Below are positions 1-64,000 of a stretch of DNA of 64,000 nt, piece after piece. Under the pieces are notes generated by a model that ran no database searches, was not told the DNA's origin, and worked only from the letters and a program-made list of their open reading frames with translations. Each line of letters starts with the position of its first letter. The stretch's first letter is position 1. The position numbers and the translations under genes were made by a program. Origin of the DNA: an uncultured Synechococcales cyanobacterium (GTDB taxonomy: Bacteria; Cyanobacteriota; Cyanobacteriia; Thermosynechococcales; Thermosynechococcaceae); the NCBI GenBank assembly GCA_902806435.1, contig CADCWO010000069.1, positions 1-64,000 of the forward strand, in the 5' to 3' direction.

Positions 1-165
1 TCAAATTTAGCATGTAAGAATTTTTTTGAAGTTTAATGCTTTAAATATGATGTGGCTATCCAAACAATCTATAGTGTGGAACTGTAGCTCAAGCACCATA
101 ATTTTGAAGGTTAAAGTTCATTCTCAAGTGCAAACTGGAGACCTTTCCTAAACAGCCTTTTAATC

Positions 166-1047
166 CTAGATAAATTTATTGTGGCTGAGGTTCATACTGC
201 AATCTAACCACGCTGAGCGGGTAATTGGAGCGCTAGTTGAGATGTAATCTACACCTGTTTCGGCTACGTCTCGAATCGTTTCTAAGGTAATGTTGCCCGA
301 GGCTTCAATTTTGACCCGGTGGTGTTGCCGGATCAATTCTACCGCTTGTTGCATCTGCTCTAGTGGCATGTTATCGAGCATGATGATGTCTGCTTTGTGC
401 TTTAAAGCTTCTTCTACGCCAGCTAATGTCTCGGTTTCTACCTCAATCGCGAGGGGATAAGGAATTGAGCCACGGACTCGAGCGATCGCTGGTCCAATTC
501 CACCCACAGTGGCAATATGGTTGTCTTTGATCATGACGGCATCATCAAGGCCCATCCGATGGTTAATCGCTCCACCAACCTGAGTAGCATATTTTTCTAA
601 AAGTCGCAGACCAGGAGTTGTTTTGCGGGTATCCACCAGTTGTGTAGATAGATCAGCAATCTGATTGACGTAGCGCTGGGTTAGGGTAGCGATGCCACTA
701 AGGTGCATCACTAAGTTAAGAGCAACCCGTTCTCCCATTAATAGAGCTTGAGCAGGCCCATGCAACCGTGCAATTACCGTACCTGGTTGGCACTGAGTGC
801 CTTCAGTTATCGTGGCTGAAAAACTAGCTTGACTACTTAAAAGTTGAAACACTCTAGAGGCAATTGGCAGTCCAGCAACAACTCCAGCTTCTTTTACTAT
901 CCACTCTGCCCGCACTGATTCGAGTGAGCTATCTGCTGGAAACAAAGCACCAGTTGTGCGATCGCCACGACCAATATCCTCAACCAACCAACTGTGTAGC
1001 AAGGAATCAAGCAAAATAAAAGGTGGTAAACCAGCAGTAATACCCAC
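166..1047 (-). CDS. nadC: Nicotinate-nucleotide pyrophosphorylase (carboxylating)
   Basis: Quinolinate phosphoribosyltransferase of de novo NAD synthesis: quinolinate plus PRPP gives nicotinate mononucleotide, CO2 and PPi in the cytoplasm. The 293-residue length is normal for the family. Visible family motifs are EDIGRGDRT near residue 24, the DTRKTTPGLR block that binds substrate, GGAINHRMGLDDAVMIKDNH just after it, and a late VEVET-like strand (IEVETE) with the ASGNI phosphate-binding turn. The start is GTG, chosen because AAGGAG lies about 9 bases upstream. It is read as a single-gene unit; the tRNA-Glu gene upstream is on the same strand but has its own terminator-like hairpin. Confidence 0.96.
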   Translation of the reverse strand: MGITAGLPPFILLDSLLHSWLVEDIGRGDRTTGALFPADSSLESVRAEWIVKEAGVVAGLPIASRVFQLLSSQASFSATITEGTQCQPGTVIARLHGPAQALLMGERVALNLVMHLSGIATLTQRYVNQIADLSTQLVDTRKTTPGLRLLEKYATQVGGAINHRMGLDDAVMIKDNHIATVGGIGPAIARVRGSIPYPLAIEVETETLAGVEEALKHKADIIMLDNMPLEQMQQAVELIRQHHRVKIEASGNITLETIRDVAETGVDYISTSAPITRSAWLDCSMNLSHNKFI

Positions 1048-1304
1048 AGCTTCTTACTCCTTTAGTGTTCATTTTCTTGGGGTACTAGTTGTTGCCAGTA
1101 CCTATCCTTCTGCGTCAGTACTTTCGGCTGCTATTGATCTCTAATCGTCAAACCGTCCTACTACCTGAACGGATTAGCTGTTTAGTATTCTATTGAAGCT
1201 TACATTTGCTTAGCAATCTGCTTCAATAGTGCACCTTCGTACCAGAATTACTAACAGTGCATTTTCCGTTTGCTTGCACCTGAAGAAAAAAGAAGGCAAG
1301 AGGA

Positions 1305-1332
1305 GTTACCAAAAGTTCATACTTTTGGTAAC
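1305..1332 (-). terminator. Hairpin downstream of tRNA-Glu, probable terminator
   Basis: A perfect 11-bp stem (GTTACCAAAAG with its complement) and 6-base loop lie 20 bases past the tRNA 3' end. On the minus strand the T-rich tract begins several bases after the stem rather than directly, so termination is likely but not textbook. The rest of the 305-base gap between nadC and the tRNA shows no gene; it should hold the nadC promoter. Confidence 0.55.
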
Positions 1333-1352
1333 TAAGCTGAGACTTATCGCTA

Positions 1353-1425
1353 TACCCCCAGGGGAATTCGAATCCCCGTCGCCTCCGTGAAAGGGAGGTG
1401 TCCTAGGCCTCTAGACGATGGGGGC
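1353..1425 (-). tRNA. trnE: tRNA-Glu (UUC anticodon)
   Basis: The 73-nt minus-strand sequence folds as a tRNA. The acceptor stem is GCCCCCA with UGGGGGU (one G-U at the first pair) plus discriminator A. The anticodon stem CCTCC/GGAGG encloses CTTTCAC, giving anticodon TTC. The T arm is GGGGATTCGAATTCCCC-like. The CCA end is not encoded. In cyanobacteria this tRNA also supplies glutamyl-tRNA for tetrapyrrole synthesis by the C5 pathway, which is family knowledge and not visible here. Confidence 0.96.
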
Positions 1426-1579
1426 CTATCCATCAAGCCTTTAATAAGTTAACGAATAAAGCCTGACGCTGTCAACCCAGTCTTGCCTTTAGAACTTGCC
1501 ACCCCTCAATTTTACGATTTAATGATTGAAGGACTGTAGCTGGGGGTGCAGCGTCAAGTAGATGGAGACAGGTGGGCTT

Positions 1580-2683
1580 AAAGGTATCAGTGAACAAATC
1601 CTAACTGATTTGGAGCAACGCCAGAGCGGGTTGAGCAAGCCTCGCCGGGAAGGACTGGCTCTGTTAGTCATATGTTGTCTGAACAGACGCCAAACTTGAT
1701 GGTCTTAGCCAGCGCCTCGGCAAATCGGTAGCAATGAGAAACGCTACCAGTACATCAACCGGTTTTTAGGCAGCGACAAAGTTGAGGTGGCCTCTGTCAT
1801 GAGGGGCTACGTGCTTCAGTGATGCCGCAGACTCACCCAATCAGGGGAGCAATTAGTACTGATGCTGGATCAAAGCAAAGTCGGCAAGGGCTTCGACGTT
1901 TTAATGCTCAGCGTGCGCGTGGACCAGCGAGCCTTGCCAGTGTTGTGGACAGTGCAGCAGACCCGAGGTGCGATTGGCTTTGCTGAGCAACGCTGCTTAC
2001 TGGAAGCGGTTGTCCAGATGCTTCCTGCTAGCCCAGTGGTGCTGATGGCAGACCGATTTTATGGCACACCAGCATTAGTCGAGTGGTGTCAGACTCATCA
2101 ATGGCGTTACCGGATTCGGCTCAAAGGCAACCTGATCTTCGAGCATCTAGGAGGTGAGGTCACGGGCAAGGATGCCGCATCTTGGGGCATGAGGGCGCTT
2201 AACCAGGCGACCTTCAACAACAGCGCGATTCAAACCAACATCGGCATTGTCCATCAGGCTACTCATGAGGAGCCTTGGATCATTGCCATGGATTGCCCTG
2301 CCTCTGAATACAAGGCACTCGACTATAGCTGGCGTTGGGGTATTGAAGCAATGTTTTCAGATTTCAAGTCTTGCGGCTTTGACCTGCCTCGAACGCAACT
2401 CCAGCATGCGGAGCGCATTGAGCGACTGATTTTGGTCATGAGTCTGGCCCTCTACTGGGCTACCTCGGCGGGCATCACTGACCCCGCTGCTTCCCCCAGC
2501 TCCCAAAAAAACGCTTCCGCTCCCAGTGTTCCTTCTTTACAACAGGGTTGCGTATTATCATCAGAGCTATCCGCAATGCTTTGCCAATTCAGTCTCTCTG
2601 GATATCCTGGAAATTTGAGGGGTGGTGAGGCCTTTAGAATCTCTAGAGTAGACTTCCTAGCGGTTTTCGATCTAGAATCCTGA
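1580..2683 (+). pseudogene. Decayed IS4-type DDE transposase
   Basis: Remnant transposase. The open part (from 1862) carries DQSKVGKG with the first catalytic Asp, VLMADRFYG with the second, and a C-terminal YSWRWGIEAMFSDFK segment matching the IS4-type Y-(2)-R-(3)-E-(6)-K signature. The same frame continues upstream but is cut by TGA at 1820-1822, and the N-terminal part around 1580-1740 lies in other frames with further stops. The element is therefore dead. I could not identify terminal inverted repeats with confidence, so the ends given are those of recognisable coding sequence only. It sits beside tRNA-Glu and upstream of sodB. Confidence 0.8.
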
Positions 2684-2874
2684 TTAAGTTTGCGTCTCAA
2701 AGCTCTTATCAACGTAGCCAGGTAAATTGACAGTGACTTTACTTATCTAACTACCTTGCCTTTGTTGACCATTAGCGTTTTCTACGGCCAGAATGAGCCC
2801 GAAGGGTTTGCCAATAAAGCCTGGATCATTAACTGCCGGATAGATCTATTGATAAAGACATATTAAGGAGCATC

Positions 2875-3474
2875 ATGGCTTACGAATTACCTGACTTACC
2901 GTACGACTACAATGCTCTAGAGCCTTACATGTCGGCACGTACGCTCGAATTTCATCATGATAAGCATCATGCTAAGTACGTGAGCACCTTTAACGAGATG
3001 ACAAAGGATACGGAGCTAGAGGAAAAGCCAATTGAGGATGTGATTAAGATTGCCTTTCAGGACTCATCCAAGAGCGGCATATTCAACAATGGGGCTCAAG
3101 CTTGGAATCATACCTTCTATTGGAATTGCTTGACACCTAATGGTGGTGGTACTCCAAATGGAGATCTAGCTGAAAAATTAAATGCTGCCTTTGGCGGTTT
3201 CGACAAATTTAAAGAAGAATTTAAGAACGCTGCGGCCACGCAATTTGGTAGCGGGTGGGCCTGGCTCGTCAGTGATGGAGGAACGTTGAAAGTAACTAAG
3301 ACCTCCAATGCTGAAAATCCTATTGCCCATGGTCAAACGCCTTTGCTGACCCTAGATGTTTGGGAACATGCCTACTATCTCGATTACCAAAACAAGCGGC
3401 CCGACTTTATTCAGGCTTTTCTAGATCAGATGGTTAACTGGGATTTCGTAGCGAAAAATCTTGCTACTGCTTAA
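2875..3474 (+). CDS. sodB: Superoxide dismutase [Fe]
   Basis: Cytoplasmic SOD that converts superoxide to O2 and H2O2. At 199 residues it has the usual length of bacterial Fe-SODs. The four metal ligands can be counted: His27 (in EFHHDKHH), His79 (in AQAWNHTFYW), Asp161 and His165 (in DVWEHAYYLDYQN). AQAWNHTFYW is the Fe-SOD form of that segment, so iron is preferred over manganese. The ATG is preceded by AAGGAG at good spacing. A terminator follows at about 3554-3590, so it is probably monocistronic. Confidence 0.97.
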   Translation: MAYELPDLPYDYNALEPYMSARTLEFHHDKHHAKYVSTFNEMTKDTELEEKPIEDVIKIAFQDSSKSGIFNNGAQAWNHTFYWNCLTPNGGGTPNGDLAEKLNAAFGGFDKFKEEFKNAAATQFGSGWAWLVSDGGTLKVTKTSNAENPIAHGQTPLLTLDVWEHAYYLDYQNKRPDFIQAFLDQMVNWDFVAKNLATA

Positions 3475-3553
3475 GCTTTCCTGATCTTATAAGAACAACT
3501 AGAGAGTAGCTTAAGCTTCTTATCAGATAAGGATGACAAGGCAATTCACAGTA

Positions 3554-3590
3554 GGCAGTTGCAAAAGTTTGTAACTGCCTTGTTTGTTTC
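3554..3590 (+). terminator. Rho-independent terminator of sodB
   Basis: A GGCAGTTGCA stem pairs with TGTAACTGCC (one G-U wobble) and is followed by the T-rich TTGTTTGTTTC, about 80 bases after the sodB stop codon. Confidence 0.75.
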
Positions 3591-3674
3591 AGCTTCTTTA
3601 CCCACCGGAGCAGAAGTTATAGCTGCTCCGATCTGCCTGACTTTAGCTTAATTATGACTGGAGGTTCGCCAGCC

Positions 3675-4004
3675 ATGTCTGAACCAATTCAACCTGTTAC
3701 TCTACCTCCTGTTCAAGACCCTCAGCAAGAAGCCCAATGGCTAGAGGTGTCTCTACATCAATGGCTCGACCAAGAATTTATTCCAGAGGTGGTGAATCAA
3801 GAGATCGCTCAACAGGCCGCTCGAGTTTATTGCCGTCAACGGATGGAAGGAGAGAACGACCTGGGAGCGTTAGTTATCGCAATTCTGACAGAAATGCAGG
3901 GGTTTGACTTTTCAAAAAGTTTTTTCAGTGAGTTTGCTGTTGCTAACGCAGTGAGTGACTTGATTCTGAGAAGCCTAGGCGTTGATCGTTGCTGTGGCCA
4001 ATGA
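3675..4004 (+). CDS. Conserved cyanobacterial hypothetical protein
   Basis: Small acidic soluble protein of 109 residues if translation starts at the second ATG (3675). That start is preferred because GGAGG lies about 10 bases before it; the longer frame begins at 3654. It has a proline-rich first 20 residues, then an apparently all-helical body with a short Cys-containing tail (RCCGQ). No catalytic motif, signal peptide or membrane segment is visible. I do not recognise the family beyond its look of a cyanobacterial conserved protein. It is convergent with rpsN. Confidence 0.7.
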   Translation: MSEPIQPVTLPPVQDPQQEAQWLEVSLHQWLDQEFIPEVVNQEIAQQAARVYCRQRMEGENDLGALVIAILTEMQGFDFSKSFFSEFAVANAVSDLILRSLGVDRCCGQ

Positions 4005-4051
4005 TCAATCCATCCACGAGTTTGAGCGTAGGTCAAACCTACCTTAAGATT

Positions 4052-4354
4052 CTACCAGCTAGATTTAGTAACTCCTGGTAGTAATCCCTGGTGAGCCATT
4101 TCTCGCATCACATGTCGGGACAACCCAAAATCACTGTAGTAACCTCTAGAGCGGCCTGTGACCCAGCACCGATTCCGTAAGCGATTGCGGGCGCTGTTGG
4201 GTGGAAGCTTCTGTAACTCCCGATGAAGATTGACTTTTGCTTGCTGGGAAGGTGCCTGAGCAATTTGTTCTTTTAAGGCTGCTCGCTTCTCAGCATACTT
4301 TTCTACCATTTGCTGGCGCTTCTTCTCACGTTCAATCATACTTTTTTTGGCCAT
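4052..4354 (-). CDS. rpsN: 30S ribosomal protein S14
   Basis: Small-subunit protein near the 3' major domain of 16S rRNA. The start is placed at [10 protein letters not shown], which has GAGGAG directly upstream and gives the family's 100 residues; six extra upstream codons are open but not needed. The C-terminal half shows [18 protein letters not shown] and the terminal SSW of S14. Only one Cys is present, so it is the zinc-independent type. It stands alone outside a ribosomal operon, as is common for cyanobacterial rpsN. Confidence 0.97.
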
Positions 4355-4403
4355 AAACTCCTCGATTGGCAAATGTAAGGACAGCGTTTCTTATCTTAAC
4401 TGA

Positions 4404-5123
4404 TCAGGCAAAGCTTGTTGAATTGGAAGTTTTAACAGTGGTAAGCTCAAGTTCCTGTTCATCCCCCGGAGCAAAGGTTGTAGCAGTTGGACATAAGTCA
4501 GCTAATACACAGCGATCGCAAGCGGGTTTGCGGGCCAAACAGACAGCTCGACCATGATAGATCAGCCGGATCGACCAATTTTCCCATTCCGGTTGAGGCA
4601 GCAGCTTCATTAAGTCTCGCTCAACCCGCAGTGGGTCTTTGTGTTGCGTTAAGCCCAAACGGTGACTCAGCCGTTTAACATGCGTGTCAACGGTAACCCC
4701 AACATGAATGCCATAGGCATGGGCCAGGACAACATTAGCGGTTTTACGGGCAACCCCAGGTAAAGTTAGCAGGTCCTCCATCCTTTGGGGAACTTGCCCG
4801 CCAAACTCAGTCATAATTTTCCAGCAAGCTCCTTTAATGTTCTTTGCTTTACTACGATAGAAGCCTGTTGACCGGATTAAGGTTTCCAGCTCACCTAGGT
4901 CAGCACTAGCTAGGGAACTTGCATCAGGAAAATAGTGAAATAACAGCGGTGTTACCTGATTAACACGTTGGTCAGTACATTGGGCAGAGAGAATTGTGGC
5001 AACTAGTAGTTGAACAGGCGTTTGATAATTTAGGGTACAAGGAGCTTGGATATAAAGACGCTTGAGACGAATCAGAATTTCTAAGGTTTTTTGCTGACTA
5101 GGTAGTTGATGGGGGGTGCTCAC
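4404..5123 (-). CDS. nth: Endonuclease III
   Basis: DNA glycosylase/AP lyase of base-excision repair acting on oxidised pyrimidines. The helix-hairpin-helix LPGVARKTANVVL contains the catalytic Lys, and VDTHVKRLSHRLG contains the catalytic Asp. Near the C terminus C-X6-C-X2-C-X5-C (CLARKPACDRCVLADLC) binds a [4Fe-4S] cluster. The 239 residues include about 20 more C-terminal residues than the E. coli enzyme. The start is GTG, without a clear Shine-Dalgarno. Confidence 0.97.
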   Translation of the reverse strand: MSTPHQLPSQQKTLEILIRLKRLYIQAPCTLNYQTPVQLLVATILSAQCTDQRVNQVTPLLFHYFPDASSLASADLGELETLIRSTGFYRSKAKNIKGACWKIMTEFGGQVPQRMEDLLTLPGVARKTANVVLAHAYGIHVGVTVDTHVKRLSHRLGLTQHKDPLRVERDLMKLLPQPEWENWSIRLIYHGRAVCLARKPACDRCVLADLCPTATTFAPGDEQELELTTVKTSNSTSFA

Positions 5124-5230
5124 AAGATGTAACTGGATAAGTAGACAGGCTTAGAAAGCTAGTAGACGCTTCTCAAGCTGTATAGTTGATGCACAAAATT
5201 ATTAACAACCAACTTGGGTTCTAGAAATGA

Positions 5231-6322
5231 TTATTGAAACAACTTCTGCACCCAGCCTAGATTGGCAGTATCACGAACAATCAGAAATATACCTAACCCT
5301 AGCAGCACCATTAATCCAGTCTGCATGACGCCATCTTGAATTTTTGTTGGTAAAGGCTTACCGCGTAAAGCTTCAATAAACAAAAATGCTAGCTGTCCCC
5401 CATCTAGGGCAGGCAAAGGCAGAATGTTAATGATGGCTAAGTTAATACTGATCAAGGCTCCGAACTGTAACAAATTTGCAACACCAGATTTGGCAATATT
5501 TGAGCCGATCGCAACAATCGCTACTGGTCCCGAAACCTGGTCAGCTGTCTCCCTAAAGTTACTAATTAATTGGACAAAGCCTTGCACCGTCAAGACCACA
5601 ACTCGCTGGAACTGAGCGGCAGCAGCCTTGATAATTTCTCCAACATTGTGGGTTCGATGGCGAACTTCTCTGCCATTGGGCAGCAGTTGGACGCCAATCC
5701 GAGATTTACCATCCTCGCCTTGTTCCGGGGTGACCTTGAGTGATAGTTTCTCGCTATTACGCTGGATCTGGAGCTGCACTGGCTTGCCCGGGCTGTCTTG
5801 GATTGTCTTCATTAGGATCGTCCGGGCGTCTGGAGAGGCTCCCAATACTTGTCCGTTGGCTGCCAGGATAATATCGCCGGGTTGGATACCCGCAGACGTT
5901 GCCGCCGTACTTGCTTCTGGAACCACCTGAGGCACTAATACACCCGGTTGATACTGCAGTTCTGGCACTCCTACCGTGCCAACCTGCACGACAAAGAGTA
6001 GGTAAGCAAAGACCAGGTTTGCAATCACCCCAGCACTAATGACGATCGCTCGGTCCAGTACAGGCCGGTTACGCAGTAGGTTGGGGTCGTTGGGCGGTAT
6101 CTTACTGTCCGGGTCATCATCTGGAAACCCTACAAATCCACCTAAGGGAATACCACGAATTGCATACTCCGTCTCTGTTCCCTGGTACTTCCACAGGATA
6201 GGACCAAAGCCAATCGAGAACCGATTGACATGAATGCCCTGAGACCGGGCTGCCACAAAATGACCGAGTTCATGTACAAAGATCAAAATCGCTAGAACCG
6301 CGATCGCCGCCAGAGTGGACAT
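5231..6322 (-). CDS. rseP: Site-2 intramembrane zinc metalloprotease
   Basis: S2P/RseP family protease of the cytoplasmic or thylakoid membrane that cuts transmembrane anchors, often of anti-sigma factors. Transmembrane segment 1 holds the zinc motif HELGH (near residue 17). One PDZ domain lies at about residues 130-210 (GIQPGDIILAANGQ). The C-terminal NILPLPALDGGQL supplies the third zinc ligand Asp. The last segment is a membrane helix. The 363-residue length is typical of cyanobacterial single-PDZ members. The substrate is not evident from the context. Confidence 0.96.
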   Translation of the reverse strand: MSTLAAIAVLAILIFVHELGHFVAARSQGIHVNRFSIGFGPILWKYQGTETEYAIRGIPLGGFVGFPDDDPDSKIPPNDPNLLRNRPVLDRAIVISAGVIANLVFAYLLFVVQVGTVGVPELQYQPGVLVPQVVPEASTAATSAGIQPGDIILAANGQVLGASPDARTILMKTIQDSPGKPVQLQIQRNSEKLSLKVTPEQGEDGKSRIGVQLLPNGREVRHRTHNVGEIIKAAAAQFQRVVVLTVQGFVQLISNFRETADQVSGPVAIVAIGSNIAKSGVANLLQFGALISINLAIINILPLPALDGGQLAFLFIEALRGKPLPTKIQDGVMQTGLMVLLGLGIFLIVRDTANLGWVQKLFQ

Positions 6323-6440
6323 AGTTCAGTTTAGGATTCAGCAATTACCTTATCCATCTTAAATGCTTTAGCAGCGAGATCGGGCAGAGCCGGTATTCTT
6401 GCCTGGACGGAGTCTAGATGTAACTGATTACGGCAATTAG

Positions 6441-7102
6441 TTAAAAAGCTAGTCTCTGCGTTTCCTCCAACCCAGAAATTAGTGCTATCTGCAGGGCTTT
6501 AGTTAAAGCTTGAGCAGTCTGCCGTTCGTTTCCTTGTTGGTACTGCCTGGTATATAACGGTGGACTGATGTGAATAAATATATCTGCCCCCCTATAGGCG
6601 CCGGGGTGATAGCGCAAGGCGATGGGAACAATCGGGATGGTGAGTGGTCCGGGGGCAGTTGCTTCAGCTTGTACCACTAAGCGCGCTAAGCCAGGCTTGA
6701 GAGGCCGCAGGAGTTGATCTTGGACAATACACCTTCGGGAAACAGGACCAGCTTATGACCGTCGTGGAGTAACTCTAGGGCGTGGCGCAGGCTAGACAGT
6801 TGGGGGTGAGTAGTATCAACCGGAAATGCACCTAAGCGTTCAATCAACCAGCCTTGCAACCCGGTAAACTGGTTGGCATTCGTCATGAACCGCAACGGCT
6901 CCCTGCTTAACTTCGCCACAATGAGGGGGTCCCAGCGGCTAAGGTGCTTAGGAGCCAGCACTAGAGGTCCTTGCTCAGGCAGGTGTTCACAACCATAAAT
7001 GGTAATACGGCCAAAGTATAAACCTAAGAAGACATGTCGAATCGGGGCAAGGGGCCAGTAAAGCCAAGGAGCAACAGAGGAGGGTTTTAAAGTTTGGGGC
7101 AT
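6441..7102 (-). pseudogene. plsC: 1-acyl-glycerol-3-phosphate acyltransferase, frameshifted
   Basis: PlsC-type acyltransferase of phospholipid synthesis, split into two frames. The first part (from 7102) carries the HX4D motif in KHLSRWDP, the FPEG block (LVLFPEG) and the usual spacing between them. After FPEG the frame runs into stop codons, but the next frame reads QDQLLRPLKPGLARL and continues to 6441 with IPIVPIAL. One base missing near 6724-6731 restores a protein of about 220 residues of normal domain order. The rest of the gene looks well conserved, so the lesion is either recent or a sequencing error. Confidence 0.85.
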
Positions 7103-7306
7103 AATCGAGAGAGCATGCCAGGATAGTTGATTCCTATGCTAAGTAGTTTCATCTACTGCAAGTCAGATATAGGCAGCTGAAGCGGATATTGCCACTCATT
7201 AGTTCGGTTCCACACCTGTGATTAACAGCTCACTTATCGATATGCTCATACCCAAAGAGTGATTTTTAAGTGTGTTGACTAGCCTGTTGCAGAGGAGTCG
7301 CTATCT

Positions 7307-8899
7307 GTGAGCACCCAGCTTTTATCTACGATTAGTGAAATTCTGATCGCCACTGAACTCTCTAACGGCTCTCACGTTACAGACAGTAATACTTCATTAC
7401 AGGCGGAACAGGAGTGGGCAGCAGCGATCGCGAGCCTTAGTCGGCTGGTACAACAGGTACCCTCAACTCCACTAGCTCCTAGTTTCATCCCAACCGCTAG
7501 TTGTACTTCTAATTTAAAGGGAATTGCTTTAACCGGTCCCGAACCAGTGTTTAGTGATCCTAACTTAGGGGCCGAGTTACCAACATGGTCATTTACTGCC
7601 TGCTCCACCAAAGGTGGTGCGTTTCAACCACCAGCACCTAACCACAATTGGCTGACAAAGGAACAGGTCTTTGCTGGCGCGATTCCTTTGTTGCCAGATG
7701 ACCCAGTTGGAGATGAGCGGTTCTGCCTGGTACTGACTAACCACTTTAGCCTAGTGCTGGTTCTAGCTAAGCCAGCCTCAGGTCGGCAACGGTTTTTATT
7801 TTCCTTCACTCCGGAAGCAGTGCAGAAAGTTTGGGAAACCTTGCGCACCCGTGCCGCCCTAACCCAACCTGCATCTGTTAGTTTGTTGGATAATCTGGTG
7901 CAGCATTTTGCTTTCACTGCACCTCACTACGAAACAGTGGTACAGTTCAGCCGTTGGATGCTGCAACTGATAGCTGTACCTCCGGGTGCAGCGAATGCTG
8001 TTGAGACTGCATTATCAAATAAAGAGGTTAGCATTGCCCAGGTACATTGTTTTGGGGAAAGAGGCACTCAGCCAATCCTGCCTCCGCCCTTGTCTTTAGA
8101 CCAAGCTTTAGAGCAGAGTAATCAAAATACTTGCCAGTTTTCTCGCAACGATTCTCAAGAAGCATTTCCCGGCTTTGATGCTAACCAAGATGTGGAACTC
8201 TTACAGGCGATCGCCCATGAAGTTCGCACTCCCCTAGCCACAATCAGTACATTGACGCGGTTATTGCTTAAACGTCCAGATTTGCCTTTAGAGGTGACGA
8301 AACGCCTAGAAGCAATTTACCGGGAATGTTCTGAGCAAATTGATCGCTTCAGCTTAATTTTTCGAGCCGCTGAAATTGAAACATCACCGCCGCAGCGATT
8401 GCCCGTGCAACTCACTTCGGTTTCTTTAGCTCAAGTCCTCCATCAAAGTATCCCTCGCTGGCAGAAGTGGGCAGCCAGGCGGAATTTGAATCTTCACGTC
8501 AGCCTACCGCAGCAAATGCCTGCCATTGTCAGTGATCCGACGATGCTCGATCAAGCTTTAACAGGGCTAGTTGACCGTTTTACCCGTAGCTTGCCCACAG
8601 GTAGCCACATCCACATTCAAGTTGATTTAGCGGGTGATCAGCTAAAATTACAGCTTCAAACTGAATGCAGCTCAGTATCTGGTCAGCCTGCTACCGACCC
8701 GACAATGCCCATACTGAAGTCTGTAGGGCAGTTACTAATGTTGCAACCAGAAACAGGCAATCTCAGCCTGAGTTTACCGGTGACAAAGAACCTGTTCCAA
8801 GCTTTGGGAGGTAAGTTCACTGTTCGACGACAAGCCCGGCAAGGAGAAGTTCTGACTATCTTTTTACCCCTGGGTCGTGACGGTAACACCTATCAGTAA
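7307..8899 (+). CDS. Histidine-kinase-like protein with degenerate ATPase domain
   Basis: 530-residue soluble protein. Residues 1-290 have no recognised sensor domain. A HisKA dimerisation region follows with H-box AIAHEVRTPLATIS, phosphoacceptor His304. The C-terminal HATPase region keeps the fold but the N-box position reads QALTGLVDRFTRSLP without the usual Asn pair, and no D-x-G-x-G G1 box is visible. It ends in a typical GG-F-V-RR-GEVLTIFLPL strand set. No response regulator lies nearby. Start GTG with GGAG about 10 bases upstream. It may be a pseudokinase or scaffold, or a diverged kinase. Confidence 0.8.
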   Translation: MSTQLLSTISEILIATELSNGSHVTDSNTSLQAEQEWAAAIASLSRLVQQVPSTPLAPSFIPTASCTSNLKGIALTGPEPVFSDPNLGAELPTWSFTACSTKGGAFQPPAPNHNWLTKEQVFAGAIPLLPDDPVGDERFCLVLTNHFSLVLVLAKPASGRQRFLFSFTPEAVQKVWETLRTRAALTQPASVSLLDNLVQHFAFTAPHYETVVQFSRWMLQLIAVPPGAANAVETALSNKEVSIAQVHCFGERGTQPILPPPLSLDQALEQSNQNTCQFSRNDSQEAFPGFDANQDVELLQAIAHEVRTPLATISTLTRLLLKRPDLPLEVTKRLEAIYRECSEQIDRFSLIFRAAEIETSPPQRLPVQLTSVSLAQVLHQSIPRWQKWAARRNLNLHVSLPQQMPAIVSDPTMLDQALTGLVDRFTRSLPTGSHIHIQVDLAGDQLKLQLQTECSSVSGQPATDPTMPILKSVGQLLMLQPETGNLSLSLPVTKNLFQALGGKFTVRRQARQGEVLTIFLPLGRDGNTYQ

Positions 8900-9026
8900 A
8901 GGCAGAGCCCTATCACGCTAATGTCATAGCTCTGCCAATCTTGGCTGAACTTTCTGGAGTGTCAAAGATTTATGTAGTACTAGAGAAGCGATACTATCTA
9001 CAGCAGCTCACCAAACTTGCCTGACC

Positions 9027-9584
9027 ATGCCAACTGAGCCTGAAATTGTTTCCCTTGAAAGTCTAGAGTATATTCCTTACCTTAATTCTGAAGGTTATCT
9101 ACCTAAACAGTTTGAGGGAAAAGTAGGAGTTTACGCTATCTTTGACCGCGACCAGACACTACAGTTTATTGGTTACTCTCGCGATATTTATCTCAGCTTA
9201 AAACAGCACCTAGTACGGCAGCCTCAACGCTGTTATTGGTTAAAAGTAAAGACCATTGACCGTCCTAACCGCACAGCCTTAGAGGCTATCCAGAATGCCT
9301 GGATTAACGAAAATAATTCAACGCCCCCCGGAAACATTGCTGAGACCAGCTCGGGGATGGTCCGCTGGGACCAAGCGATTGACGTTAAAGCAGCTATGAC
9401 CCTGGAAGAGAAATCCCAATATACCAATTCTGAAACTGACGAACAAACTCAGCATAAAGTCCTCAGGAACGCAGCCCGGAGAATTGAGGCTGAAATTTTA
9501 GCAGAGTTAGAATCTCGTCAGGTCCAGGAGGTGATCCGGTTTAACCCAAAACTGAAGGACAGTGGTTTACTTGACTTAAAGTAG
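9027..9584 (+). CDS. GIY-YIG nuclease-family protein
   Basis: 185 residues. The N-terminal half has the GIY-YIG fold signature: GVYAIFD at about residue 33 and FIGYSRDIY about 15 residues later, followed by a basic helix (LKQHLVRQ). The C-terminal half is charged and helical (EEKSQYTN.. to ..ELESRQVQEVIRF) with no second domain I know. Family members cut DNA; here the GIY/YIG tyrosine positions are GVY and FIG, so activity is uncertain. It is not UvrC, which is far larger. Same-strand genes follow at 70-bp spacing. Confidence 0.8.
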   Translation: MPTEPEIVSLESLEYIPYLNSEGYLPKQFEGKVGVYAIFDRDQTLQFIGYSRDIYLSLKQHLVRQPQRCYWLKVKTIDRPNRTALEAIQNAWINENNSTPPGNIAETSSGMVRWDQAIDVKAAMTLEEKSQYTNSETDEQTQHKVLRNAARRIEAEILAELESRQVQEVIRFNPKLKDSGLLDLK

Positions 9585-9655
9585 AGATGGCCCTCAGTAA
9601 GTCTCTGCCACCAAACCATTGACTAACTTAGAAGCTTCATAGCTGTGATTTAGAT

Positions 9656-10513
9656 ATGCCTAACTTTTCGCCCAGCCAAGAGCATCAAATCCGGCAAGCA
9701 GTTTGTCAGGCCGGCCAGAAGGCTGTACAACTAGCTGCACAGCGGTTTCAAATCTCGCAAAAAGGACCTGATGATTTTGTCACGAGCGTTGACCAGACGC
9801 TTGACCGGCAATTGACCGCTCAGTTTGCTAACTGGTTTCCAGAAGACGGCGTTATTAGTGAAGAGAATTCTGCATCAAGAAAAGAATTTGATGGTGGAGC
9901 TAATCGGTTGTGGTTGATCGATCCCCTGGATGGAACGGATGATTTTATTCAAGGTAAGCCAGACTACGCTGTGATGGTTGGTCTGCTACAAGACCATCAG
10001 CCAGTTGCAGGTTGGGTCTATCTACCAGCTCAAGACCAATTGTATTTTGGTGGCTGTGGATGGGGGCTATTTCAATCCTCTCATGACACAGCACCGCACG
10101 AACTGAGTCCTAGAGAGCCGGCTAAACCCGCCTCTAACTTCTGTCCCCTCTTGATTGGTTATAAGGATGAACGAAACTACGGAACAGTAATTCACCAGGT
10201 AATTCCAGAAGCTCAGTTCCATTCCTTGGGAAGTTTTGGATACAAGGTGATGGAAGTTATTCAGGGGCGAGCTGGCCTGTATTTATACCTCAACGGTCGA
10301 GTCAAACTTTGGGATACTACGGGTCCTGTAGCGTTGGCACAAGCAGCAGGATTAGTCTGTTGTGACTTGGACGGACAGCCTATAAAGTTCACAGCGGAAT
10401 TCGTTGAGCCAAACACGCTTGCCCACAAGCAACCGATCCTGATCGGCTGGCCCCATTACATTGAATCTCTTCAGCCTCGACTGGCAGAGGCAGTTGCTCT
10501 TGCCACCGCATAG
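9656..10513 (+). CDS. Inositol-monophosphatase family phosphatase
   Basis: Mg2+-dependent, Li+-sensitive-type phosphatase fold of 285 residues. The metal-binding motif LIDPLDGTDDF is present near residue 85, a Glu in VISEEN lies upstream as the first ligand, and the C-terminal second metal motif reads WDTTGPVALAQAAG (family form WD-x-AA). The Thr-Thr-Gly-Pro variant and the substrate loop do not tell inositol-1-phosphate from 3'-phosphoadenosine phosphates (CysQ type), so no symbol is given. Confidence 0.88.
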   Translation: MPNFSPSQEHQIRQAVCQAGQKAVQLAAQRFQISQKGPDDFVTSVDQTLDRQLTAQFANWFPEDGVISEENSASRKEFDGGANRLWLIDPLDGTDDFIQGKPDYAVMVGLLQDHQPVAGWVYLPAQDQLYFGGCGWGLFQSSHDTAPHELSPREPAKPASNFCPLLIGYKDERNYGTVIHQVIPEAQFHSLGSFGYKVMEVIQGRAGLYLYLNGRVKLWDTTGPVALAQAAGLVCCDLDGQPIKFTAEFVEPNTLAHKQPILIGWPHYIESLQPRLAEAVALATA

Positions 10514-10563
10514 ATCCTTTAAGATCAGCTAAGAATCAAGCTTGTTGACTGCCTTAGCTTCCT

Positions 10564-11268
10564 ATGCCAGAAGAACAAATTAATTTATTTGAATTATCCG
10601 GTCCCCAAGCATCAGCCCCGCCAGCAGGCTTCGATCCAGACTTAATTCCTACCGATGTTAAAGTCCCGGTTCCGTCTGGCACTTACCAGACGATGGCGGA
10701 CTTAGCTCAGCACTGTAACCAATGCCATCGCTGTGGTCTAGGCGCAACTCGAACCCATGCGGTTGTAGGACGAGGTAATCTGCAAGCACCGATCATGATT
10801 GTAGGGGAGGCACCTGGACAAAATGAAGATGAAACTGGGTTACCCTTTGTGGGCCGGGCTGGACAGTTACTGGAAAAGATTTTAGAGTCAGTCAAGCTTG
10901 ACTCCGAAAAGGACGTATTTATTTGCAACATTAACAAATGCCGTCCCCCAGGAAACCGGACCCCTTCCATAGAAGAGGCAGAGGCTTGTAAGCCTTATCT
11001 GCTTGAACAAATTCGGATGGTAGACCCAAAGCTCATCTTGCTAACTGGGGCTACAGCTGTGAAAAGTTTGACTGGCGATAAGCGGGGCATTACCAAAATT
11101 CGCGGTGATTGGCTTGAGTGGGAGGGGCGCTTATGTATGCCAATTCTGCATCCTGCCTATCTCTTGCGCAACCAATCTCGCCAGCCAGGAAGCCCCAAAT
11201 GGTTGATGTGGCAGGATATTCAAAAGGTTCGAGCAAAGCTGGATGAAATTTTGACCGGTTCGGCCTAG
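10564..11268 (+). CDS. Uracil-DNA glycosylase, type 4 (Fe-S)
   Basis: Removes uracil from DNA. The 234-residue protein begins with about 50 variable residues. CNQCHRCGL supplies the first Cys pair of the [4Fe-4S] cluster, then motif GEAPGQNEDETGLPFVGRAG (uracil pocket), then FICNINKCRPPGNR and a further Cys (EACKPY) completing the cluster, and the HPAYLLRN block near the C terminus. These match family-4 UDGs (Thermotoga/Archaeoglobus type) rather than Ung. Confidence 0.95.
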   Translation: MPEEQINLFELSGPQASAPPAGFDPDLIPTDVKVPVPSGTYQTMADLAQHCNQCHRCGLGATRTHAVVGRGNLQAPIMIVGEAPGQNEDETGLPFVGRAGQLLEKILESVKLDSEKDVFICNINKCRPPGNRTPSIEEAEACKPYLLEQIRMVDPKLILLTGATAVKSLTGDKRGITKIRGDWLEWEGRLCMPILHPAYLLRNQSRQPGSPKWLMWQDIQKVRAKLDEILTGSA

Positions 11269-11370
11269 CTAGGGGTGAGATCTGGATAGTACTATGTCCT
11301 TTCACTACCAGAACCTACAACGTTCCTGTAGCTATATAGCCGTCTAAACTTGTCCAGAGTTAGATCAGAA

Positions 11371-11883
11371 CTATGGCTGTAATGTTAAGTGCCATTCCCC
11401 GGGTTGACCTCGTTTTTGAGGAAACGTTGTTTTGCCAACAATGTAAGGTCCCCAATAACGATGAGAGCCATCCAGGGCAAATGCTATGAGGATGTCTCCT
11501 GTTCGCAGCTTGAGATTTCTCTCTGGTAGCGAGAGCAGCAGCCCTTGTTGGCTCCCCTCACTGGGTGCAAAATCCCAATGAACAGGCTCAAGATAGGTAG
11601 TTTGGTTGCTGGTATCTAGATTTTGAGCTCGCAGGACAACCCGAACCGCTTTTGAGGTTTGATTACTGACACGCAACGCATCCGGGACTGGTTTGGGGCT
11701 CGGTAGAGGAGATTGTTTTGGAGGCGGCCCCGGGGAAGCAGGAACTTCAGTCGGTAGGGAATCTGGCAGTGGAGTGTGTGGAGATTCTAGCTGGGTCTCA
11801 GGCTGAAATTGAGCCAGTAAAAAAGCACTGCTCCCACCAAGTAAGGCAGAAAGGATTCCAGGGAGTACTTTTTTCACTTCCAT
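11371..11883 (-). CDS. Secreted or membrane-anchored hypothetical protein
   Basis: 170 residues. A short basic N terminus and hydrophobic helix (residues 6-25) form a signal peptide or anchor. Residues 30-70 are a low-complexity Pro/Ser/Glu linker, followed by a beta-rich domain from SNQTSKAVRVVLRAQ to the end. No lipobox or catalytic motif is seen. I do not recognise the family; an extracytoplasmic beta-sandwich is the simplest reading. It is convergent with the UDG gene. Confidence 0.7.
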   Translation of the reverse strand: MEVKKVLPGILSALLGGSSAFLLAQFQPETQLESPHTPLPDSLPTEVPASPGPPPKQSPLPSPKPVPDALRVSNQTSKAVRVVLRAQNLDTSNQTTYLEPVHWDFAPSEGSQQGLLLSLPERNLKLRTGDILIAFALDGSHRYWGPYIVGKTTFPQKRGQPGEWHLTLQP

Positions 11884-12032
11884 GCCTGGCTGTTTGATCT
11901 TTTACCTCAGTGTGCCCCTCCTTTTTATTAGAACAACTTTTAGCACAAAGTGCTGCGGCGTCAAGATGTCAAGTATTGAGCTAACTATTAACCCCAGTTC
12001 TGCCGCTTCATCCTCATCTCATTACTGTTAAT

Positions 12033-13130
12033 TTATGCTGGCTGCGTCAGCGTATCAGATAGATAATCTGCTGTCGCTTCAACTAAGGCAATAACTTTTT
12101 CGTAGGCCATACGTGTTGGTCCTAACACACCCACACTACCCACAGGTACTGCGCCTCGGTGGTAAGTTGAGGAAACTAAGGTACAAGTCTGAATCGGTTC
12201 TAAGGGGTTCTCGCTGCCAATTCTTACTCTGACTCGCTGTTTGGGTAGGTGATCTAGATCAAGGTCTTGCGGCCACTCAAAGATCAGCGGCCACAGTTGA
12301 TCTTGTTCTTCTTCCAGCAAGTGAATAATGGTTTGAACTTGGTTTAATTGGGAAAACTCAGGCTGGCGGAGCACCTCCGCTACCCCACTAATTAAAATTT
12401 GGTTGGAAGTTGGGGGCTGGCTACGCCGGATCAAATCTGAAACTAGGGTTTTGAGGAAGTCGGTATATTGCTGGAACTCCCGATCAAGGGCTTCCCAGTC
12501 CAGAGTTGCCAGCTCACCTAGCGATCGCCCCCGCAAGTGGTGGTTTAAAAAGTTGGAGAGAATTTGAAGCTCGCGTTCGATTACTTCTTCAGAGCCATCG
12601 CTAGGAGCATCAGGTTGTTGGGGCAGTTCCACTAGCATTGATTGCGTTTCGTAGGCATCAGTGACGATGATCACTATTACTTGTCCTGGCTCTACTTGCA
12701 GTAACTGTAAATGCCGGATTGTGGTTGAGGTTGCCTGGGGCATCGTGACGAGGGTAATATATCCACTCAAGGTCGCTAAAACCTGAGCGGCACCGCGCAG
12801 GACAGCCTCTAAACTCCAACCATCACCATCCAGGCGATCAGCCAGCAGTTGTTCGGCTTGACGCAGGATTAAGGTAGAGGGGGTGATCAATTCATCAACA
12901 TAAACCCGATAGCCAAAATCGGAGGGAACCCGACCAGCAGAGGTGTGGGGTTGATACAGTAACCCTGCTTTTTCTAACACGCCCATGACGTTACGAATGG
13001 TTGCAGAACTGGTACTGAGGTTGTAGTCCTCAAGTAGAGCTTTGGAACCAACAGGTTCAGCAGTGGCAATGTAATGACGGATAGTTGCCCATAAAACCCT
13101 TTGTTGTCGAGTAGTTAGCCTGGTTTGCAT
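12033..13130 (-). CDS. hrcA: Heat-inducible transcription repressor
   Basis: HrcA represses chaperone operons by binding the CIRCE operator and is kept active by GroEL. The N-terminal winged helix-turn-helix reads [28 protein letters not shown] with [18 protein letters not shown] as recognition region and [20 protein letters not shown] as the family hallmark. The C-terminal part ends with ISTT-like [20 protein letters not shown], the dimerisation/GAF-like region. At 365 residues it is full length. No groESL, grpE or dnaK gene, and no CIRCE repeat, is visible around it. Confidence 0.96.
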
Positions 13131-13329
13131 TATGGATTACACCCAACAGTTGCCCTGAGTTCTAGATTTGTTCCCACATCCTGATCGAGGTATAAACGCT
13201 CAAGTTCAGTTCTGAACCTTGTCAAATTAACGAAGAAAGTGAATTAGTTCAGACCGGGATCAAGATCCCAATCGTAGCAAAGATATAAACCAGGTTGAAA
13301 AATAGTCTTTTAGGACCCGTTACTACCGT

Positions 13330-13686
13330 TCAGTAGCGAGGAATTGTTGAGTCGACCTGGAGCGAATAGGCATCAATGCCCCCAGAAACATTTTTGACAT
13401 TCGTAAAGCCTTGGCGTAGTAGCCAATGACACATTTGAGCAGAGCGAACGCCATGATGGCACAGAACAATGATTTCAGTCTGAGGATCAAGGTGCTCCTG
13501 AATCTGATCATTCCAGTCGGTAAAGGCACTTAAAGGTAGGTTGTTAAAGTTTGCGAGACTGGCGATCGCTACCTCCTGAGGCTCCCGGACATCTAGAAGT
13601 TGTAGGGGTTGAGTCGAGTGGGCAAGTTTCTGGGCTAACTCTTCCACACTGATTTCAGAAATGGATGTACCCATTGAGTTAGACAT
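13330..13686 (-). CDS. Single-domain rhodanese-like sulfurtransferase
   Basis: A rhodanese domain covering nearly the whole protein (118 residues from the ATG at 13686; the frame is open to 13752 but the extra residues do not fit the domain). It has the domain opening LQLLDVREPQEVAIA, the active-site loop CHHGVRS with the persulfide Cys, and the closing NVSGGIDAYS. It transfers sulfur from thiosulfate or a persulfide to an acceptor; the acceptor is unknown. It is divergent from the next gene. Confidence 0.92.
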   Translation of the reverse strand: MSNSMGTSISEISVEELAQKLAHSTQPLQLLDVREPQEVAIASLANFNNLPLSAFTDWNDQIQEHLDPQTEIIVLCHHGVRSAQMCHWLLRQGFTNVKNVSGGIDAYSLQVDSTIPRY

Positions 13687-13902
13687 AAGCAGTAATCTCA
13701 GAGCTAGGGATGAAGATATGCGTGGCACAGTTATCAGTCCCACTGTGTCCATCCTAAAGGGAGCTTACAACTGGTGGCAGCTGCTCCGAGATTCTGATTG
13801 AGATACAGCTTAAAGTTCCTTCCTTTTTGGTATGGTCAACACAGGGTGTACCCCTAGACTCTCTCTGGCTTGCAAGACCTTCACTTGCCTCTAAAGGTTG
13901 TA

Positions 13903-15570
13903 ATGAAGCTACGTTCATTTTTCTTTTTCCTGGCCGCAATTGTCCTTCTACTGCTGCTGATGGGTGGGGGAGGCTGGTTCTGGTTAATCAGCCGTAGCCC
14001 TTTAAACCTGGGCTCAGGGAAGCAAGCTGTGCCAGAAGCAGCGATCTTTGTGCCCCGTCAAGCACCAGTAATGGTATCGCTACTAGCCAATCCAGAACGG
14101 ATTACGGCTGGCAGCCACTCCTCACGCTCTGAGCTGAGCCAATTTGCCTCCAACCTGCTCGCCAGCAGAGGGCTAGATTATGCCCAAGATGTCCAACCTT
14201 GGTTAGGAGAGGAGATTACCTTAGCCGTCACAACCTTAGACATTGATCGGCAAGTTGCAGGGCAGCAGCCGGGCTACCTGGTAGTGGCAGAAGCTAGTGA
14301 TCTGGGACAAGCTGAAGTCTGTCTTGAACACTTTTGGCAGAAATACTTGAAGGGAGCTACCCCCAAATCCCAGCAGTACCAAGGGGTAAAGTTGGTCTGG
14401 AACCCAGAGCCCGCTGCACAGGTGGGCAATCAAGTGCCTACCCTTACCAATTCTTTAGCCACAGCACAGGTGGGCGATCGCATTCTGTTTGCTAATGATC
14501 TAAAAGTGCTGCGTAATGCCATTAACAATGTTCAATCCCCAGACTTGGGGCTAGCCAGTGCTAGGAATTACCAGCGTGGCTTGGACAACCTCCAACAGAG
14601 TCGGATTGGGTTTGCTTTCTTGAATTTACCCGTACTTATGGAAGCTTCTGCCCGATCAGCAACGGCCCCCGCCTACAACAGCCTGGCGATTGGTTTAGGC
14701 CTGAATCATCAAGGGATGCTAGCAGAAACGGCCTTAGTTCCAATCGGTGCAGAAGGTGAGCAAGCAGCACCTAGATTAGCTAGTCCCGTCCAAGCTTTGC
14801 GCTATATTCCGCAGCAAACTTCTTTTGTGGTGGCCGGAGCTAACTTAGAGCAGCTATGGCAGAAAGTTTCTGCCTTTCGATCAGGTTCTGATTTAATCTG
14901 TAACTTGGTCAATCAGTTTTTAGACACTGCGGCAACAGATTGGCATTTAGATTTACCCTCAGACATTTTTGGCTGGGTGAAGGGAGAGTATGCAATTGCC
15001 ATCGCACCTCACTCACCGGGGGCTACCGCAGACGCAGCGACTGATTGGCTGTTTGTCGCCGAGGCAAACGATCCAGAGGTCCAATCTGCTGTGACCCACT
15101 TAGATGATTTGGCAAGACGGCAAGGGCTAGGCGTTAGCCCTCTAGAAGTAGCACAACAACAGGTGTTGACCTGGACAGAACTCGTTACTACTGCTATATC
15201 CCAGAGACAACAACCAAACCCGGACGTTTTAGCGGCACAAGTGATTGGTGCTCACACTACCGTTGACAACTATCAAGTTCTAGCAACCTCTTTAGCTGCG
15301 ATCGCTCAGGCCTTGCAAGCCCCTAAACAGGCGCTGCTGGATAGTAAAACTTTTACCAGTGCGATCGCCCCCCTGCCAACTCCAAACAATGGCTATGTCT
15401 ACCTAGATTGGCCGGCTAGCCGCTTGTTTCTAGAGCAGCAATTTCCGGTTCTGCGAGCAGTGGAAGCGATTGGGCAACCTATTTTTCGTCACTTGAGATC
15501 GCTTGCTTTAAGTAGCTATGGCACAGAAGCTGGTGTTCAACGAAACCAGATTTTTATCAAGCTGACCTGA
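13903..15570 (+). CDS. DUF3352 membrane-anchored protein
   Basis: 555 residues from the ATG at 13903, placed directly before a basic residue and a strong hydrophobic helix (FFFFLAAIVLLLLLMGGGG); an 11-codon TTG extension is less likely. The body shows the DUF3352 features PEAAIFVPRQAPVMVSLL, a repeated half near residue 300 (RYIPQQTSFVVAGANLEQLW), and YAIAIAPHS. The helix places the protein outside the cytoplasmic membrane or on the thylakoid lumen side. The function of the family is not known. Confidence 0.88.
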   Translation: MKLRSFFFFLAAIVLLLLLMGGGGWFWLISRSPLNLGSGKQAVPEAAIFVPRQAPVMVSLLANPERITAGSHSSRSELSQFASNLLASRGLDYAQDVQPWLGEEITLAVTTLDIDRQVAGQQPGYLVVAEASDLGQAEVCLEHFWQKYLKGATPKSQQYQGVKLVWNPEPAAQVGNQVPTLTNSLATAQVGDRILFANDLKVLRNAINNVQSPDLGLASARNYQRGLDNLQQSRIGFAFLNLPVLMEASARSATAPAYNSLAIGLGLNHQGMLAETALVPIGAEGEQAAPRLASPVQALRYIPQQTSFVVAGANLEQLWQKVSAFRSGSDLICNLVNQFLDTAATDWHLDLPSDIFGWVKGEYAIAIAPHSPGATADAATDWLFVAEANDPEVQSAVTHLDDLARRQGLGVSPLEVAQQQVLTWTELVTTAISQRQQPNPDVLAAQVIGAHTTVDNYQVLATSLAAIAQALQAPKQALLDSKTFTSAIAPLPTPNNGYVYLDWPASRLFLEQQFPVLRAVEAIGQPIFRHLRSLALSSYGTEAGVQRNQIFIKLT

Positions 15571-15647
15571 GATCGGATTGGTTGCACCTGCGTTAGTTTG
15601 GTTCCAACATCAGGATTAACACACTTGTTTTATCACCCCTGTACCCA

Positions 15648-16493
15648 GTGACCCAACATTCCTATCAAACCTACGTCCTATCTGATCCAGCTAACCAAAC
15701 ACGAGCTGAGGTTGTCCCAGAGCGTGGAGGCATGGTTACAAGCTGGCAGGTTAAAGATCAAGACTTGCTTTATCTTGATCAGCCGCGCTTTGCTGACCCA
15801 GCTCTCAGCGTGCGCGGAGGCATACCGATCCTATTTCCAATTTGTGGCAATCTTCCAGATGATACCTATACCTATCGAGCGCAAACATTTCACCTCAAGC
15901 AGCATGGTTTTGCCCGCGATCTAGCTTGGAAAGTGGAGGACCAAACCTCCACCAGCCTCGCCCTAGCGCTTCATAGTAACGCAGAGACCCTCAAAGCCTA
16001 TCCCTTTGATTTTCAAGTGCTTTTCACCTACAAGTTGATCAACCACAGCCTGGAAATTCATCAACGTTATACAAACCTTTCGGCAGCAGTGATGCCTTTC
16101 TCAACGGGGCTACATCCTTACTTCTGCGTTAATGACAAGACAGGGCTTCAATTTTCTGTGCCCGCAACTGAAATGTGGGACAAAATTACTGATAAGACAG
16201 TAGGATTTCCAGGTTCTTTCGATCTGGAGCGGGATGAGATTGACGCTGCCCTGCACCCTCTAACCGCTCAAGCAGCTAGTGTCACTGATCCTAGCCGGAA
16301 CTTGAAAATCACTCTGTCCTATGATTTAACCTATTCGACGCTCGTCTTTTGGGCGGTTAAAGGCAAAGACTTTTATTGCTTAGAGCCTTGGAGTGCCCCT
16401 CGCAATGCCCTGAACACAAGTGAGGATCTCCTGCACTTAGAACCAAATAAAAGCTTGGAAACCTTAGTCACCCTCAGTGCTGAATTTGGATAG
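15648..16493 (+). CDS. Aldose 1-epimerase family protein
   Basis: Galactose-mutarotase-like beta-sandwich of 281 residues, starting at GTG. Motifs: RGGIPILFPICGNLPD, then QHGFAR with the catalytic His, TGLHPYF with the second His, and a late WSAPRNALN. The RGG-PILFP..HGFAR arrangement matches hexose-6-phosphate mutarotases (YeaD type) more than GalM, so the substrate may be a phosphorylated hexose. The gene is 77 bases after the DUF3352 gene on the same strand. Confidence 0.88.
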   Translation: MTQHSYQTYVLSDPANQTRAEVVPERGGMVTSWQVKDQDLLYLDQPRFADPALSVRGGIPILFPICGNLPDDTYTYRAQTFHLKQHGFARDLAWKVEDQTSTSLALALHSNAETLKAYPFDFQVLFTYKLINHSLEIHQRYTNLSAAVMPFSTGLHPYFCVNDKTGLQFSVPATEMWDKITDKTVGFPGSFDLERDEIDAALHPLTAQAASVTDPSRNLKITLSYDLTYSTLVFWAVKGKDFYCLEPWSAPRNALNTSEDLLHLEPNKSLETLVTLSAEFG

Positions 16494-16546
16494 GTTGAGT
16501 AAACCCCTGTCTATGACCAAAACTTGGGCTAGGTATGAGAGGTATT

Positions 16547-17083
16547 TCACTTCTTAGGCGAAAATAACATCATCATGTTGCGGCCTTCTCGCTTCGGTGC
16601 CTGTTGAATTTCAGCAACGTCTTGAAGGTCAGTAGCCATCCGCTTCAGTAGGTCCTCTGCCAAGTCAGCGTGCTGAATTTCCCGGCCACGGAAGGTAATG
16701 GTTGCTTTAACTTTGTCACCTGCTTTTAGAAACCGCTCTGCGGCATGGACCCGCACGTTGTAGTCGTGATCCTCAATCTTGTAGCGCATCTTAACTTCTT
16801 TGACATCAGCTGTATGCTGCTTTTTGCGAGCTTCGCGCGCTTTCTTTTCTTGTTCAAACTTAAATTTCCCGTAGTCCATAATCCGGCAGACTGGCGGGTC
16901 TGCCTTGTCGCTGACTAGGACGAGATCGAGATCTTTCTCCTCAGCCATCCGTTGCGCTTCCCGGGGTGTGAGAATGCCTAGCTGGGCTCCATCTGTGTCG
17001 ATCACCCGGATCTGCGGAAATCGTATCCGTTCGTTAATATTAGGTAAATCTTGGTTGCGTTTTTTGATTTCAGGCGCAGGCAT
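16547..17083 (-). CDS. infC: Translation initiation factor IF-3
   Basis: Prevents subunit joining and checks start-codon pairing on the 30S subunit. Length 178 with the two-domain IF-3 layout: N domain [20 protein letters not shown] and the linker [19 protein letters not shown] domain [16 protein letters not shown] and [12 protein letters not shown]. The start codon is ATG, unlike the autoregulated AUU of E. coli infC. rpmI and rplT do not follow, so it stands apart from the classical infC operon. A leader hairpin lies at 17197-17219. Confidence 0.97.
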
Positions 17084-17196
17084 TGGTTATTAAATGTAAT
17101 TAGTTGATTAGTTAGAGGAGTTTACGATCCAGATTTACAAGATTTTTTGAAACACGGCGTTTAGACAGAATACTGATTACAAGTTTATAAGAGAAA

Positions 17197-17219
17197 CCAA
17201 AAGATGTTTAGTCTTTTGG
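17197..17219 (-). promoter_or_regulatory. Hairpin in the infC leader
   Basis: An 8-bp perfect stem CCAAAAGA/TCTTTTGG with a 7-base loop lies about 115 bases upstream of infC. On the minus strand it is followed by the pyrimidine-rich TTTCTCTT. This resembles a weak attenuator, but no antiterminator partner was found. Confidence 0.4.
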
Positions 17220-17381
17220 GCGAGAGTAAGCAATCTTAACCTAGCAACTTCGTGCTGTTGATCGGGGTTTCCTCCCCATTTAAGAAACTTCAGCCTTCAT
17301 TGTACCCAGCCAGCCCCAACTGTTGTCTAGGGATACCCATGCCTAGAATAAAGACGTGATCTAAAGTGACTTGAGGTTCAT

Positions 17382-18314
17382 TTGACATTACCCCACTGGC
17401 AGCAACGCATTGGTCAGCAAAGAGACTGGGTGTGGCGCGGCTGGCAGACTCGCTATACCTACATCCGATCTCAGCAAGAGCACCCACTACCTTTGATTCT
17501 CCTGCATGGGTTTGGGGCGTCAATCGGTCACTGGCGGCATAACTTAACTGAGCTCAGCCAGCAGCACACCGTTTACGCTTTGGATATGTTAGGGTTTGGC
17601 GCTTCTGAGAAAGCAGTAGCCAACTACAGCGTCGAACTTTGGGTTGAACAGGTATATGAGTTTTGGTGCACCTTTATTCGGCAGCCAGCAGTGCTGGTCG
17701 GCAACTCCATTGGCTCCTTAGTTTGTTTGGCCGCCGCCGCGGCTCATCCAGATATGGTCCAAGGCATTGTCATGCTCAGTCTGCCCGATCCATCCATTCG
17801 GGAGGCAGCCATGCCAGGGTTTCTGCGGCCAATAGTGCAAACAGTTGAAGCGATTTTCACCTCACCCCTGCTGTTACGATCGCTATTTCAACTAGTGCGA
17901 AGGCCAAAAGTCGTGCGTCCCTGGGCTGCGATCGCCTATGCCAACCCGGCCGCAGTCACGGAAGAGCTGATCGAGATTTTAGCCGGTCCGGCTCGCGATC
18001 GCGGCTCTGCTCAAGCCTTTGCCGCCATCCTCAAGGCAATGACGAGTCCCCGGTTTGGTCCCAGCGTTAAGTCCGTACTCCCCACACTACAAATCCCAAT
18101 GTTGCTGGTCTGGGGACAACAAGACCGGATGATTCCTCGCAGCTTAGCGCTTCAATTTCTGGAGTATAACTCCAGCCTGAACTTATTGGAGATAGACAAT
18201 GCTGGTCACTGCCCTCAAGATGAATGCCCAGAACGGGTTAACCAGGAGATATTAGACTGGATTAACACTTGGCGCTTTCAGCCGACGAGTTTTGCAGCGC
18301 GATCTCAACCCTGA
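17382..18314 (+). CDS. Alpha/beta hydrolase
   Basis: 310-residue alpha/beta hydrolase. The oxyanion region is LILLHGFGASIGHW, the nucleophile elbow G-N-S-I-G-S holds the catalytic Ser, WGQQDRMIP carries the acid Asp, and NAGHCPQDECPE the catalytic His. The order and GNSIGS elbow are like plant and cyanobacterial pheophytinase/hydrolase relatives, but the substrate cannot be assigned. The start is TTG; it is divergent from infC. Confidence 0.88.
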   Translation: MTLPHWQQRIGQQRDWVWRGWQTRYTYIRSQQEHPLPLILLHGFGASIGHWRHNLTELSQQHTVYALDMLGFGASEKAVANYSVELWVEQVYEFWCTFIRQPAVLVGNSIGSLVCLAAAAAHPDMVQGIVMLSLPDPSIREAAMPGFLRPIVQTVEAIFTSPLLLRSLFQLVRRPKVVRPWAAIAYANPAAVTEELIEILAGPARDRGSAQAFAAILKAMTSPRFGPSVKSVLPTLQIPMLLVWGQQDRMIPRSLALQFLEYNSSLNLLEIDNAGHCPQDECPERVNQEILDWINTWRFQPTSFAARSQP

Positions 18315-18426
18315 GCGCACCAGTTTTACCGTTTTCCAGGATCGGGATAGAATTAAAAATCTAGCCTTAGCACAAAGCTGGGCTTGCTCCTAAGAGATTC
18401 AGGATTGACGCAGGAAAACGATTGGA

Positions 18427-18945
18427 ATGAAACACACATTATCTGTGCTGGTCGAAGATGAAGCCGGGGTGCTAACCCGAATCGCCGGGTTATTTGCCCG
18501 CCGGGGATTCAATATTGAAAGCCTGGCTGTGGGGCCCGCAGAACAGATGGGTGTCTCACGGATTACCATGGTGATGCCTGGGGACGACCGTAGTATCGAT
18601 CAGTTAACCAAACAACTCTTTAAGCTGGTCAACGTGCTCAATGTACAGGATATTACGGAAGTTCCTTGTGTTGAGCGGGAATTAATGCTTCTAAAAGTGA
18701 ACGCGGTGGCTGACGCTCGTTCAGAGATTATTGAACTGGCTCAAATCTTTCGTGCCAAGATTGTCGATGTTTCTGATGATTCCCTGACCGTAGAGGTTGC
18801 TGGAGATCCAGGAAAGATGGTTGCAATCGTCCAAATGCTGAATAAATTTGGAATCCGTGAAATTGCCAGAACTGGCAAAATTGCTCTAACCCGTGAATCC
18901 GGTGTGAATACTGAGTACCTTAAATCATTGGAAGCCAGGCTTTAG
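18427..18945 (+). CDS. ilvN: Acetolactate synthase small (regulatory) subunit
   Basis: Regulatory subunit that activates IlvB and confers valine feedback inhibition in branched-chain amino-acid synthesis. The N-terminal ACT domain begins [21 protein letters not shown] and contains [11 protein letters not shown] and SRITMV. The C-terminal domain begins after [13 protein letters not shown] and ends [11 protein letters not shown]. At 172 residues it has the standard IlvH/IlvN length. The large subunit is not in the window. Confidence 0.96.
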
Positions 18946-18947
18946 CT

Positions 18948-19955
18948 TTAACTGCGCTTGTTGTCGTCATCATCAAAGTCAGCAGAATTGTCCTGTTCTG
19001 AATCCGTGTAGTTCTTGTAGTCTGAGTAGTCTATAGGCTGGTAATCAACGTAATCACCTGTAGGCGCAGGGTTGGCAGGCGACTCAGGGCGGGGACGTTT
19101 ACGGCGTGGCTTGGAAGAATTGGCTTTACCTTTGTTTGAGGAGCGACTAGAACCACCCCGCTCAAAGTTCACAGGCGTCTCACGAACATCCGATTGTCCC
19201 CTTGCTGCACCAGGGTCAGAGTAATCTGAATCACCCCATGCTGCAAAATCTTCTTCTGGAGTAGAGTAGATTCCTTGAGAATCAGGGCGAGAGTCCCGTC
19301 TGGAGCGTCCAGACGGGTTAGTCCGGTCTGGCCGTGATTTCGAGGAGGGTCGATTCGTTGAACTGGATCTCTGAGAAGATTGAGAAGATCTGCCAGGAGA
19401 GCGACGAGAGCGGTTATCACTAGGTAGCTCATCAATATAAGCCCGGCGATCGCTATTATCCCGTGTTCCTCGAATCTGGGGTCTACCTGGATCATCGTAG
19501 GTAGAGCCATATTCATCTAGCTCAGCATAAAAATCTCGGCTACCTCTGCGGTTCGTAAACGGTTGTTCGTCCTCTTCAAAAATCGGTGTGCCACCACTAC
19601 GCTTAGCTTGCACAGTAGAGACTTGCCGCAACCGGATACTTTCTATAGCAAAGAAAACACTAGACCCAGTCAATAGAAGCTGACCAAACAATAAGATAGG
19701 GTCGAGCCGCCAGCCTTGAAAAAATAAAATGCCGCCGCACAACAAACCCACAGCAGCAAAAAAGATATCGTGATCACGGGCTAGCTCTGGCCGAATTGTG
19801 CGCAAGAAATAGAGAGCTGCACCTGCAACCGCAACCGTAATCCCCAGAAGGCCAGCAGGACCAAAACCAACATTGACGATCTGCGCCAAGCTGGGCGTGA
19901 ATAAAGTTGAGCCTAACTTCAGAATAGTACCCATGCTGAGTCCAACATTGACCAT
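18948..19955 (-). CDS. ycf66: Ycf66 family protein
   Basis: 335 residues. The first about 125 form the Ycf66 domain with three to four hydrophobic helices (VNVGFGPAGLLGITVAVAGA, ILFFQGWRLDPILLFGQLLL). The rest is a long low-complexity Ser/Arg/Asp-rich tail, ending in repeated DY motifs and an acidic stretch, likely disordered and cytoplasmic. ATG preceded by GAGGAG. It is adjacent to psbX on the same strand, a recurring pair in cyanobacteria. Ycf66 is of unknown function, found in cyanobacteria and some plastids. It ends 2 bases after ilvN, tail to tail. Confidence 0.92.
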   Translation of the reverse strand: MVNVGLSMGTILKLGSTLFTPSLAQIVNVGFGPAGLLGITVAVAGAALYFLRTIRPELARDHDIFFAAVGLLCGGILFFQGWRLDPILLFGQLLLTGSSVFFAIESIRLRQVSTVQAKRSGGTPIFEEDEQPFTNRRGSRDFYAELDEYGSTYDDPGRPQIRGTRDNSDRRAYIDELPSDNRSRRSPGRSSQSSQRSSSTNRPSSKSRPDRTNPSGRSRRDSRPDSQGIYSTPEEDFAAWGDSDYSDPGAARGQSDVRETPVNFERGGSSRSSNKGKANSSKPRRKRPRPESPANPAPTGDYVDYQPIDYSDYKNYTDSEQDNSADFDDDDNKRS

Positions 19956-20232
19956 TTAAATGTCTCCTCGGTAAATTCTATGCTAGCGAGTTATGCTCAA
20001 AATCCCTACTTTCAATTCAGCAGAGGATGAAAGTTTTTCCTGTAACCTGGTGATCCAGCTATGAAGCTGCTGCCTTAACTACTGATGAGGGATAAGAAAA
20101 AACCCTAGTTTAGCAGTATAGACAGTTAACCTGTTCCTTAACTACTTTAGCTAGGATTTTAAGCTTACCCGCTGACAGTAGCTAGCGCTAAAGTTAACAG
20201 CTAAAGAACGCTAGTACTATCCACAACTGATG

Positions 20233-20352
20233 TTAAGAGCGCTGAATTTTATCTTTCTGGCTAACGAAGATCAGCCCGATTGTTGCCGGAATAATAATGA
20301 TTACAGCTCCTGCAAGCAAGCTGTAAAGAAAGTTCGCTAAAGAAGGAGTCAT
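20233..20352 (-). CDS. psbX: Photosystem II reaction centre protein X
   Basis: A 39-residue frame too short for routine ORF calling. It starts [17 protein letters not shown], has one hydrophobic helix ([15 protein letters not shown]) and ends SQKDKIQRS. This is the PsbX pattern from start to finish. PsbX is a single-helix thylakoid subunit of PSII near the QB/cyt b559 side. It lies upstream of ycf66 on the same strand with about 280 bases between, which supports the call. Confidence 0.95.
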
Positions 20353-20502
20353 AGGTATTGGCTCAAGTTACAGCAATTTTACTATTTTAATCTTATAGGT
20401 TAGATACAACTCTTGAGAAGCTCTCTGCTGCGGTTAGTTACAAAGCACTCAACGCAAGCAAGCTAGAATTTGAGTATATCTTTGCCGGTTGTATCTTCCT
20501 CT

Positions 20503-20793
20503 ATGACTGCTGCGACAGCAATTCCCTGGATTCTCGGTCCATTCTTAGGATTAATGATTTTGTTGTTTATCCTGCGAATTGTAGTAAGCTGGTACCCTCA
20601 AATCGATTTGAATCGCTTGCCCTACAATCTGGTTGCTTGGCCAACTGAGCCTTTTCTGGCCCCCATGCGGAAAATTGTGCCGCCGCTAGGTGGAGTAGAC
20701 ATCACACCCGTGATTTGGATAGGTGTCTTTAGTCTGCTGCGAGAGATTCTTTTAGGCCAACAAGGGCTATTAACGATCATCGCTAGTAAGTAG
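20503..20793 (+). CDS. YggT family membrane protein
   Basis: 96 residues from the ATG at 20503 (the frame is open from a TTG at 20470). It has two hydrophobic segments flanking the YggT signature RIVVSWYPQIDLNRLPYNLVAW, T-E-P-F-L-A-P-M-R, and PPLGGVDITPVIW. Members (Ycf19/CCB3-like in plastids) are linked to thylakoid and haem-complex assembly, but the exact job is unknown. It is divergent from psbX. Confidence 0.9.
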   Translation: MTAATAIPWILGPFLGLMILLFILRIVVSWYPQIDLNRLPYNLVAWPTEPFLAPMRKIVPPLGGVDITPVIWIGVFSLLREILLGQQGLLTIIASK

Positions 20794-20835
20794 AATTACT
20801 AACAAAATTTTCTGCCAGGATATTGTGGGAGTCTA

Positions 20836-21186
20836 TTGATAAAACAGGCAACCTTGACTGTGGAGAACCACAATCCTCAGATCGTTGATTTGGAGATGCT
20901 CGATACCGACTTTGCAAAGTTGCTAGAAGCTGATCCCTTGGCTGCGCAACTCACCGTAACTGTTGGGAAGCAGATTTATGGGTACCGTCACGCCACACGG
21001 CGAGATCAGCAGGACAACTTCCTTTGTAAGATTGCGACTAGTGCCGAGTTGTTTACAGCCACAGACCTAGATGCAATTGACGATCGCACTAGAGAGAGCG
21101 GCTTTAGCCTGCATGAAGACGAGCGCCAATTTATTCTTGATTGGCTGAAGTGTGAGCTCAAGATTGACCTGGAGGCTCAGCGATAA
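20836..21186 (+). CDS. Hypothetical protein
   Basis: 116 residues, acidic, without membrane segments. It starts at TTG in this reading and ends TAA at 21184-21186. The sequence (DLEMLDTDFAKLLEADPLAA, then GYRHATRRDQQDNFLC) suggests a compact soluble domain with a C-terminal amphipathic helix. I do not recognise a family. It lies 42 bases after the YggT gene on the same strand, so they may be cotranscribed. Confidence 0.6.
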   Translation: MIKQATLTVENHNPQIVDLEMLDTDFAKLLEADPLAAQLTVTVGKQIYGYRHATRRDQQDNFLCKIATSAELFTATDLDAIDDRTRESGFSLHEDERQFILDWLKCELKIDLEAQR

Positions 21187-21375
21187 GTGCTATCACACTC
21201 AATCTTGCTCCGATTATTCAGCTGACGGGCGAGCAGTTTTTTCTACTTTGCCGAGTCACTCCAGAGGTGAGGGTTGAGTGGATAGCTGATGGACATTCTC
21301 CAATCTCCTACAACTTTGTCAGGAGTACTTCACCTGACAAAGTTTGCCCTAAATGTAGAGATTTTCTCGTTTTTA
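21183..21375 (+). pseudogene. Remnant of a Uma2/DUF820-family gene
   Basis: The frame from 21183 reads ISAITLNLAPIIQLTGEQFF, then LLCRVTPEVRVEW, which looks like the N terminus of cyanobacterial Uma2 (PD-(D/E)XK-like) proteins. The expected ATG is ATA. From about 21290 another frame reads ILQSPTTLSG followed by FALNVEIF, resembling the C terminus of the same family. The middle, including the nuclease residues, is gone. It is therefore a relic with an internal deletion. The 340-base gap between the neighbours holds nothing else I can name. Confidence 0.6.
21312..21344. repeat. 12-bp inverted repeat
   Basis: AACTTTGTCAGG and its exact complement are separated by 9 bases. No T-run follows on either strand, so this is not an ordinary terminator. 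It lies inside the Uma2 relic at about the deletion junction. Confidence 0.6.
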
Positions 21376-21526
21376 ACAAACTTCACGGCCTTTAATCAGC
21401 CCGGTTAACTCCTCGAGACTCGGTCTCGCCCATGGGTAGCACAACTAGATAAACTTTATATCTAAAGCTTCAATTGGACTAATCAGGCTAAGTTTGACGT
21501 CCTGAGATGAATATTTTAATCCTTGG

Positions 21527-22906
21527 ATGACTGAGACGTTGGTGAAGCAAACTACGATCGCGGCAATCGCAACGGCAATTGTGCCGCAACAAGGCAGCGT
21601 CGGCATTGTGCGCCTTTCAGGGCCACAGGCAGTCGCGATCGCCCACATCCTTTTCCAAGCGCCAGGGGAGCAGGTTTGGCAGACCCACCGGATCCTCTAC
21701 GGCTATATCCGCCATCCCCAGACGCAGCAGACGGTGGATGAAGCCTTACTGCTGTTAATGCTGGCACCGCGCTCTTACACCCGCGAGGACGTAGTAGAGT
21801 TTCACTGTCATGGTGGCATTGTGGCAGTGCAGCAGGTGCTACAGCTTTGCCTACTCCAGGGGGCGCAGTTGGCACAGCCAGGAGAGTTTACGCTGCGCGC
21901 CTTTTTGAATGGACGGTTGGATCTAACGCAAGCTGAGAGCATTGCCGACCTGGTGGGAGCGCGATCGCCTCAGGCTGCTCAAACTGCCCTGGCTGGATTG
22001 CAGGGCAAGTTAGCGGTTCCCATCCGCCACCTGCGACGTAACTGCTTGGATCTGCTGGCCGAAATTGAGGCACGAATTGACTTTGAAGAAGACTTGCCGC
22101 CCTTGGACGAGGTACTGGTGCAAGCACAACTGGAGCATGTTGCGATCAAAGTTAACCAGATTTTGGCAACGGCAGAGCAGGGGGAACTACTGCGCTGCGG
22201 CTTGAAGATTGCGATTGTCGGGCGTCCGAACGTCGGTAAATCTAGCTTGCTCAATGCTTGGAGCCAAAGTGATCGCGCGATTGTTACAGAGTTGCCGGGG
22301 ACAACGCGGGATATAGTTGAGTCTGAGCTAGTCGTTCAGGGCATCCCAGTCAAAGTTCTTGACACTGCTGGAATTCGAGAAACAGAAGATCAGGTGGAGC
22401 AAATTGGGGTAGCGCGATCGCGCGCCAGTGCGGCAGCAGCGGATCTAGTCTTGCTGGTGGTTGAAGCGCCAGCCGGATGGACGCAATCTGATCAGGCGAT
22501 CTACGAACAGGTGAAAGATCGACCGCTAATTCTAGTGATTAACAAGGTCGATCTTGCTCCTGAAACCTCTGTCAACTTTCCGCTTGCGATTACCCAAGTT
22601 GTGACTACGGCTGTTGCGCAAAACCTTGGCATTGAAGATCTAGAACAAGCAATCCTCCAAACCGCGCAAACGGGACTAGAGGCGGCAAATCTTGACATGG
22701 CAATTAACCAACGTCAAGCAGCAGCCCTCACCCGCGCTAAAACTGCCCTTGAGCACGTCCAAGCAACGATTGCTGAGCAACTACCGCTGGATTTTTGGAC
22801 AATTGACCTGCGCAGCGCGATCGCTGCATTGGGAGAGATCACGGGGGAGGAAGTTACCGAATCTGTATTAAATAAGATTTTCAGTCAGTTCTGTATTGGC
22901 AAGTAG
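21527..22906 (+). CDS. mnmE: tRNA modification GTPase MnmE
   Basis: With MnmG, makes the 5-carboxymethylaminomethyl group at wobble uridine 34, using a folate one-carbon unit. The N-terminal folate domain begins [23 protein letters not shown] central helical domain follows, with an inserted G domain: [14 protein letters not shown] (G1), LPGTTRD (G2), [10 protein letters not shown] (G3), NKVDL (G4). The protein ends in the FCIGK motif with the C-terminal Cys needed for activity. Length 459 is typical. Confidence 0.98.
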
Positions 22907-22942
22907 ATTTTCAACTAGGCTCCAGCAATCAGGGACGGTTCT

Positions 22943-23815
22943 TTATTGACCTGACTCAGAAGCAGCCGTGGGTTGGAAATTAACTTCTGAGAAACCGAAA
23001 TCAGCGAGCAGCGACTGATCTTGATAACCAGCCTTCAGTGAAGCTAGGTATCTCTCCACTACGGGTCTAGGCCCAGAAACTTTCCAGTTAACGGTATTTA
23101 TATCGGCATTAAAGTCAGAGGAAACTAAGATATCGTTTAGCTTCCATTGCTTGCCACTAAAGGTACTCAGTACTCTTGAAAGATTAAAGGTTTCCACCAT
23201 TTTTTCAGTGGAATTAAACTTACCGACCAGGGATAAACCAAGATTGCCTTTGGCCCCTGACCAATAGAAGCGATCGGCAACAACAGTCGGTTTTGGGGCC
23301 AACACATTGGCGGCAAGCGGCTGATTAGGGGAGGTTTTACTGGGTGTATTTTTAGCACTCTGGCTACTTTTCGGCTTGGTTAAACGGCTGGTAGTGCTGG
23401 TTGGGGAACTAGTTGAAGAAAGCTTTATTCCTAGAGCAGCTAGGGTTTGCGGACCTGCAATCCCATCCGCTTGTAGCCCTCTCAATCTTTGAAATGCAAT
23501 TACGGCTGCTTTTGTACTTGGCCCAAAGGTACTATCGATTGCCCCTGGCTCAAAGCCTTTTTCTTTCAGCCGCTGCTGTAGCTCTTTTACTTTTGCGCCC
23601 GTGGCACCTGCCGCTAAAGATGTTTTGATTGAAGTATTTGCTTTCTGAGCAATCATCCAGCCAGTATTAGTTAAAGGGGTAACTTTAGCTGGAGCTTGGC
23701 TGCTCATAGCAGCTTGTGGTCCTACCAGAAGGCTAAGCGAAGATATCCCAGCTATCAAAAGTACCATTAGTGGCAGTTTTGGTGATTGCATGCCGATTGG
23801 TGCAGAGTAATTCAT
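22943..23815 (-). CDS. Exported peptidoglycan-binding-domain protein
   Basis: 290 residues. Residues 13-38 form a signal peptide (LPLMVLLIAGISSLSLLVG). A PG-binding-1 domain lies at about 70-125, with the pattern VKELQQRLKEKGF and FGPSTKAAVIAFQR and DGIAGPQTLAAL. A Ser/Thr/Pro linker follows, and a C-terminal domain from about 185 of unknown family. It probably binds cell-wall peptidoglycan outside the membrane; no catalytic motif is visible. The domain tail (RFYWSGAKGN to the end) is a possible second functional module. Confidence 0.85.
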   Translation of the reverse strand: MNYSAPIGMQSPKLPLMVLLIAGISSLSLLVGPQAAMSSQAPAKVTPLTNTGWMIAQKANTSIKTSLAAGATGAKVKELQQRLKEKGFEPGAIDSTFGPSTKAAVIAFQRLRGLQADGIAGPQTLAALGIKLSSTSSPTSTTSRLTKPKSSQSAKNTPSKTSPNQPLAANVLAPKPTVVADRFYWSGAKGNLGLSLVGKFNSTEKMVETFNLSRVLSTFSGKQWKLNDILVSSDFNADINTVNWKVSGPRPVVERYLASLKAGYQDQSLLADFGFSEVNFQPTAASESGQ

Positions 23816-24134
23816 AACTAATAAATTAATTATTCAATAAGCGATTGGCTTGAAACCGACCTAATGACAGACCAGCAATTCTAATTTTTCTGTAATCATG
23901 AGCTACGGGTAAAGCTTAAGTAATAGGGTGTAACTCATCTAGACCTCATCTATGATGATCGGATTATCTCGCGACATACATGCTCCCATTCACTCTAGGC
24001 TGAACTCTTCATCTCGATCATCTGTGCAGATAGGCTAAAGCCATCCAGGAACTTAGCGATCAAGAAATACTTTTCAAAAATATGCGTTAAGTACAGACAG
24101 CAAATGAATTGGCTTGAAAGTGTAAAGAGGTAAC
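23816..24134. other. Intergenic region, no gene seen
   Basis: 319 bases between two divergent genes. It should hold both promoters. I see no tRNA, strong hairpin, conserved small ORF or repeat here. Confidence 0.5.
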
Positions 24135-24797
24135 ATGACCAGTCCAGCGCAAACTGTTATGGGCTTGCAAGAATCAATTGAGCAGCGTCGCGCCGCGAGA
24201 GCTTTCAAAAGTGATCCGATTCCCGAAGAGATATTAAAAGAAATTCTTCGCTTGGGTGTGCGTGCACCGTCTGGATACAACTTGCAGCCCTGGCGTTTTA
24301 TCCTCGTGCGGCAGCAGGAAAACAAGTATAAGCTTAAAGCCTGTGCTTTTGACCAACCTCAGATAGGACAAGCACCGGTGGTACTTATCTGCTGTGGTTA
24401 TCGGGATGTAGCGGCCTCAGAGTACATTGAATCAGTAATTCAGATCGGGACTGATTTCAGTGGGTTAAATGACCAGTATGCAGGATATGTACGTTCAGCA
24501 ATTCCTAGCTTTTTTGAAAATCATCCCTCCTTTAGTACCCTTGAAGCTTGGACCAACCGCCACACAATGATAGCGGTTGCTCATATCATGATTGTGGCAA
24601 AAAGCTTTGGTGTAGATAGTTGTCCAATGGAAGGATTTATTGCCTCACAGGTGAAGGAAGCGTTCAACATTCCTCAAAACGTAGACGTTTGCTGTTTGCT
24701 ACCAATCGGCTATGCAACTGAACCACTCAAGGACTACGGTGGACGGTTTCCAGTTGAGCAAGTTTGCTTTGGTGAAAGTTACGGCGAGTCGTTATGA
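24135..24797 (+). CDS. Nitroreductase family flavoprotein
   Basis: 220 residues, FMN-dependent NAD(P)H oxidoreductase fold. Visible motifs: EQRRAARAFKSDPIPEE at the N terminus with the phosphate-binding Arg region, and RAPSGYNLQPWRFILVRQ, the flavin-binding segment. The C-terminal part has SCPMEGF and PIGYATEP, which match nitroreductase-fold enzymes that bind FMN and a nicotinamide. Substrate unknown. It is followed by the threonine aldolase on the same strand, 87 bases away. Confidence 0.9.
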   Translation: MTSPAQTVMGLQESIEQRRAARAFKSDPIPEEILKEILRLGVRAPSGYNLQPWRFILVRQQENKYKLKACAFDQPQIGQAPVVLICCGYRDVAASEYIESVIQIGTDFSGLNDQYAGYVRSAIPSFFENHPSFSTLEAWTNRHTMIAVAHIMIVAKSFGVDSCPMEGFIASQVKEAFNIPQNVDVCCLLPIGYATEPLKDYGGRFPVEQVCFGESYGESL

Positions 24798-24884
24798 CTA
24801 CCCAGAGGGCGATCGCCAATTTTTCACGTCACGACAGCAGCACGATGATGAAAATAGCTACCCTGGCAGGCTTAGTCAGAGAAT

Positions 24885-25925
24885 ATGAACTTTTGCAGCG
24901 ATAACGTGACGGCTGTAGCTCCGGAAATCATGGCAGCCCTAGCCACTGCTAATGATGGTATGGCAATGCCTTACGGCGATGATCCGCTCAGCCAAAGCTT
25001 AGATAAAAAGTTTTCAGAGCTATTTGAAACCGCGGTCACCATTTTCCCGGTTGCTACAGGCTCCGCTGCCAATGCTTTGGCACTGTCCGCCATCACGCCT
25101 CCGTTTGGAGCTGTTTACTGCCACACTCAGTCCCACATTAATGTGGATGAGTGTGGTGCACCCGAATTTTATACAGGGGGGGCTAAGTTAGTTACTGTTC
25201 CTGGCAACCAAGCCAAAATTCAGGCGACTCACCTAGCTTCTGTCCTCGAAAAATCTGGGGCTGGCATTGTCCACCATGTGCAGCCAGCAGCGGTTAGCCT
25301 TAGCCAGGCAACTGAATCGGGGACGGTTTACAGCATTCATGAAACTGCTGAAGTCTGTCGCATAGCGCGGACCCACAACCTGATAGTGCATATGGATGGG
25401 GCACGGTTTGCTAACGCTGTTGTGAACTTGGGTTGTACCCCAGCAGAGGCCACTTGGCGAGCTGGGGTTGATGTACTGTCCTTTGGAGCGACAAAGAATG
25501 GGGCGATGGCGGCAGAGGCCGTGGTATTTTTCAATCCTGCTTTGGCAAAAACGTTCCATTATCACCGCAAGCGAGGAGGCCATCTTTGGTCAAAAATGCG
25601 GTTTCTATCCGCGCAGCTTGATGCTTACATCACTGATAATTTATGGCTGCAGCATGCAGCTCATGCTAACCGGATGGCTATAAAGCTAGCGGAAGGTTTA
25701 GCTGATCTACCAGGAGCCACCCTTCGCTATCCTGTTGAGGCTAATGAACTTTTTGTGGCTCTCCATCCAGAAATTGCTGAAAATCTGCTTGCAGATGGCT
25801 TTCAGTTTTATCGCTGGAACCACGATACTATTCGGCTAGTGACTGCCTTCAATACTAAAGAAGAAGAAGTAATAGCCTTTGTGCAGGCAGCTCAACGTTA
25901 CGCTTGTCCAGCTTTAATAAGTTGA
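24885..25925 (+). CDS. Threonine aldolase family PLP enzyme
   Basis: 346 residues. Beta-eliminating-lyase/low-specificity threonine aldolase fold: threonine to glycine plus acetaldehyde. Starts FCSDNVTAVAPEIMAAL with the family opening SDN. FPVATGSAANALAL binds the phosphate, HMDGARFANAVV contains the Asp that contacts the pyridine nitrogen, and SFGATKNGAMAAEAVVFF contains the Schiff-base Lys. Specificity for L-threonine versus allo-threonine or other beta-hydroxy amino acids cannot be read from sequence. Confidence 0.92.
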   Translation: MNFCSDNVTAVAPEIMAALATANDGMAMPYGDDPLSQSLDKKFSELFETAVTIFPVATGSAANALALSAITPPFGAVYCHTQSHINVDECGAPEFYTGGAKLVTVPGNQAKIQATHLASVLEKSGAGIVHHVQPAAVSLSQATESGTVYSIHETAEVCRIARTHNLIVHMDGARFANAVVNLGCTPAEATWRAGVDVLSFGATKNGAMAAEAVVFFNPALAKTFHYHRKRGGHLWSKMRFLSAQLDAYITDNLWLQHAAHANRMAIKLAEGLADLPGATLRYPVEANELFVALHPEIAENLLADGFQFYRWNHDTIRLVTAFNTKEEEVIAFVQAAQRYACPALIS

Positions 25926-26514
25926 TCGACTTATGGTTAAAACAGAGGGACCCCATTACTAGCTCGGTATCCGATTGACTGAATCTAACTAACGTCAGTT
26001 CCGGTTAAGCAGAGTGAGGCAAAGCAAACTCCAGCCTGAGCGAGGGCTTCTTGGGTTGGTGGCAGTAAGCAATCAAGCCACAAATTAGGTTAACCAAGAA
26101 GTTGATAGGGCTGCGATGACGCGAATGCTCAATCTGGGAAATGTTCTTAAGTTGGTCAATGATAGACTCGATAATCGAGCGCTTGCGGGCCAGCAACTTG
26201 TCGCTTAGACGCATCAATTGATTCTTCATCTTGCGCCTAGGGTTGGCAAAGAATGCAATGCCACAAGTACTCAGCAACTGGTGCACCAAGCGCTGGGACA
26301 CATAGCCTCGGTCGGCGAAGACTTTGCCGAAGAGGGTTTGCAGCAGTTGAACCACGGGCTTGCGGTCGTCAGTGTTGCCCGGTGTCAGCCTCAGGTTGAG
26401 CAACTCACCGTGCTCATTGACGACCAGATGTAGCTTGAAGCCAAAGAACCAATCCACTGAGGTTTTGCCACGTGCTGCAAGCTCTGCAAACACTTGATGC
26501 TGATGGATACGACG

Positions 26515-26540
26515 TAGGGCTACGCCCCGCCGAAGGCGTA
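26515..26540 (-). repeat. 26-bp mini-repeat, copy B
   Basis: Sense of the repeat lies on the minus strand, beginning TACGCCTTCGGCGGGGCG and ending TAGCCCTA. It can fold GGGC-GTA-GCCC. It interrupts the transposase between the codons for VCH and RRIHQH and keeps the frame open. It is 22 of 26 identical to copy A, in the opposite orientation. Confidence 0.75.
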
Positions 26541-26758
26541 TGTGGCAGACCTTAAGGCTCGTTGAGTCGATGAAGCTGATGCCCGTACACCTGCCAAACC
26601 AGACTTTGAGGTAGGCACACAAGGGCAACAGGGCAGAGGGCATCCAACTGACAAAGCGCTGATAGCTGACGAGCCGGGGAAAGGCATTTCGCCAGTACAC
26701 GCAGACGTGCTCAATATAATAGTGCTTGAATGTCCGGTAGCGCTGCTGGTGGAATGCA

Positions 26759-26784
26759 TACGCCTGCGGCGGAGCGAAGCTCTA
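26759..26784 (+). repeat. 26-bp mini-repeat, copy A
   Basis: Begins TACGCCTGCGGCGGAGCG and ends AAGCTCTA. It can fold GAGC-GAA-GCTC. It sits between codons MTIL and AFHQQ of the transposase and brings in the TAG stop. Compared with copy B, one stem pair has changed G-C to A-T on both sides. Confidence 0.75.
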
Positions 26785-27154
26785 CAAAATCGTCATCACT
26801 TCGCTCAAACAAAGCTGCCGCTCGCGATGACGCCGCTGCAGTCCGTGGCTCAGGAGTTGGTGTTGCCACACTGGCTCAAAGGTTTGGCAGAAGTCATCAA
26901 GGGAACAGAAGAGTTCTTCTAAACTGAACATAAGCGGCGGGGGATACTTAAGGATTTGCAATTTTCAGCGTACTTCCCTTGCCCTTTCTTATCCAGAACT
27001 CACGTTAAGTACGAAAGCTTTCAGAGCCATTCCAGAAGGTCTTAGCTTGCATGCAGCTTAGACCTATTATGTATAAGCTTGCTCAGCCTCAGTACAAAAG
27101 CTAGCAATTGTCCTCAAGCTAAGTCACCTACCTCATGGCTACCGACTCCACTGC

Positions 27155-28277
27155 CTAGCCTGAAGATTGGTCAACCAGGTGATTTTCCTGGCGCAGGTAA
27201 GCCTGAATAAAGGGGTCTAGTTCGCCGTTCATCACATCCTCGATCGCTGTTGTTTCAACGCCAGTCCGTAAATCCTTCACTAACTGGTAGGGGTGAAACA
27301 CGTAGTTACGAATCTGGTTACCCCAGGCTGCTTCCACCACGTCTCCTCGAATATCGGCAATTTCTTTAGCACGTTGCTCTTGGGCAATTATCAGCAGCTT
27401 GGCTTTGAGGATGGCAAGAGCTTTTTCTTTGTTTTGTAGTTGCGATCGCTCCTGGGTACAGCGCACGGCAAGCCCCGTGGGAAGGTGCGTAATCCTCACT
27501 GCAGTCTCTACCTTGTTGACGTTTTGCCCTCCCTTACCACCAGAGCGAGTTGTCGTTATTTCTAAATCTTTGTCTGGAATTTCTAACTGAACTGAATGGT
27601 CAATCTGGGGCATCACTTCCACTCCGGCAAAGCTAGTCTGGCGCTTGCCGTTGGCATTAAATGGTGAAATCCGCACCAGGCGATGCGTGCCTTTTTCTGA
27701 CTGGAGGTAGCCGTAGGCATAGCGACCGTCAATTTCTAGGGTGACGGATTTCAGCCCTGCTTCATCCCCTTCTGATAGTTCTGCTAAATGGACCCGATAG
27801 CCGTGATGCTCCGCCCAGCGGGTGTACATCCGCAGTAACATCTCAGCCCAGTCCTGAGCATCAGTGCCCCCAGCCCCAGCGTTAATCGTTAAAACGGCGC
27901 CATATTTGTCGTAAAGACCGGCTAGCAGTTGTTGCAGCTCCCACTGCCCTAGCTCCTGATTGAGTTTTGTTAGATTAGTTTCTGCTTCCTGAAGTAATGC
28001 TTGATCAGCTTCTAGCTCCAGTAGCTCTACCAAGGCTTTCGCATCTTCTAGCATCTGCTGCCACTGGTGCAGTTGGTCTAGATGAGATTTAAGGTCATTC
28101 AATTCCTGGAGTGTTTGCTGAGCAGCCGTCTGGTCGTCCCAAAACTCGGGCTGTGCCGCCAGTTGCTCCAGGTCATAGATTTTGGCATTTAGAGCAGGAA
28201 CGTCAAAGATAGTCCTGGGTTTTACCCAGGCGCTCAGACAACGTTTCTACCTCTCGCTTCACTTCTAACGCTTCCAT
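27155..28277 (-). CDS. prfB: Peptide chain release factor 2 (programmed frameshift)
   Basis: Releases peptides at UGA and UAA. Full length is 373 residues in two frames: 24 codons from the ATG at 28277 up to CTT, then a +1 shift over TGA into the 349-codon main frame. The main frame carries [14 protein letters not shown], the GGQ loop ([19 protein letters not shown]) that enters the peptidyl-transferase centre, and the C-terminal domain with [20 protein letters not shown]. The stop-recognition tripeptide is SPF (in [13 protein letters not shown]), the RF2 form. The N-terminal frame would be missed if only long frames were read. Confidence 0.95.
28202..28208 (-). promoter_or_regulatory. prfB +1 frameshift site (CTT TGA C)
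   Basis: The slippery CTT is followed by TGA and C, the same heptamer as in E. coli prfB. A Shine-Dalgarno-like AGGA lies a few bases upstream at the spacing that promotes slippage. Low RF2 favours frameshifting, giving autoregulation. Confidence 0.9.
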
Positions 28278-28396
28278 AGACAGTTTTATCGTGTCAGGGT
28301 CATCCACTCTTGATTTTAGCTGATACCCCCCATTCTACGGTTGCAGGGGTGGGATCACTGGCGCGATCGCTGTAACACTATCATTCGCTGAGGGTT

Positions 28397-29101
28397 CTAG
28401 GTAACCGTTGCGCCTGGAGATACCGTGTTTCTGGCTAACACTTGGGCCTGCACCCAATCAAACCAGGTCTGCAATCCCTCCCCCGTTTTGGCTGAAATCG
28501 GAATGATCGTAGCAGCAGGGTTCATCTGCCGCACATTGGCAGCAATCTGGTTCAGATCAATGTCTAAATAGGGAACTAGATCGGTTTTGCTAATCAGTAA
28601 ACAGTCTGCCTCCTGGAACATCACTGGGTACTTGAGGGGCTTATCTTCTCCTTCCGCAACACTTAGTAAGGCAACCTTGGCGTGTTCTCCGACTTCAAAC
28701 TCGGCTGGGCAGACAAGATTACCCACATTCTCCACCAATACTAGGTCAAATTCAGTCGGGTTGTACTTGTGCTCTAAAACGTGGATACCCCCAGCTACCA
28801 TCTTGGAATCGAGGTGGCAGGAGCGTCCAGTATTAATAGCGATTACAGGTACTCCATACTGGCGTAGCCGCTCCGCATCTAACTCCGTAGTCATATCCCC
28901 CTCAATCACTGCGATTTTGAGTTGCTGGGTTAAAGCTGCCAGAGTGCGTTCTAGTAATACGGTTTTGCCCGCTCCGGGACTGCTCATGATGTTAAGGCAG
29001 GTAATCCCCCACTGGTCAAAGTGGCTGCGGTTGTGATCAGCCCCGGCTTGGTTGGCGTGGAGCAAGTTGATGCCCAGAGCGGCGTCAAAGGTTTGGTGCA
29101 T
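28397..29101 (-). CDS. hypB: Nickel-insertion GTPase HypB (guanidinase-linked)
   Basis: SIMIBI GTPase that drives Ni delivery. The P loop is SSPGAGKT, followed by [22 protein letters not shown] with the metal-binding Cys-His pair, [13 protein letters not shown] and SKTDL for guanine recognition. The N terminus lacks both the CXXCGC high-affinity Ni site and a His-rich stretch. Start taken at [10 protein letters not shown] (29101), overlapping the end of hypA by 17 bases; a TTG extension to 29140 is possible. The neighbour gdmH is a Ni enzyme and no hydrogenase gene is near, so it serves the hydrolase rather than hydrogenase. Confidence 0.92.
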
Positions 29102-29465
29102 AGGTAGGAGTCGGCTCAGAACAATATTCAATCCGGTCAATCTTTAACTCTCGTCCCGAACGAATGTCTTCCATCGGTGAGTTACAGCTAGGGCAGGCAT
29201 ACTGAATGCCAATTTCTGGGGTGTACTCTTGCTGGCAAGTATGGCAGAAGGCAATGAGGGGGGTTTCCTGAATTGCCAGCTCGGCTCCGGCTAAAAAGCT
29301 ATGGCGCGTTTGCACTTCAAACGCAAATTGCAAACTCACAGGTTCAACGCAGGTAAACTTGCCGACGATCAGGTGAACACGCGAGATTTGAGGAGGCTCT
29401 GGCTGAGCCTCCCACCAGTCGCGCAATGTGACAATTAAAGCCTTAGTCATGTCTGTTTCATGCAC
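29085..29465 (-). CDS. hypA: Nickel chaperone HypA (guanidinase-linked)
   Basis: 126 residues. The N terminus [10 protein letters not shown] keeps the Met-His-Glu Ni site, with GTG as start codon. The zinc site is formed by C-x2-C (FCHTCQQ) and a second C-x2-C (YACPSCNS), which hold the structural or Ni-sensing zinc. The gene overlaps the end of gdmH by 8 bases (GTGCATGA), which suggests translational coupling. Partner of hypB in loading Ni. Confidence 0.94.
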
Positions 29466-30666
29466 TGTGCCATTCGCTCACTAATTCTGGTTGAGATTCA
29501 GGATGAATGTAAGTGGGTTTTTCCGACCGGGGTAACTGGCCTGAAACCACCAGGTTACCCATCGTGTCACAAATCACCCGTGTTGCTAGTAGAGAGGTGA
29601 TGTCGCTGATGTCATAGGGTGGGGAAACTTCCACCACTTCCAGTCCACAGATCGGAGCACGTTGAACAATTTTACCCAACATATAAAGCGCCTCTCGGGG
29701 GAGGAGGCCACCGGGTTCTGGCCAGCCAGTGCCGGGGACAAAACCAGCATCAATACAGTCGATGTCAAAGCTAATGTAAACGCAGTCAGTGCCATCCAAA
29801 GCTCGTTCCAGGGCAAAGTCTACGGCCGCACTGAGCCCCATTTCCGTAATATCGGTAACGGTCAAGATATTGCTGGCCCGCTCTCGATAAAACTTGACGC
29901 CCCCCCGCGGAACCTGCCAGCCACCGATCCCCAGTTGCACTAAGTTTTTGGGAGGAGCGTTGCGAATATTGGTCGCATGGAACCAAGGACAGGTATGCAT
30001 CCGCTCATCCAAATCGGTTTCCTGGGTATCAACATGGCGATCAAAGTGAATAATTCCCACTTTTTTGTCGCCTAGGTGACGGCAGATGCCTCGAACTGTG
30101 GGATACCCAATCGAATGGTCACCGCCTAAAATAATCGGAAAAGCACCAGAACTAAAAATATGGGCAATTCCTTTAGAAATTTGGTCAAAGGACTTTTCGT
30201 TGTTGGCGGGAATTGTAAAAATATCTCCAACGTCACACAGGGTAATTTGCTCCCGCAGATCAACACCTAGTTCAAAACTATAAGGAGTATACAGGGCAGA
30301 TATCCGCCGGATGCCCTGGGGACCAAACCGGGTACCCGGCCGATAGGTGGTGCCAGAATCGTGGGGAACACCGACAATTGCTACATCGTATTCTCCAACT
30401 TTGCGGACATCTTCTACATAGGGTGCTTTAAGAAACGTATTGATGCCGGCATAGTGGGGCAGTTCTCCGCGGGAGAAGGTGGAAATCGAGCGATCGCGAA
30501 TACTATCTGCTGCTTCTAGCCCAAACTCTAAACCTTGAGAAACCTCCTGCTGCCAACCAGTTAATGGCAGTTGAGCTTCTCGTTCTAAAGCTTGTTCAGC
30601 TTCCGTGGGTGGCTGCTGTGGGTTAAACTCTACACTTTCAGAAAGGGGACGTTCACGTTCAGTCAT
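29458..30666 (-). CDS. gdmH: Ni-dependent guanidine hydrolase
   Basis: Arginase/ureohydrolase-fold enzyme of 402 residues that splits guanidine to ammonia and urea. The metal ligands are in GGDHSIGYP, FDRHVDTQE and FDIDCIDAGFVPG. FDRHVD in place of the usual FDAHxD, the about 75-residue N-terminal extension, and the GTGWPEPGGL loop resemble the Synechocystis guanidine hydrolase Sll1077 rather than agmatinase. Start at MTERERPL (30666); the frame is open to 30765 but that part lies in the riboswitch terminator. The riboswitch upstream and the hypA-hypB genes downstream both support the guanidine assignment. Confidence 0.93.
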   Translation of the reverse strand: MTERERPLSESVEFNPQQPPTEAEQALEREAQLPLTGWQQEVSQGLEFGLEAADSIRDRSISTFSRGELPHYAGINTFLKAPYVEDVRKVGEYDVAIVGVPHDSGTTYRPGTRFGPQGIRRISALYTPYSFELGVDLREQITLCDVGDIFTIPANNEKSFDQISKGIAHIFSSGAFPIILGGDHSIGYPTVRGICRHLGDKKVGIIHFDRHVDTQETDLDERMHTCPWFHATNIRNAPPKNLVQLGIGGWQVPRGGVKFYRERASNILTVTDITEMGLSAAVDFALERALDGTDCVYISFDIDCIDAGFVPGTGWPEPGGLLPREALYMLGKIVQRAPICGLEVVEVSPPYDISDITSLLATRVICDTMGNLVVSGQLPRSEKPTYIHPESQPELVSEWHSA

Positions 30667-30723
30667 GTCTAGTAATCCATAAGATGGGGTAAGCCAAAGG
30701 TTAATCCTTCGCCTGGCTGGGTA

Positions 30724-30797
30724 AAAAAGCGCAACATAAAAGCCCGGATAGGCAACAACAGTCACGCAACCGTTGTATATCTCTCCCGGGCTTTTAT
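30724..30797 (-). terminator. Riboswitch-controlled intrinsic terminator
   Basis: ATAAAAGCCCGG (minus strand, 30797-30786) pairs perfectly with CCGGGCTTTTAT (30747-30736), with CTTTTTT a few bases later. The 5' arm is the conserved 3' end of the guanidine-I aptamer, so ligand binding and terminator formation exclude one another. gdmH starts about 55 bases downstream. Confidence 0.88.
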
Positions 30798-30920
30798 CCC
30801 GCCGTGTAGCTGTTTTAAGTTCCCTGAGTGAGCTGATCCATCAGGAACCTTAATTCGAGCTGCTTCTCTTGGACCAGACATTCAAAAGTAGTCAAACTTG
30901 AACCGGAACCCTAGAAGCAA
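30781..30920 (-). promoter_or_regulatory. Guanidine-I (ykkC) riboswitch aptamer
   Basis: The minus-strand leader holds the conserved guanidine-I blocks in order: CTAGGGTTCCGG at the 5' end, CTGGTCCAAGAGAAGC in the middle, and ACACGGCGGGATAAAAGCC running into CGGGAGAG at the 3' end. Known members bind guanidinium and turn genes on. Here the 3' block overlaps the terminator stem, so guanidine should allow read-through into gdmH-hypA-hypB. Confidence 0.93.
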
Positions 30921-31227
30921 ATTTATTTAATTAGTTATCCTCTACACTGGACTTGCTAACTTGAAGGCAAAACCTAGATTAAGAACTTTCAGGTTACTCC
31001 TACAGTATTTCTTCTAGCAGCAGACAATGTATGTTCTGCTAAAACCTAGCTTAGGTATAGTTATTACAACCACAACCCCGGTCTAGAAGCCCTGCCCATA
31101 GGGTAAATTCTATCTTTATACTTTTACCACATAAAGAATACATGGCAATGTTTCCCAGCATACCTACGCCTTGAATAGGAAGGTGAGGAACAGATATTTC
31201 TTAACTAAAGCAAACGAGACTAACAAG
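30921..31227. other. Intergenic region holding the gdmH promoter
   Basis: About 300 bases between the riboswitch and secG, AT-rich. It should contain the promoter for the riboswitch transcript. No exact NtcA palindrome (GTA-N8-TAC), tRNA or small conserved ORF was found. Confidence 0.4.
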
Positions 31228-31458
31228 TTATCTGGCCAGCCAGCCAGCACTTAGAACGGTTGTTAAACCCATAAATAAAACGGTTAGGGTCCAGGTAACC
31301 CGGTTCAGAGTTGTCTCAGCACTTTTAGTACTCGTAAAAAGCTGCGCTTGACCACCGATGGCTCCTAACCCTTCACCTTTGGGGCTATGCAAGAGAACTA
31401 ATACGATCAAACCGGCAGCAGAGAAGGCCCAAACCCCTTCAAGGATACGAACAAGCAT
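31228..31458 (-). CDS. secG: Protein translocase subunit SecG
   Basis: 76 residues with two hydrophobic helices (residues 6-24, VWAFSAAGLIVLVLLH, and 52-73). It carries the family region SPKGEGLGAIGGQAQLFTS between them. SecG is the small accessory subunit of the SecYEG channel. It is 26 bases downstream of gpmI on the same strand, a common cyanobacterial pairing that suggests an operon. Confidence 0.94.
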   Translation of the reverse strand: MLVRILEGVWAFSAAGLIVLVLLHSPKGEGLGAIGGQAQLFTSTKSAETTLNRVTWTLTVLFMGLTTVLSAGWLAR

Positions 31459-31484
31459 GGTAGAAACTCAAGTGTCTATAGAAT

Positions 31485-33083
31485 TTAGAGGCGAACTCGG
31501 ACTGGGGTACGATTAGAGCGAACTTCAAACTCAACAGGTTTGATCATGGAGCAACCTGTCATTTCAGGCGGTTGAGGTAGTTTGAGAATTTCTAAAATAG
31601 TTGGTGCAATATCTGCTAGACAACCATCTTCTCTAAGCGTCACCTCTGTCCCATGTCCTGGAATCTTCAGGCCTTCTCCTTCTACCAGAATAAACGGAAC
31701 TGGATTAATTGTGTGAGCAGTCCAAGGGTTGCCTTGCTCATCTTGCAGGTATTCAACATTGCCATGATCAGCAATGATAATTGCCGTGCCACCAGCCCTG
31801 TTAATGCTAACCAAAAGTTTACCCAAACAGTGATCTACGGTTTCCACCGCTTTAATGGAGGCAGCCATTTGGCCTGTATGCCCCACCATGTCAGGGTTGG
31901 CATAGTTGATCACAACTAAGGAGTAAATTTGTTTTTCAACCGCCGCGATCGCACCTCTAGTCACTTCTGCGGCAGACATTTCCGGCGCTTGATCATAAGT
32001 TGGCACTTGAGGGCTGGGGACCATTAGGCGGTCCTCACCCTCAAACGGTTCCTCAATACCGCCATTGAAAAAGTAAGTTACATGCGCATATTTCTCAGTT
32101 TCCGCTGTTCGTAGTTGCTTAAGCCCGTGTTGAGCAATCACTTCACCCAAGATACGATCAAGGCTCTGCGGTTCAAAGGCTACGGAGACAGGCAAACTTG
32201 GCTCGTACTGGGTGAATGTGACGAAATGAAGTGGCAAGATTTGTTGACGCTCAAAGCCTTTAAAGTCGTGATCAACAAATGCTTGCGTTAGCTGTCTAGC
32301 CCGATCAGGCCGGAAGTTAAAGAAAATTACACTGTCACCAGGCTCTACGGCTCCGGGTGCTACTCGTGTGGGGGGAATAAACTCATCAGTGGTACCTGTG
32401 GCATAGGCATCTTCTAACACCTGCACAGCGGAGCGACCATCCCCAGGCCCATCCTGAGTCATCACTTCATAGCTACGTTGAGCCCGATCCCAGCGGCGAT
32501 CGCGATCCATCGCATAGTAGCGACCACTGACTGTGACAATTCGCCCCACTCCAGCCTGGTCGATGTAACTTTGAATTTTTTCGATTGCCTCTTTCCCTTT
32601 GGTAGGTTGCGTATCGCGCCCATCACTCAAAACATGGATACAAACCTCAGTCACTCCCTGCTGGTTGGCGAGGTCGATTAATCCAAATAGATGCTCGATG
32701 TGGGAGTGCACCCCACCATCTGAGCAAAGCCCGACCAAATGCAGCTTTTTACCCTCTTTCTTGGCTATCTGACAAACACCGACTAGGGCTGGGTTACGGA
32801 ACAAGCTACCATCTTCAACAGCATCTGAAATCCGGACTAACTCTTGAGGCACAATCCGGCCTGCACCTAGGTTTAAATGACCGACTTCTGAGTTACCCAT
32901 TTGGCCGCGGGGCAGACCCACAGCCTTACCAGAAGTTTGAATCAGCGTTTTGGGATAAGCCTCCCATAAACTATCCATCACCGGGGTGTTAGCAGCAGCA
33001 ACAGCATTGCCGGTAGTTTCTTCCCGATATCCCCAACCATCTAATATGACTAATACCACTGGAGAAACAGATGCCTGCGCCAT
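31485..33083 (-). CDS. gpmI: 2,3-bisphosphoglycerate-independent phosphoglycerate mutase
   Basis: Mn-dependent interconversion of 3- and 2-phosphoglycerate in glycolysis. The alkaline-phosphatase-like core shows VVLVILDGWGYRE (metal Asp), MGNSEVGHLNLGAGR with the phosphoserine residue, HVLSDGRDTQP, and the C-terminal metal site IIADHGNVEYL. About 532 residues from the ATG at 33083, which is preceded by GAGGAAGG; the frame is open 4 codons upstream. Followed by secG. Confidence 0.96.
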   Translation of the reverse strand: MAQASVSPVVLVILDGWGYREETTGNAVAAANTPVMDSLWEAYPKTLIQTSGKAVGLPRGQMGNSEVGHLNLGAGRIVPQELVRISDAVEDGSLFRNPALVGVCQIAKKEGKKLHLVGLCSDGGVHSHIEHLFGLIDLANQQGVTEVCIHVLSDGRDTQPTKGKEAIEKIQSYIDQAGVGRIVTVSGRYYAMDRDRRWDRAQRSYEVMTQDGPGDGRSAVQVLEDAYATGTTDEFIPPTRVAPGAVEPGDSVIFFNFRPDRARQLTQAFVDHDFKGFERQQILPLHFVTFTQYEPSLPVSVAFEPQSLDRILGEVIAQHGLKQLRTAETEKYAHVTYFFNGGIEEPFEGEDRLMVPSPQVPTYDQAPEMSAAEVTRGAIAAVEKQIYSLVVINYANPDMVGHTGQMAASIKAVETVDHCLGKLLVSINRAGGTAIIIADHGNVEYLQDEQGNPWTAHTINPVPFILVEGEGLKIPGHGTEVTLREDGCLADIAPTILEILKLPQPPEMTGCSMIKPVEFEVRSNRTPVRVRL

Positions 33084-33258
33084 ACCCTTCCTCACTGAAG
33101 TTTCTTCGCAATCATATTACCACTGACGCTTGAAGTCTTAAAAGAGTATAAAGATTTGTCGATTAATGGTGAATTGGGTCGATAGATTTAGGCGGGTAAA
33201 TTAAAGAATTGACCCATACTCTTAACCGCATTTGGCGGCTATTGAGCCATCATGATAT

Positions 33259-33279
33259 TAATGTTCAATTTGAACATTA
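33259..33279. repeat. 10-bp-arm palindrome, possible operator
   Basis: TAATGTTCAA, one central base, TTGAACATTA. It lies about 180 bases upstream of gpmI. The symmetric form suits a dimeric regulator, but no regulator is known here. Confidence 0.4.
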
Positions 33280-33350
33280 CTGGCTAGTCCTTGCAGATTA
33301 ATCTAGTACAAAAATGCTCTCGAGGCCAAGCATTTCCTACCACTTGTGGG

Positions 33351-33392
33351 GCTTATATCAAGGTTTCTTGATAAACTAAAACTTATATAAGC
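33351..33392. repeat. Nested inverted repeats
   Basis: GCTTATAT pairs with ATATAAGC at the ends; inside, TATCAAG pairs with CTTGATA around a 4-base loop. The two stems overlap at TAT, so they are alternatives. No T-run follows, so a regulatory or terminator role is open. Confidence 0.4.
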
Positions 33393-33543
33393 GGGATCAA
33401 TAAGTTTCAATAGAAAAACTAATCTTTTTTATAAACTAGTTAAGCCTAGATACCTAAGGTTAGCCTAGATTATCTTAATTAAGATGCGTCATTAAAGGCA
33501 GCGGTATCTCAAGTAGCTATGCCAGGACAGATAGCACCCATCA

Positions 33544-34833
33544 TCATGATTTTTGAAGGTCATTAGTGCCAGAGACAACCGAGGCTAAAGCCTGTTCAAC
33601 AACTTGTAGTGCTTGGTCTACTTCTGCTGCTGTGACGACAAGCGGTGGTAAAAATCTGATCACTTTAGGACCAGCAGGAACTAAGAGTAATCCTTCTACC
33701 ATTGCCGCTTTCACAATCTCAACGGAAGTAAGGTCCACCTCAGGTTTAAGAACCAGGCCGCTAATCAAACCCCAGCCTCGGACTTCGGTAATTAGATGCG
33801 GATATTTTTGAGCAATTCGCTCCAGTCCTGCTCGTAATTGTTCACCCCGCTCCTGAGCATTAGCTAGTAGGTTCTCTTGCTCAAGTGTCTGGCAAACGCA
33901 GAGCGCGGCAGCACAAACTAGGGGATTGCCACCAAAGGTACTGGCATGATCACCAGGTTGGAACACGTTGCAAAAGTCTTTGCACAGCATCGCTCCAATC
34001 GGTACTCCCCCTGCCAACCCCTTGGCCAGGGTAAAAATATCCGGCTCAATGCCTAGGTTTTCATAGCCCCAGAGTTTTCCGGTTCGGCCCACACCGACCT
34101 GGACTTCATCCAAAATCAGCAGGATACCTTCCCGATCACAAATCTGCCGCACTGCTTGGAAGTAGTCTATCGTTCCTGGCCGCACGCCGCCTTCTCCCTG
34201 CAGGGGTTCTAGAAGAATCGCCGCTACCCGTCGTTCACTGTTGTTCAGCTGAGCGATGGTGGCTTCTAGCGCCGCAATATCGTTGTAGGGTACGTAGTGA
34301 AAGCCCGGAACTAGGGGATTAAAGTTTTTCTGATATTTTGGTTGTCCCGTTGCCGTAATTGTGGCTAAGGTTCGCCCGTGAAAACTGGCATTGGCTGTTA
34401 TCACGACCGGATCATCAATGTTCAAGACCGTATGGGCGTACTTACGCGCCAGTTTGATCGCTCCTTCATTGGCTTCTGCCCCGGAATTGCAAAAGAAAGC
34501 ATGATCCGCACAAGAGTGTTTCGTTAGCCATTGGGCTAGTTCACCCTGCTCTGGAATGTAATAAAGATTGGACACATGGTGTAACTTTTGGATCTGGCGA
34601 GTCACAGTTTCCACCAGAGCCGGATGAGCATGTCCCAGAGTGCAAGTGGCAATACCAGCAACAAAGTCAAGGTATTCGCGCCCCTCTGTGTCCCAGACCC
34701 GGCAGCCTGTACCTCGTTCTAAAGCGATCGCAAAGCGCCCATAGGTCGACATTACGCAGTTGTCGAAGTCATCAAAACTAAAGTGACTGGCGGCGGCTGA
34801 AACAACAGGGGTTTGAACTAACTCTAGGCTCAC
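33544..34833 (-). CDS. argD: Acetylornithine aminotransferase
   Basis: Class-III PLP aminotransferase of arginine biosynthesis. 429 residues, starting GTG with AGAGGAT upstream. The opening region has YGRFAIALERGTGCRVWD and FCNSGAEANEGAIKLARKY with the phosphate-binding segment. ILDEVQVGVGRTGKLW carries the cofactor Asp and FTLAKGLAGGVPIGAML contains the Schiff-base Lys. ADQVGNPL-like DHASTFGGNPLVCAAAL is the closing PLP contact. Could also act on succinyldiaminopimelate, as ArgD often does. Confidence 0.94.
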   Translation of the reverse strand: MSLELVQTPVVSAAASHFSFDDFDNCVMSTYGRFAIALERGTGCRVWDTEGREYLDFVAGIATCTLGHAHPALVETVTRQIQKLHHVSNLYYIPEQGELAQWLTKHSCADHAFFCNSGAEANEGAIKLARKYAHTVLNIDDPVVITANASFHGRTLATITATGQPKYQKNFNPLVPGFHYVPYNDIAALEATIAQLNNSERRVAAILLEPLQGEGGVRPGTIDYFQAVRQICDREGILLILDEVQVGVGRTGKLWGYENLGIEPDIFTLAKGLAGGVPIGAMLCKDFCNVFQPGDHASTFGGNPLVCAAALCVCQTLEQENLLANAQERGEQLRAGLERIAQKYPHLITEVRGWGLISGLVLKPEVDLTSVEIVKAAMVEGLLLVPAGPKVIRFLPPLVVTAAEVDQALQVVEQALASVVSGTNDLQKS

Positions 34834-35075
34834 AGACTTATCCTCTGGGAAACGAGTGGAAACTGATGACGGACATAGATTCGACCAGACCGTTTAAGGT
34901 ATTGTACCCCCTACAAAAGTAGACCTCTAGTCTAGGCAATCGATCCACAAGTCAGGTTGCTTGGCTAGATTTTCTAAGGGCCAACATTCTTGCCTTCTGC
35001 CAAAAAGATTTTTATTCCAACAGCAGTTGTAGCGGTTATCCTGCCATTGGGAGAACATATTTTCTTGGCTAGCCT

Positions 35076-36140
35076 GTGCACTCAGCCCTTGAACAGAAAT
35101 ACCATCGCATCCAAAAACAGCTGATTGCAGGGGTGATTGCCTTGGTGGGAGTCGCTTTGATCGGCACACTGTGGTACTGTCTGGTTGAAAAATGGCCGTT
35201 GTTGGATGCGGTGTACATGACCGTAATTACCCTAGCAAGCGTAGGATTTGGGGAAACCCATCCCCTGAGCGATCGCGGTCGCCTGTTTACCATTTGCCTG
35301 ATCTTAATGGGGGTAATCAGTATTGGCTACATTGTGAACCGATTTACAGAAGCACTGATTCAAGGCTACTTTCAAGAAGGACTTCGCTTGCGACAACAAC
35401 GGCGCTCAATGGACTCCTTATCTCAGCATTATATTATTTGTGGCTTTGGCCGGATGGGTCGTCAGACGGCTGCTGAGTTCCAGGCGGAAGAGATTCCTTT
35501 TGTGGCTATAGATTCTGATCTGGCATCAATCCAGTTGGCTCAAGACTTAGGGTATGTGGCGATTCAAGCCGATGCCACTTTAGATGTAACTCTACTTCGA
35601 GTCGGTATTGAGCGCGCAGTCTGCTTGGTGGCAGCATTACCTTCTGATGCCGAAAATCTTTATACTATTCTTTCGGCAAAAACGCTTAATCCCAAAGTGC
35701 GGGCGATCGCTCGTGCTAACACTGAGGAAGCCACGCAAAAACTTCAACGGGCTGGGGCCGATGCGGTTGTTTCTCCTTACATTACCGGAGGTCGACGGTT
35801 GGCTGCCGCCGCTTTGAGACCCCAGGTGATGGACTTTGTAGATGGGATTCTCTCCGGTACGGGCCGCGCTTTTTACATGGAGGAATTCTTAATCGACTCC
35901 GAAACCTTCAGCCATATTGGTCAAACCCTAAGAGATGCCAAACTGCGATCTCGGACAGGTGCCCTGGTGCTGGCGATTCGGCGAGCCGATGGCAATCTGA
36001 TTGGTGGGCCAACTGCCGATACCCACTTAATGGAGGGAGACAAGCTGATCTGCATGGGCACGCCTGAGCAACTGCGCCAACTGAACCAAATCCTGAGTCC
36101 GCTTCACTCTCAGTCGCTGCGTTTACCGAAACATATTTGA
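35076..36140 (+). CDS. Potassium channel with RCK (TrkA-N) domain
   Basis: 354 residues. The N-terminal pore part has two membrane helices (residues 15-33 and 65-85) flanking a pore loop with filter TLASVGFGET. The cytosolic RCK domain starts HYIICGFGRMGRQTAAEF with a Rossmann GxGxxG, followed by a TrkA-C-like part ending MEGDKLICMGTPEQL. Members gate K+ flux by ligand or redox state. The start is GTG, with no other membrane gene nearby. Confidence 0.92.
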   Translation: MHSALEQKYHRIQKQLIAGVIALVGVALIGTLWYCLVEKWPLLDAVYMTVITLASVGFGETHPLSDRGRLFTICLILMGVISIGYIVNRFTEALIQGYFQEGLRLRQQRRSMDSLSQHYIICGFGRMGRQTAAEFQAEEIPFVAIDSDLASIQLAQDLGYVAIQADATLDVTLLRVGIERAVCLVAALPSDAENLYTILSAKTLNPKVRAIARANTEEATQKLQRAGADAVVSPYITGGRRLAAAALRPQVMDFVDGILSGTGRAFYMEEFLIDSETFSHIGQTLRDAKLRSRTGALVLAIRRADGNLIGGPTADTHLMEGDKLICMGTPEQLRQLNQILSPLHSQSLRLPKHI

Positions 36141-36224
36141 CTCAATGGCAGCCTGCCAGCTCATCCACCAACGAAATGACTGACTGGTAAACAATTAAGT
36201 ATAGGCACGCTTACAAGTACGGGT

Positions 36225-37061
36225 ATGGAAGTCTGGCAAGTTGATTTTTACCGGCGTCCTCTTAAAGATCAGCAGGGGCATCCACTGTGGGAGCTACTGA
36301 TCTGTAATGCCAGCCGCAGTTTTCAGTACAGTGCCTTCTGCCCGCAACCGCAAGCGAATGTTGCTTGGCTGGTTTCACAGTTTCACAAAGCCGCCAGTGG
36401 TAAGACCTTACCAGAGCATATACAGGTCTTTCGGCCCCAGTGTTTTGGCCTGATTGAAGCCGCCAGTGAGAAGTTGCATCTCTCAGTAGAGCCGACTCGC
36501 CGCACTGCCAGCCTCAAACAGTGGTTGCAGGAACGCGCTCAGGAATACCCAAAATTGGCAGGCTATACCGCAGAGCCCCACACGCCTACAGAACTCGATC
36601 GCCCCCCTCCATTGCCCTTACCAGAAGCACTCTGGGGTGAGCAGTGGCAATTTGCTGCTCTCCCAGCAATTGACTTAGAGGAGGGTGTAATTGAGCGGCC
36701 AATCCCAATCCTGGAAGCACCACAATCTCTACTCCCTAGCCAGTTGGGGTTAGCCAAAACGGCTTGGGTGCCAGGTGTAGTGATCTATGGTGGCCGCCAA
36801 TCTATGCGGTTGGCAAGTTGGCTCCAGGAACAATGCCCCATGGCGCTGGAGGTGATTGTCGGAGCCCCCAATGGCTTGATCCTGGAAGCAGGATTAGTCG
36901 ACCGCTGGGTTGTTGCTACTTTTGAAGATCCAGAAGTGAGAGCTGCCGGAGCAGAATTTGAGCGCCGCAAAGCCTTAAGTAAGAACTTACATTTTTTACT
37001 GGTGCAGCCGGATAACTCGGGGGTAACCTATAGTGGTTTCTGGTTGTTACACCTTTCATAG
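36225..37061 (+). CDS. Tab2/Atab2-family RNA-binding protein
   Basis: 278-residue DUF1092/Tab2 protein. MEVWQVDFYRRPLKD is the N-terminal signature; ELLICNASRSFQYSAFCPQ and WVVATFEDPEVRAAGAEFE follow, and FWLLHLS closes the protein. In green algae and plants Tab2/ATAB2 binds mRNA of photosystem I core genes to promote their translation. The cyanobacterial role is inferred by homology. It is followed by sppA 22 bases past its stop. Confidence 0.93.
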   Translation: MEVWQVDFYRRPLKDQQGHPLWELLICNASRSFQYSAFCPQPQANVAWLVSQFHKAASGKTLPEHIQVFRPQCFGLIEAASEKLHLSVEPTRRTASLKQWLQERAQEYPKLAGYTAEPHTPTELDRPPPLPLPEALWGEQWQFAALPAIDLEEGVIERPIPILEAPQSLLPSQLGLAKTAWVPGVVIYGGRQSMRLASWLQEQCPMALEVIVGAPNGLILEAGLVDRWVVATFEDPEVRAAGAEFERRKALSKNLHFLLVQPDNSGVTYSGFWLLHLS

Positions 37062-37083
37062 TGAATATCGAAGTGAGGAAATT

Positions 37084-38025
37084 GTGCGACTAGAGCGGAT
37101 CTTTGCCCTGATTCTTGTGATTGCGTGCCTGATCACGGCAGTGGGTAACTGGTTAGACCAATCACCACCGCAACGGGTCCGGGATAATGCTACCGCTCCC
37201 ACCAGTTCCGGGAGAGCAGATATTGCCCTGCTGGAAGTTTATGGATCGATTGCCGATAATCTTGCAGGTGGTCCTTTAAGTAACAGTAGTGGCACCAATG
37301 CTAACGACTTGATCCGCAAAATTCAGCGGGCCCGTGAAGATAATGTCAAAGCGATTCTGCTGGCAATCAACAGCCCCGGTGGAACCGCAGCCGCTTCTCA
37401 AGCTATCTATGATGAGTTGATGCGAGTGCGCAACGAGACCAAAATTAAGATTGTTGCCAGCCTAGGCGATGTAGCGGCTTCTGGAGGATATTTTGTTGCT
37501 AGTGCTGCTCACCATATTGTGGCGAACCCAGCTTCAATCACCGGCTCGATTGGCGTAATTGTTCGCACCCAAAATGTATCTTCTCTGCTCAGTAAGTTAG
37601 GTGTTGAGTCGGGCACAATTCAAAGCGGTGAGTACAAAGATATTCTTTCTCCCTTTCGTGATACAAAACCGGCTGAAGAAGCGATTCTTCAGGGTGTTGT
37701 TCAAGACTCCTATCAACAGTTTCTCAACTCAATTGTTGCCGGTCGCAATATTTCTCTGGAACAACTTAAACCCTTAGCAGATGGGCGAATCTTTACCGGA
37801 TCCCAAGCTTTGGCCGCCAACTTGGTTGATTCTTTAGGAAATTACCATAAAGCCGTAGATAAAACGGCAGAGCTAGCCAATATTAAAGGCGAACCTCGCC
37901 TTCGCAACTATACATCCGGCAACGTTTGGGAGTCTTTCTTCCCCAAGTTTGAGAGTTTGCTACCGGGATACCAGCAGATTCAACAAGCGCGGTGGTATAA
38001 AATTCCCCTCACCTTAATGCAGTAG
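37084..38025 (+). CDS. sppA: Signal peptide peptidase SppA (short form)
   Basis: 313 residues from the GTG at 37084, which has GAGG 5 bases upstream. The longer frame to 37033 overlaps the previous gene and is less likely. An N-terminal membrane anchor (FALILVIACLITAVGNW) is followed by a ClpP-like serine-lysine protease domain. VAASGGYFVASAAH and SITGSIGVIV mark the catalytic Ser and dimer face, and SGEYKDILSPFR holds the general-base Lys. It degrades leftover signal peptides; cyanobacterial SppA also remodels the antenna under high light. Confidence 0.93.
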   Translation: MRLERIFALILVIACLITAVGNWLDQSPPQRVRDNATAPTSSGRADIALLEVYGSIADNLAGGPLSNSSGTNANDLIRKIQRAREDNVKAILLAINSPGGTAAASQAIYDELMRVRNETKIKIVASLGDVAASGGYFVASAAHHIVANPASITGSIGVIVRTQNVSSLLSKLGVESGTIQSGEYKDILSPFRDTKPAEEAILQGVVQDSYQQFLNSIVAGRNISLEQLKPLADGRIFTGSQALAANLVDSLGNYHKAVDKTAELANIKGEPRLRNYTSGNVWESFFPKFESLLPGYQQIQQARWYKIPLTLMQ

Positions 38026-38028
38026 GTC

Positions 38029-38547
38029 ATGCTTGACTCCCTATACGCAACCTTATTCCAATCCACGCCAAGATTCTCAGCCGTAGCAATCTGGGGTGCG
38101 TGGTTGTCAGTTGGTGCTGTTTTAGCATTTAATGCAGCGGCAGCACTTAGCCTGGGGTCTACAGGTGTGCTGGTACTAGCGATCGCCTTTATCTTGGTGG
38201 GGCTAATCGGCTGGTATTGGCTATCTGCTTCTGTTGATCTGCTGGCGCGGCTACTGGGAGGCCAAGGAAGTGGGCAATCAACAATGACAGCGATCGCTCA
38301 AAGCCTCTGGCCCTTGTTGCTGTCGGCTCCCGTGATCACGATTAAAGGTTGGCTACCTAGCCTCGGCGAGTTACTGTCTCTGCTATTGACCCTCTGGATA
38401 CTGTTTATCCTAATTCGCGGCATCCGACAGGCTCACAACCTAGGCTGGGGTAAAGCTGTGCTTTGTTTTGTGCTGACGATTGCCCTGGCTGTGGTGGCAC
38501 CTCTGGGAATGGTAATGTGGCCGTTTATGCTTATTTTTGGAACCTAG
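38029..38547 (+). CDS. Hypothetical polytopic membrane protein
   Basis: 172 residues with four or five hydrophobic helices: about 19-42, 45-63, 92-110, 115-133 and 142-165. No signal peptide or catalytic residues. It resembles Yip1-type membrane proteins in layout, but I do not claim the family. Starts 3 bases after sppA and is therefore probably cotranslated or in the same operon. Confidence 0.75.
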   Translation: MLDSLYATLFQSTPRFSAVAIWGAWLSVGAVLAFNAAAALSLGSTGVLVLAIAFILVGLIGWYWLSASVDLLARLLGGQGSGQSTMTAIAQSLWPLLLSAPVITIKGWLPSLGELLSLLLTLWILFILIRGIRQAHNLGWGKAVLCFVLTIALAVVAPLGMVMWPFMLIFGT

Positions 38548-38573
38548 CGCGTAGTGCCTCGTCAGAGGATCGA

Positions 38574-39518
38574 ATGCGGTCATATAAGAAAGGGACATCC
38601 GTGACAAGTCAACCCCTACTGCTTAGCAAGCGTAAAAAATGGCTATGGTTGCTGCTGTTTCTCGCAGGTGCCTTACTAGCCAGTAGCTCAACGATGGTTT
38701 TGCCTGATTCGGTTTCGCCTGCCAGTGCTGCTCAGTCGACAACAATGACCAAACGCTTCTCCAGAGGAGTTCGGTATTACCTGACGGTCATAGATATGCG
38801 CGATCGCGATACTTATGTATCGATTGGTCTACCCAAAGGAGCAACTCAGGCTAATAGTTCCCGTTTCTCTGGTGGTGCTGAGTCTTTCCGACCCTTGGTG
38901 TACCGCCAACAAGCAGCCGTGGTTGTCACTGGTACATTTTTTGGGATGGATGCCAATAAATGGGTGATGGGGAATATGGTTTCCGGGGGCCGCTTTCTCA
39001 AGTACAGCCCTTGGGAGAACTATGGCACGACACTAGGAATTGGCCCAGACAAGCGACTGGAAATGGTAACTGCCCGGGTTGATGGTAAGCCCAAGTGGCA
39101 AAACCACTGGTTTTCACTCACAGCTGGGCCCAGGCTGTTGCGAAACGGTAAAGTTTGGATTGCGCCTCGCAAGGAGGGCTTTAGTGATCGCAGCGTTTTT
39201 GGGGCTGCCCGCAGAGCGGCAATTGGTTATACCGCTGGGGGACGTAAGCTGATCATGGTTACCTTTCCCACTAAGGTGTCCTTGCAAAAAGAGGCACTGA
39301 TTCTACGAGATCTAGGTTGTAAAGAAGCCTTGAATCTGGATGGCGGCACCTCGCTGGGGTTAGCTAGGAGTAACAAGATCTTGGTATGGCCGGGACGACG
39401 CCTCACCAATGTAATCGCCTTCTACGACCGTAGCCATCCGGCACCTGTTGCCCTGCGAGAATCCTGGCAACGCTTCAGTCAAGGCGATCGCCCTAGAATC
39501 GCCCAAAAGAAGAACTAG
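38574..39518 (+). CDS. Exported phosphodiester glycosidase family protein
   Basis: 314 residues from ATG 38574, with AGAGGA upstream; the frame is open to 38463 but overlaps the previous gene. A basic N terminus and helix (residues 22-40) make a signal peptide with a possible AXA site (SAAQ). The domain has TGTFFGMDANKWVMGN, LTAGPRLLRNGKVW and ALNLDGGTSLGLA, like the NAGPA/DUF2233 fold that cleaves sugar-phosphate or cell-wall glycans. It acts outside the cytoplasm. Convergent with dam. Confidence 0.87.
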   Translation: MRSYKKGTSVTSQPLLLSKRKKWLWLLLFLAGALLASSSTMVLPDSVSPASAAQSTTMTKRFSRGVRYYLTVIDMRDRDTYVSIGLPKGATQANSSRFSGGAESFRPLVYRQQAAVVVTGTFFGMDANKWVMGNMVSGGRFLKYSPWENYGTTLGIGPDKRLEMVTARVDGKPKWQNHWFSLTAGPRLLRNGKVWIAPRKEGFSDRSVFGAARRAAIGYTAGGRKLIMVTFPTKVSLQKEALILRDLGCKEALNLDGGTSLGLARSNKILVWPGRRLTNVIAFYDRSHPAPVALRESWQRFSQGDRPRIAQKKN

Positions 39519-39642
39519 TAAGCTGCGAACTTTTGCCTGATAAATATTTCAGCCTTAAAGTCTGTAAAGAATTTTTGCTGCCAGTTTGTAGCGGTTTTAC
39601 TTGCGTGAGGTACAAAGTTTGGACAAAAAACCTGCTTCTCGG

Positions 39643-40551
39643 TTATATTTTGTGACTCGTCAGCGGTGTACCGTTATTCAAATTGCGGCAATCGTAGTTC
39701 ATAACTAGAACTTCATTGATTCTTCCTCTTTTTTCTGGGTTTGAATTAATTGCTCTAGCAGCAGTTACTTTTACCTGGGTATAGTCTTTGTAAAGTTCTT
39801 GAATAAATTCCGTACAAGCGTTGCTCAATAACACCTTGCAACCCTGAGCAGTTAGCTTATCCATTACGAGTTTTAACCGCCTCTGCTCATTTTTATTAAA
39901 ACCATTAGCACTATATCCGGTGAAACAAGCTGTAGCAGAGACTGGATCATAGGGAGGGTCTAAATATATAAAATCATCTTTATTGGTGTCACCAATTATA
40001 GTTTCGAAGTCAGAGTTTTTAATCTGAATATTTATGCCATTTAAGTATTGGCTGATAGCTTGTAGGCAAGCCGAGTCTACGATGTTTGGATTTTTGTACT
40101 TGCCATATGGCACGTTAAATTGGCCTTGAGAATTAACCCTATAAAGTCCGTTAAAACAGGTTTTGTTCAGATAAATAATTCTTGCTGCTCTTTGAATTTC
40201 AGGTATTGACTTATAGTTAGGATGCCTATCCCAATTCCTTAACTCGTAGTAATACTTTTCTCCATTAAAAGACTTGTGTTTTTTTAATTCTTCAATTAAC
40301 TCATTCACAGAGTCTCGAACAATTTCATAGCAATTAATAAGCTCTGCGTTGCTGTCACCAATCACGGCACTCGTCGGCTGTAACTCTAGTAAAAGCGCCC
40401 CGCCGCCAATAAAGGGTTCAAAGTAAGTCTTGTATTGTTCTGGCACATATTTTCTTAACTCATCTACTAGTTGACGTTTTCCACCTGCCCATTTCAGAAA
40501 TGGTTTAGCTAAGGCATTAGCCGTCACTACATTCTCCTTACTTCTTGCCAA
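39643..40551 (-). CDS. Dam-type adenine-N6 DNA methyltransferase
   Basis: 302 residues, class alpha. Motif X/I region PFLKWAGGKRQLVDEL, FIGGGALLLEL for AdoMet, LDPPYDP as the DPPY catalytic motif near residue 200. Dam methylates adenine in GATC, also inside the HIP1 octamer GCGATCGC. There is no restriction gene nearby, so it is an orphan or cell-cycle/gene-regulation type. The gene looks more AT-rich than its neighbours, hinting at transfer. Not proven to recognise GATC from sequence alone. Confidence 0.9.
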   Translation of the reverse strand: MARSKENVVTANALAKPFLKWAGGKRQLVDELRKYVPEQYKTYFEPFIGGGALLLELQPTSAVIGDSNAELINCYEIVRDSVNELIEELKKHKSFNGEKYYYELRNWDRHPNYKSIPEIQRAARIIYLNKTCFNGLYRVNSQGQFNVPYGKYKNPNIVDSACLQAISQYLNGINIQIKNSDFETIIGDTNKDDFIYLDPPYDPVSATACFTGYSANGFNKNEQRRLKLVMDKLTAQGCKVLLSNACTEFIQELYKDYTQVKVTAARAINSNPEKRGRINEVLVMNYDCRNLNNGTPLTSHKI

Positions 40552-40776
40552 AGCTTTATTTACTCCCTAACCAAGCCCCTAACCGCATAGAAGCTGGTAA
40601 AATTTCAGCTCAAGCACTAGGTAACAATACTTACCACTAAGTAAACTTTAACTAGACCTCAGCATACCTATCCTTTGGATCAGGTTAGAAGTTAATTCCG
40701 TACAATGTTATTTAAGCTACGAGTAGCCTAGAGTATTCCTGTCGTGGTTTCTGCTAAGAAGCTGACCTCAATCATA

Positions 40777-40974
40777 ATGCAAGACTTCTTCAATAACGTC
40801 TCTCGCTACCCCCGCTACTTTATTGCCTTGATTCTCGGCATCTTTTTGAATGCGATTCAGCCGTTCATGCCATTGATGAAACGGCCTGTAACGGCGATCG
40901 CGGTGATTGGCTTAGCGTTAGGTGGCTTATCCTTCCTCACTTTTACCCTCCGCGCCATGTTGGGGTTAGCCTAG
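40777..40974 (+). CDS. DUF751 (Ycf33-type) small membrane protein
   Basis: 65 residues from the ATG at 40777 (MQDFFNNVSRYPRYFI), chosen since the earlier 11 codons lack the family pattern. Two hydrophobic helices, ALILGIFLNAIQPFMPL and AIAVIGLALGGLSFL. Present across cyanobacteria and some plastids, with unknown function. It precedes rbfA by 46 bases on the same strand. Confidence 0.87.
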   Translation: MQDFFNNVSRYPRYFIALILGIFLNAIQPFMPLMKRPVTAIAVIGLALGGLSFLTFTLRAMLGLA

Positions 40975-41020
40975 TTTAGACTTCTTCAAATTTCAAAATC
41001 ACTTTATTTAGTAAGTCAGT

Positions 41021-41440
41021 ATGGCTACCGATCGTCGTATTTCCCGCGTTTCTCAACTGATCAAGCGCGAAGTCAGCCAGATGTTAATGAATGGAATTAA
41101 AGATGACCGCGTAGGGACAGGCATGGTCAGCGTGACTGACGTTGATGTTTCTGGCGATTTACAACACGCTAAAGTTTACGTCAGTATTTACGGCACGCCT
41201 GAGGCTAAAGCCGAGACAATGGCAGGCTTAAAATCAGCGACAGGCTATGTTCGCAGTGAATTGGGGGCACGAGTAAGACTACGTCGCACTCCAGAAGTCG
41301 TTTTTGTTGAAGACCGTTCTTTGGAGCGAGGAAATAAGGTACTAGAACTACTGAATCAACTGAGTCACGAACGGCAGGACAAGCCAGAAGTCAATGGCGA
41401 AGCAGGAATAGATCAACTGGAGGCTGAAGCAGGGGATTGA
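41021..41440 (+). CDS. rbfA: 30S ribosome-binding factor RbfA
   Basis: 139 residues. Late 30S maturation factor needed for 16S rRNA 5' processing and cold adaptation. KH-like domain with [39 protein letters not shown] and [20 protein letters not shown]. An acidic tail of about 25 residues follows. It overlaps the next gene by 4 bases. Confidence 0.96.
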
Positions 41441-43110
41441 GTACTAGAGCGAGGGCTAATGTATCTCTGCTTCCGGCGCTGGAGCAGCTTTCCCTGCCAG
41501 AATTGGTTGCTCAGATGGTTGTCGTCCGGACTTCTGGCTATCTATTCGATCACCAAATACAATACCCAGCTTGGGAAGCAAAGGCAGGCGAACTTCAGTA
41601 TTGGCTGGAAGAATTAGGCGTTGGCGGTGTGATCTTGCTAGGGGGGAGTGCTGGGGAACTAGCTCTGCGATCGCGGCAATTGCAAAACTGGGCCAAAATT
41701 CCGCTACTCCTAGCCGCCGATATTGAAGAAGGTGTCGGCCAGCGGTTTTCTGGAGCTACTACATTTCCACCCCCAATGGCCTTGGGCGCGATTGCCCGTC
41801 ACGATCCGGCCAAAGCCCAACGCTACGCTGAGCAGATGGGAGCTGCCACTGCCCAAGAAGCCCTTGCGATCGGTCTCAACTGGGTGTTGGCTCCGGTAGT
41901 AGATGTGAACAACAACCCGGCTAACCCGGTGATCAATGTGCGGGCATTTGGGGAAACACCGCAGGTGGTAAGTCATTTAGCAACTGCCTTTCTACGCGGA
42001 GCCCAACGTTATCCAGTTCTATCCACTGCCAAGCACTTTCCTGGCCATGGGGACACAGCCATCGATTCTCACCTAGAACTGCCGGTACTGTCCCACACTC
42101 AGGCACGGCTGAACGTCATTGAACTGCCCCCCTTTGCTACCATGATCGCGGCTGGGATAGATGCGGTGATGACTGCCCACTTGCAAATTCCGGCTTTGGA
42201 CCCCGACCGTCCGGCAACCCTGTCCCCAAGGATTTTGACGCAGCTCCTACGGCAAGAAATGGGCTTTCAGGGGTTGATTGTCACCGATGCTTTAGTCATG
42301 AGCGCGATCGCTGATCGCTATGGCTCTAACGAGGCCTCAGTGATGGCGGTAGAGGCAGGCGCAGATATTTTGCTAATGCCGGTTGATCCCGTAGGGACGA
42401 TTCAGGCAGTCTGTGAGGCTGTAGACACGGGACGAATTTCAAAGGAGTGGATTCGGGCTGCGGTTACCCGAATTTGGCAAGCCAAGGGCAAAGTTTGTCC
42501 TTCGCTGGCAGGTGGTGGGGATAGACTACCGATTCAACTGGAGCAGGGATTGCCTCTCTTAGCCCAGCCAGAGACAATCGCCACTGCCACCAGCATTTTA
42601 CGGGATGCGATGCAGGTAGGAGGACCTTCTCTAGAGTGTGCTCCTAGCAATAATTCCGGCAATTTCCGGAATTTGGTTGTGGTGGATAATGTTTTATCTT
42701 GCCTTCTAAACCGCCAATCCCCGGCAATCACCCTACCCCAGCAATTAGGCTATCACCTGCAACTGATCGACTGTCATACCCCAGCTGGGGCGTTGGACTT
42801 TAATGCTCAGCCCCATCAACCGACGCTATTGCAACTGTTTATCCGGGGTAACCCGTTTCGCGGCAGTGCTAGTTTCACTCAAACCGCCCATGACTGGCTG
42901 CAGGTGTTAGTCAAAACGGGGGAACTGCAAGCTTTGGTGATCTATGGTAGCCCCTACGTTTTGGCGCAATTTTTGCCGCTGCTGCCTCCGAACTTGCCTT
43001 ATGTGTTTACCTACGGGCAGATGAGCGCAGCCCAAACGATTGCGATGGATGCCCTGTTTACGCAACCAGCGGGGGACGCCCCAAGCTCTAAGCAGCCCTT
43101 CACGGATTAA
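41437..43110 (+). CDS. nagZ: Beta-N-acetylhexosaminidase, glycoside hydrolase family 3
   Basis: 557 residues. GH3 enzyme that removes GlcNAc from muropeptides in cell-wall recycling. The TIM-barrel part (about 1-350) has the family motif [18 protein letters not shown] with the His-Asp pair and [10 protein letters not shown] for the nucleophile Asp. A C-terminal alpha/beta region of about 200 residues follows, absent from short E. coli NagZ but usual in cyanobacteria. TTG start overlapping the rbfA stop; GGAGG upstream in rbfA. Confidence 0.92.
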
Positions 43111-43492
43111 CAGCCTGCCGTGCTGACTGAATTGCCCCGGCGATCGCAACGGGGTTAAAGGTCAAAACAGCGGCTGCGAGGGTAATTGCGGCGGCGGCAA
43201 TTCTGATCGCCTGCTTAGGATGATTAAGCTGGGCAATCGCTTGCTGCATCTGCTCAGTCACCTGCGCCGTGTGTGCCAAGCTGTTCTCCAAGTCTTCTAG
43301 GGTGCTATTAATCGCAACCGCTGTCAGATCTGAGGCGTGGCGCAAAAGCACTAATGTCTGGGCCTGAATTTCGGCTCGCTCACTGTCCGTCAGATTATCT
43401 GACTCCAAGCAGTAATTGGATAACTCAGTAGCCAGAGTTAAGAAGCGATCGCCAAATTCCCGCGCCTGTTCAGCTGTGATTGGTTCTGCCAT
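43100..43492 (-). CDS. Hypothetical helical protein with C-terminal membrane segment
   Basis: 130 residues from the ATG preceded by AGGAAG. The first about 90 residues form a helical coiled-coil-like domain (ELSNYCLESDNLTDSER, ATELE..LAHTAQVTEQMQQAIAQ), followed by a hydrophobic stretch near the end (IAAAAITLAAAVLTFNPVAIAG). No known motif. It lies 19 bases downstream of the lipoprotein gene and convergent with nagZ, overlapping its 3' end by 11 bases. Confidence 0.7.
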   Translation of the reverse strand: MAEPITAEQAREFGDRFLTLATELSNYCLESDNLTDSERAEIQAQTLVLLRHASDLTAVAINSTLEDLENSLAHTAQVTEQMQQAIAQLNHPKQAIRIAAAAITLAAAVLTFNPVAIAGAIQSARQAVNP

Positions 43493-43511
43493 TAATAGCT
43501 TCCTTATAATT

Positions 43512-44417
43512 TCAAAAAGCTTTGACAAGATTTTTCATCAAAGGTTGAAGGGTGCGGGCATACTGCACAATTACTTGAATTGTCTCCTGAGAGGACAACC
43601 TACCCCTGTCGTTGTATAACTGCTGGTGAGCGGCTGCGATTTGATCTAGGATCTCGATATAGGCTGCGACTGCGGCTTTTTTTTGAGCCAGGGTGGTTCT
43701 TTGGTCTTGCCATTGATTTTTAATCACTGCTACTAAAAGGAGCTGTTCCTTACCGGTGCTAATTTTGCTCCGGTAATAAGCTGCCATGGTTTGCTCTTCG
43801 ATCAGGAGTAGTCGAGTGTAATCTTGGCCAATAATTGCTTTCAAAGCCGGAATTAACACGTTTAGATCGGTGTTGGTGGCGGCAATCGCTGCTTGGACCT
43901 GCTGCTGCCGATACCGGCCTGCTTGTGCTTCCAGCAAAAATCCCAAAATGCCGCTTGCTGCCTTCACTTGGGCGGGTTGAAAGCTAGTATTTGCCTGCAC
44001 AGATTGTGCTAGTTCTGCTAAGGTGGGGCCATAGGTCACCGTTTGATCAGTAGCTAAAGTTCCGAGAGCAAATAGATATTCCTCTAAAACTTTATTAGCA
44101 GCAATTAAAGTAGGTGCTAACTGTTTGAATTGACCACACCTTTGCTGCACCTTTTGTTGGGTTGGTAGTTCAGATTCAAACTGGGCTGCTCGTACACAAG
44201 AGCCATAAATATCAGCCGCCAAGTCTGGAAATTGCGCTGTCGCTTGCTGAGAAACACTGGCGAAGTTTTGTACTGCAACTAAATCCGTGCGATCGCATCC
44301 CCCCACAAGCATCGTTAAAGGAACCAGCATCATCCATAGGGTTCGACCTTTTAGCGCTTCTTGGTGGAGGCGAAGCGGCTGCCTGTAACTGCAGATTATC
44401 TTTGTAGCGCCTTGCAT
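43512..44417 (-). CDS. Hypothetical lipoprotein
   Basis: Up to 301 residues; the signal peptide begins near WMMLVPLTMLVGGC and the Cys after VGG would be lipidated. The helical body has heptad-like stretches (QQATAQFPDLAADIYGSCVRA, QRCGQFKQLAPTLIA). It probably sits on the outside of the plasma or thylakoid membrane. No family is recognised. The gene is 19 bases upstream of the previous hypothetical gene on the same strand, so they may act together. Confidence 0.7.
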   Translation of the reverse strand: MQGATKIICSYRQPLRLHQEALKGRTLWMMLVPLTMLVGGCDRTDLVAVQNFASVSQQATAQFPDLAADIYGSCVRAAQFESELPTQQKVQQRCGQFKQLAPTLIAANKVLEEYLFALGTLATDQTVTYGPTLAELAQSVQANTSFQPAQVKAASGILGFLLEAQAGRYRQQQVQAAIAATNTDLNVLIPALKAIIGQDYTRLLLIEEQTMAAYYRSKISTGKEQLLLVAVIKNQWQDQRTTLAQKKAAVAAYIEILDQIAAAHQQLYNDRGRLSSQETIQVIVQYARTLQPLMKNLVKAF

Positions 44418-44509
44418 AGTTCATTCCCCCTACTCAATCCCTTCAGAACTTCAACCAAAAGCTCTATAGGTGAAATATGAGTTGAGTGAAATGACAATTC
44501 AGTTTTGAG

Positions 44510-45361
44510 TTAGTCGTCTACGGCTTGCAGAAATTGCGGACGGGCTTGTCGGGTTTGCTGTAGGTGCTGCTCTAGCTCCGTCCAATTTTCCTGCTCGATT
44601 TCGGTGATCAGTTTGTCCAAAGTCGAGCGATAAAACTGGAGCGATCGCAGGAGTTCGTCGCGATTGTACTGCGCCATCATCCGCCCGAGATAAGTGTTGC
44701 CACCGCCCACACGACTGGTGTCACGGAATCCAGAACTGGCTAAGTGTTGAGCGAGTTCCAAAACCGCTGGATCAGGTTCACTCAAGCAGGCGGCGATTAA
44801 ACTAGCACTAGCAATCACAGGTAAATGGGATACCCAAGCAACGGCCCGGTCATGGTCAGCGGGAGAGCATTGGTAAATTTGGGCCGAGAGCGATCGCGCA
44901 ATCTGGGCCACCCTCTCAACAGACTGCACCGGGGTTGTCTCCCCAGGCGTCAGGACATAGGGCCTGCCGGCAAACAGCCCTAGATGGGCGGCAGCAATGC
45001 CTGCTTCTGTCATCCCGGCCATCGGGTGACCACCAACAAAATTAGGCCATAAAGGGGTGATTGCTTCCACGACTGGCGCTTTTACAGAACCAACATCCGT
45101 CAAAATGGTGGCAGGTTTCAGGTGCGGGATTAGCTGCTTGACCGTGGGCAGGATTGCATCCAAAGGTGTGCAGATCATAATTAATTCTGCTGCGGCTAGC
45201 GAAGAAAGATCGCGGCTGGCTTGATCCACAGCCCCGCACGCGATCGCCGCTTGGCAGGTTTGCATTTGGCGACTAACCCCCAAAACCTGGTGGCCTAACT
45301 GGCGCAGATCCAATCCTACGGAGCCGCCGATCAGCCCTAATCCGACAATCCCAATTCTCAT
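44510..45361 (-). CDS. tyrA: Prephenate/arogenate dehydrogenase
   Basis: Last or penultimate step of tyrosine synthesis. 283 residues from the ATG at 45361; a TTG lies one codon before. Rossmann motif IGIVGLGLIGGSVGLDL, later TDVGSVKAPVVEAI, GGHPMAGMTEAGI and HLPVIASASLI. Cyanobacterial TyrA often prefers arogenate and NADP, but specificity is not readable. It is monocistronic, convergent neighbours absent on both sides. Confidence 0.92.
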   Translation of the reverse strand: MRIGIVGLGLIGGSVGLDLRQLGHQVLGVSRQMQTCQAAIACGAVDQASRDLSSLAAAELIMICTPLDAILPTVKQLIPHLKPATILTDVGSVKAPVVEAITPLWPNFVGGHPMAGMTEAGIAAAHLGLFAGRPYVLTPGETTPVQSVERVAQIARSLSAQIYQCSPADHDRAVAWVSHLPVIASASLIAACLSEPDPAVLELAQHLASSGFRDTSRVGGGNTYLGRMMAQYNRDELLRSLQFYRSTLDKLITEIEQENWTELEQHLQQTRQARPQFLQAVDD

Positions 45362-45391
45362 CAATTTTCTTGTCTAACTCGATAGGATCTT

Positions 45392-46072
45392 ATGACACCC
45401 TCGACTACAACTTATTTTTATTTACACGGGTTTGCTTCTGGTCCTCGGTCTGCTAAAGCGGTATACCTGCGCGATCGCTTTGCTGCTATGGGGATTAAGT
45501 TACAAATCCCCGACCTCAACCAGCCAGACTTTTTCCAGCTCACGTTGACCCGCCAAATCAAACAAGTTGAAGCTGCCCTACCAACGACACCCGTAGTCCT
45601 AATCGGCTCAAGCTTAGGCGGACTGACTGCTGCCTGGGTAGCTCAGCGGCAATCTCAAATCAGGCAACTGGTGCTGCTTGCCCCCGCCTTCCAATTTCTC
45701 CAACAATGGCTGCCAACGCTGTCAGTAAACCAACAACAACAGTTGCTTCAGGGCCAGATGGAATTTTATCATTACGCGGAGCAGCGACCCCTGCCATTAA
45801 GCTATGAATTTATCCGCGACGTAGAGCAGTATCACGATCACCAACTCCTCCGCCCGGTTTCCACCTTGGTTCTGCATGGTATCCATGATCAGGTGATTTC
45901 TATTGCAACTAGTCAAGATTTTGTTAAACAACGTCCCTGGGCTCATTTAATTGAACTCAACAGTAATCATGCCTTAGTTGATGTCAAAGAACTCATCTGG
46001 CAAGCGATTCAAACCTGTTGTAACTTAGCTGCTAGACACAGTGATCAGGTTCCAAATCGCAGGGATGGTTAG
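45392..46072 (+). CDS. YqiA/YcfP-type alpha/beta hydrolase
   Basis: 226 residues. The nucleophile elbow is IGSSLGGLTAAWV (G-S-S-L-G-G), the N-terminal YFYLHGFASGPRSAKA forms the oxyanion site, and HGIHDQVI and NSNHALVD carry Asp and His. The size and motif set match UPF0227/YqiA esterase relatives. The substrate is unknown. Its 3' end overlaps the next gene tail to tail by 41 bases. Confidence 0.88.
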   Translation: MTPSTTTYFYLHGFASGPRSAKAVYLRDRFAAMGIKLQIPDLNQPDFFQLTLTRQIKQVEAALPTTPVVLIGSSLGGLTAAWVAQRQSQIRQLVLLAPAFQFLQQWLPTLSVNQQQQLLQGQMEFYHYAEQRPLPLSYEFIRDVEQYHDHQLLRPVSTLVLHGIHDQVISIATSQDFVKQRPWAHLIELNSNHALVDVKELIWQAIQTCCNLAARHSDQVPNRRDG

Positions 46073-46961
46073 GATCGCCTACCTCAATTTGTAGCGTTGT
46101 ATGTTCGATTCCAAACTGATCGTGCAGTGTTCTGCAGACTACCGCTAAAAATCCATCGCCAGGGTGACCGGTGGGGATTACCAGATGAGCAGTCAGTGCG
46201 GTCTCAGTGGTACTCATCGCCCAGATATGGAGATCGTGGACTTGAGCTACACCAGGAAGCTCAGCTAGGTAGGTTCGTACCGCCAGTGGCTCAATGGCGT
46301 CTGGTACCCCATCAAGTGCTAGCTTCAAAGCAGCTTGCAAAAGTTGCCAGGTGCTGATCATCACGACGGCAATAATGAGCAGACTGGCCAGTGGATCTAG
46401 CCAGAGCCATCCAGTGGCAACAATCGTCATGCCAGCGATAACAACCCCAAGCGAAACAATGGCATCAGCAACCATATGCAGATATGCCCCCCGGATGTTT
46501 AAGTCCTTCTGGCGGCCTGACAGGAACATCAAAGCTGTTGCTGTATTAATCAAGATTCCAACAGCGGCAACGCCGATCACTGTAACCCCCGCAACCGGAG
46601 CAGGATTGTAGAAGCGTTGGATTGCTTCCCATGCAATTCCTCCCATCGTGGTTAGGAGGATAACTGCGTTCAGCAGCGCAATCAAAATGGAGGAACGACG
46701 CAACCCATAGGTATAACGGCGCGATGGCTGGCGACGAGTAAGCGTATTTGCCCCCCAGGCCAGGACCAGCCCTAAGACATCGCTCAAGTTGTGACCAGCA
46801 TCAGCAAGCAGAGCAGTGGAATGAGCAGAGATGCCATAAATTGCCTCGACTAGGACGAACCCCAAATTCAATACGGTGCCAATCGCAAAGGCACGGCCAT
46901 AGTTGGCAGGGTGATGTTCATGCCCGTGATGTCTGTGCCGATGATTGAGGCCATCTGCCAT
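46032..46961 (-). CDS. CDF-family cation efflux transporter
   Basis: 309 residues. Histidine-rich N terminus (HRHRHHGHEHH), six membrane helices, and the metal-binding HNLSDVLG in TM2 with its partner MVADAIVS in TM5. The C-terminal cytosolic domain (VAQVHDLHIWAMSTTETALTAH) is the CDF dimer domain. Zn, Co or Cd export in exchange for protons is the usual role; ion choice is not readable. It lies next to the Mn importer. Confidence 0.93.
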   Translation of the reverse strand: MADGLNHRHRHHGHEHHPANYGRAFAIGTVLNLGFVLVEAIYGISAHSTALLADAGHNLSDVLGLVLAWGANTLTRRQPSRRYTYGLRRSSILIALLNAVILLTTMGGIAWEAIQRFYNPAPVAGVTVIGVAAVGILINTATALMFLSGRQKDLNIRGAYLHMVADAIVSLGVVIAGMTIVATGWLWLDPLASLLIIAVVMISTWQLLQAALKLALDGVPDAIEPLAVRTYLAELPGVAQVHDLHIWAMSTTETALTAHLVIPTGHPGDGFLAVVCRTLHDQFGIEHTTLQIEVGDPNHPCDLEPDHCV

Positions 46962-47080
46962 TATGCCTACTCCACGCTCTTCGCTCTAACCCAACCTATC
47001 TTATTCGTGGTGTTAAGCAGGGAAGTTTCCCTAGCCAGCAAATATTGGAGAGAGATGCATGGCTTGAGCGAGGGCTAATA

Positions 47081-47586
47081 GTGGGTCATTTGGCATGAGC
47101 ATAGCCATAAGGATAGGAGATAGCCGACAAGATCCTAAATTTCCTAAACAATGTTGCTACCGTCGCACCCGTGCTCGTTGTCGTTGTGCCGCTGTCGTGC
47201 CGCTTCCTTGTCTCCCTATTGAAATGGAGTTGGATGTTAATTCCACACATTGACAGTGGTCTCTAACAAGTCAATAATTTGCTCCGGGGCTTCAGAATGT
47301 TACCCGTTGAGGGCTATCGTGCCAGAATTCGTTGCATCGATTCTGCCATATTGAGCCAACTGCCTGAAAGGGGTGCGTAAATGGGCAGATTGCCTTGATC
47401 ACAAAGGGATAGCACTATCTCTCCGGGGGTTTGATGTCCTGCCAAGTTATCCCCTAAGAGCATTCGTAGAGGCAATTGAGCAGGTAAAATGAACTTGCTC
47501 TTTAATCCTTTTAGGCGAGAATAAGGTTTCTCTTCTACCTTGGCAGATCGGCCTGATAATGGCTATGCTCATGCCAAATGACCCAC
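47081..47586 (-). mobile_element. IS630-type insertion relic
   Basis: A 506-bp element bounded by perfect 28-bp terminal inverted repeats (start GTGGGTCATTTGGCATGAGC at 47081, complement ending 47586). Inside, on the minus strand, is the C-terminal half of a DDE transposase: GDNLAGH, then GSWLNMAES, then QRILAR, broken by stops afterwards. The N-terminal half is gone. The right repeat ends 1 base before the stop codon of mntB. The remainder of the gap (46962-47080) holds nothing else I can name. Confidence 0.85.
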
Positions 47587-47587
47587 A

Positions 47588-48454
47588 CTAGCTTGAAGCT
47601 GCTTGCTTCCGCCTTGCCCTTACTAATAAACCGTGCTTGGGAGCAAAAATCATCGTACCGACAAAGATCAGCGTCTGCAAGACCACAATGCAGCCTCCAG
47701 TCGCACCATCAATGTGGTAGCTAATGTAAGTTCCCATGACACTAGAGAACACCCCAGAAGCCGCAGCAATCAGCATCATGTGGTCAAATCTATCTGTTAA
47801 CAGATAGGCAGTTGCTCCAGGGGTCACGAGCATGGCTACAACTAGAATAATTCCCACAGTCTGGAGTGCTGCCACAATCGTTAAGGAAAGCACCGAGAGC
47901 AGGATATAGTAGAGCGCAACGGTATTCAAACCAATCGAGCGGGCATGGGTTGGATCAAAACAGAAAAGCAGTAAATCTTTACGCAGCACCAGGATCGTAA
48001 CCAGTGTAATCGCCGCAATGAGCACCGTCTGGATGATGTCCTGATTAGAGATCCCCAGCACATTTCCAAAGAGAATGTGAGTTAAATCCACGCTACTTGG
48101 CGTTTTCGAGATCAGCACCAGACCAAAGGCAAAGAACCCTGTAAAGACAAGCCCGATCACCGTGTCTTCCTTAATCCGGGTTTTGGACTTGATAAAACCG
48201 ATGGCGAGGACTGAACTTACCCCAAAAACAAAAGCCCCAATCGCGAAGGGAATTTTAAGAATGTAGGCGAGTACCACCCCAGGCATCACAGCGTGAGAAA
48301 CCGCATCCCCCATTAAGGCCCAACCCTTAAGAGTCATGTAGCAGGACAGAACTGAACAGACAAGCCCAACCAAAGCACTGACCGCGATCGCCTTGACCAT
48401 GAACTCGTACTGTAAGGGCGCCACAAACCACTGCCAAATTGATGCAGTGTCCAT
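47588..48454 (-). CDS. mntB: Manganese ABC transporter permease
   Basis: 288 residues with eight or so hydrophobic helices. ABC-3 (Mn/Zn/Fe) family permease: GDAVSHAVMPGVVLAYIL and the EAA-like segment VDLTHILFGNVLGI are visible. It starts 1 base inside the stop codon of mntA (ATGA-type overlap). Its stop TAG is immediately beside the IS630 relic, so the last residues may be altered by that insertion. Forms the channel of MntCAB. Confidence 0.93.
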   Translation of the reverse strand: MDTASIWQWFVAPLQYEFMVKAIAVSALVGLVCSVLSCYMTLKGWALMGDAVSHAVMPGVVLAYILKIPFAIGAFVFGVSSVLAIGFIKSKTRIKEDTVIGLVFTGFFAFGLVLISKTPSSVDLTHILFGNVLGISNQDIIQTVLIAAITLVTILVLRKDLLLFCFDPTHARSIGLNTVALYYILLSVLSLTIVAALQTVGIILVVAMLVTPGATAYLLTDRFDHMMLIAAASGVFSSVMGTYISYHIDGATGGCIVVLQTLIFVGTMIFAPKHGLLVRARRKQAASS

Positions 48455-49230
48455 TACATATTCTCCTCAGGTGAGGGCTTGATTAATTGTTGGCTGAGGG
48501 CGAAACCGCTTAACCTACCACCGAAGGTACGAGTGAGATTTTCTTCCGTGAATACTTCTCCGGTGGGTCCGTAGGCCAAAATGGTGCGGTTGATTAACAC
48601 TACTTGGTCACAGAAAGTGGCAACCGAGGCAAGGTCATGAGTGGATATCAAGATGGTGTGGCCCAACTCCCGCAACTCAATCAACAATTCAATCATCGTT
48701 TTTTCTGTCTTGACATCTACCCCGGTAAAAGGTTCGTCTAACAGCATAACGGTTGCCTGTTGAGCTAAGGCACGAGCGAGAAAGGTGCGTTTCTTTTGTC
48801 CGCCTGAGAGTTCACCGATCTGGCGGTTTTGGAACTCGCTCATTTGCACCCGATCTAAACTCTCAGCCACAATTCTGCGGTCAACCGGACTGGGAATTCT
48901 TAGTACATTCATATATCCGTACCGACCCATCATCACCACATCCCAGACACTCACAGGGAAATTCCAATCCACTTCTTCTGATTGAGGAACATAAGCCACC
49001 ATGTTCTTTTTTTGCACCAATCTGATGGGCATCCCGTTGATTAGCACCCGCCCAGTAGTTGGTTTGACAAAACCCATAATTGACTTAAACAGCGTCGATT
49101 TACCGCTGCCATTCATTCCGACTAGCCCGCCAATCGAGCCGGAGGCGAGTAGAAGATTAGCACCATGCAAGGCGACCTTGCCGTTGTAGGTAACTGTGAC
49201 ATTATCAACTTCAATACCGACCTCGCGCAT
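48454..49230 (-). CDS. mntA: Manganese ABC transporter ATP-binding protein
   Basis: 258 residues. Walker [10 protein letters not shown], signature LSGGQKKR, Walker B VMLLDEPF and the switch His STHD in order. Couples ATP hydrolysis to Mn2+ import through MntB. Second gene of mntC-mntA-mntB; overlaps mntB by 1 base. Confidence 0.94.
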
Positions 49231-49271
49231 TACAATTAACCTCTAAAAATTTTGACAACTTCTATGAATTC

Positions 49272-50279
49272 TTAACGGCTCTGCAACCCCTTAACCAGGG
49301 TATTGACGTTGTACTGCATTAATTTGAGATAAGTAGGCACAGGTCCATTGGCGGAGGAGAGGGAATCGACATAGAAAACGCCACCAAACTTGGCACCGGC
49401 TTCACTCGCTACTTGACGTTGGGCTTCATCGCTAACGGTACTTTCACAAAACACGACGGGGATTTTGTTCTGCCGCACCGATTCGATCACCTTCTCGACC
49501 TGTTTAGGCGTGGCTTGCTGCTCGGAGTTGACAGCCCACAGATATAATTCCTTCAGCTTGTAATCGTGAGCCAGATAGGAGAACGCTCCTTCGCAACTGA
49601 CCATGTAGCGTTTGTTCGGGGGAATGACTGCCAGCTCTTTTCGCAGAGTCTGATCGATGTCCTTAATTTTCTGGCTGTAGGCTACGGCATTAGCATTGTA
49701 GGTGGCTGCATGCGGTGGGTCTAGCCCAACTAGGGCTTTGCGAATATTTTCCACATAGATCAGGGCATTTTGAGGTGACATCCAGGCGTGGGGATTGGGT
49801 TTGCCTTTGTAAAGATCTTCAGAAATATCAATAGGTTGAACGCCCTTACTCAGCGTTACGTGGGGAATGTTCTTGAGGTCACCATAGAACTTCTGTGCCC
49901 AGCGCTCTAGTCCGAGACCGTTATCCAATATTAGGCTAGCTTTTTGCGCTCTGACTATATCCTTGGGGGTGGGTTGATATCCGTGAATCTCAGCACCTGG
50001 TTTAGTTAGAGATTCGACAATTGCAGCGTCCCCGGCTACGTTACGGGCGATATCAGCAAGGACGGTAAACGTTGTGAGTATGACCTTTTTGCTCTGTGTA
50101 TTCGGGTTACTTGCGTTGTTCCCCGCCTCAGCCGGCTTTGGCAGGGGATTGGTTTGGCTCTGTGAATTAGGAGGTGACGGGCTGCACCCGCTCATCCAGA
50201 GCCCTAGTAAAACTCCAGAGGCTGCCCAAAATTGCTTTTTGCTGGCTGGCGAGAGCCCAATTCGCCTGATTGATTTCAT
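49272..50279 (-). CDS. mntC: Manganese-binding lipoprotein
   Basis: 335 residues. Signal peptide with lipobox LWMSGC. ABC-cluster-9 binding protein with metal ligands in the expected places: GAEIHGYQP, NPHAWMSP, SCEGAFSYLAHDY and YVDSLSSANG. The Glu in SCEGAF is the Mn-type ligand, where zinc binders have His. Delivers Mn2+ to MntB. It is the first gene of mntCAB; in Synechocystis this operon is repressed by Mn through ManS-ManR, an analogue that cannot be verified here. The upstream 160 bases are AT-rich and likely hold the promoter. Confidence 0.92.
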   Translation of the reverse strand: MKSIRRIGLSPASKKQFWAASGVLLGLWMSGCSPSPPNSQSQTNPLPKPAEAGNNASNPNTQSKKVILTTFTVLADIARNVAGDAAIVESLTKPGAEIHGYQPTPKDIVRAQKASLILDNGLGLERWAQKFYGDLKNIPHVTLSKGVQPIDISEDLYKGKPNPHAWMSPQNALIYVENIRKALVGLDPPHAATYNANAVAYSQKIKDIDQTLRKELAVIPPNKRYMVSCEGAFSYLAHDYKLKELYLWAVNSEQQATPKQVEKVIESVRQNKIPVVFCESTVSDEAQRQVASEAGAKFGGVFYVDSLSSANGPVPTYLKLMQYNVNTLVKGLQSR

Positions 50280-50449
50280 ATTGTTTTCATTTTTTTTTCA
50301 TATTTTAGTCATTATTGTTCTTGGCTATCTGTGAAAGCAGAAACGCAAATTTTCTTAATAAAAAAGTGTGGGTTACGAGGGATGCTAATTTGTATGTAGA
50401 ATTCATAATCATCATTCCAAGGATAAAGTTCTCGAAATAACGAGAAGAG

Positions 50450-51000
50450 TTGGAAAAAGCGCTCAAACATGCCACAAGCGGAAGCAGTAAAGAAAGATTG
50501 CAGATGCTCTACTGGCTCAAAAGTGATCAAGTCAACAGCAGGAGATCGCTAGCGGAACGCCTAGGACGCGATCAAGCAACCATCACTCGTTGGTTAGGAA
50601 AGTACAAGGATGGAGGGGGCTGAAGTTTGTTAGAAGAAACAGGCACCCAGAAGTGTACCCATTTTCAGGGGGAAGCCTTAGAACAGTTGAAGCAGCGATT
50701 AGAAGATCCTCAAGGATTTCATAGCTATGGTCAGATTCAACAATGGCTGCTCACCAAATTAGGACTAGCCATCGCTATAAAATGATCTATCACCTCGTTC
50801 TCTATCGGCTCCAAGCTAAGCTGAAAGCTTCTCGTCCCCAAAGCCTGAAGCAACATCCAGACAGTTTGTCTCCTTAAAGAAAAACCTACACAAGTACTCA
50901 AATTATTGCGGGAGGAGTTTAGTGACGGAAAAGATTGAGGTACAGGTGCCAAGACGAAGCTCGTTTGGGGCTCAAGTCAATCGTAGTTATTTTCTTTACA
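50450..51000 (+). pseudogene. IS630-type transposase remnant
   Basis: From 50450 the frame reads LEKALKHATSGSSKERLQ, then MLYWLKSDQVNSRRSLAERL and GRDQATITRWLGKYKDGG, the helix-turn-helix end of IS630 transposases, then stops at TGA. Further pieces in other frames include HFQGEALEQLKQRLEDPQGF and finally QDEARLGLKS with the first catalytic Asp region. The C-terminal half is missing. It abuts the mntH fragment on its right. Confidence 0.8.
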
Positions 51001-51015
51001 GAAGGCAGTACAGGC

Positions 51016-51237
51016 CGCTTACTTATGCTTAGCCAAGTAGTGCTTAGCTTGTAGTTGTCGTTTGCTGTGGTGCCATTGGTAATATTCAACCGCGATCGCC
51101 ACTTGATGGGTGAGTTCGTTAACCCTTTATGGCTGAAGATCTTGACCTGGACAGTTGCGATCGTAATCGCTGGCTTAAACATCTGGTTGCTAGTCCAGAC
51201 GTTTGGGGCTGGTTATATTCTCTATAAAGTCAACTGA
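51016..51237 (+). pseudogene. mntH: C-terminal fragment of an Nramp transporter
   Basis: Reads LLMLSQVVLSL, then TAG at 51052-51054, then LSFAVVPLVIFNRDRHLMGE and FVNPLWLKILTWTVA to the stop. This is the last about 70 residues of Nramp (MntH) divalent-metal transporters; the TAG replaces a Gln codon and Ser replaces the usual Pro. The upstream 80% is absent, replaced by the IS630 remnant. It cannot encode a transporter. Its last 16 bases overlap the rimO 3' end. Confidence 0.85.
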
Positions 51238-52571
51238 GGTCGTAGCAAGTCAGCGGCTGTAGCAGTATGGCCGTAAAGGTCGTAAACATCAGCATCGGTA
51301 ATTGCCACAGGTACGATTGAACCAAGGCGCGCTTCGCCCTGAACATAAACCAATCCGTCAACCTCAGGCGAAAATCGTGGTGATCGCCCGATTAGTTCTC
51401 CCGTATCTGGGTTTTCTTGCTCGATCAAGACATTAACAACTTGCCCGACGGACTGTTGGTTCTGCTTACGGGATATGGGCTGCTGAAGCATCATCAACCG
51501 ATCCCGACGCTGATCCATCACCGATTGCGGTAACTGGTTGGGTAAGTTGTAGGCGGGAGTACCCTCCTCTGGGGAGAAGGTAAAGACACCGACATGGTCA
51601 AACTGATGACGCTGTACAAACTGGCATAAGTGCTCAAAGTGCTCCTCCGTCTCACCGGGGAAGCCGACAATAAAGGTCGTGCGGAGTACAGCATCAGGTA
51701 GGGCAAGTTTTATTCGCTCAATAATGCTGTCGTTAACTTGTCCTTGCCAGGGACGGTTCATTGCGCGTAATACCTCCGGATGAGAGTGCTGTAAGGGCAG
51801 ATCAAGGTAAGGCAGCACGTTCGGCGTTTCTCGAATTGCCGCCAGCACCTTTGGCGTCAGGCCTGTGGGATAGGCATAGTGGATGCGAATCCAGGGAATA
51901 TCTACTTGGCCTAAGGCCCGTAGTAGCTCTACCAGCTTTGGTTCTCCATAGAGATCTAGGCCGTAGTTGGTGGTAATCTGCGAGATTAAGATCAGCTCTT
52001 GTACCCCTTCAGCGGCTAGTTGCTGGGCTTCTGCGACGATAGATTCAATCGATCGCGATCGCTGGTTGCCCCGCAAGTGAGGAATAATACAAAAAGCACA
52101 GCGGTAGTCACAGCCTTCAGCTACCCGCAGGTAAGCGACCCCTTCCGTTGTGGTGCGATAGCGAGGCGTTGTTTCATCCGCAATGTAGGTTGGCTGCTGC
52201 GAAACCTGTTTTACCCGCTTGCCAGATTCGACTTGCTGGATCACTTCTACAATGTTGTGATAGTCGCCAGTGCCAACTAGTGCTACCGCTTCCGGCAATT
52301 CATCTAAAAGCTGTTCCTGAAAGTGCTGGGCCATGCAGCCAGCAATCACAATTTTCTTATTAGCTTCCGCCAATTCAACCAGGGTGCGAACCGACTCCTC
52401 CCGGGCGGACTGGATAAAGCTACAGGTGTTGACAACCACGTAATCCGCTAGTTCTTCGTTCGCGTCTATTCCATAACCAGCTTGGGCCAGCAGACCAAGC
52501 ATATGCTCCGTGTCAATCCGGTTTTTTTCACAACCCAAATGAGAAAACGCGATCGTGGTTTTGTGACCCAT
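51222..52571 (-). CDS. rimO: Ribosomal protein S12 methylthiotransferase
   Basis: 449 residues. Radical-SAM enzyme that adds a methylthio group to Asp of ribosomal protein S12. N-terminal MTTase domain [16 protein letters not shown] with Cys for the auxiliary cluster (also NTCSF and AGCMAQHF). CDYRCAFC is the radical-SAM CxxxCxxC. The C-terminal TRAM domain ([22 protein letters not shown]) follows. S12 itself is not near. The sequence details, such as the GCEKNR opening, fit RimO rather than MiaB. Confidence 0.96.
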
Positions 52572-52785
52572 GAAATTTCTAGAATAATGATCCAGCAGGT
52601 GAAAGTAATAGCCCGTCTAGCTTAACAAAAACAGCGATCACCAGCTTCACAGGATAACTGACTACTGCTTTTAGACCCGCTTGCCGTGCAGGGGTAGGGA
52701 GTGGGTAGTTATTAACCTTTGAGGCAGAATAGCAGTAACCAGCAAGTTTTAGTTTGTTTGAAATTTAAGTATAGGAGGGTTTTGG

Positions 52786-53514
52786 GTGAGCAATACTAGT
52801 AACTTCCGTCAAGCGATTCGCCAGGCAGGCCAGCAGGCCCTTATCGGCCCTAATGTGATTAAAAACGCCCTGCCTTTCGTCGGAGCAGGGCTGCTTCTAA
52901 CTGCCGTTGGTACCTACGGTGGCATCCAAGTTTTGGCTACTAATCCCGGTTTGTTTTTCCCCACCTTCATTGGGGCAGTGGTCTTAGAATTGGTACTTTT
53001 CTTCGTCGCGATGCGGGTAGCTGAGCAAGGCAAGAATAGTACTGCGTTACCGCTTTTAGCAACCTATAGCCTCCTATCAGGTTATACCTTGGCTGGGCTA
53101 GTTACTGTTGCCCTTCGTACACCAGGCGTCGGTCTGCCTGGTATCGGGTTTGCGGCTCTGGGCTGTGGCCTCACGTTTATTGCTGGGCGGCAAATTGGCT
53201 CTAACCTTTCTGATCAAGATGGTATGGCTTTAAGCCGAACGATCGGATTAGGGGTTATTGCTCTATTCGTTGTGGTTGGTGGGCAGTTCCTGCTGAGTTT
53301 ATTTGGTGTTTATGCCCCAAGCTGGTTAGAGATTGCAATTTCCGGCTTGGGCGTTGTGATTTTTGTCGGAGCCGCAGTTGTTGATTTTTACGTCCTACCC
53401 CGTACCTACCGGGATGACCAGTACTTACCCGCTGCCTTGTCGATGTACTTAACCTATATCAACTTGTTCATTTTTATCCTGCGATTACTGACCGCTTTCA
53501 ATAGTCGTGACTAA
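52786..53514 (+). CDS. Bax inhibitor-1/YccA-family membrane protein
   Basis: 242 residues with seven hydrophobic helices. The start is GTG with a strong AGGAGG upstream. The helix set, the RAVGLGVIA-like internal segment and the closing DFYVLPRTYRDDQYLPAALSMYLTYINLFIFILRLL match BI-1/YccA (TMBIM) proteins, which act as proton-coupled calcium leak channels. Function in this organism is unknown. It is followed by a terminator. Confidence 0.87.
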   Translation: MSNTSNFRQAIRQAGQQALIGPNVIKNALPFVGAGLLLTAVGTYGGIQVLATNPGLFFPTFIGAVVLELVLFFVAMRVAEQGKNSTALPLLATYSLLSGYTLAGLVTVALRTPGVGLPGIGFAALGCGLTFIAGRQIGSNLSDQDGMALSRTIGLGVIALFVVVGGQFLLSLFGVYAPSWLEIAISGLGVVIFVGAAVVDFYVLPRTYRDDQYLPAALSMYLTYINLFIFILRLLTAFNSRD

Positions 53515-53543
53515 GCGATTTTAGTTCAAACAGATAGATTCTC

Positions 53544-53573
53544 AAGCTGTAGTTACGGTACTACAGCTTTTTT
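53544..53573 (+). terminator. Rho-independent terminator
   Basis: AAGCTGTAG pairs with CTACAGCTT around an 8-base loop and runs straight into TTTTTT. It ends the Bax-inhibitor-like transcript. Confidence 0.9.
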
Positions 53574-53790
53574 GTGGGCAATCCAGTCTGCAATCCGTCT
53601 GCTTGATCTTGTTAGAATCGAACCTATTCCAAAGTTAATTAGGTGTGGTCTGACGGCGTTTTATCACCTGAAAGACACCAAAATTCAAGCTAAGCTCGAT
53701 CTTGCACAAAACCGTATAATTTTTCCAACTAAAGCCCCTGTATAGGGTGTTTGGAAAGTAGTCGTCTAGAAAATTAAGCGTCATAAAGCT

Positions 53791-54690
53791 ATGGTCCAAA
53801 CACCCTCTAAACCAGAGTGGTTACGGGTTAAAGCCCCCCAATGGGAGCGTGTTGGCAACGTCAAAGAAATCCTGCGAGATTTAGCCCTTAATACAGTCTG
53901 TGAAGAAGCCTCCTGCCCCAATATTGGTGAGTGCTTTAGCCACGGTACAGCAACTTTTCTAATTATGGGTCCGGCCTGTACGCGGGCTTGCCCTTACTGT
54001 GATATTGACTTCGAGAAAAAACCTAAACCCTTAGACCAGTCTGAACCACAGCGATTGGCAGAGGCGGTAAGGCGGCTAGGCCTTAATCATGTAGTAATTA
54101 CTTCTGTCAACCGGGATGACTTGGCTGATGGAGGAGCTTCGCAATTTGTTAGCTGCATTGAAAATATTCGAGTTCTCTCGCCTCAGACAACAATTGAAGT
54201 CTTGATTCCCGACTTGTGTGGTAACTGGCAAGCCTTGGAAATTATTCTGCAAGCTCAGCCAGACGTGCTGAACCACAATACGGAGACCATTCCGCGACTT
54301 TACCGCCGCGTGCGGCCCCAGGGTAACTACGAGCGAACTTTAGAGCTGCTGCGGAGATCGCGTGACTTTGCTCCCTGGGTCTACACAAAATCGGGTTTAA
54401 TGGTTGGACTGGGCGAAACAGACACCGAGATCCAAGCCGTGATGCAGGACTTGCGCCGTGTAGACTGCGATATTCTCACTATTGGTCAATACCTACAACC
54501 GACGCAAAAGCACCTAGGTGTGGAGGGATTTGTCACTCCGGCTCAGTTTGATGCCTGGAGACAGGCAGGCGAGGCGATGGGTTTTCTCCAAGTGGTTTCA
54601 TCCCCCCTTACCCGCAGCTCTTACCATGCGGAACAGGTGAGAGACTTGATGGGCCAGTACCCCCGCTCTAGGCCTGGGGCTAGTTCCTAG
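53791..54690 (+). CDS. lipA: Lipoyl synthase
   Basis: 299 residues. Radical-SAM enzyme that inserts two sulfurs into octanoyl-protein. [12 protein letters not shown] binds the auxiliary [4Fe-4S] cluster that is sacrificed as sulfur donor; CTRACPYCD is the radical-SAM CxxxCxxC. The C terminus has [15 protein letters not shown] with the conserved RSSYHA. It is the long-standing lipA, although cyanobacteria often have two copies; the second would be elsewhere. Overlaps the 3' end of the next gene by 11 bases. Confidence 0.96.
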
Positions 54691-55321
54691 AATTGCTGCG
54701 GGGTGGGTATTGTACTGCTACCATCTGAGGCGCGGAGGCAGTAACAAATTCTTCCGTGTAGGTTTGAATATCATAAGGGAGCAGATTACACCGCCGGATC
54801 AAACATAGTGGCACTACTGTGGGGGCGGCAATATGCCGAGCAGAAAAAAGGCTGGTGGTTATTCCCTGTAAACCCCAGGCGATCGCTGTTGTCTGCACCC
54901 TTGCCCCCTGCGGGTACACCACATCTCGAAAGACAGCCGTCTGGCCTGGCTGGAGAATCTCAGGCGTAGTATAGTTCCAACCTGCTCCGGCAATCCGGCC
55001 AAAGTTATCCAGCACTTCGTAGTACACCCGCACTCGATCTACAGCGCGATCGCTAGCATTAGTCACCCGGCCTACTAGCAAGTTGCCCTCATACCGCAAT
55101 TCCGACACAAATATCGATACCCGCTCGACTGGCTTGATCGGTTTGGGGGTAGTACTTTCTCTGGGTGGATGGGCTGGCAAGCGACTGGTGCCACCCCGGC
55201 ACAGGTAACCAAGGTCAATAATTCGGCCATTGGAAGTCTGCATCCAGCAGCCTTGCGTTAAAGCAACCTTGGGAAGGAGGGTGATTGAGACAGCGGCTAG
55301 AGTAGCAGTTAGCCAAAGCAT
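54680..55321 (-). CDS. Secreted hypothetical protein
   Basis: 213 residues. Signal peptide at residues 1-22 ([20 protein letters not shown]). The mature part has paired Cys ([21 protein letters not shown]) and a beta-rich middle ([34 protein letters not shown]) that looks like an FxLYD/extracytoplasmic interaction domain. The C-terminal half has a further Cys pair. Family unknown; likely in the periplasm or thylakoid lumen. Confidence 0.78.
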
Positions 55322-55445
55322 TGGTTTTTACAGAATGTGGCATTCTTAATCTCTATTCTCGCAAAACTTGTACTACAACTTTCGAGACAAAATAGGGATG
55401 GATTTGGTAACCTCATCGACATTCCAGCTCTGAGAACAGGTCAAC

Positions 55446-56129
55446 ATGCAAAAGCTTATCGTGATCACAGGGGTGTCTCGCGGTCTAGGACTGGCGATGA
55501 CGGAGCAGTTTATCGCTGCCGGGCATACGGTGCTTGGTTGCGCTCGCTCTACTAGGGCAGTCAAGGAACAGTGCGCTAGATTTGGCTCTCCTCACGATTT
55601 TGCTGTGGTGGATGTGGCAGAGCAACAGCAGGTGCAAGCTTGGGCGGAGCGCTTGCTGGCAAATTATGGACCGCCGGACTTGTTGATTAATAATGCCGGA
55701 GTCATTAATGCCCTGGCACCCCTGTGGCAGGTTCCGGCGCAGGAGTTTGACCGGGTAATTGAGGTGAATATCAAGGGCGTCATGAATGTGATTCGTTCCT
55801 TTGTGCCGGCGATGATCGCCAAGCGAAGTGGCATCATTGTTAACTTTAGTTCTGGTTGGGGTCGTTCTACCTCGCCGCAGGTGGGGCCGTACTGTGCCTC
55901 TAAATGGGCGATCGAGGGCCTGACAAGATCTTTAGCTCAGGAATTGCCCTCCGGCATGGCGGCTGTGCCTCTCAACCCCGGTATTATTCACACTCAGATG
56001 CTGGAAATTTGCTTTGGCACGGAAGCTGCCGCCTATACCTCTCTAAAAGATTGGGGAGTAAAAGCCGTTCCGTTCTTGCTTAAGCTCAAGCCAAAGGACA
56101 ATGGGATGCCGCTGACTGTTACCGCCTAA
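55446..56129 (+). CDS. Short-chain dehydrogenase/reductase
   Basis: 227 residues. The coenzyme motif is TGVSRGLGL (TGxxxGxG), NNAG is present, and the catalytic triad is Ser (NFSSGWGRS) with YCASKWA (YxxxK). The substrate is unknown. It is a classical SDR without an extra domain. A 200-base gap follows before the GGDEF-EAL gene and holds nothing recognisable. Confidence 0.9.
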   Translation: MQKLIVITGVSRGLGLAMTEQFIAAGHTVLGCARSTRAVKEQCARFGSPHDFAVVDVAEQQQVQAWAERLLANYGPPDLLINNAGVINALAPLWQVPAQEFDRVIEVNIKGVMNVIRSFVPAMIAKRSGIIVNFSSGWGRSTSPQVGPYCASKWAIEGLTRSLAQELPSGMAAVPLNPGIIHTQMLEICFGTEAAAYTSLKDWGVKAVPFLLKLKPKDNGMPLTVTA

Positions 56130-56332
56130 AGATGTGCCACTATGACGCCATGTCCTATTGTGTGCCAGAGAGCACTGCAGTACTTCCATCAAAAAGGTTA
56201 TAAGCGTGTTACCTGTCCCACTCAGAACTACTGTGGATGTTAGTTCGCTTAGCCGCAAAAACTACCTTTGGCTAGGTTGCCGTCAGTCAACTGCTTAGGT
56301 TGGGCCAAGCACCCGTTTTCCTTAACCGTGCT

Positions 56333-59032
56333 ATGGAAACCTTAGAAGAACTTGGTACTAAAGGCGATCGCATGACATTGCCTAAGAAAACTCTACTTGC
56401 TGCTGGGATTCTATTCACTAGTCTAATTGGCGGTTTATACATTGCTGCTTCAACCATCTTGTTGCATAGTCTCAGGCAGGCAGAGGAACAGAATGCTCGC
56501 CAGGCGGTTGCAGGCGTTTTAAGTATCTTTACGCAAACTCAAGAAGACTTTAGTTCGCGGGTGGCAGATTGGGCAGCTTGGGATGAAACCTACGTTTTTA
56601 TCAAAGACGTTAATAAAGATTACGTCGCCTCAAATCTGATTCCGGAAACCCTAGCAATCTTAAAGATCAATCTCGCGTTATACCTCCAGCCTTCTGGCCG
56701 GATTGTCTTTGGCACTGGTTTTGACCTGATACATCAGAAAAAAACAGCTATCCCCAAAGCGTTACAGGCGCCCCTTTCTCCCCAAGATATCCTGCTGCAA
56801 CATTCAGATTCAGCAAGTAGTTTAACGGGGATTATGCTGCTGCCAGAAGGTCCGATGCTAATTAGCTCTCGACCAATTGTCACAAGCGAAATTAAAGGTC
56901 CGATTCGGGGCACGGTGATCTTTGGGCGCTTTCTGGATGCAGAAGCAATTGCTAGATTAGCCAGAATCAGCCGTTTGCAGTTGAGCGTGCATGAGCTGAA
57001 CGAAACTCAACTGCCTGCCGACTTCCAGGCAGCACGCTCTGCTTTATCAGAGCAGAAACCCCTTCTGGTTCACCGATTAAGTGAACAGACTATTGCCGGG
57101 TATACCCTGCTGAAGGATATTTATAATCAGCCTGCGCTGCTATTACGGGTAGACGTACCTAGAGAAACATATAAACAAGGCCAAAACAGCCTGCGTTACC
57201 TGATGGCTTCACTCTTATTAACGGGATTAGTGTTTGGTGGATTAACCTTGTTGCTTTTGAAGCAGTTACTCCTGTCCCAGCGGCAGTGGCAGCAGAGCGA
57301 AGCTCGTTACCGGACGTTGGTTACCCAGGCTTCGGAAGGTATTTTCCTGGTTGACATTGATACCAAACAAATTTTGGAAGCCAACGCCGCGTTTCAGAAG
57401 TTACTCGGTTCTACCTCTGAATGTGGGCTGACCCTTTATGATGTTGTTGCTGAGGAGCGTCAGAGCATTGACCAGGATCTGCTGCTGATTTTGAAAGCAG
57501 ACGATCACTTTACCGGGGAGCGGCAATGCCGTCGTCAGGATGGAGAGTTAGTTGATGTTGAAGTCAATGCCAATGTGATTTCCCACGATGGTAAAGATGC
57601 CTTTTGTTTCCTGGTTCATGATATTACTGAGCGCAAGCAATTTCAGGAACAATTACTGCACAATGCTTTCCACGATTCACTCACGGGTTTAGCAAACCGG
57701 GCCTTGTTTATGAATCGGCTTCAGCATGTAATCCAGCTTGCACAGCGGCGTTCCCTGGATGAGCCCTACTTGTTTGCCGTCATCTTTTTAGACCTTGATC
57801 GCTTCAAAGTGATCAATGACAGCCTGGGACACATGGTTGGCGATCAACTCCTGATTGCGATCGCTCGAAGACTACGCACTTGTCTGCGGGCCAGCGATAC
57901 CTTTGCCCGCTTAGGAGGAGATGAATTTGCCATCCTTCTAGAAGACAACCAAAGTGACACTGACGTATCCGTAATTGTCGACCGGATTCAGCAAGAATTC
58001 AAGAAATCCTTCAGTCTTGAAGCTGTGACACCCCAGAAAGATTTACCGGCAGCTCCTTTACTAGAGATATTTGCTACAGCAAGCATTGGCCTCATCCTTA
58101 ATACAAAAGGGTATCAGCACCCAGAAGAGCTTCTGCGCGATGCTGACATTGCAATGTATCGGGCCAAGGTGCGAGGTAAGGCCTGCTACGAAGTATTTGA
58201 TGTCACCATGCATAACCATGCAGTAGCACAGTTGCAGTTGGAGAATGACCTCCGTCGGGCGATCGAAAAGCAGGAGTTTCAGTTGTACTACCAGCCAATT
58301 ATCTGCCTGAAGACGGGGGGGCTGAGGGGTTTTGAGGCGCTGGTGCGCTGGCAACGCCGTGATAACCTGGTTTCTCCAGCCGAGTTTATCCCGATCGCGG
58401 AAGAGACTGGGCTGATTGTTCCCCTAGGGTGGTGGGTACTGCGAGAGGCTTGCTGCCAAATGCGGTCTTGGCAAAGGCAATTTGGATCAGCTGTAATGCT
58501 CAGCCTAGGTGGCCCGCTGACGATCAGTGTGAACATATCTAGCAAACAGTTTTTGCAACCCAATTTAATCGAACAGATTAAACAAATTCTTCAGGAAACA
58601 GAGCTGGATGCCCGCAGTTTAAAGCTGGAGATCACAGAAAGCACGTTTATGGAAAACGCTGATTCAGCTACTGCCATGCTTTTGGAGATGCAACGCTTGG
58701 GGATTAGGTTGGCGATTGACGACTTTGGTACAGGCTACTCATCCTTGAGCTATTTGAACCGCTTTCCGACTGACACGTTGAAGATTGACCGCTCATTCGT
58801 CATGGGCATGAGTTCTGAGCTAGAGAGCTTAGAGATTGTGCGAATTGTTGTCATGCTGGCCCGGAATTTAGGAATGGATGTGGTTGCTGAAGGAGTGGAA
58901 ACAAGCGAGCAGCTAGCCCAACTTAAAGCGCTGCAATGCCACAACGGCCAAGGATACTTGTTTTCTAAACCCTTACCTATTAAAGGCGCAACTACTTTCC
59001 TAAGCGAACATTATTGTTCGCTCACCTATTGA
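56333..59032 (+). CDS. CHASE4-like/PAS/GGDEF/EAL c-di-GMP enzyme
   Basis: About 899 residues from the ATG at 56333 (TTG at 56300 and ATG at 56372 are options). Domains in order: transmembrane helix, CHASE4-like extracellular sensor (WAAWDETYVFIKDVNKDYV), second membrane helix (LMASLLLTGLVFGGLTLLLL), PAS (ARYRTLVTQASEGIF), GGDEF with intact RLGGDEFAILLED, and EAL with FEALVRW, ITEST and DDFGTGYSSL. Both catalytic sets look complete, so it could both make and break c-di-GMP. No partner gene is adjacent. Confidence 0.93.
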   Translation: METLEELGTKGDRMTLPKKTLLAAGILFTSLIGGLYIAASTILLHSLRQAEEQNARQAVAGVLSIFTQTQEDFSSRVADWAAWDETYVFIKDVNKDYVASNLIPETLAILKINLALYLQPSGRIVFGTGFDLIHQKKTAIPKALQAPLSPQDILLQHSDSASSLTGIMLLPEGPMLISSRPIVTSEIKGPIRGTVIFGRFLDAEAIARLARISRLQLSVHELNETQLPADFQAARSALSEQKPLLVHRLSEQTIAGYTLLKDIYNQPALLLRVDVPRETYKQGQNSLRYLMASLLLTGLVFGGLTLLLLKQLLLSQRQWQQSEARYRTLVTQASEGIFLVDIDTKQILEANAAFQKLLGSTSECGLTLYDVVAEERQSIDQDLLLILKADDHFTGERQCRRQDGELVDVEVNANVISHDGKDAFCFLVHDITERKQFQEQLLHNAFHDSLTGLANRALFMNRLQHVIQLAQRRSLDEPYLFAVIFLDLDRFKVINDSLGHMVGDQLLIAIARRLRTCLRASDTFARLGGDEFAILLEDNQSDTDVSVIVDRIQQEFKKSFSLEAVTPQKDLPAAPLLEIFATASIGLILNTKGYQHPEELLRDADIAMYRAKVRGKACYEVFDVTMHNHAVAQLQLENDLRRAIEKQEFQLYYQPIICLKTGGLRGFEALVRWQRRDNLVSPAEFIPIAEETGLIVPLGWWVLREACCQMRSWQRQFGSAVMLSLGGPLTISVNISSKQFLQPNLIEQIKQILQETELDARSLKLEITESTFMENADSATAMLLEMQRLGIRLAIDDFGTGYSSLSYLNRFPTDTLKIDRSFVMGMSSELESLEIVRIVVMLARNLGMDVVAEGVETSEQLAQLKALQCHNGQGYLFSKPLPIKGATTFLSEHYCSLTY

Positions 59033-59141
59033 GTAGAGAAATGTTTGGGTTAAGACTAGGCATTTGGCTTTGCTGGTGCTCTGCCCATTGCCCGCCAGAG
59101 AAAACGCAAACGGTTATCCTGCCGCCCCAAGGAGCAAAATA

Positions 59142-59693
59142 TTAAGTATTGCCTGCATCCTGTAGCTCAGCGCGAATGCCTTCGATGCGTTTCCGGTTAA
59201 CCCCTAAATCAGACTCTCCTAGCCGTGAAGCAGACCGGGTATGAATTAGATGATTATCCCGATCTAGATAGAACTCAACGTCATCAACAAACCCTAGAAT
59301 CTTACTGCTAAACTCGGCATAGAGGTAATCCGGGGCTTGGGAGATAATTGTTGCTCGATCGCTGCTCTCCAGAATCCTCTTTAGCTTGGCAAACGCTTCA
59401 TCCGGTGTGGTGTTAAAAGTCAAAGGCTCGATCTTGTGATCATCACTGCTCTGGCTCGACACGCAGTTAGGCGTATCGGGACAAGGTGCTAGTTTTCCGT
59501 CATCAACTCCTAAATTGGTCGGTTGGTTGCCCACAAATATCTTTAACCCAAATAGTCCGCCCCCTGAAGAAGATGCAAGATTGGGAGCAGCCTGAGCCAT
59601 CGCAGGCGTAGTTGTTCCCAGCCACAAGGTTACAGCAACCAATAAAGACAAGACGATTACTATTGTCTGGGGGAAGGTAAATAGCTTTTGCAT
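59142..59693 (-). CDS. DUF1499 exported protein
   Basis: 183 residues. Signal peptide (residues 8-34, IVIVLSLLVAVTLWL, then TTTPAMA). DUF1499 region with LAPCPDTPNCVSSQSSDDHKI, ILESSDRATIISQAPDYLYAEF and ASRLGESDLGVNRKRIE. It is exported to the thylakoid lumen or periplasm. The function of the family is unknown; the Cys pair in CPDTPNC could form a disulfide or bind metal. Confidence 0.9.
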   Translation of the reverse strand: MQKLFTFPQTIVIVLSLLVAVTLWLGTTTPAMAQAAPNLASSSGGGLFGLKIFVGNQPTNLGVDDGKLAPCPDTPNCVSSQSSDDHKIEPLTFNTTPDEAFAKLKRILESSDRATIISQAPDYLYAEFSSKILGFVDDVEFYLDRDNHLIHTRSASRLGESDLGVNRKRIEGIRAELQDAGNT

Positions 59694-59795
59694 GGAAGTG
59701 TTATCGCAAGACTAGTTGGACATTGCTTTAGTGTAGTAGGGTCAGCAGAATTGGCGTTCTGACGATATGCAGATTCTCCTGCTAGGGAAGCGGAG

Positions 59796-61301
59796 ATGGT
59801 GAAAAGTACAGTTTTAGCTTTTGGTCAAGGTGGTAGCTCAGCAATGGCAGTGGAATACGATCTAGTTGTGATTGGTGGCAGTGCTGCTGGCTTGTCTGCT
59901 GCTGTTGCCGCAGCCCATCTAAAAGCGCGAGTTGCCCTAGTAGAAGCACATCAGCTCGGGGAAACAACGTTTTTACGCCGTCAAGCTTTGATTGAAGTGG
60001 GGCGAGCTACCCGCCAAGCCCATGCTGCGCCTCAATTTGGGGTTGATAATCTCGCAACAAATGTTGGGGGAGTTTCAGTAAGCTGCGATCGCGCCATGCG
60101 GTGGGCTGAGGGTGTTGTTGCCACCCTAACCGAAAATGACCCCCAGGCAGGTTCAGCGGCTGCCCTAGCAACTTTGGGTGTGGAGGTGATTTTTGGGGGC
60201 GGTCAGTTTCACAATGCGCCGCTATGCTTTAGCGTTAACGGGCGGCAACTGCGATCGCGGGCCTATCTAATTGCAACAGGCACTTATACTGCCAAGCCCA
60301 ACCAGGAATTGCAAGCTACCGGGTATTTGACAAGCGAAGATATCTTATCAAGCTTAAATTTCACTCAGTCTCAAATCCCTCCATCCCTCCAAAACTTACT
60401 GGTGATTGGAGGGGGGCTAGTTGCTACTGAACTTAGTCAAACTCTCAACCGTTTAGGGTCCAATGTGACGATGGTGGTCGAGGCTCCACGCCTCTTAGCC
60501 CAAGAAGATGCCACCGCCGCCCAATTAGTGCAAGCTCAGTTGGAAGCTGAGGGTGTTCGCATCCTTACCGATAGCCGGATAACGCAGGCAAAGCAGCTCA
60601 ATGGTAAGAAGTGGGTTTCAACCGGGGAGTACACCATCGAGGCGAGCGAAATTTTGCTGACTGTCGGGCAGCGCCCCCAGGTGGAATCGCTCAACCTGGA
60701 ATCAGTCGGGGTGCAAGTCGGGAAACAAGGAGTCCAGGTCAATGAAAAACTGCAAACCTCCCATCCTAGAATCTATGCCTGTGGAGAAGTGATTGGCGGC
60801 TACCCGCTGCCCCATGTAGCGCGTTATGAGGCGGCAATTGCTTTGAAAAATGCCTTGTTTTTCCCTAAATTTAAAGTGAACTATCGCGCCGTTCCCTGGG
60901 CAGTATTTTCTGATCCAGAACTAGCCCGTGTCGGGTTAACAGAAGCACAAGCAAGACATCGGTATGGGCAGATTCAGGTTTTGCAACAGTTCTATAAAAC
61001 AATAGCTAAGTCCCAGCTGCGGGGCGAAACCACGGGATTTTGTAAAATGATTGTCTTCAGAGACGGCACCATTCTTGGCGCCCATTTAGTTGGTTCTGCC
61101 GCCGCAGAAGTGGTGCATTTGATTGCTTTAGCAATGCAGCAACGGCTGAAGGTCAAAGCCCTATCTGATTTAGTACACATCTCTCCCACGTTTTTAGAAA
61201 TTAACTTCAAAACTGCTACAGAGTGGGGATTAGGTCAGCAATCAGCACGACAAGACTGGCTGGAAAGCTGGTTCAACCTGCGCCGTGCCTGGTCTTCCTA
61301 G
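59796..61301 (+). CDS. FAD/NAD(P)-dependent oxidoreductase lacking the redox disulfide
   Basis: 501 residues of the mercuric-reductase/dihydrolipoamide-dehydrogenase fold. FAD motif DLVVIGGSAAGLSAA, NAD(P) motif LLVIGGGLVATELSQTL, FAD-ribityl IYACGEVIGG and dimerisation domain from WAVFSDPELARVGLT to the end. At the place of the redox pair CxxxxC it reads LGETTFLRRQAL without Cys, and the C-terminal HPxP dyad reads VHISPTFLE. So it is not a standard disulfide reductase. Start may be 59796 or 59844 (MAVEYDL). It is upstream of the TS-like fusion by 48 bases on the same strand. Confidence 0.82.
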   Translation: MVKSTVLAFGQGGSSAMAVEYDLVVIGGSAAGLSAAVAAAHLKARVALVEAHQLGETTFLRRQALIEVGRATRQAHAAPQFGVDNLATNVGGVSVSCDRAMRWAEGVVATLTENDPQAGSAAALATLGVEVIFGGGQFHNAPLCFSVNGRQLRSRAYLIATGTYTAKPNQELQATGYLTSEDILSSLNFTQSQIPPSLQNLLVIGGGLVATELSQTLNRLGSNVTMVVEAPRLLAQEDATAAQLVQAQLEAEGVRILTDSRITQAKQLNGKKWVSTGEYTIEASEILLTVGQRPQVESLNLESVGVQVGKQGVQVNEKLQTSHPRIYACGEVIGGYPLPHVARYEAAIALKNALFFPKFKVNYRAVPWAVFSDPELARVGLTEAQARHRYGQIQVLQQFYKTIAKSQLRGETTGFCKMIVFRDGTILGAHLVGSAAAEVVHLIALAMQQRLKVKALSDLVHISPTFLEINFKTATEWGLGQQSARQDWLESWFNLRRAWSS

Positions 61302-61349
61302 CAAGTAGTATCCGGTCTGCTAATATCCTAGAAATTCTGCGTATCACCT

Positions 61350-62906
61350 ATGACAGCCACAGGTCAGGCAGCTTACCAATACCAACCCTTGTGCAAACCC
61401 GGCCAACTCATTTGCGGCACTGGGCAAACAGCGGTGATTACAGGTTGGACGGTCAAAGGCGCGATCGCCAAGCGCCTCCAGTCCCAAGAATTTGCAGTCA
61501 TCGGCCAGCTATACAGTCCCACCCGCGGTATCAGCTTTTTAATCCGTAACCTGCTGGCTAATCCCCATGTGCGCTATTTAGTTGTGGTGAATGCCACTAA
61601 AGAAGATCGCAATGCTGGAGGGTGTGATTGTCTACTAGATTTCTTTCGCCACGGATTTGAGGCTGGGGAAAGTGATACGGGACGGCGTTGCTGGGTGGTT
61701 AGCTCTTCCATTCCTGGCTATGTTGACTTTGAAATTGCCGAAAGTGCTTTGGAGCAGTTGCGCCAAAGTATGGAATGGTTTGAGGTCAAGTCGATTTCTG
61801 AAGCTGTGCACCAAGTTCAAGCTTTAGCGCTCCAAGCCCTTAGAGATAACCCGAAACCCTGGGGAGCACCTTTGAGCTTCCCCCAACCGCCAGAGAGCGC
61901 TGTAACAGTGCTGCCAGGACCCCGCTACGGCCACCGAATTGAAGGGAAAACGATCGCCCAAACCTGGGTGAAAATTATTCACCGGATCAAAACAATGGGA
62001 ACCATTCGTCCCACAGGATATGACGGACAATGGCAAGAACTAATTGATTTAATGGCAATTGTCACCGATGAGCCAGCCGGGTTTTACTTTCCTGAGCCAA
62101 ACTATTTGCCCTGCGATCGCCCGTTTATCGAGCAGTACATTTCTCATATTCTGGATGATGCCCCTGACCAAGAAGGAATTCAATATACCTATGGCCAGCG
62201 CCTGCGCTCCTGGTTTGGTCAAGACCAGGTTGAGCAAGTGATTCAAAAATTAATCATTGAAATTGATTCTGCCAGGGCCGTGATGTCTCTTTGGGACGTG
62301 CGCGATCACGCTGCTGACCATAGCCCTCCCTGTCTCAATCACATTTGGCTGCGAGTCACTGAGGGGGAACTATCTTTAACGGCAACTTTCCGCAGTAACG
62401 ACATGTTTGCGGCTTGGCCTGCAAACACGATGGGCTTACGGGCACTACAGGAACATATATGTAGTCAAATTGCCAGTCGTTCCCCTCACAAGCTGAACGT
62501 AGGGCCGCTGATTACTGTCAGTCAGAGCGCCCATATCTACGATGATTGCTGGGAAAATGCCGATCAACTGATTCAAAATCAGTATGCCAAGATCTGCGCT
62601 GCACGAGATTACGCTGACCCAGCAGGGAGCTTTGGCGTGAGTGTGCAGGGCAGTAAAATTCTAGTCGAACACCTGACGCCTGGTGCCGGAGAGGTCGTCA
62701 ATTGCTACTGCGGTACTTCTGCAAGCCAGCTCTATCGCCAGATTTCCGCAGACTGCCCTGTCCTGCAAGTAGAACATGCCCTTTACCTAGGTACAGAGCT
62801 GCAAAAAGCGGAGTTAGCCACAACTACAACGTTTATCTACGAGCAAGATAAGCCGTTGCGGCGCGGAAGTCTGCCGGGGGAATCTTCCCCCGGCAGACTT
62901 CCTTAG
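61350..62906 (+). CDS. MtrA-like / thymidylate-synthase-like / DUF4346 fusion protein
   Basis: 518 residues, three parts. Residues about 15-165 resemble methyltransferase subunit MtrA: AIAKRLQSQEFAVIGQLYSP and NLLANPHVRYLVVV, but the corrinoid-ligating His is not seen. Residues about 195-415 look like a thymidylate synthase catalytic domain: SPPCLNH with Cys328, FRSNDMFAAWPAN with Arg348 and Asn359, and SAHIYDDCWENADQ. Residues about 420-490 resemble DUF4346 (EHALYLGTELQKAE). It may make dTMP or another C5-modified pyrimidine. The last 14 residues come from a 17-bp palindrome. dcd lies tail to tail 33 bases away. Confidence 0.8.
   Translation: MTATGQAAYQYQPLCKPGQLICGTGQTAVITGWTVKGAIAKRLQSQEFAVIGQLYSPTRGISFLIRNLLANPHVRYLVVVNATKEDRNAGGCDCLLDFFRHGFEAGESDTGRRCWVVSSSIPGYVDFEIAESALEQLRQSMEWFEVKSISEAVHQVQALALQALRDNPKPWGAPLSFPQPPESAVTVLPGPRYGHRIEGKTIAQTWVKIIHRIKTMGTIRPTGYDGQWQELIDLMAIVTDEPAGFYFPEPNYLPCDRPFIEQYISHILDDAPDQEGIQYTYGQRLRSWFGQDQVEQVIQKLIIEIDSARAVMSLWDVRDHAADHSPPCLNHIWLRVTEGELSLTATFRSNDMFAAWPANTMGLRALQEHICSQIASRSPHKLNVGPLITVSQSAHIYDDCWENADQLIQNQYAKICAARDYADPAGSFGVSVQGSKILVEHLTPGAGEVVNCYCGTSASQLYRQISADCPVLQVEHALYLGTELQKAELATTTTFIYEQDKPLRRGSLPGESSPGRLP
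62865..62902. repeat. 17-bp perfect hairpin at the 3' end of the TS-like gene
   Basis: GGAAGTCTGCCGGGGGA and its exact complement, with a 4-base loop ATCT. It is within the coding sequence (codons for GSLPGESSPGRL) and ends 1 base before the stop codon TAG. No T-run follows on either strand. It could be a bidirectional terminator-like or mobile palindrome. Confidence 0.85.
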
Positions 62907-62939
62907 CTACCCACCTAAGCTCAAGGAATCATAAGTCAA

Positions 62940-63536
62940 TCAAACACGGGCCAGGGTGACTGTCTCGGTTTGGTCTTGATACTTACCCCGCCGCGCTTCG
63001 TAACTCACTGCACAGGGTTCGCCTTCTAAAAAGAGAAGCTGCACAATTCCCTCATTGGCATAAATTCGGCAGTCAGCACTAGAAGAATTGGAAAACTCTA
63101 AAGTTAAATGACCTCGCCAACCAGCTTCGGCGGGAGTGAGATTGGCAATCAGGCCCGTTCTGGCATAAGTACTTTTCCCAATACAGATGACAGTGACATT
63201 CTCTGGAACAGCTAAGTGCTCCATGGCAACGCCCAAGCCGTAGGAGTGAGCTGGAAGAATAAAGTAGCTACCATCAGTATCCGTGTGTAGCGGGGTTGGT
63301 TCCAGGTTGGCCGGATTGAATTTTTTCGGGTCTACGACTGTGCCCGGAATGTGCCGAAACACCCGGAATTCATTGGTACTGAGCCTGATGTCGTAGCCAT
63401 AGGACGACAATCCGTAGCTAATCACCCGGCGAATTTGTCCATTGTCTGCATCAATTTGTCGAACCAAAGCGGGCTCAAAGGGAGTGATCATCCCTTGCTG
63501 AGCCATTTGGACAATCCACGTATCGTTTTTAATCAC
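62940..63536 (-). CDS. dcd: dCTP deaminase
   Basis: Turns dCTP to dUTP in the pathway to dTMP. 198 residues from GTG 63536 (VIKNDTWIVQMAQQ); the frame is open to 63611 but that would overlap the preceding gene by 44 bases. Motifs: SYGLSSYGYDIRLS, VICIGKSTYARTGL and TPAEAGWRGHLTLEFSN with the catalytic Glu, then EGIVQLLFLEG. Convergent with the TS-like gene. Confidence 0.94.
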   Translation of the reverse strand: MIKNDTWIVQMAQQGMITPFEPALVRQIDADNGQIRRVISYGLSSYGYDIRLSTNEFRVFRHIPGTVVDPKKFNPANLEPTPLHTDTDGSYFILPAHSYGLGVAMEHLAVPENVTVICIGKSTYARTGLIANLTPAEAGWRGHLTLEFSNSSSADCRIYANEGIVQLLFLEGEPCAVSYEARRGKYQDQTETVTLARV

Positions 63537-63567
63537 AGGGGCTACAGAGTAGAGGAAACAGCGATAG

Positions 63568-64000
63568 TTAGGGCCAAGGATTACGGCGAAGTTGCGTAAT
63601 TTGATCTGCAATATCTAAAATGCTTTGTGGCATGTCTGGCCCTGTCAGAATCACATCCACAGGCTTGGGGCGCTCCCTGAGAAGTGCTAGCACCTCCGCT
63701 TCTGGGATCAAACCCAACCGGATTGCCAAACTCAATTCATCTAAAACGACTAGACAGTATTTTTCCTGCAAGACAACTTTCTGTGTATGCTGCCATAGCT
63801 CTAGTAGTGCTTGCGTTTCTGCTGCTTCTAGTTCTGGGGTATCAATACAGCGCGGCACATTACAGCGTAGCCAGTCTAAGTGTTGTCCTAAACAGACAGG
63901 GCGCTCATGACCTTGATTAATTCCGCCTTTGAGAAACTGCACCACTAGGACTGGGGTTCCCTGCCCCGCAATTCTTAGGGCTTGGGCCATCACATTCGTA
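63568..64000 (-). CDS. CobO-like corrinoid adenosyltransferase (partial, 5' end off window)
   Basis: The C-terminal 143 codons of a P-loop protein, cut by the window edge (its start lies beyond 64000). The visible part opens NVMAQALRIAGQGTPVLVVQ with FLKGGINQGHERP, then LDELSLAIRLGLIP (Walker B-like DEL), VILTGPDMPQSILDIADQI and a basic tail. This resembles the CobO/BtuR adenosylcobalamin pathway proteins of cyanobacteria. The usual GKGKTT P loop should be upstream. The upstream gene of dcd, 31 bases apart on the same strand. Confidence 0.75.
   Translation of the reverse strand, partial: TNVMAQALRIAGQGTPVLVVQFLKGGINQGHERPVCLGQHLDWLRCNVPRCIDTPELEAAETQALLELWQHTQKVVLQEKYCLVVLDELSLAIRLGLIPEAEVLALLRERPKPVDVILTGPDMPQSILDIADQITQLRRNPWP

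Follow-up and report, generated by a model that had tools for sequence, protein, structure and literature searches.

Thymidylate synthase (TS) chemistry requires a hydride and a one-carbon unit whose oxidation level is that of formaldehyde. Canonical ThyA (PF00303), the methanogen-type TS (TIGR03283) and protozoan DHFR-TS are the described systems closest to the catalytic part of the protein reported here. ThyX, which probably fills the same cellular role, is of unrelated fold, is flavin-dependent and produces no dihydrofolate. Two further families resemble the parts flanking the catalytic core. MtrA (PF04208) is the corrinoid subunit of methyl-H4MPT:CoM methyltransferase and binds cobalamin through His84, which is linked to Glu54 and a meander around residues 109–116 (PMC4915002). 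NF002128 is an MtrA-like/DUF4346 family of 390 aa.

The window analysed here, a 64,000-nucleotide stretch of DNA from an uncultured Synechococcales cyanobacterium, encodes a fusion that differs from each of these. It shares with E. coli ThyA the fold and the active-site residues listed below, but identity is about 23%, R126 is changed, no equivalent of W80 was seen in the alignment, and the C-terminal folate-closing tail is absent, with DUF4346 directly after the core. The methanogen-type TS is the best model for the core and is covered over its full length; both have a short N-terminus, lack the tail and carry the catalytic Cys/Arg/Asp/Asn motifs. The fusion has two extra flanking domains, and its host presumably uses tetrahydrofolate in place of tetrahydromethanopterin. 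In protozoan DHFR-TS, TS is also joined to a second domain, but the partner there is DHFR, and the fusion contains no DHFR domain. With MtrA the N-terminal domain shares the fold and a weak sequence match; it lacks His84, Glu54 and the membrane anchor, and is joined to TS. NF002128 contains the two flanking domain types in identical order (model positions about 124–269 and 289–369), but with no TS in between and with an extra leading segment of about 120 positions. A literature search found no description of the three-domain architecture or of its viral copies, and no paper that deals with DUF4346 or the fusion protein.

Domain organization of the fusion protein

The features of the locus are collected in Table 1. 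The ATG start is shared with close relatives, whose proteins begin in the same way (for example MTATGQAA in locus L007). In Pfam searches, Thymidylat_synt matched residues 274–412 (E 5.5e-18, 65.5 bits against a cut-off of 24.3) and PterinBD-DUF4346 (PF14251) matched residues 423–500 (E 2.3e-21, 76.8 bits against 29.6). MtrA (PF04208) matched residues 45–146 at E 0.02 and 14.9 bits, under its cut-off of 25. Across the 55 cellular members of the fusion family, PF00303 matches all and PF04208 matches 43. The initial annotation, made from the letters alone, had described a fusion of MtrA-like, TS-like and DUF4346 parts next to dcd; profile searches of the parts and structure prediction bear out the fusion, and the TIGR02274 match confirms dcd.

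Table 1. Features of the three-domain thymidylate synthase locus in the window.
Feature	Coordinates	Strand	Details
Three-domain thymidylate synthase gene	61350..62906	+	518 aa; coordinates include the stop; ATG start
MtrA-like Rossmann-type domain, without corrinoid ligand His	61392..61847	+	aa 15–166
Methanogen-type TS core	61932..62585	+	aa 195–412; TIGR03283, Pfam, PDB fold matches, E. coli ThyA alignment
DUF4346 domain	62613..62849	+	aa 422–500; Pfam E 2.3e-21
dcd, dCTP deaminase (supplies dUTP)	62940..63533	-	TIGR02274 E 4.8e-34; convergent with the fusion
cobO-like P-loop protein (PRK07414)	63568..63999	-	runs off the window edge

The catalytic core

TIGR03283 matches residues 197–402 (E 2e-41) at 141.7 bits, under the equivalog cut-off of 174.55. 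This model likewise stops before the tail, which is a feature of canonical ThyA and not superfamily-wide. A full-length structural model, computed as a monomer with moderate confidence in the TS part, matched TS structures in Foldseek with E about 1e-10 and a probability of 1.00; the top matches include protozoan DHFR-TS, through its TS part.

In the alignment with E. coli ThyA, C328 (codon 62331–62333), R348, S349, D351, N359, H395 and Y397 correspond to C146, R166, S167, D169, N177, H207 and Y209, respectively. In ThyA, N177 is the residue that selects uracil over cytosine. E230 is likely the equivalent of E. coli E58; this pairing comes from visual inspection of the local motif, the automatic alignment being gapped there. 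The core also has Y281. E230 and the seven residues aligned above show no variation across 55 cellular copies and 40 non-redundant viral ones. Cys328, Arg348 and Asn359 had been singled out from the first reading of the sequence, with numbering that proved exact.

The phosphate-binding region is less constant. E. coli R126, a phosphate-binding Arg, is replaced by Ala or Ser in the fusion copies, and R309, the counterpart of the other phosphate-binding Arg, E. coli R127, is Ser in 34 of the 40 viral copies. Loci L124 and L125 and most viral copies have an insertion directly before the catalytic Cys together with the change of R309 to Ser; L125 clusters with viral copies (support 98).

Loss of the corrinoid ligand in the MtrA-like domain

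The best NCBIfam MtrA subfamily for the fusion protein is NF002126 (E 8.7e-6). An AlphaFold2 model of residues 1–190, built from an alignment of 55 sequences, had a pLDDT of 91.7. Its best seven matches in the PDB are all MtrA, from crystal and cryo-EM structures (5l8x, 5laa, 9qtr, 9qts), with E 7e-9 to 7e-7 and TM-scores up to 0.74; the first non-MtrA match follows at E 1.7e-3. Judged from this model, the resemblance to MtrA is one of fold homology and not of chance.

A profile alignment with 5laa places MtrA His84 at position 87 and Glu54 at position 57 of the fusion. The window protein has Arg at position 87, where 47 of the 55 cellular sequences carry Lys or Arg and where His is absent among the commonest residues listed. 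Position 57 is Pro, Ala or Ser in all 55. The loss of the His ligand, already suspected in the initial annotation, thus extends to its partner. The loops around the pocket remain strongly conserved, in the motifs YS-x-x-RG (55–60) and T-x-E-D-x-N-x-G (83–90) and at Y55, S56, R59, G60, T83, D86, S119 and Y124; S56, R59, T83 and D86 are invariant polar residues. The pocket is thus retained, with its corrinoid chemistry lost, and it probably holds a ligand other than a corrinoid.

The DUF4346 domain

DUF4346 occupies the place of the canonical ThyA C-terminal tail. Its sequence found no match in the PDB. Elsewhere, DUF4346 is paired with DHPS-like (TIGR00284) and MtrA-like (NF002128) domains; both partners are linked to tetrahydropterin metabolism, the strongest clue to what DUF4346 does. 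DUF4346 probably contributes to pterin binding, as its Pfam name says. A stand-alone DUF4346 gene of 126 aa, related to that of the fusion, is present in the genome of the window (contig C230, L095:1441–1821), and PF14251 also matches in Synechococcus elongatus, M. jannaschii, M. acetivorans and S. acidocaldarius.

The fusion takes the place of ThyX

The genome of the window (4.79 Mb, 99.98% complete) contains the fusion gene as its sole PF00303 match; searches of this genome found no ThyX, second ThyA, thymidine kinase (TK) or FolA. Neither a canonical ThyA nor ThyX, either of which would have spoken against the unusual thymidylate route first proposed for this gene, is thus present, and the fusion is almost certainly the sole thymidylate synthase of the organism.

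In a sample of 292 genomes of the phylum, PF00303 was found in 42 and ThyX in 249. The 42 were reduced to 39 fusions by removing G129 (another protein), G035 (a canonical ThyA) and G204 (a sub-threshold match). For most of the 39 the whole ORF was read, and the rest were accepted by ORF length and match position. Among 139 genomes of the class, 39 have the fusion and 100 have ThyX, with both in one (G127) and neither in one (G245; Fisher p 8e-32); these counts cover related species and are uncorrected for relatedness, so that the p-values overstate independence. Genera g8, g15, g23 and g49 each include fusion and ThyX genomes, which indicates that the replacement happened repeatedly, and such within-genus swaps are sturdier evidence than p-values from genome counts. 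The distribution is the pattern of a non-homologous replacement of an essential function. TK was found in none of the fusion genomes. Outside the class, the three genomes of the phylum sample without any TS type (G016, G069, G173) all have TK.

Published counts can be read in the same way. A COG-based table of 31 cyanobacteria records ThyX in 23 and ThyA in 8 (PMC5954106, Table 2). That the two add up to 31 suggests that the eight are likely fusion carriers, apparently counted simply as ThyA.

Two genomes deserve separate mention. G129 was considered as a second genome with fusion and ThyX and was set aside: its TS-like ORF (L123, G129:C7:1785400–1787800) encodes a different, divergent protein of 383 aa without MtrA-like or DUF4346 parts, and ThyX is also present. 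G245, of the same class (genus g16), is nearly complete and has FolA; ThyX, ThyA, the fusion and TK are all absent from it.

Gene neighbourhood

dcd is downstream of the fusion and convergent with it, as in the window, at 33 of 74 fusion loci (some contigs are short), and the cobO-like gene stands beside dcd at 24 of the 74. ThyX is swapped for the fusion at times beside this same pair: in 7 of 10 ThyX loci examined, the cobO-like gene, dcd and thyX are clustered on one strand, with thyX close behind dcd. The cobO-like gene is the usual partner of dcd and not a working part of the TS. The initial annotation had called it corrinoid adenosyltransferase-like. A gene of this kind does follow dcd, but the closest NCBI model, PRK07414, describes a 'P-loop NTPase family protein' and scores 244 bits, just under its cut-off of 248. 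Its relationship to the CobA/CobO equivalogs is only distant (80 bits, where 168 would be needed), and it is not a proven adenosyltransferase.

Upstream, 48 bp from the fusion and on the same strand, is a MerA/lipoamide-dehydrogenase-like FAD oxidoreductase gene (59796–61301). It was rejected as a reductase partner, since just 2 of the 74 fusion loci have it nearby.

Cellular relatives and viral copies

A scan of GTDB contigs found 71 loci with relatives, all cyanobacterial except for a few evidently mis-binned records. Cellular carriers include Nostoc, Scytonema, Dolichospermum, Crocosphaera and Prochloron, and the fusion is kept in the reduced endosymbionts of Rhopalodia/Epithemia. Loci L048 and L063 have one in-frame stop within the matched stretch of the fusion gene. 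L094 (2355–3110), whose 3.5-kb contig was assigned to Chlamydiia in binning, is a stand-alone methanogen-type TS (TIGR03283, 162.9 bits) that adjoins a transposase-like gene and is possibly viral.

In IMG/VR, 93 viral contigs were matched and the best 80 retained (L141–L220; for example L150:2440–3882 and L177:2464–4005). Viral copies that are complete invariably contain the three domains; in L206 (2392–3951) the gene is broken by a stop. The full fusion was found in none of 50,697 GenBank phages searched. Within the best 80 of the 93 contigs, 49 loci have a dNTP-synthesis gene on the same strand within 3 kb: ribonucleotide reductase (RNR) in 43, mostly from one viral clade, dCMP deaminase in 4, thymidylate kinase (TMK) in 1 and dUTPase in 1.

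In the tree, some viral copies (L145, L150, L153) are nested in Dolichospermum/Anabaena and others branch outside the main clade of cellular sequences; at least three changes between virus and host are forced in this quick tree, made without bootstrap. The tree suggests cyanobacterial hosts for all of the viruses. A placement of L088/L089 within the viral clade was dropped, being unstable between two trees and on long branches.

Dihydrofolate recycling

FolA is missing from 32 of the 39 fusion genomes, that of the window included. No FolA was found beside the fusion in the loci tested, and no FolM ortholog scored above cut-off in 28 genomes tested. An SDR gene of the window (55446–56129) was considered as a FolM/PTR1-type reductase and discarded, its glycine motif being, as read by eye, an ordinary TGxxxGxG, with no FolM match above cut-off.

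These absences could be accommodated by a TS that needs no separate dihydrofolate reductase, whose flanking domains would keep the pterin bound or reduce it again, with no dihydrofolate being set free. Such a protein would be the equivalent of DHFR-TS made from unrelated, pterin-related domains of archaeal type, and cyanobacterial viruses would have spread it. The retention of both flanking domains in complete viral copies and the invariant polar residues of the MtrA-like pocket agree with this proposal, which we nevertheless regard as rather unlikely. Neither the MtrA-like nor the DUF4346 domain showed a known nucleotide-cofactor motif, and FolA is enriched, not depleted, among fusion genomes. 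Within the class, 7 of the 39 fusion genomes have FolA, compared with 3 of the 99 that carry ThyX alone (p 0.006, relatedness uncorrected); within family f7 the figures are 7 of 16 and 1 of 14 (p 0.04). This enrichment fits dihydrofolate as a product. Moreover, cyanobacteria with ThyX but without FolA need another reductase anyway, for de novo folate synthesis. The same need exists in FolA-less ThyX bacteria (PMC1971073), so that a missing FolA is by itself no proof of new chemistry.

Proposed function

The initial annotation had left a choice between an unusual thymidylate route and a nucleotide-modifying enzyme. The absence of a canonical ThyA and of ThyX from the window's genome and the interchange of fusion and ThyX across the class strongly support the former. 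The latter would be a dUMP hydroxymethylase or a TS-fold hydroxylase of the flavin type. The closest fold matches do include phage dCMP hydroxylases with a TS fold (9iqu, 9iqc), and many viruses carry the gene. This reading is nonetheless very improbable: the fusion replaces ThyX, 38 of the 39 fusion genomes would be left with no known source of dTMP (ThyX, another ThyA and TK all being absent), N359 is retained, and the viral neighbours are general dNTP-synthesis genes. Also proposed at first, a methyl donor other than methylene-THF, with the MtrA-like domain as corrinoid methyl carrier and the cobO-like gene as its servicing enzyme, draws on the MtrA fold and the nearby cobO-like gene but is unsupported and extremely improbable, as His84 and Glu54 are replaced, the catalytic and pterin-facing ThyA residues E230, D351 and N359 are kept, the cobO-like gene also partners dcd where ThyX is present and accompanies just 24 of 74 fusion loci, and the formaldehyde-level unit and hydride are not supplied likewise by a methyl-corrinoid.

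The observations taken jointly are best explained, with high probability, by a sole TS that uses ThyA chemistry with methylene-THF, has flanking domains for pterin binding and B12-free docking, has replaced ThyX and supplies viral dTMP. In this mechanism dUMP would be bound by R348, S349, N359, H395 and Y397 of the core, and Cys328 would attack C6. C5 would then be reductively methylated with 5,10-methylene-tetrahydrofolate, E230 serving as the catalytic Glu and D351 as a pterin contact, to give dTMP and dihydrofolate. DUF4346 would replace the missing folate clamp of ThyA and probably contribute to pterin binding, and the MtrA-like domain would most likely be a B12-free domain for ligand (folate) docking and assembly. 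Cyanobacterial viruses would carry the fusion to make dTMP for their own DNA. Against this explanation stand the FolA/FolM gap, the changes at R126 and, in viruses, R309, and the presence of both fusion and ThyX in G127.

Over a quarter of the sampled species in the main class of the phylum appear to rely on this TS architecture, and a set of genes from uncultured viruses spreads it. The usual partner of ThyA, FolA, is gone in most carriers, which makes FolA-less recycling of dihydrofolate directly testable with one protein. The MtrA-like/DUF4346 pair is now linked to dTMP synthesis, and this link predicts a TS-related role for the NF002128 proteins that lack a TS.
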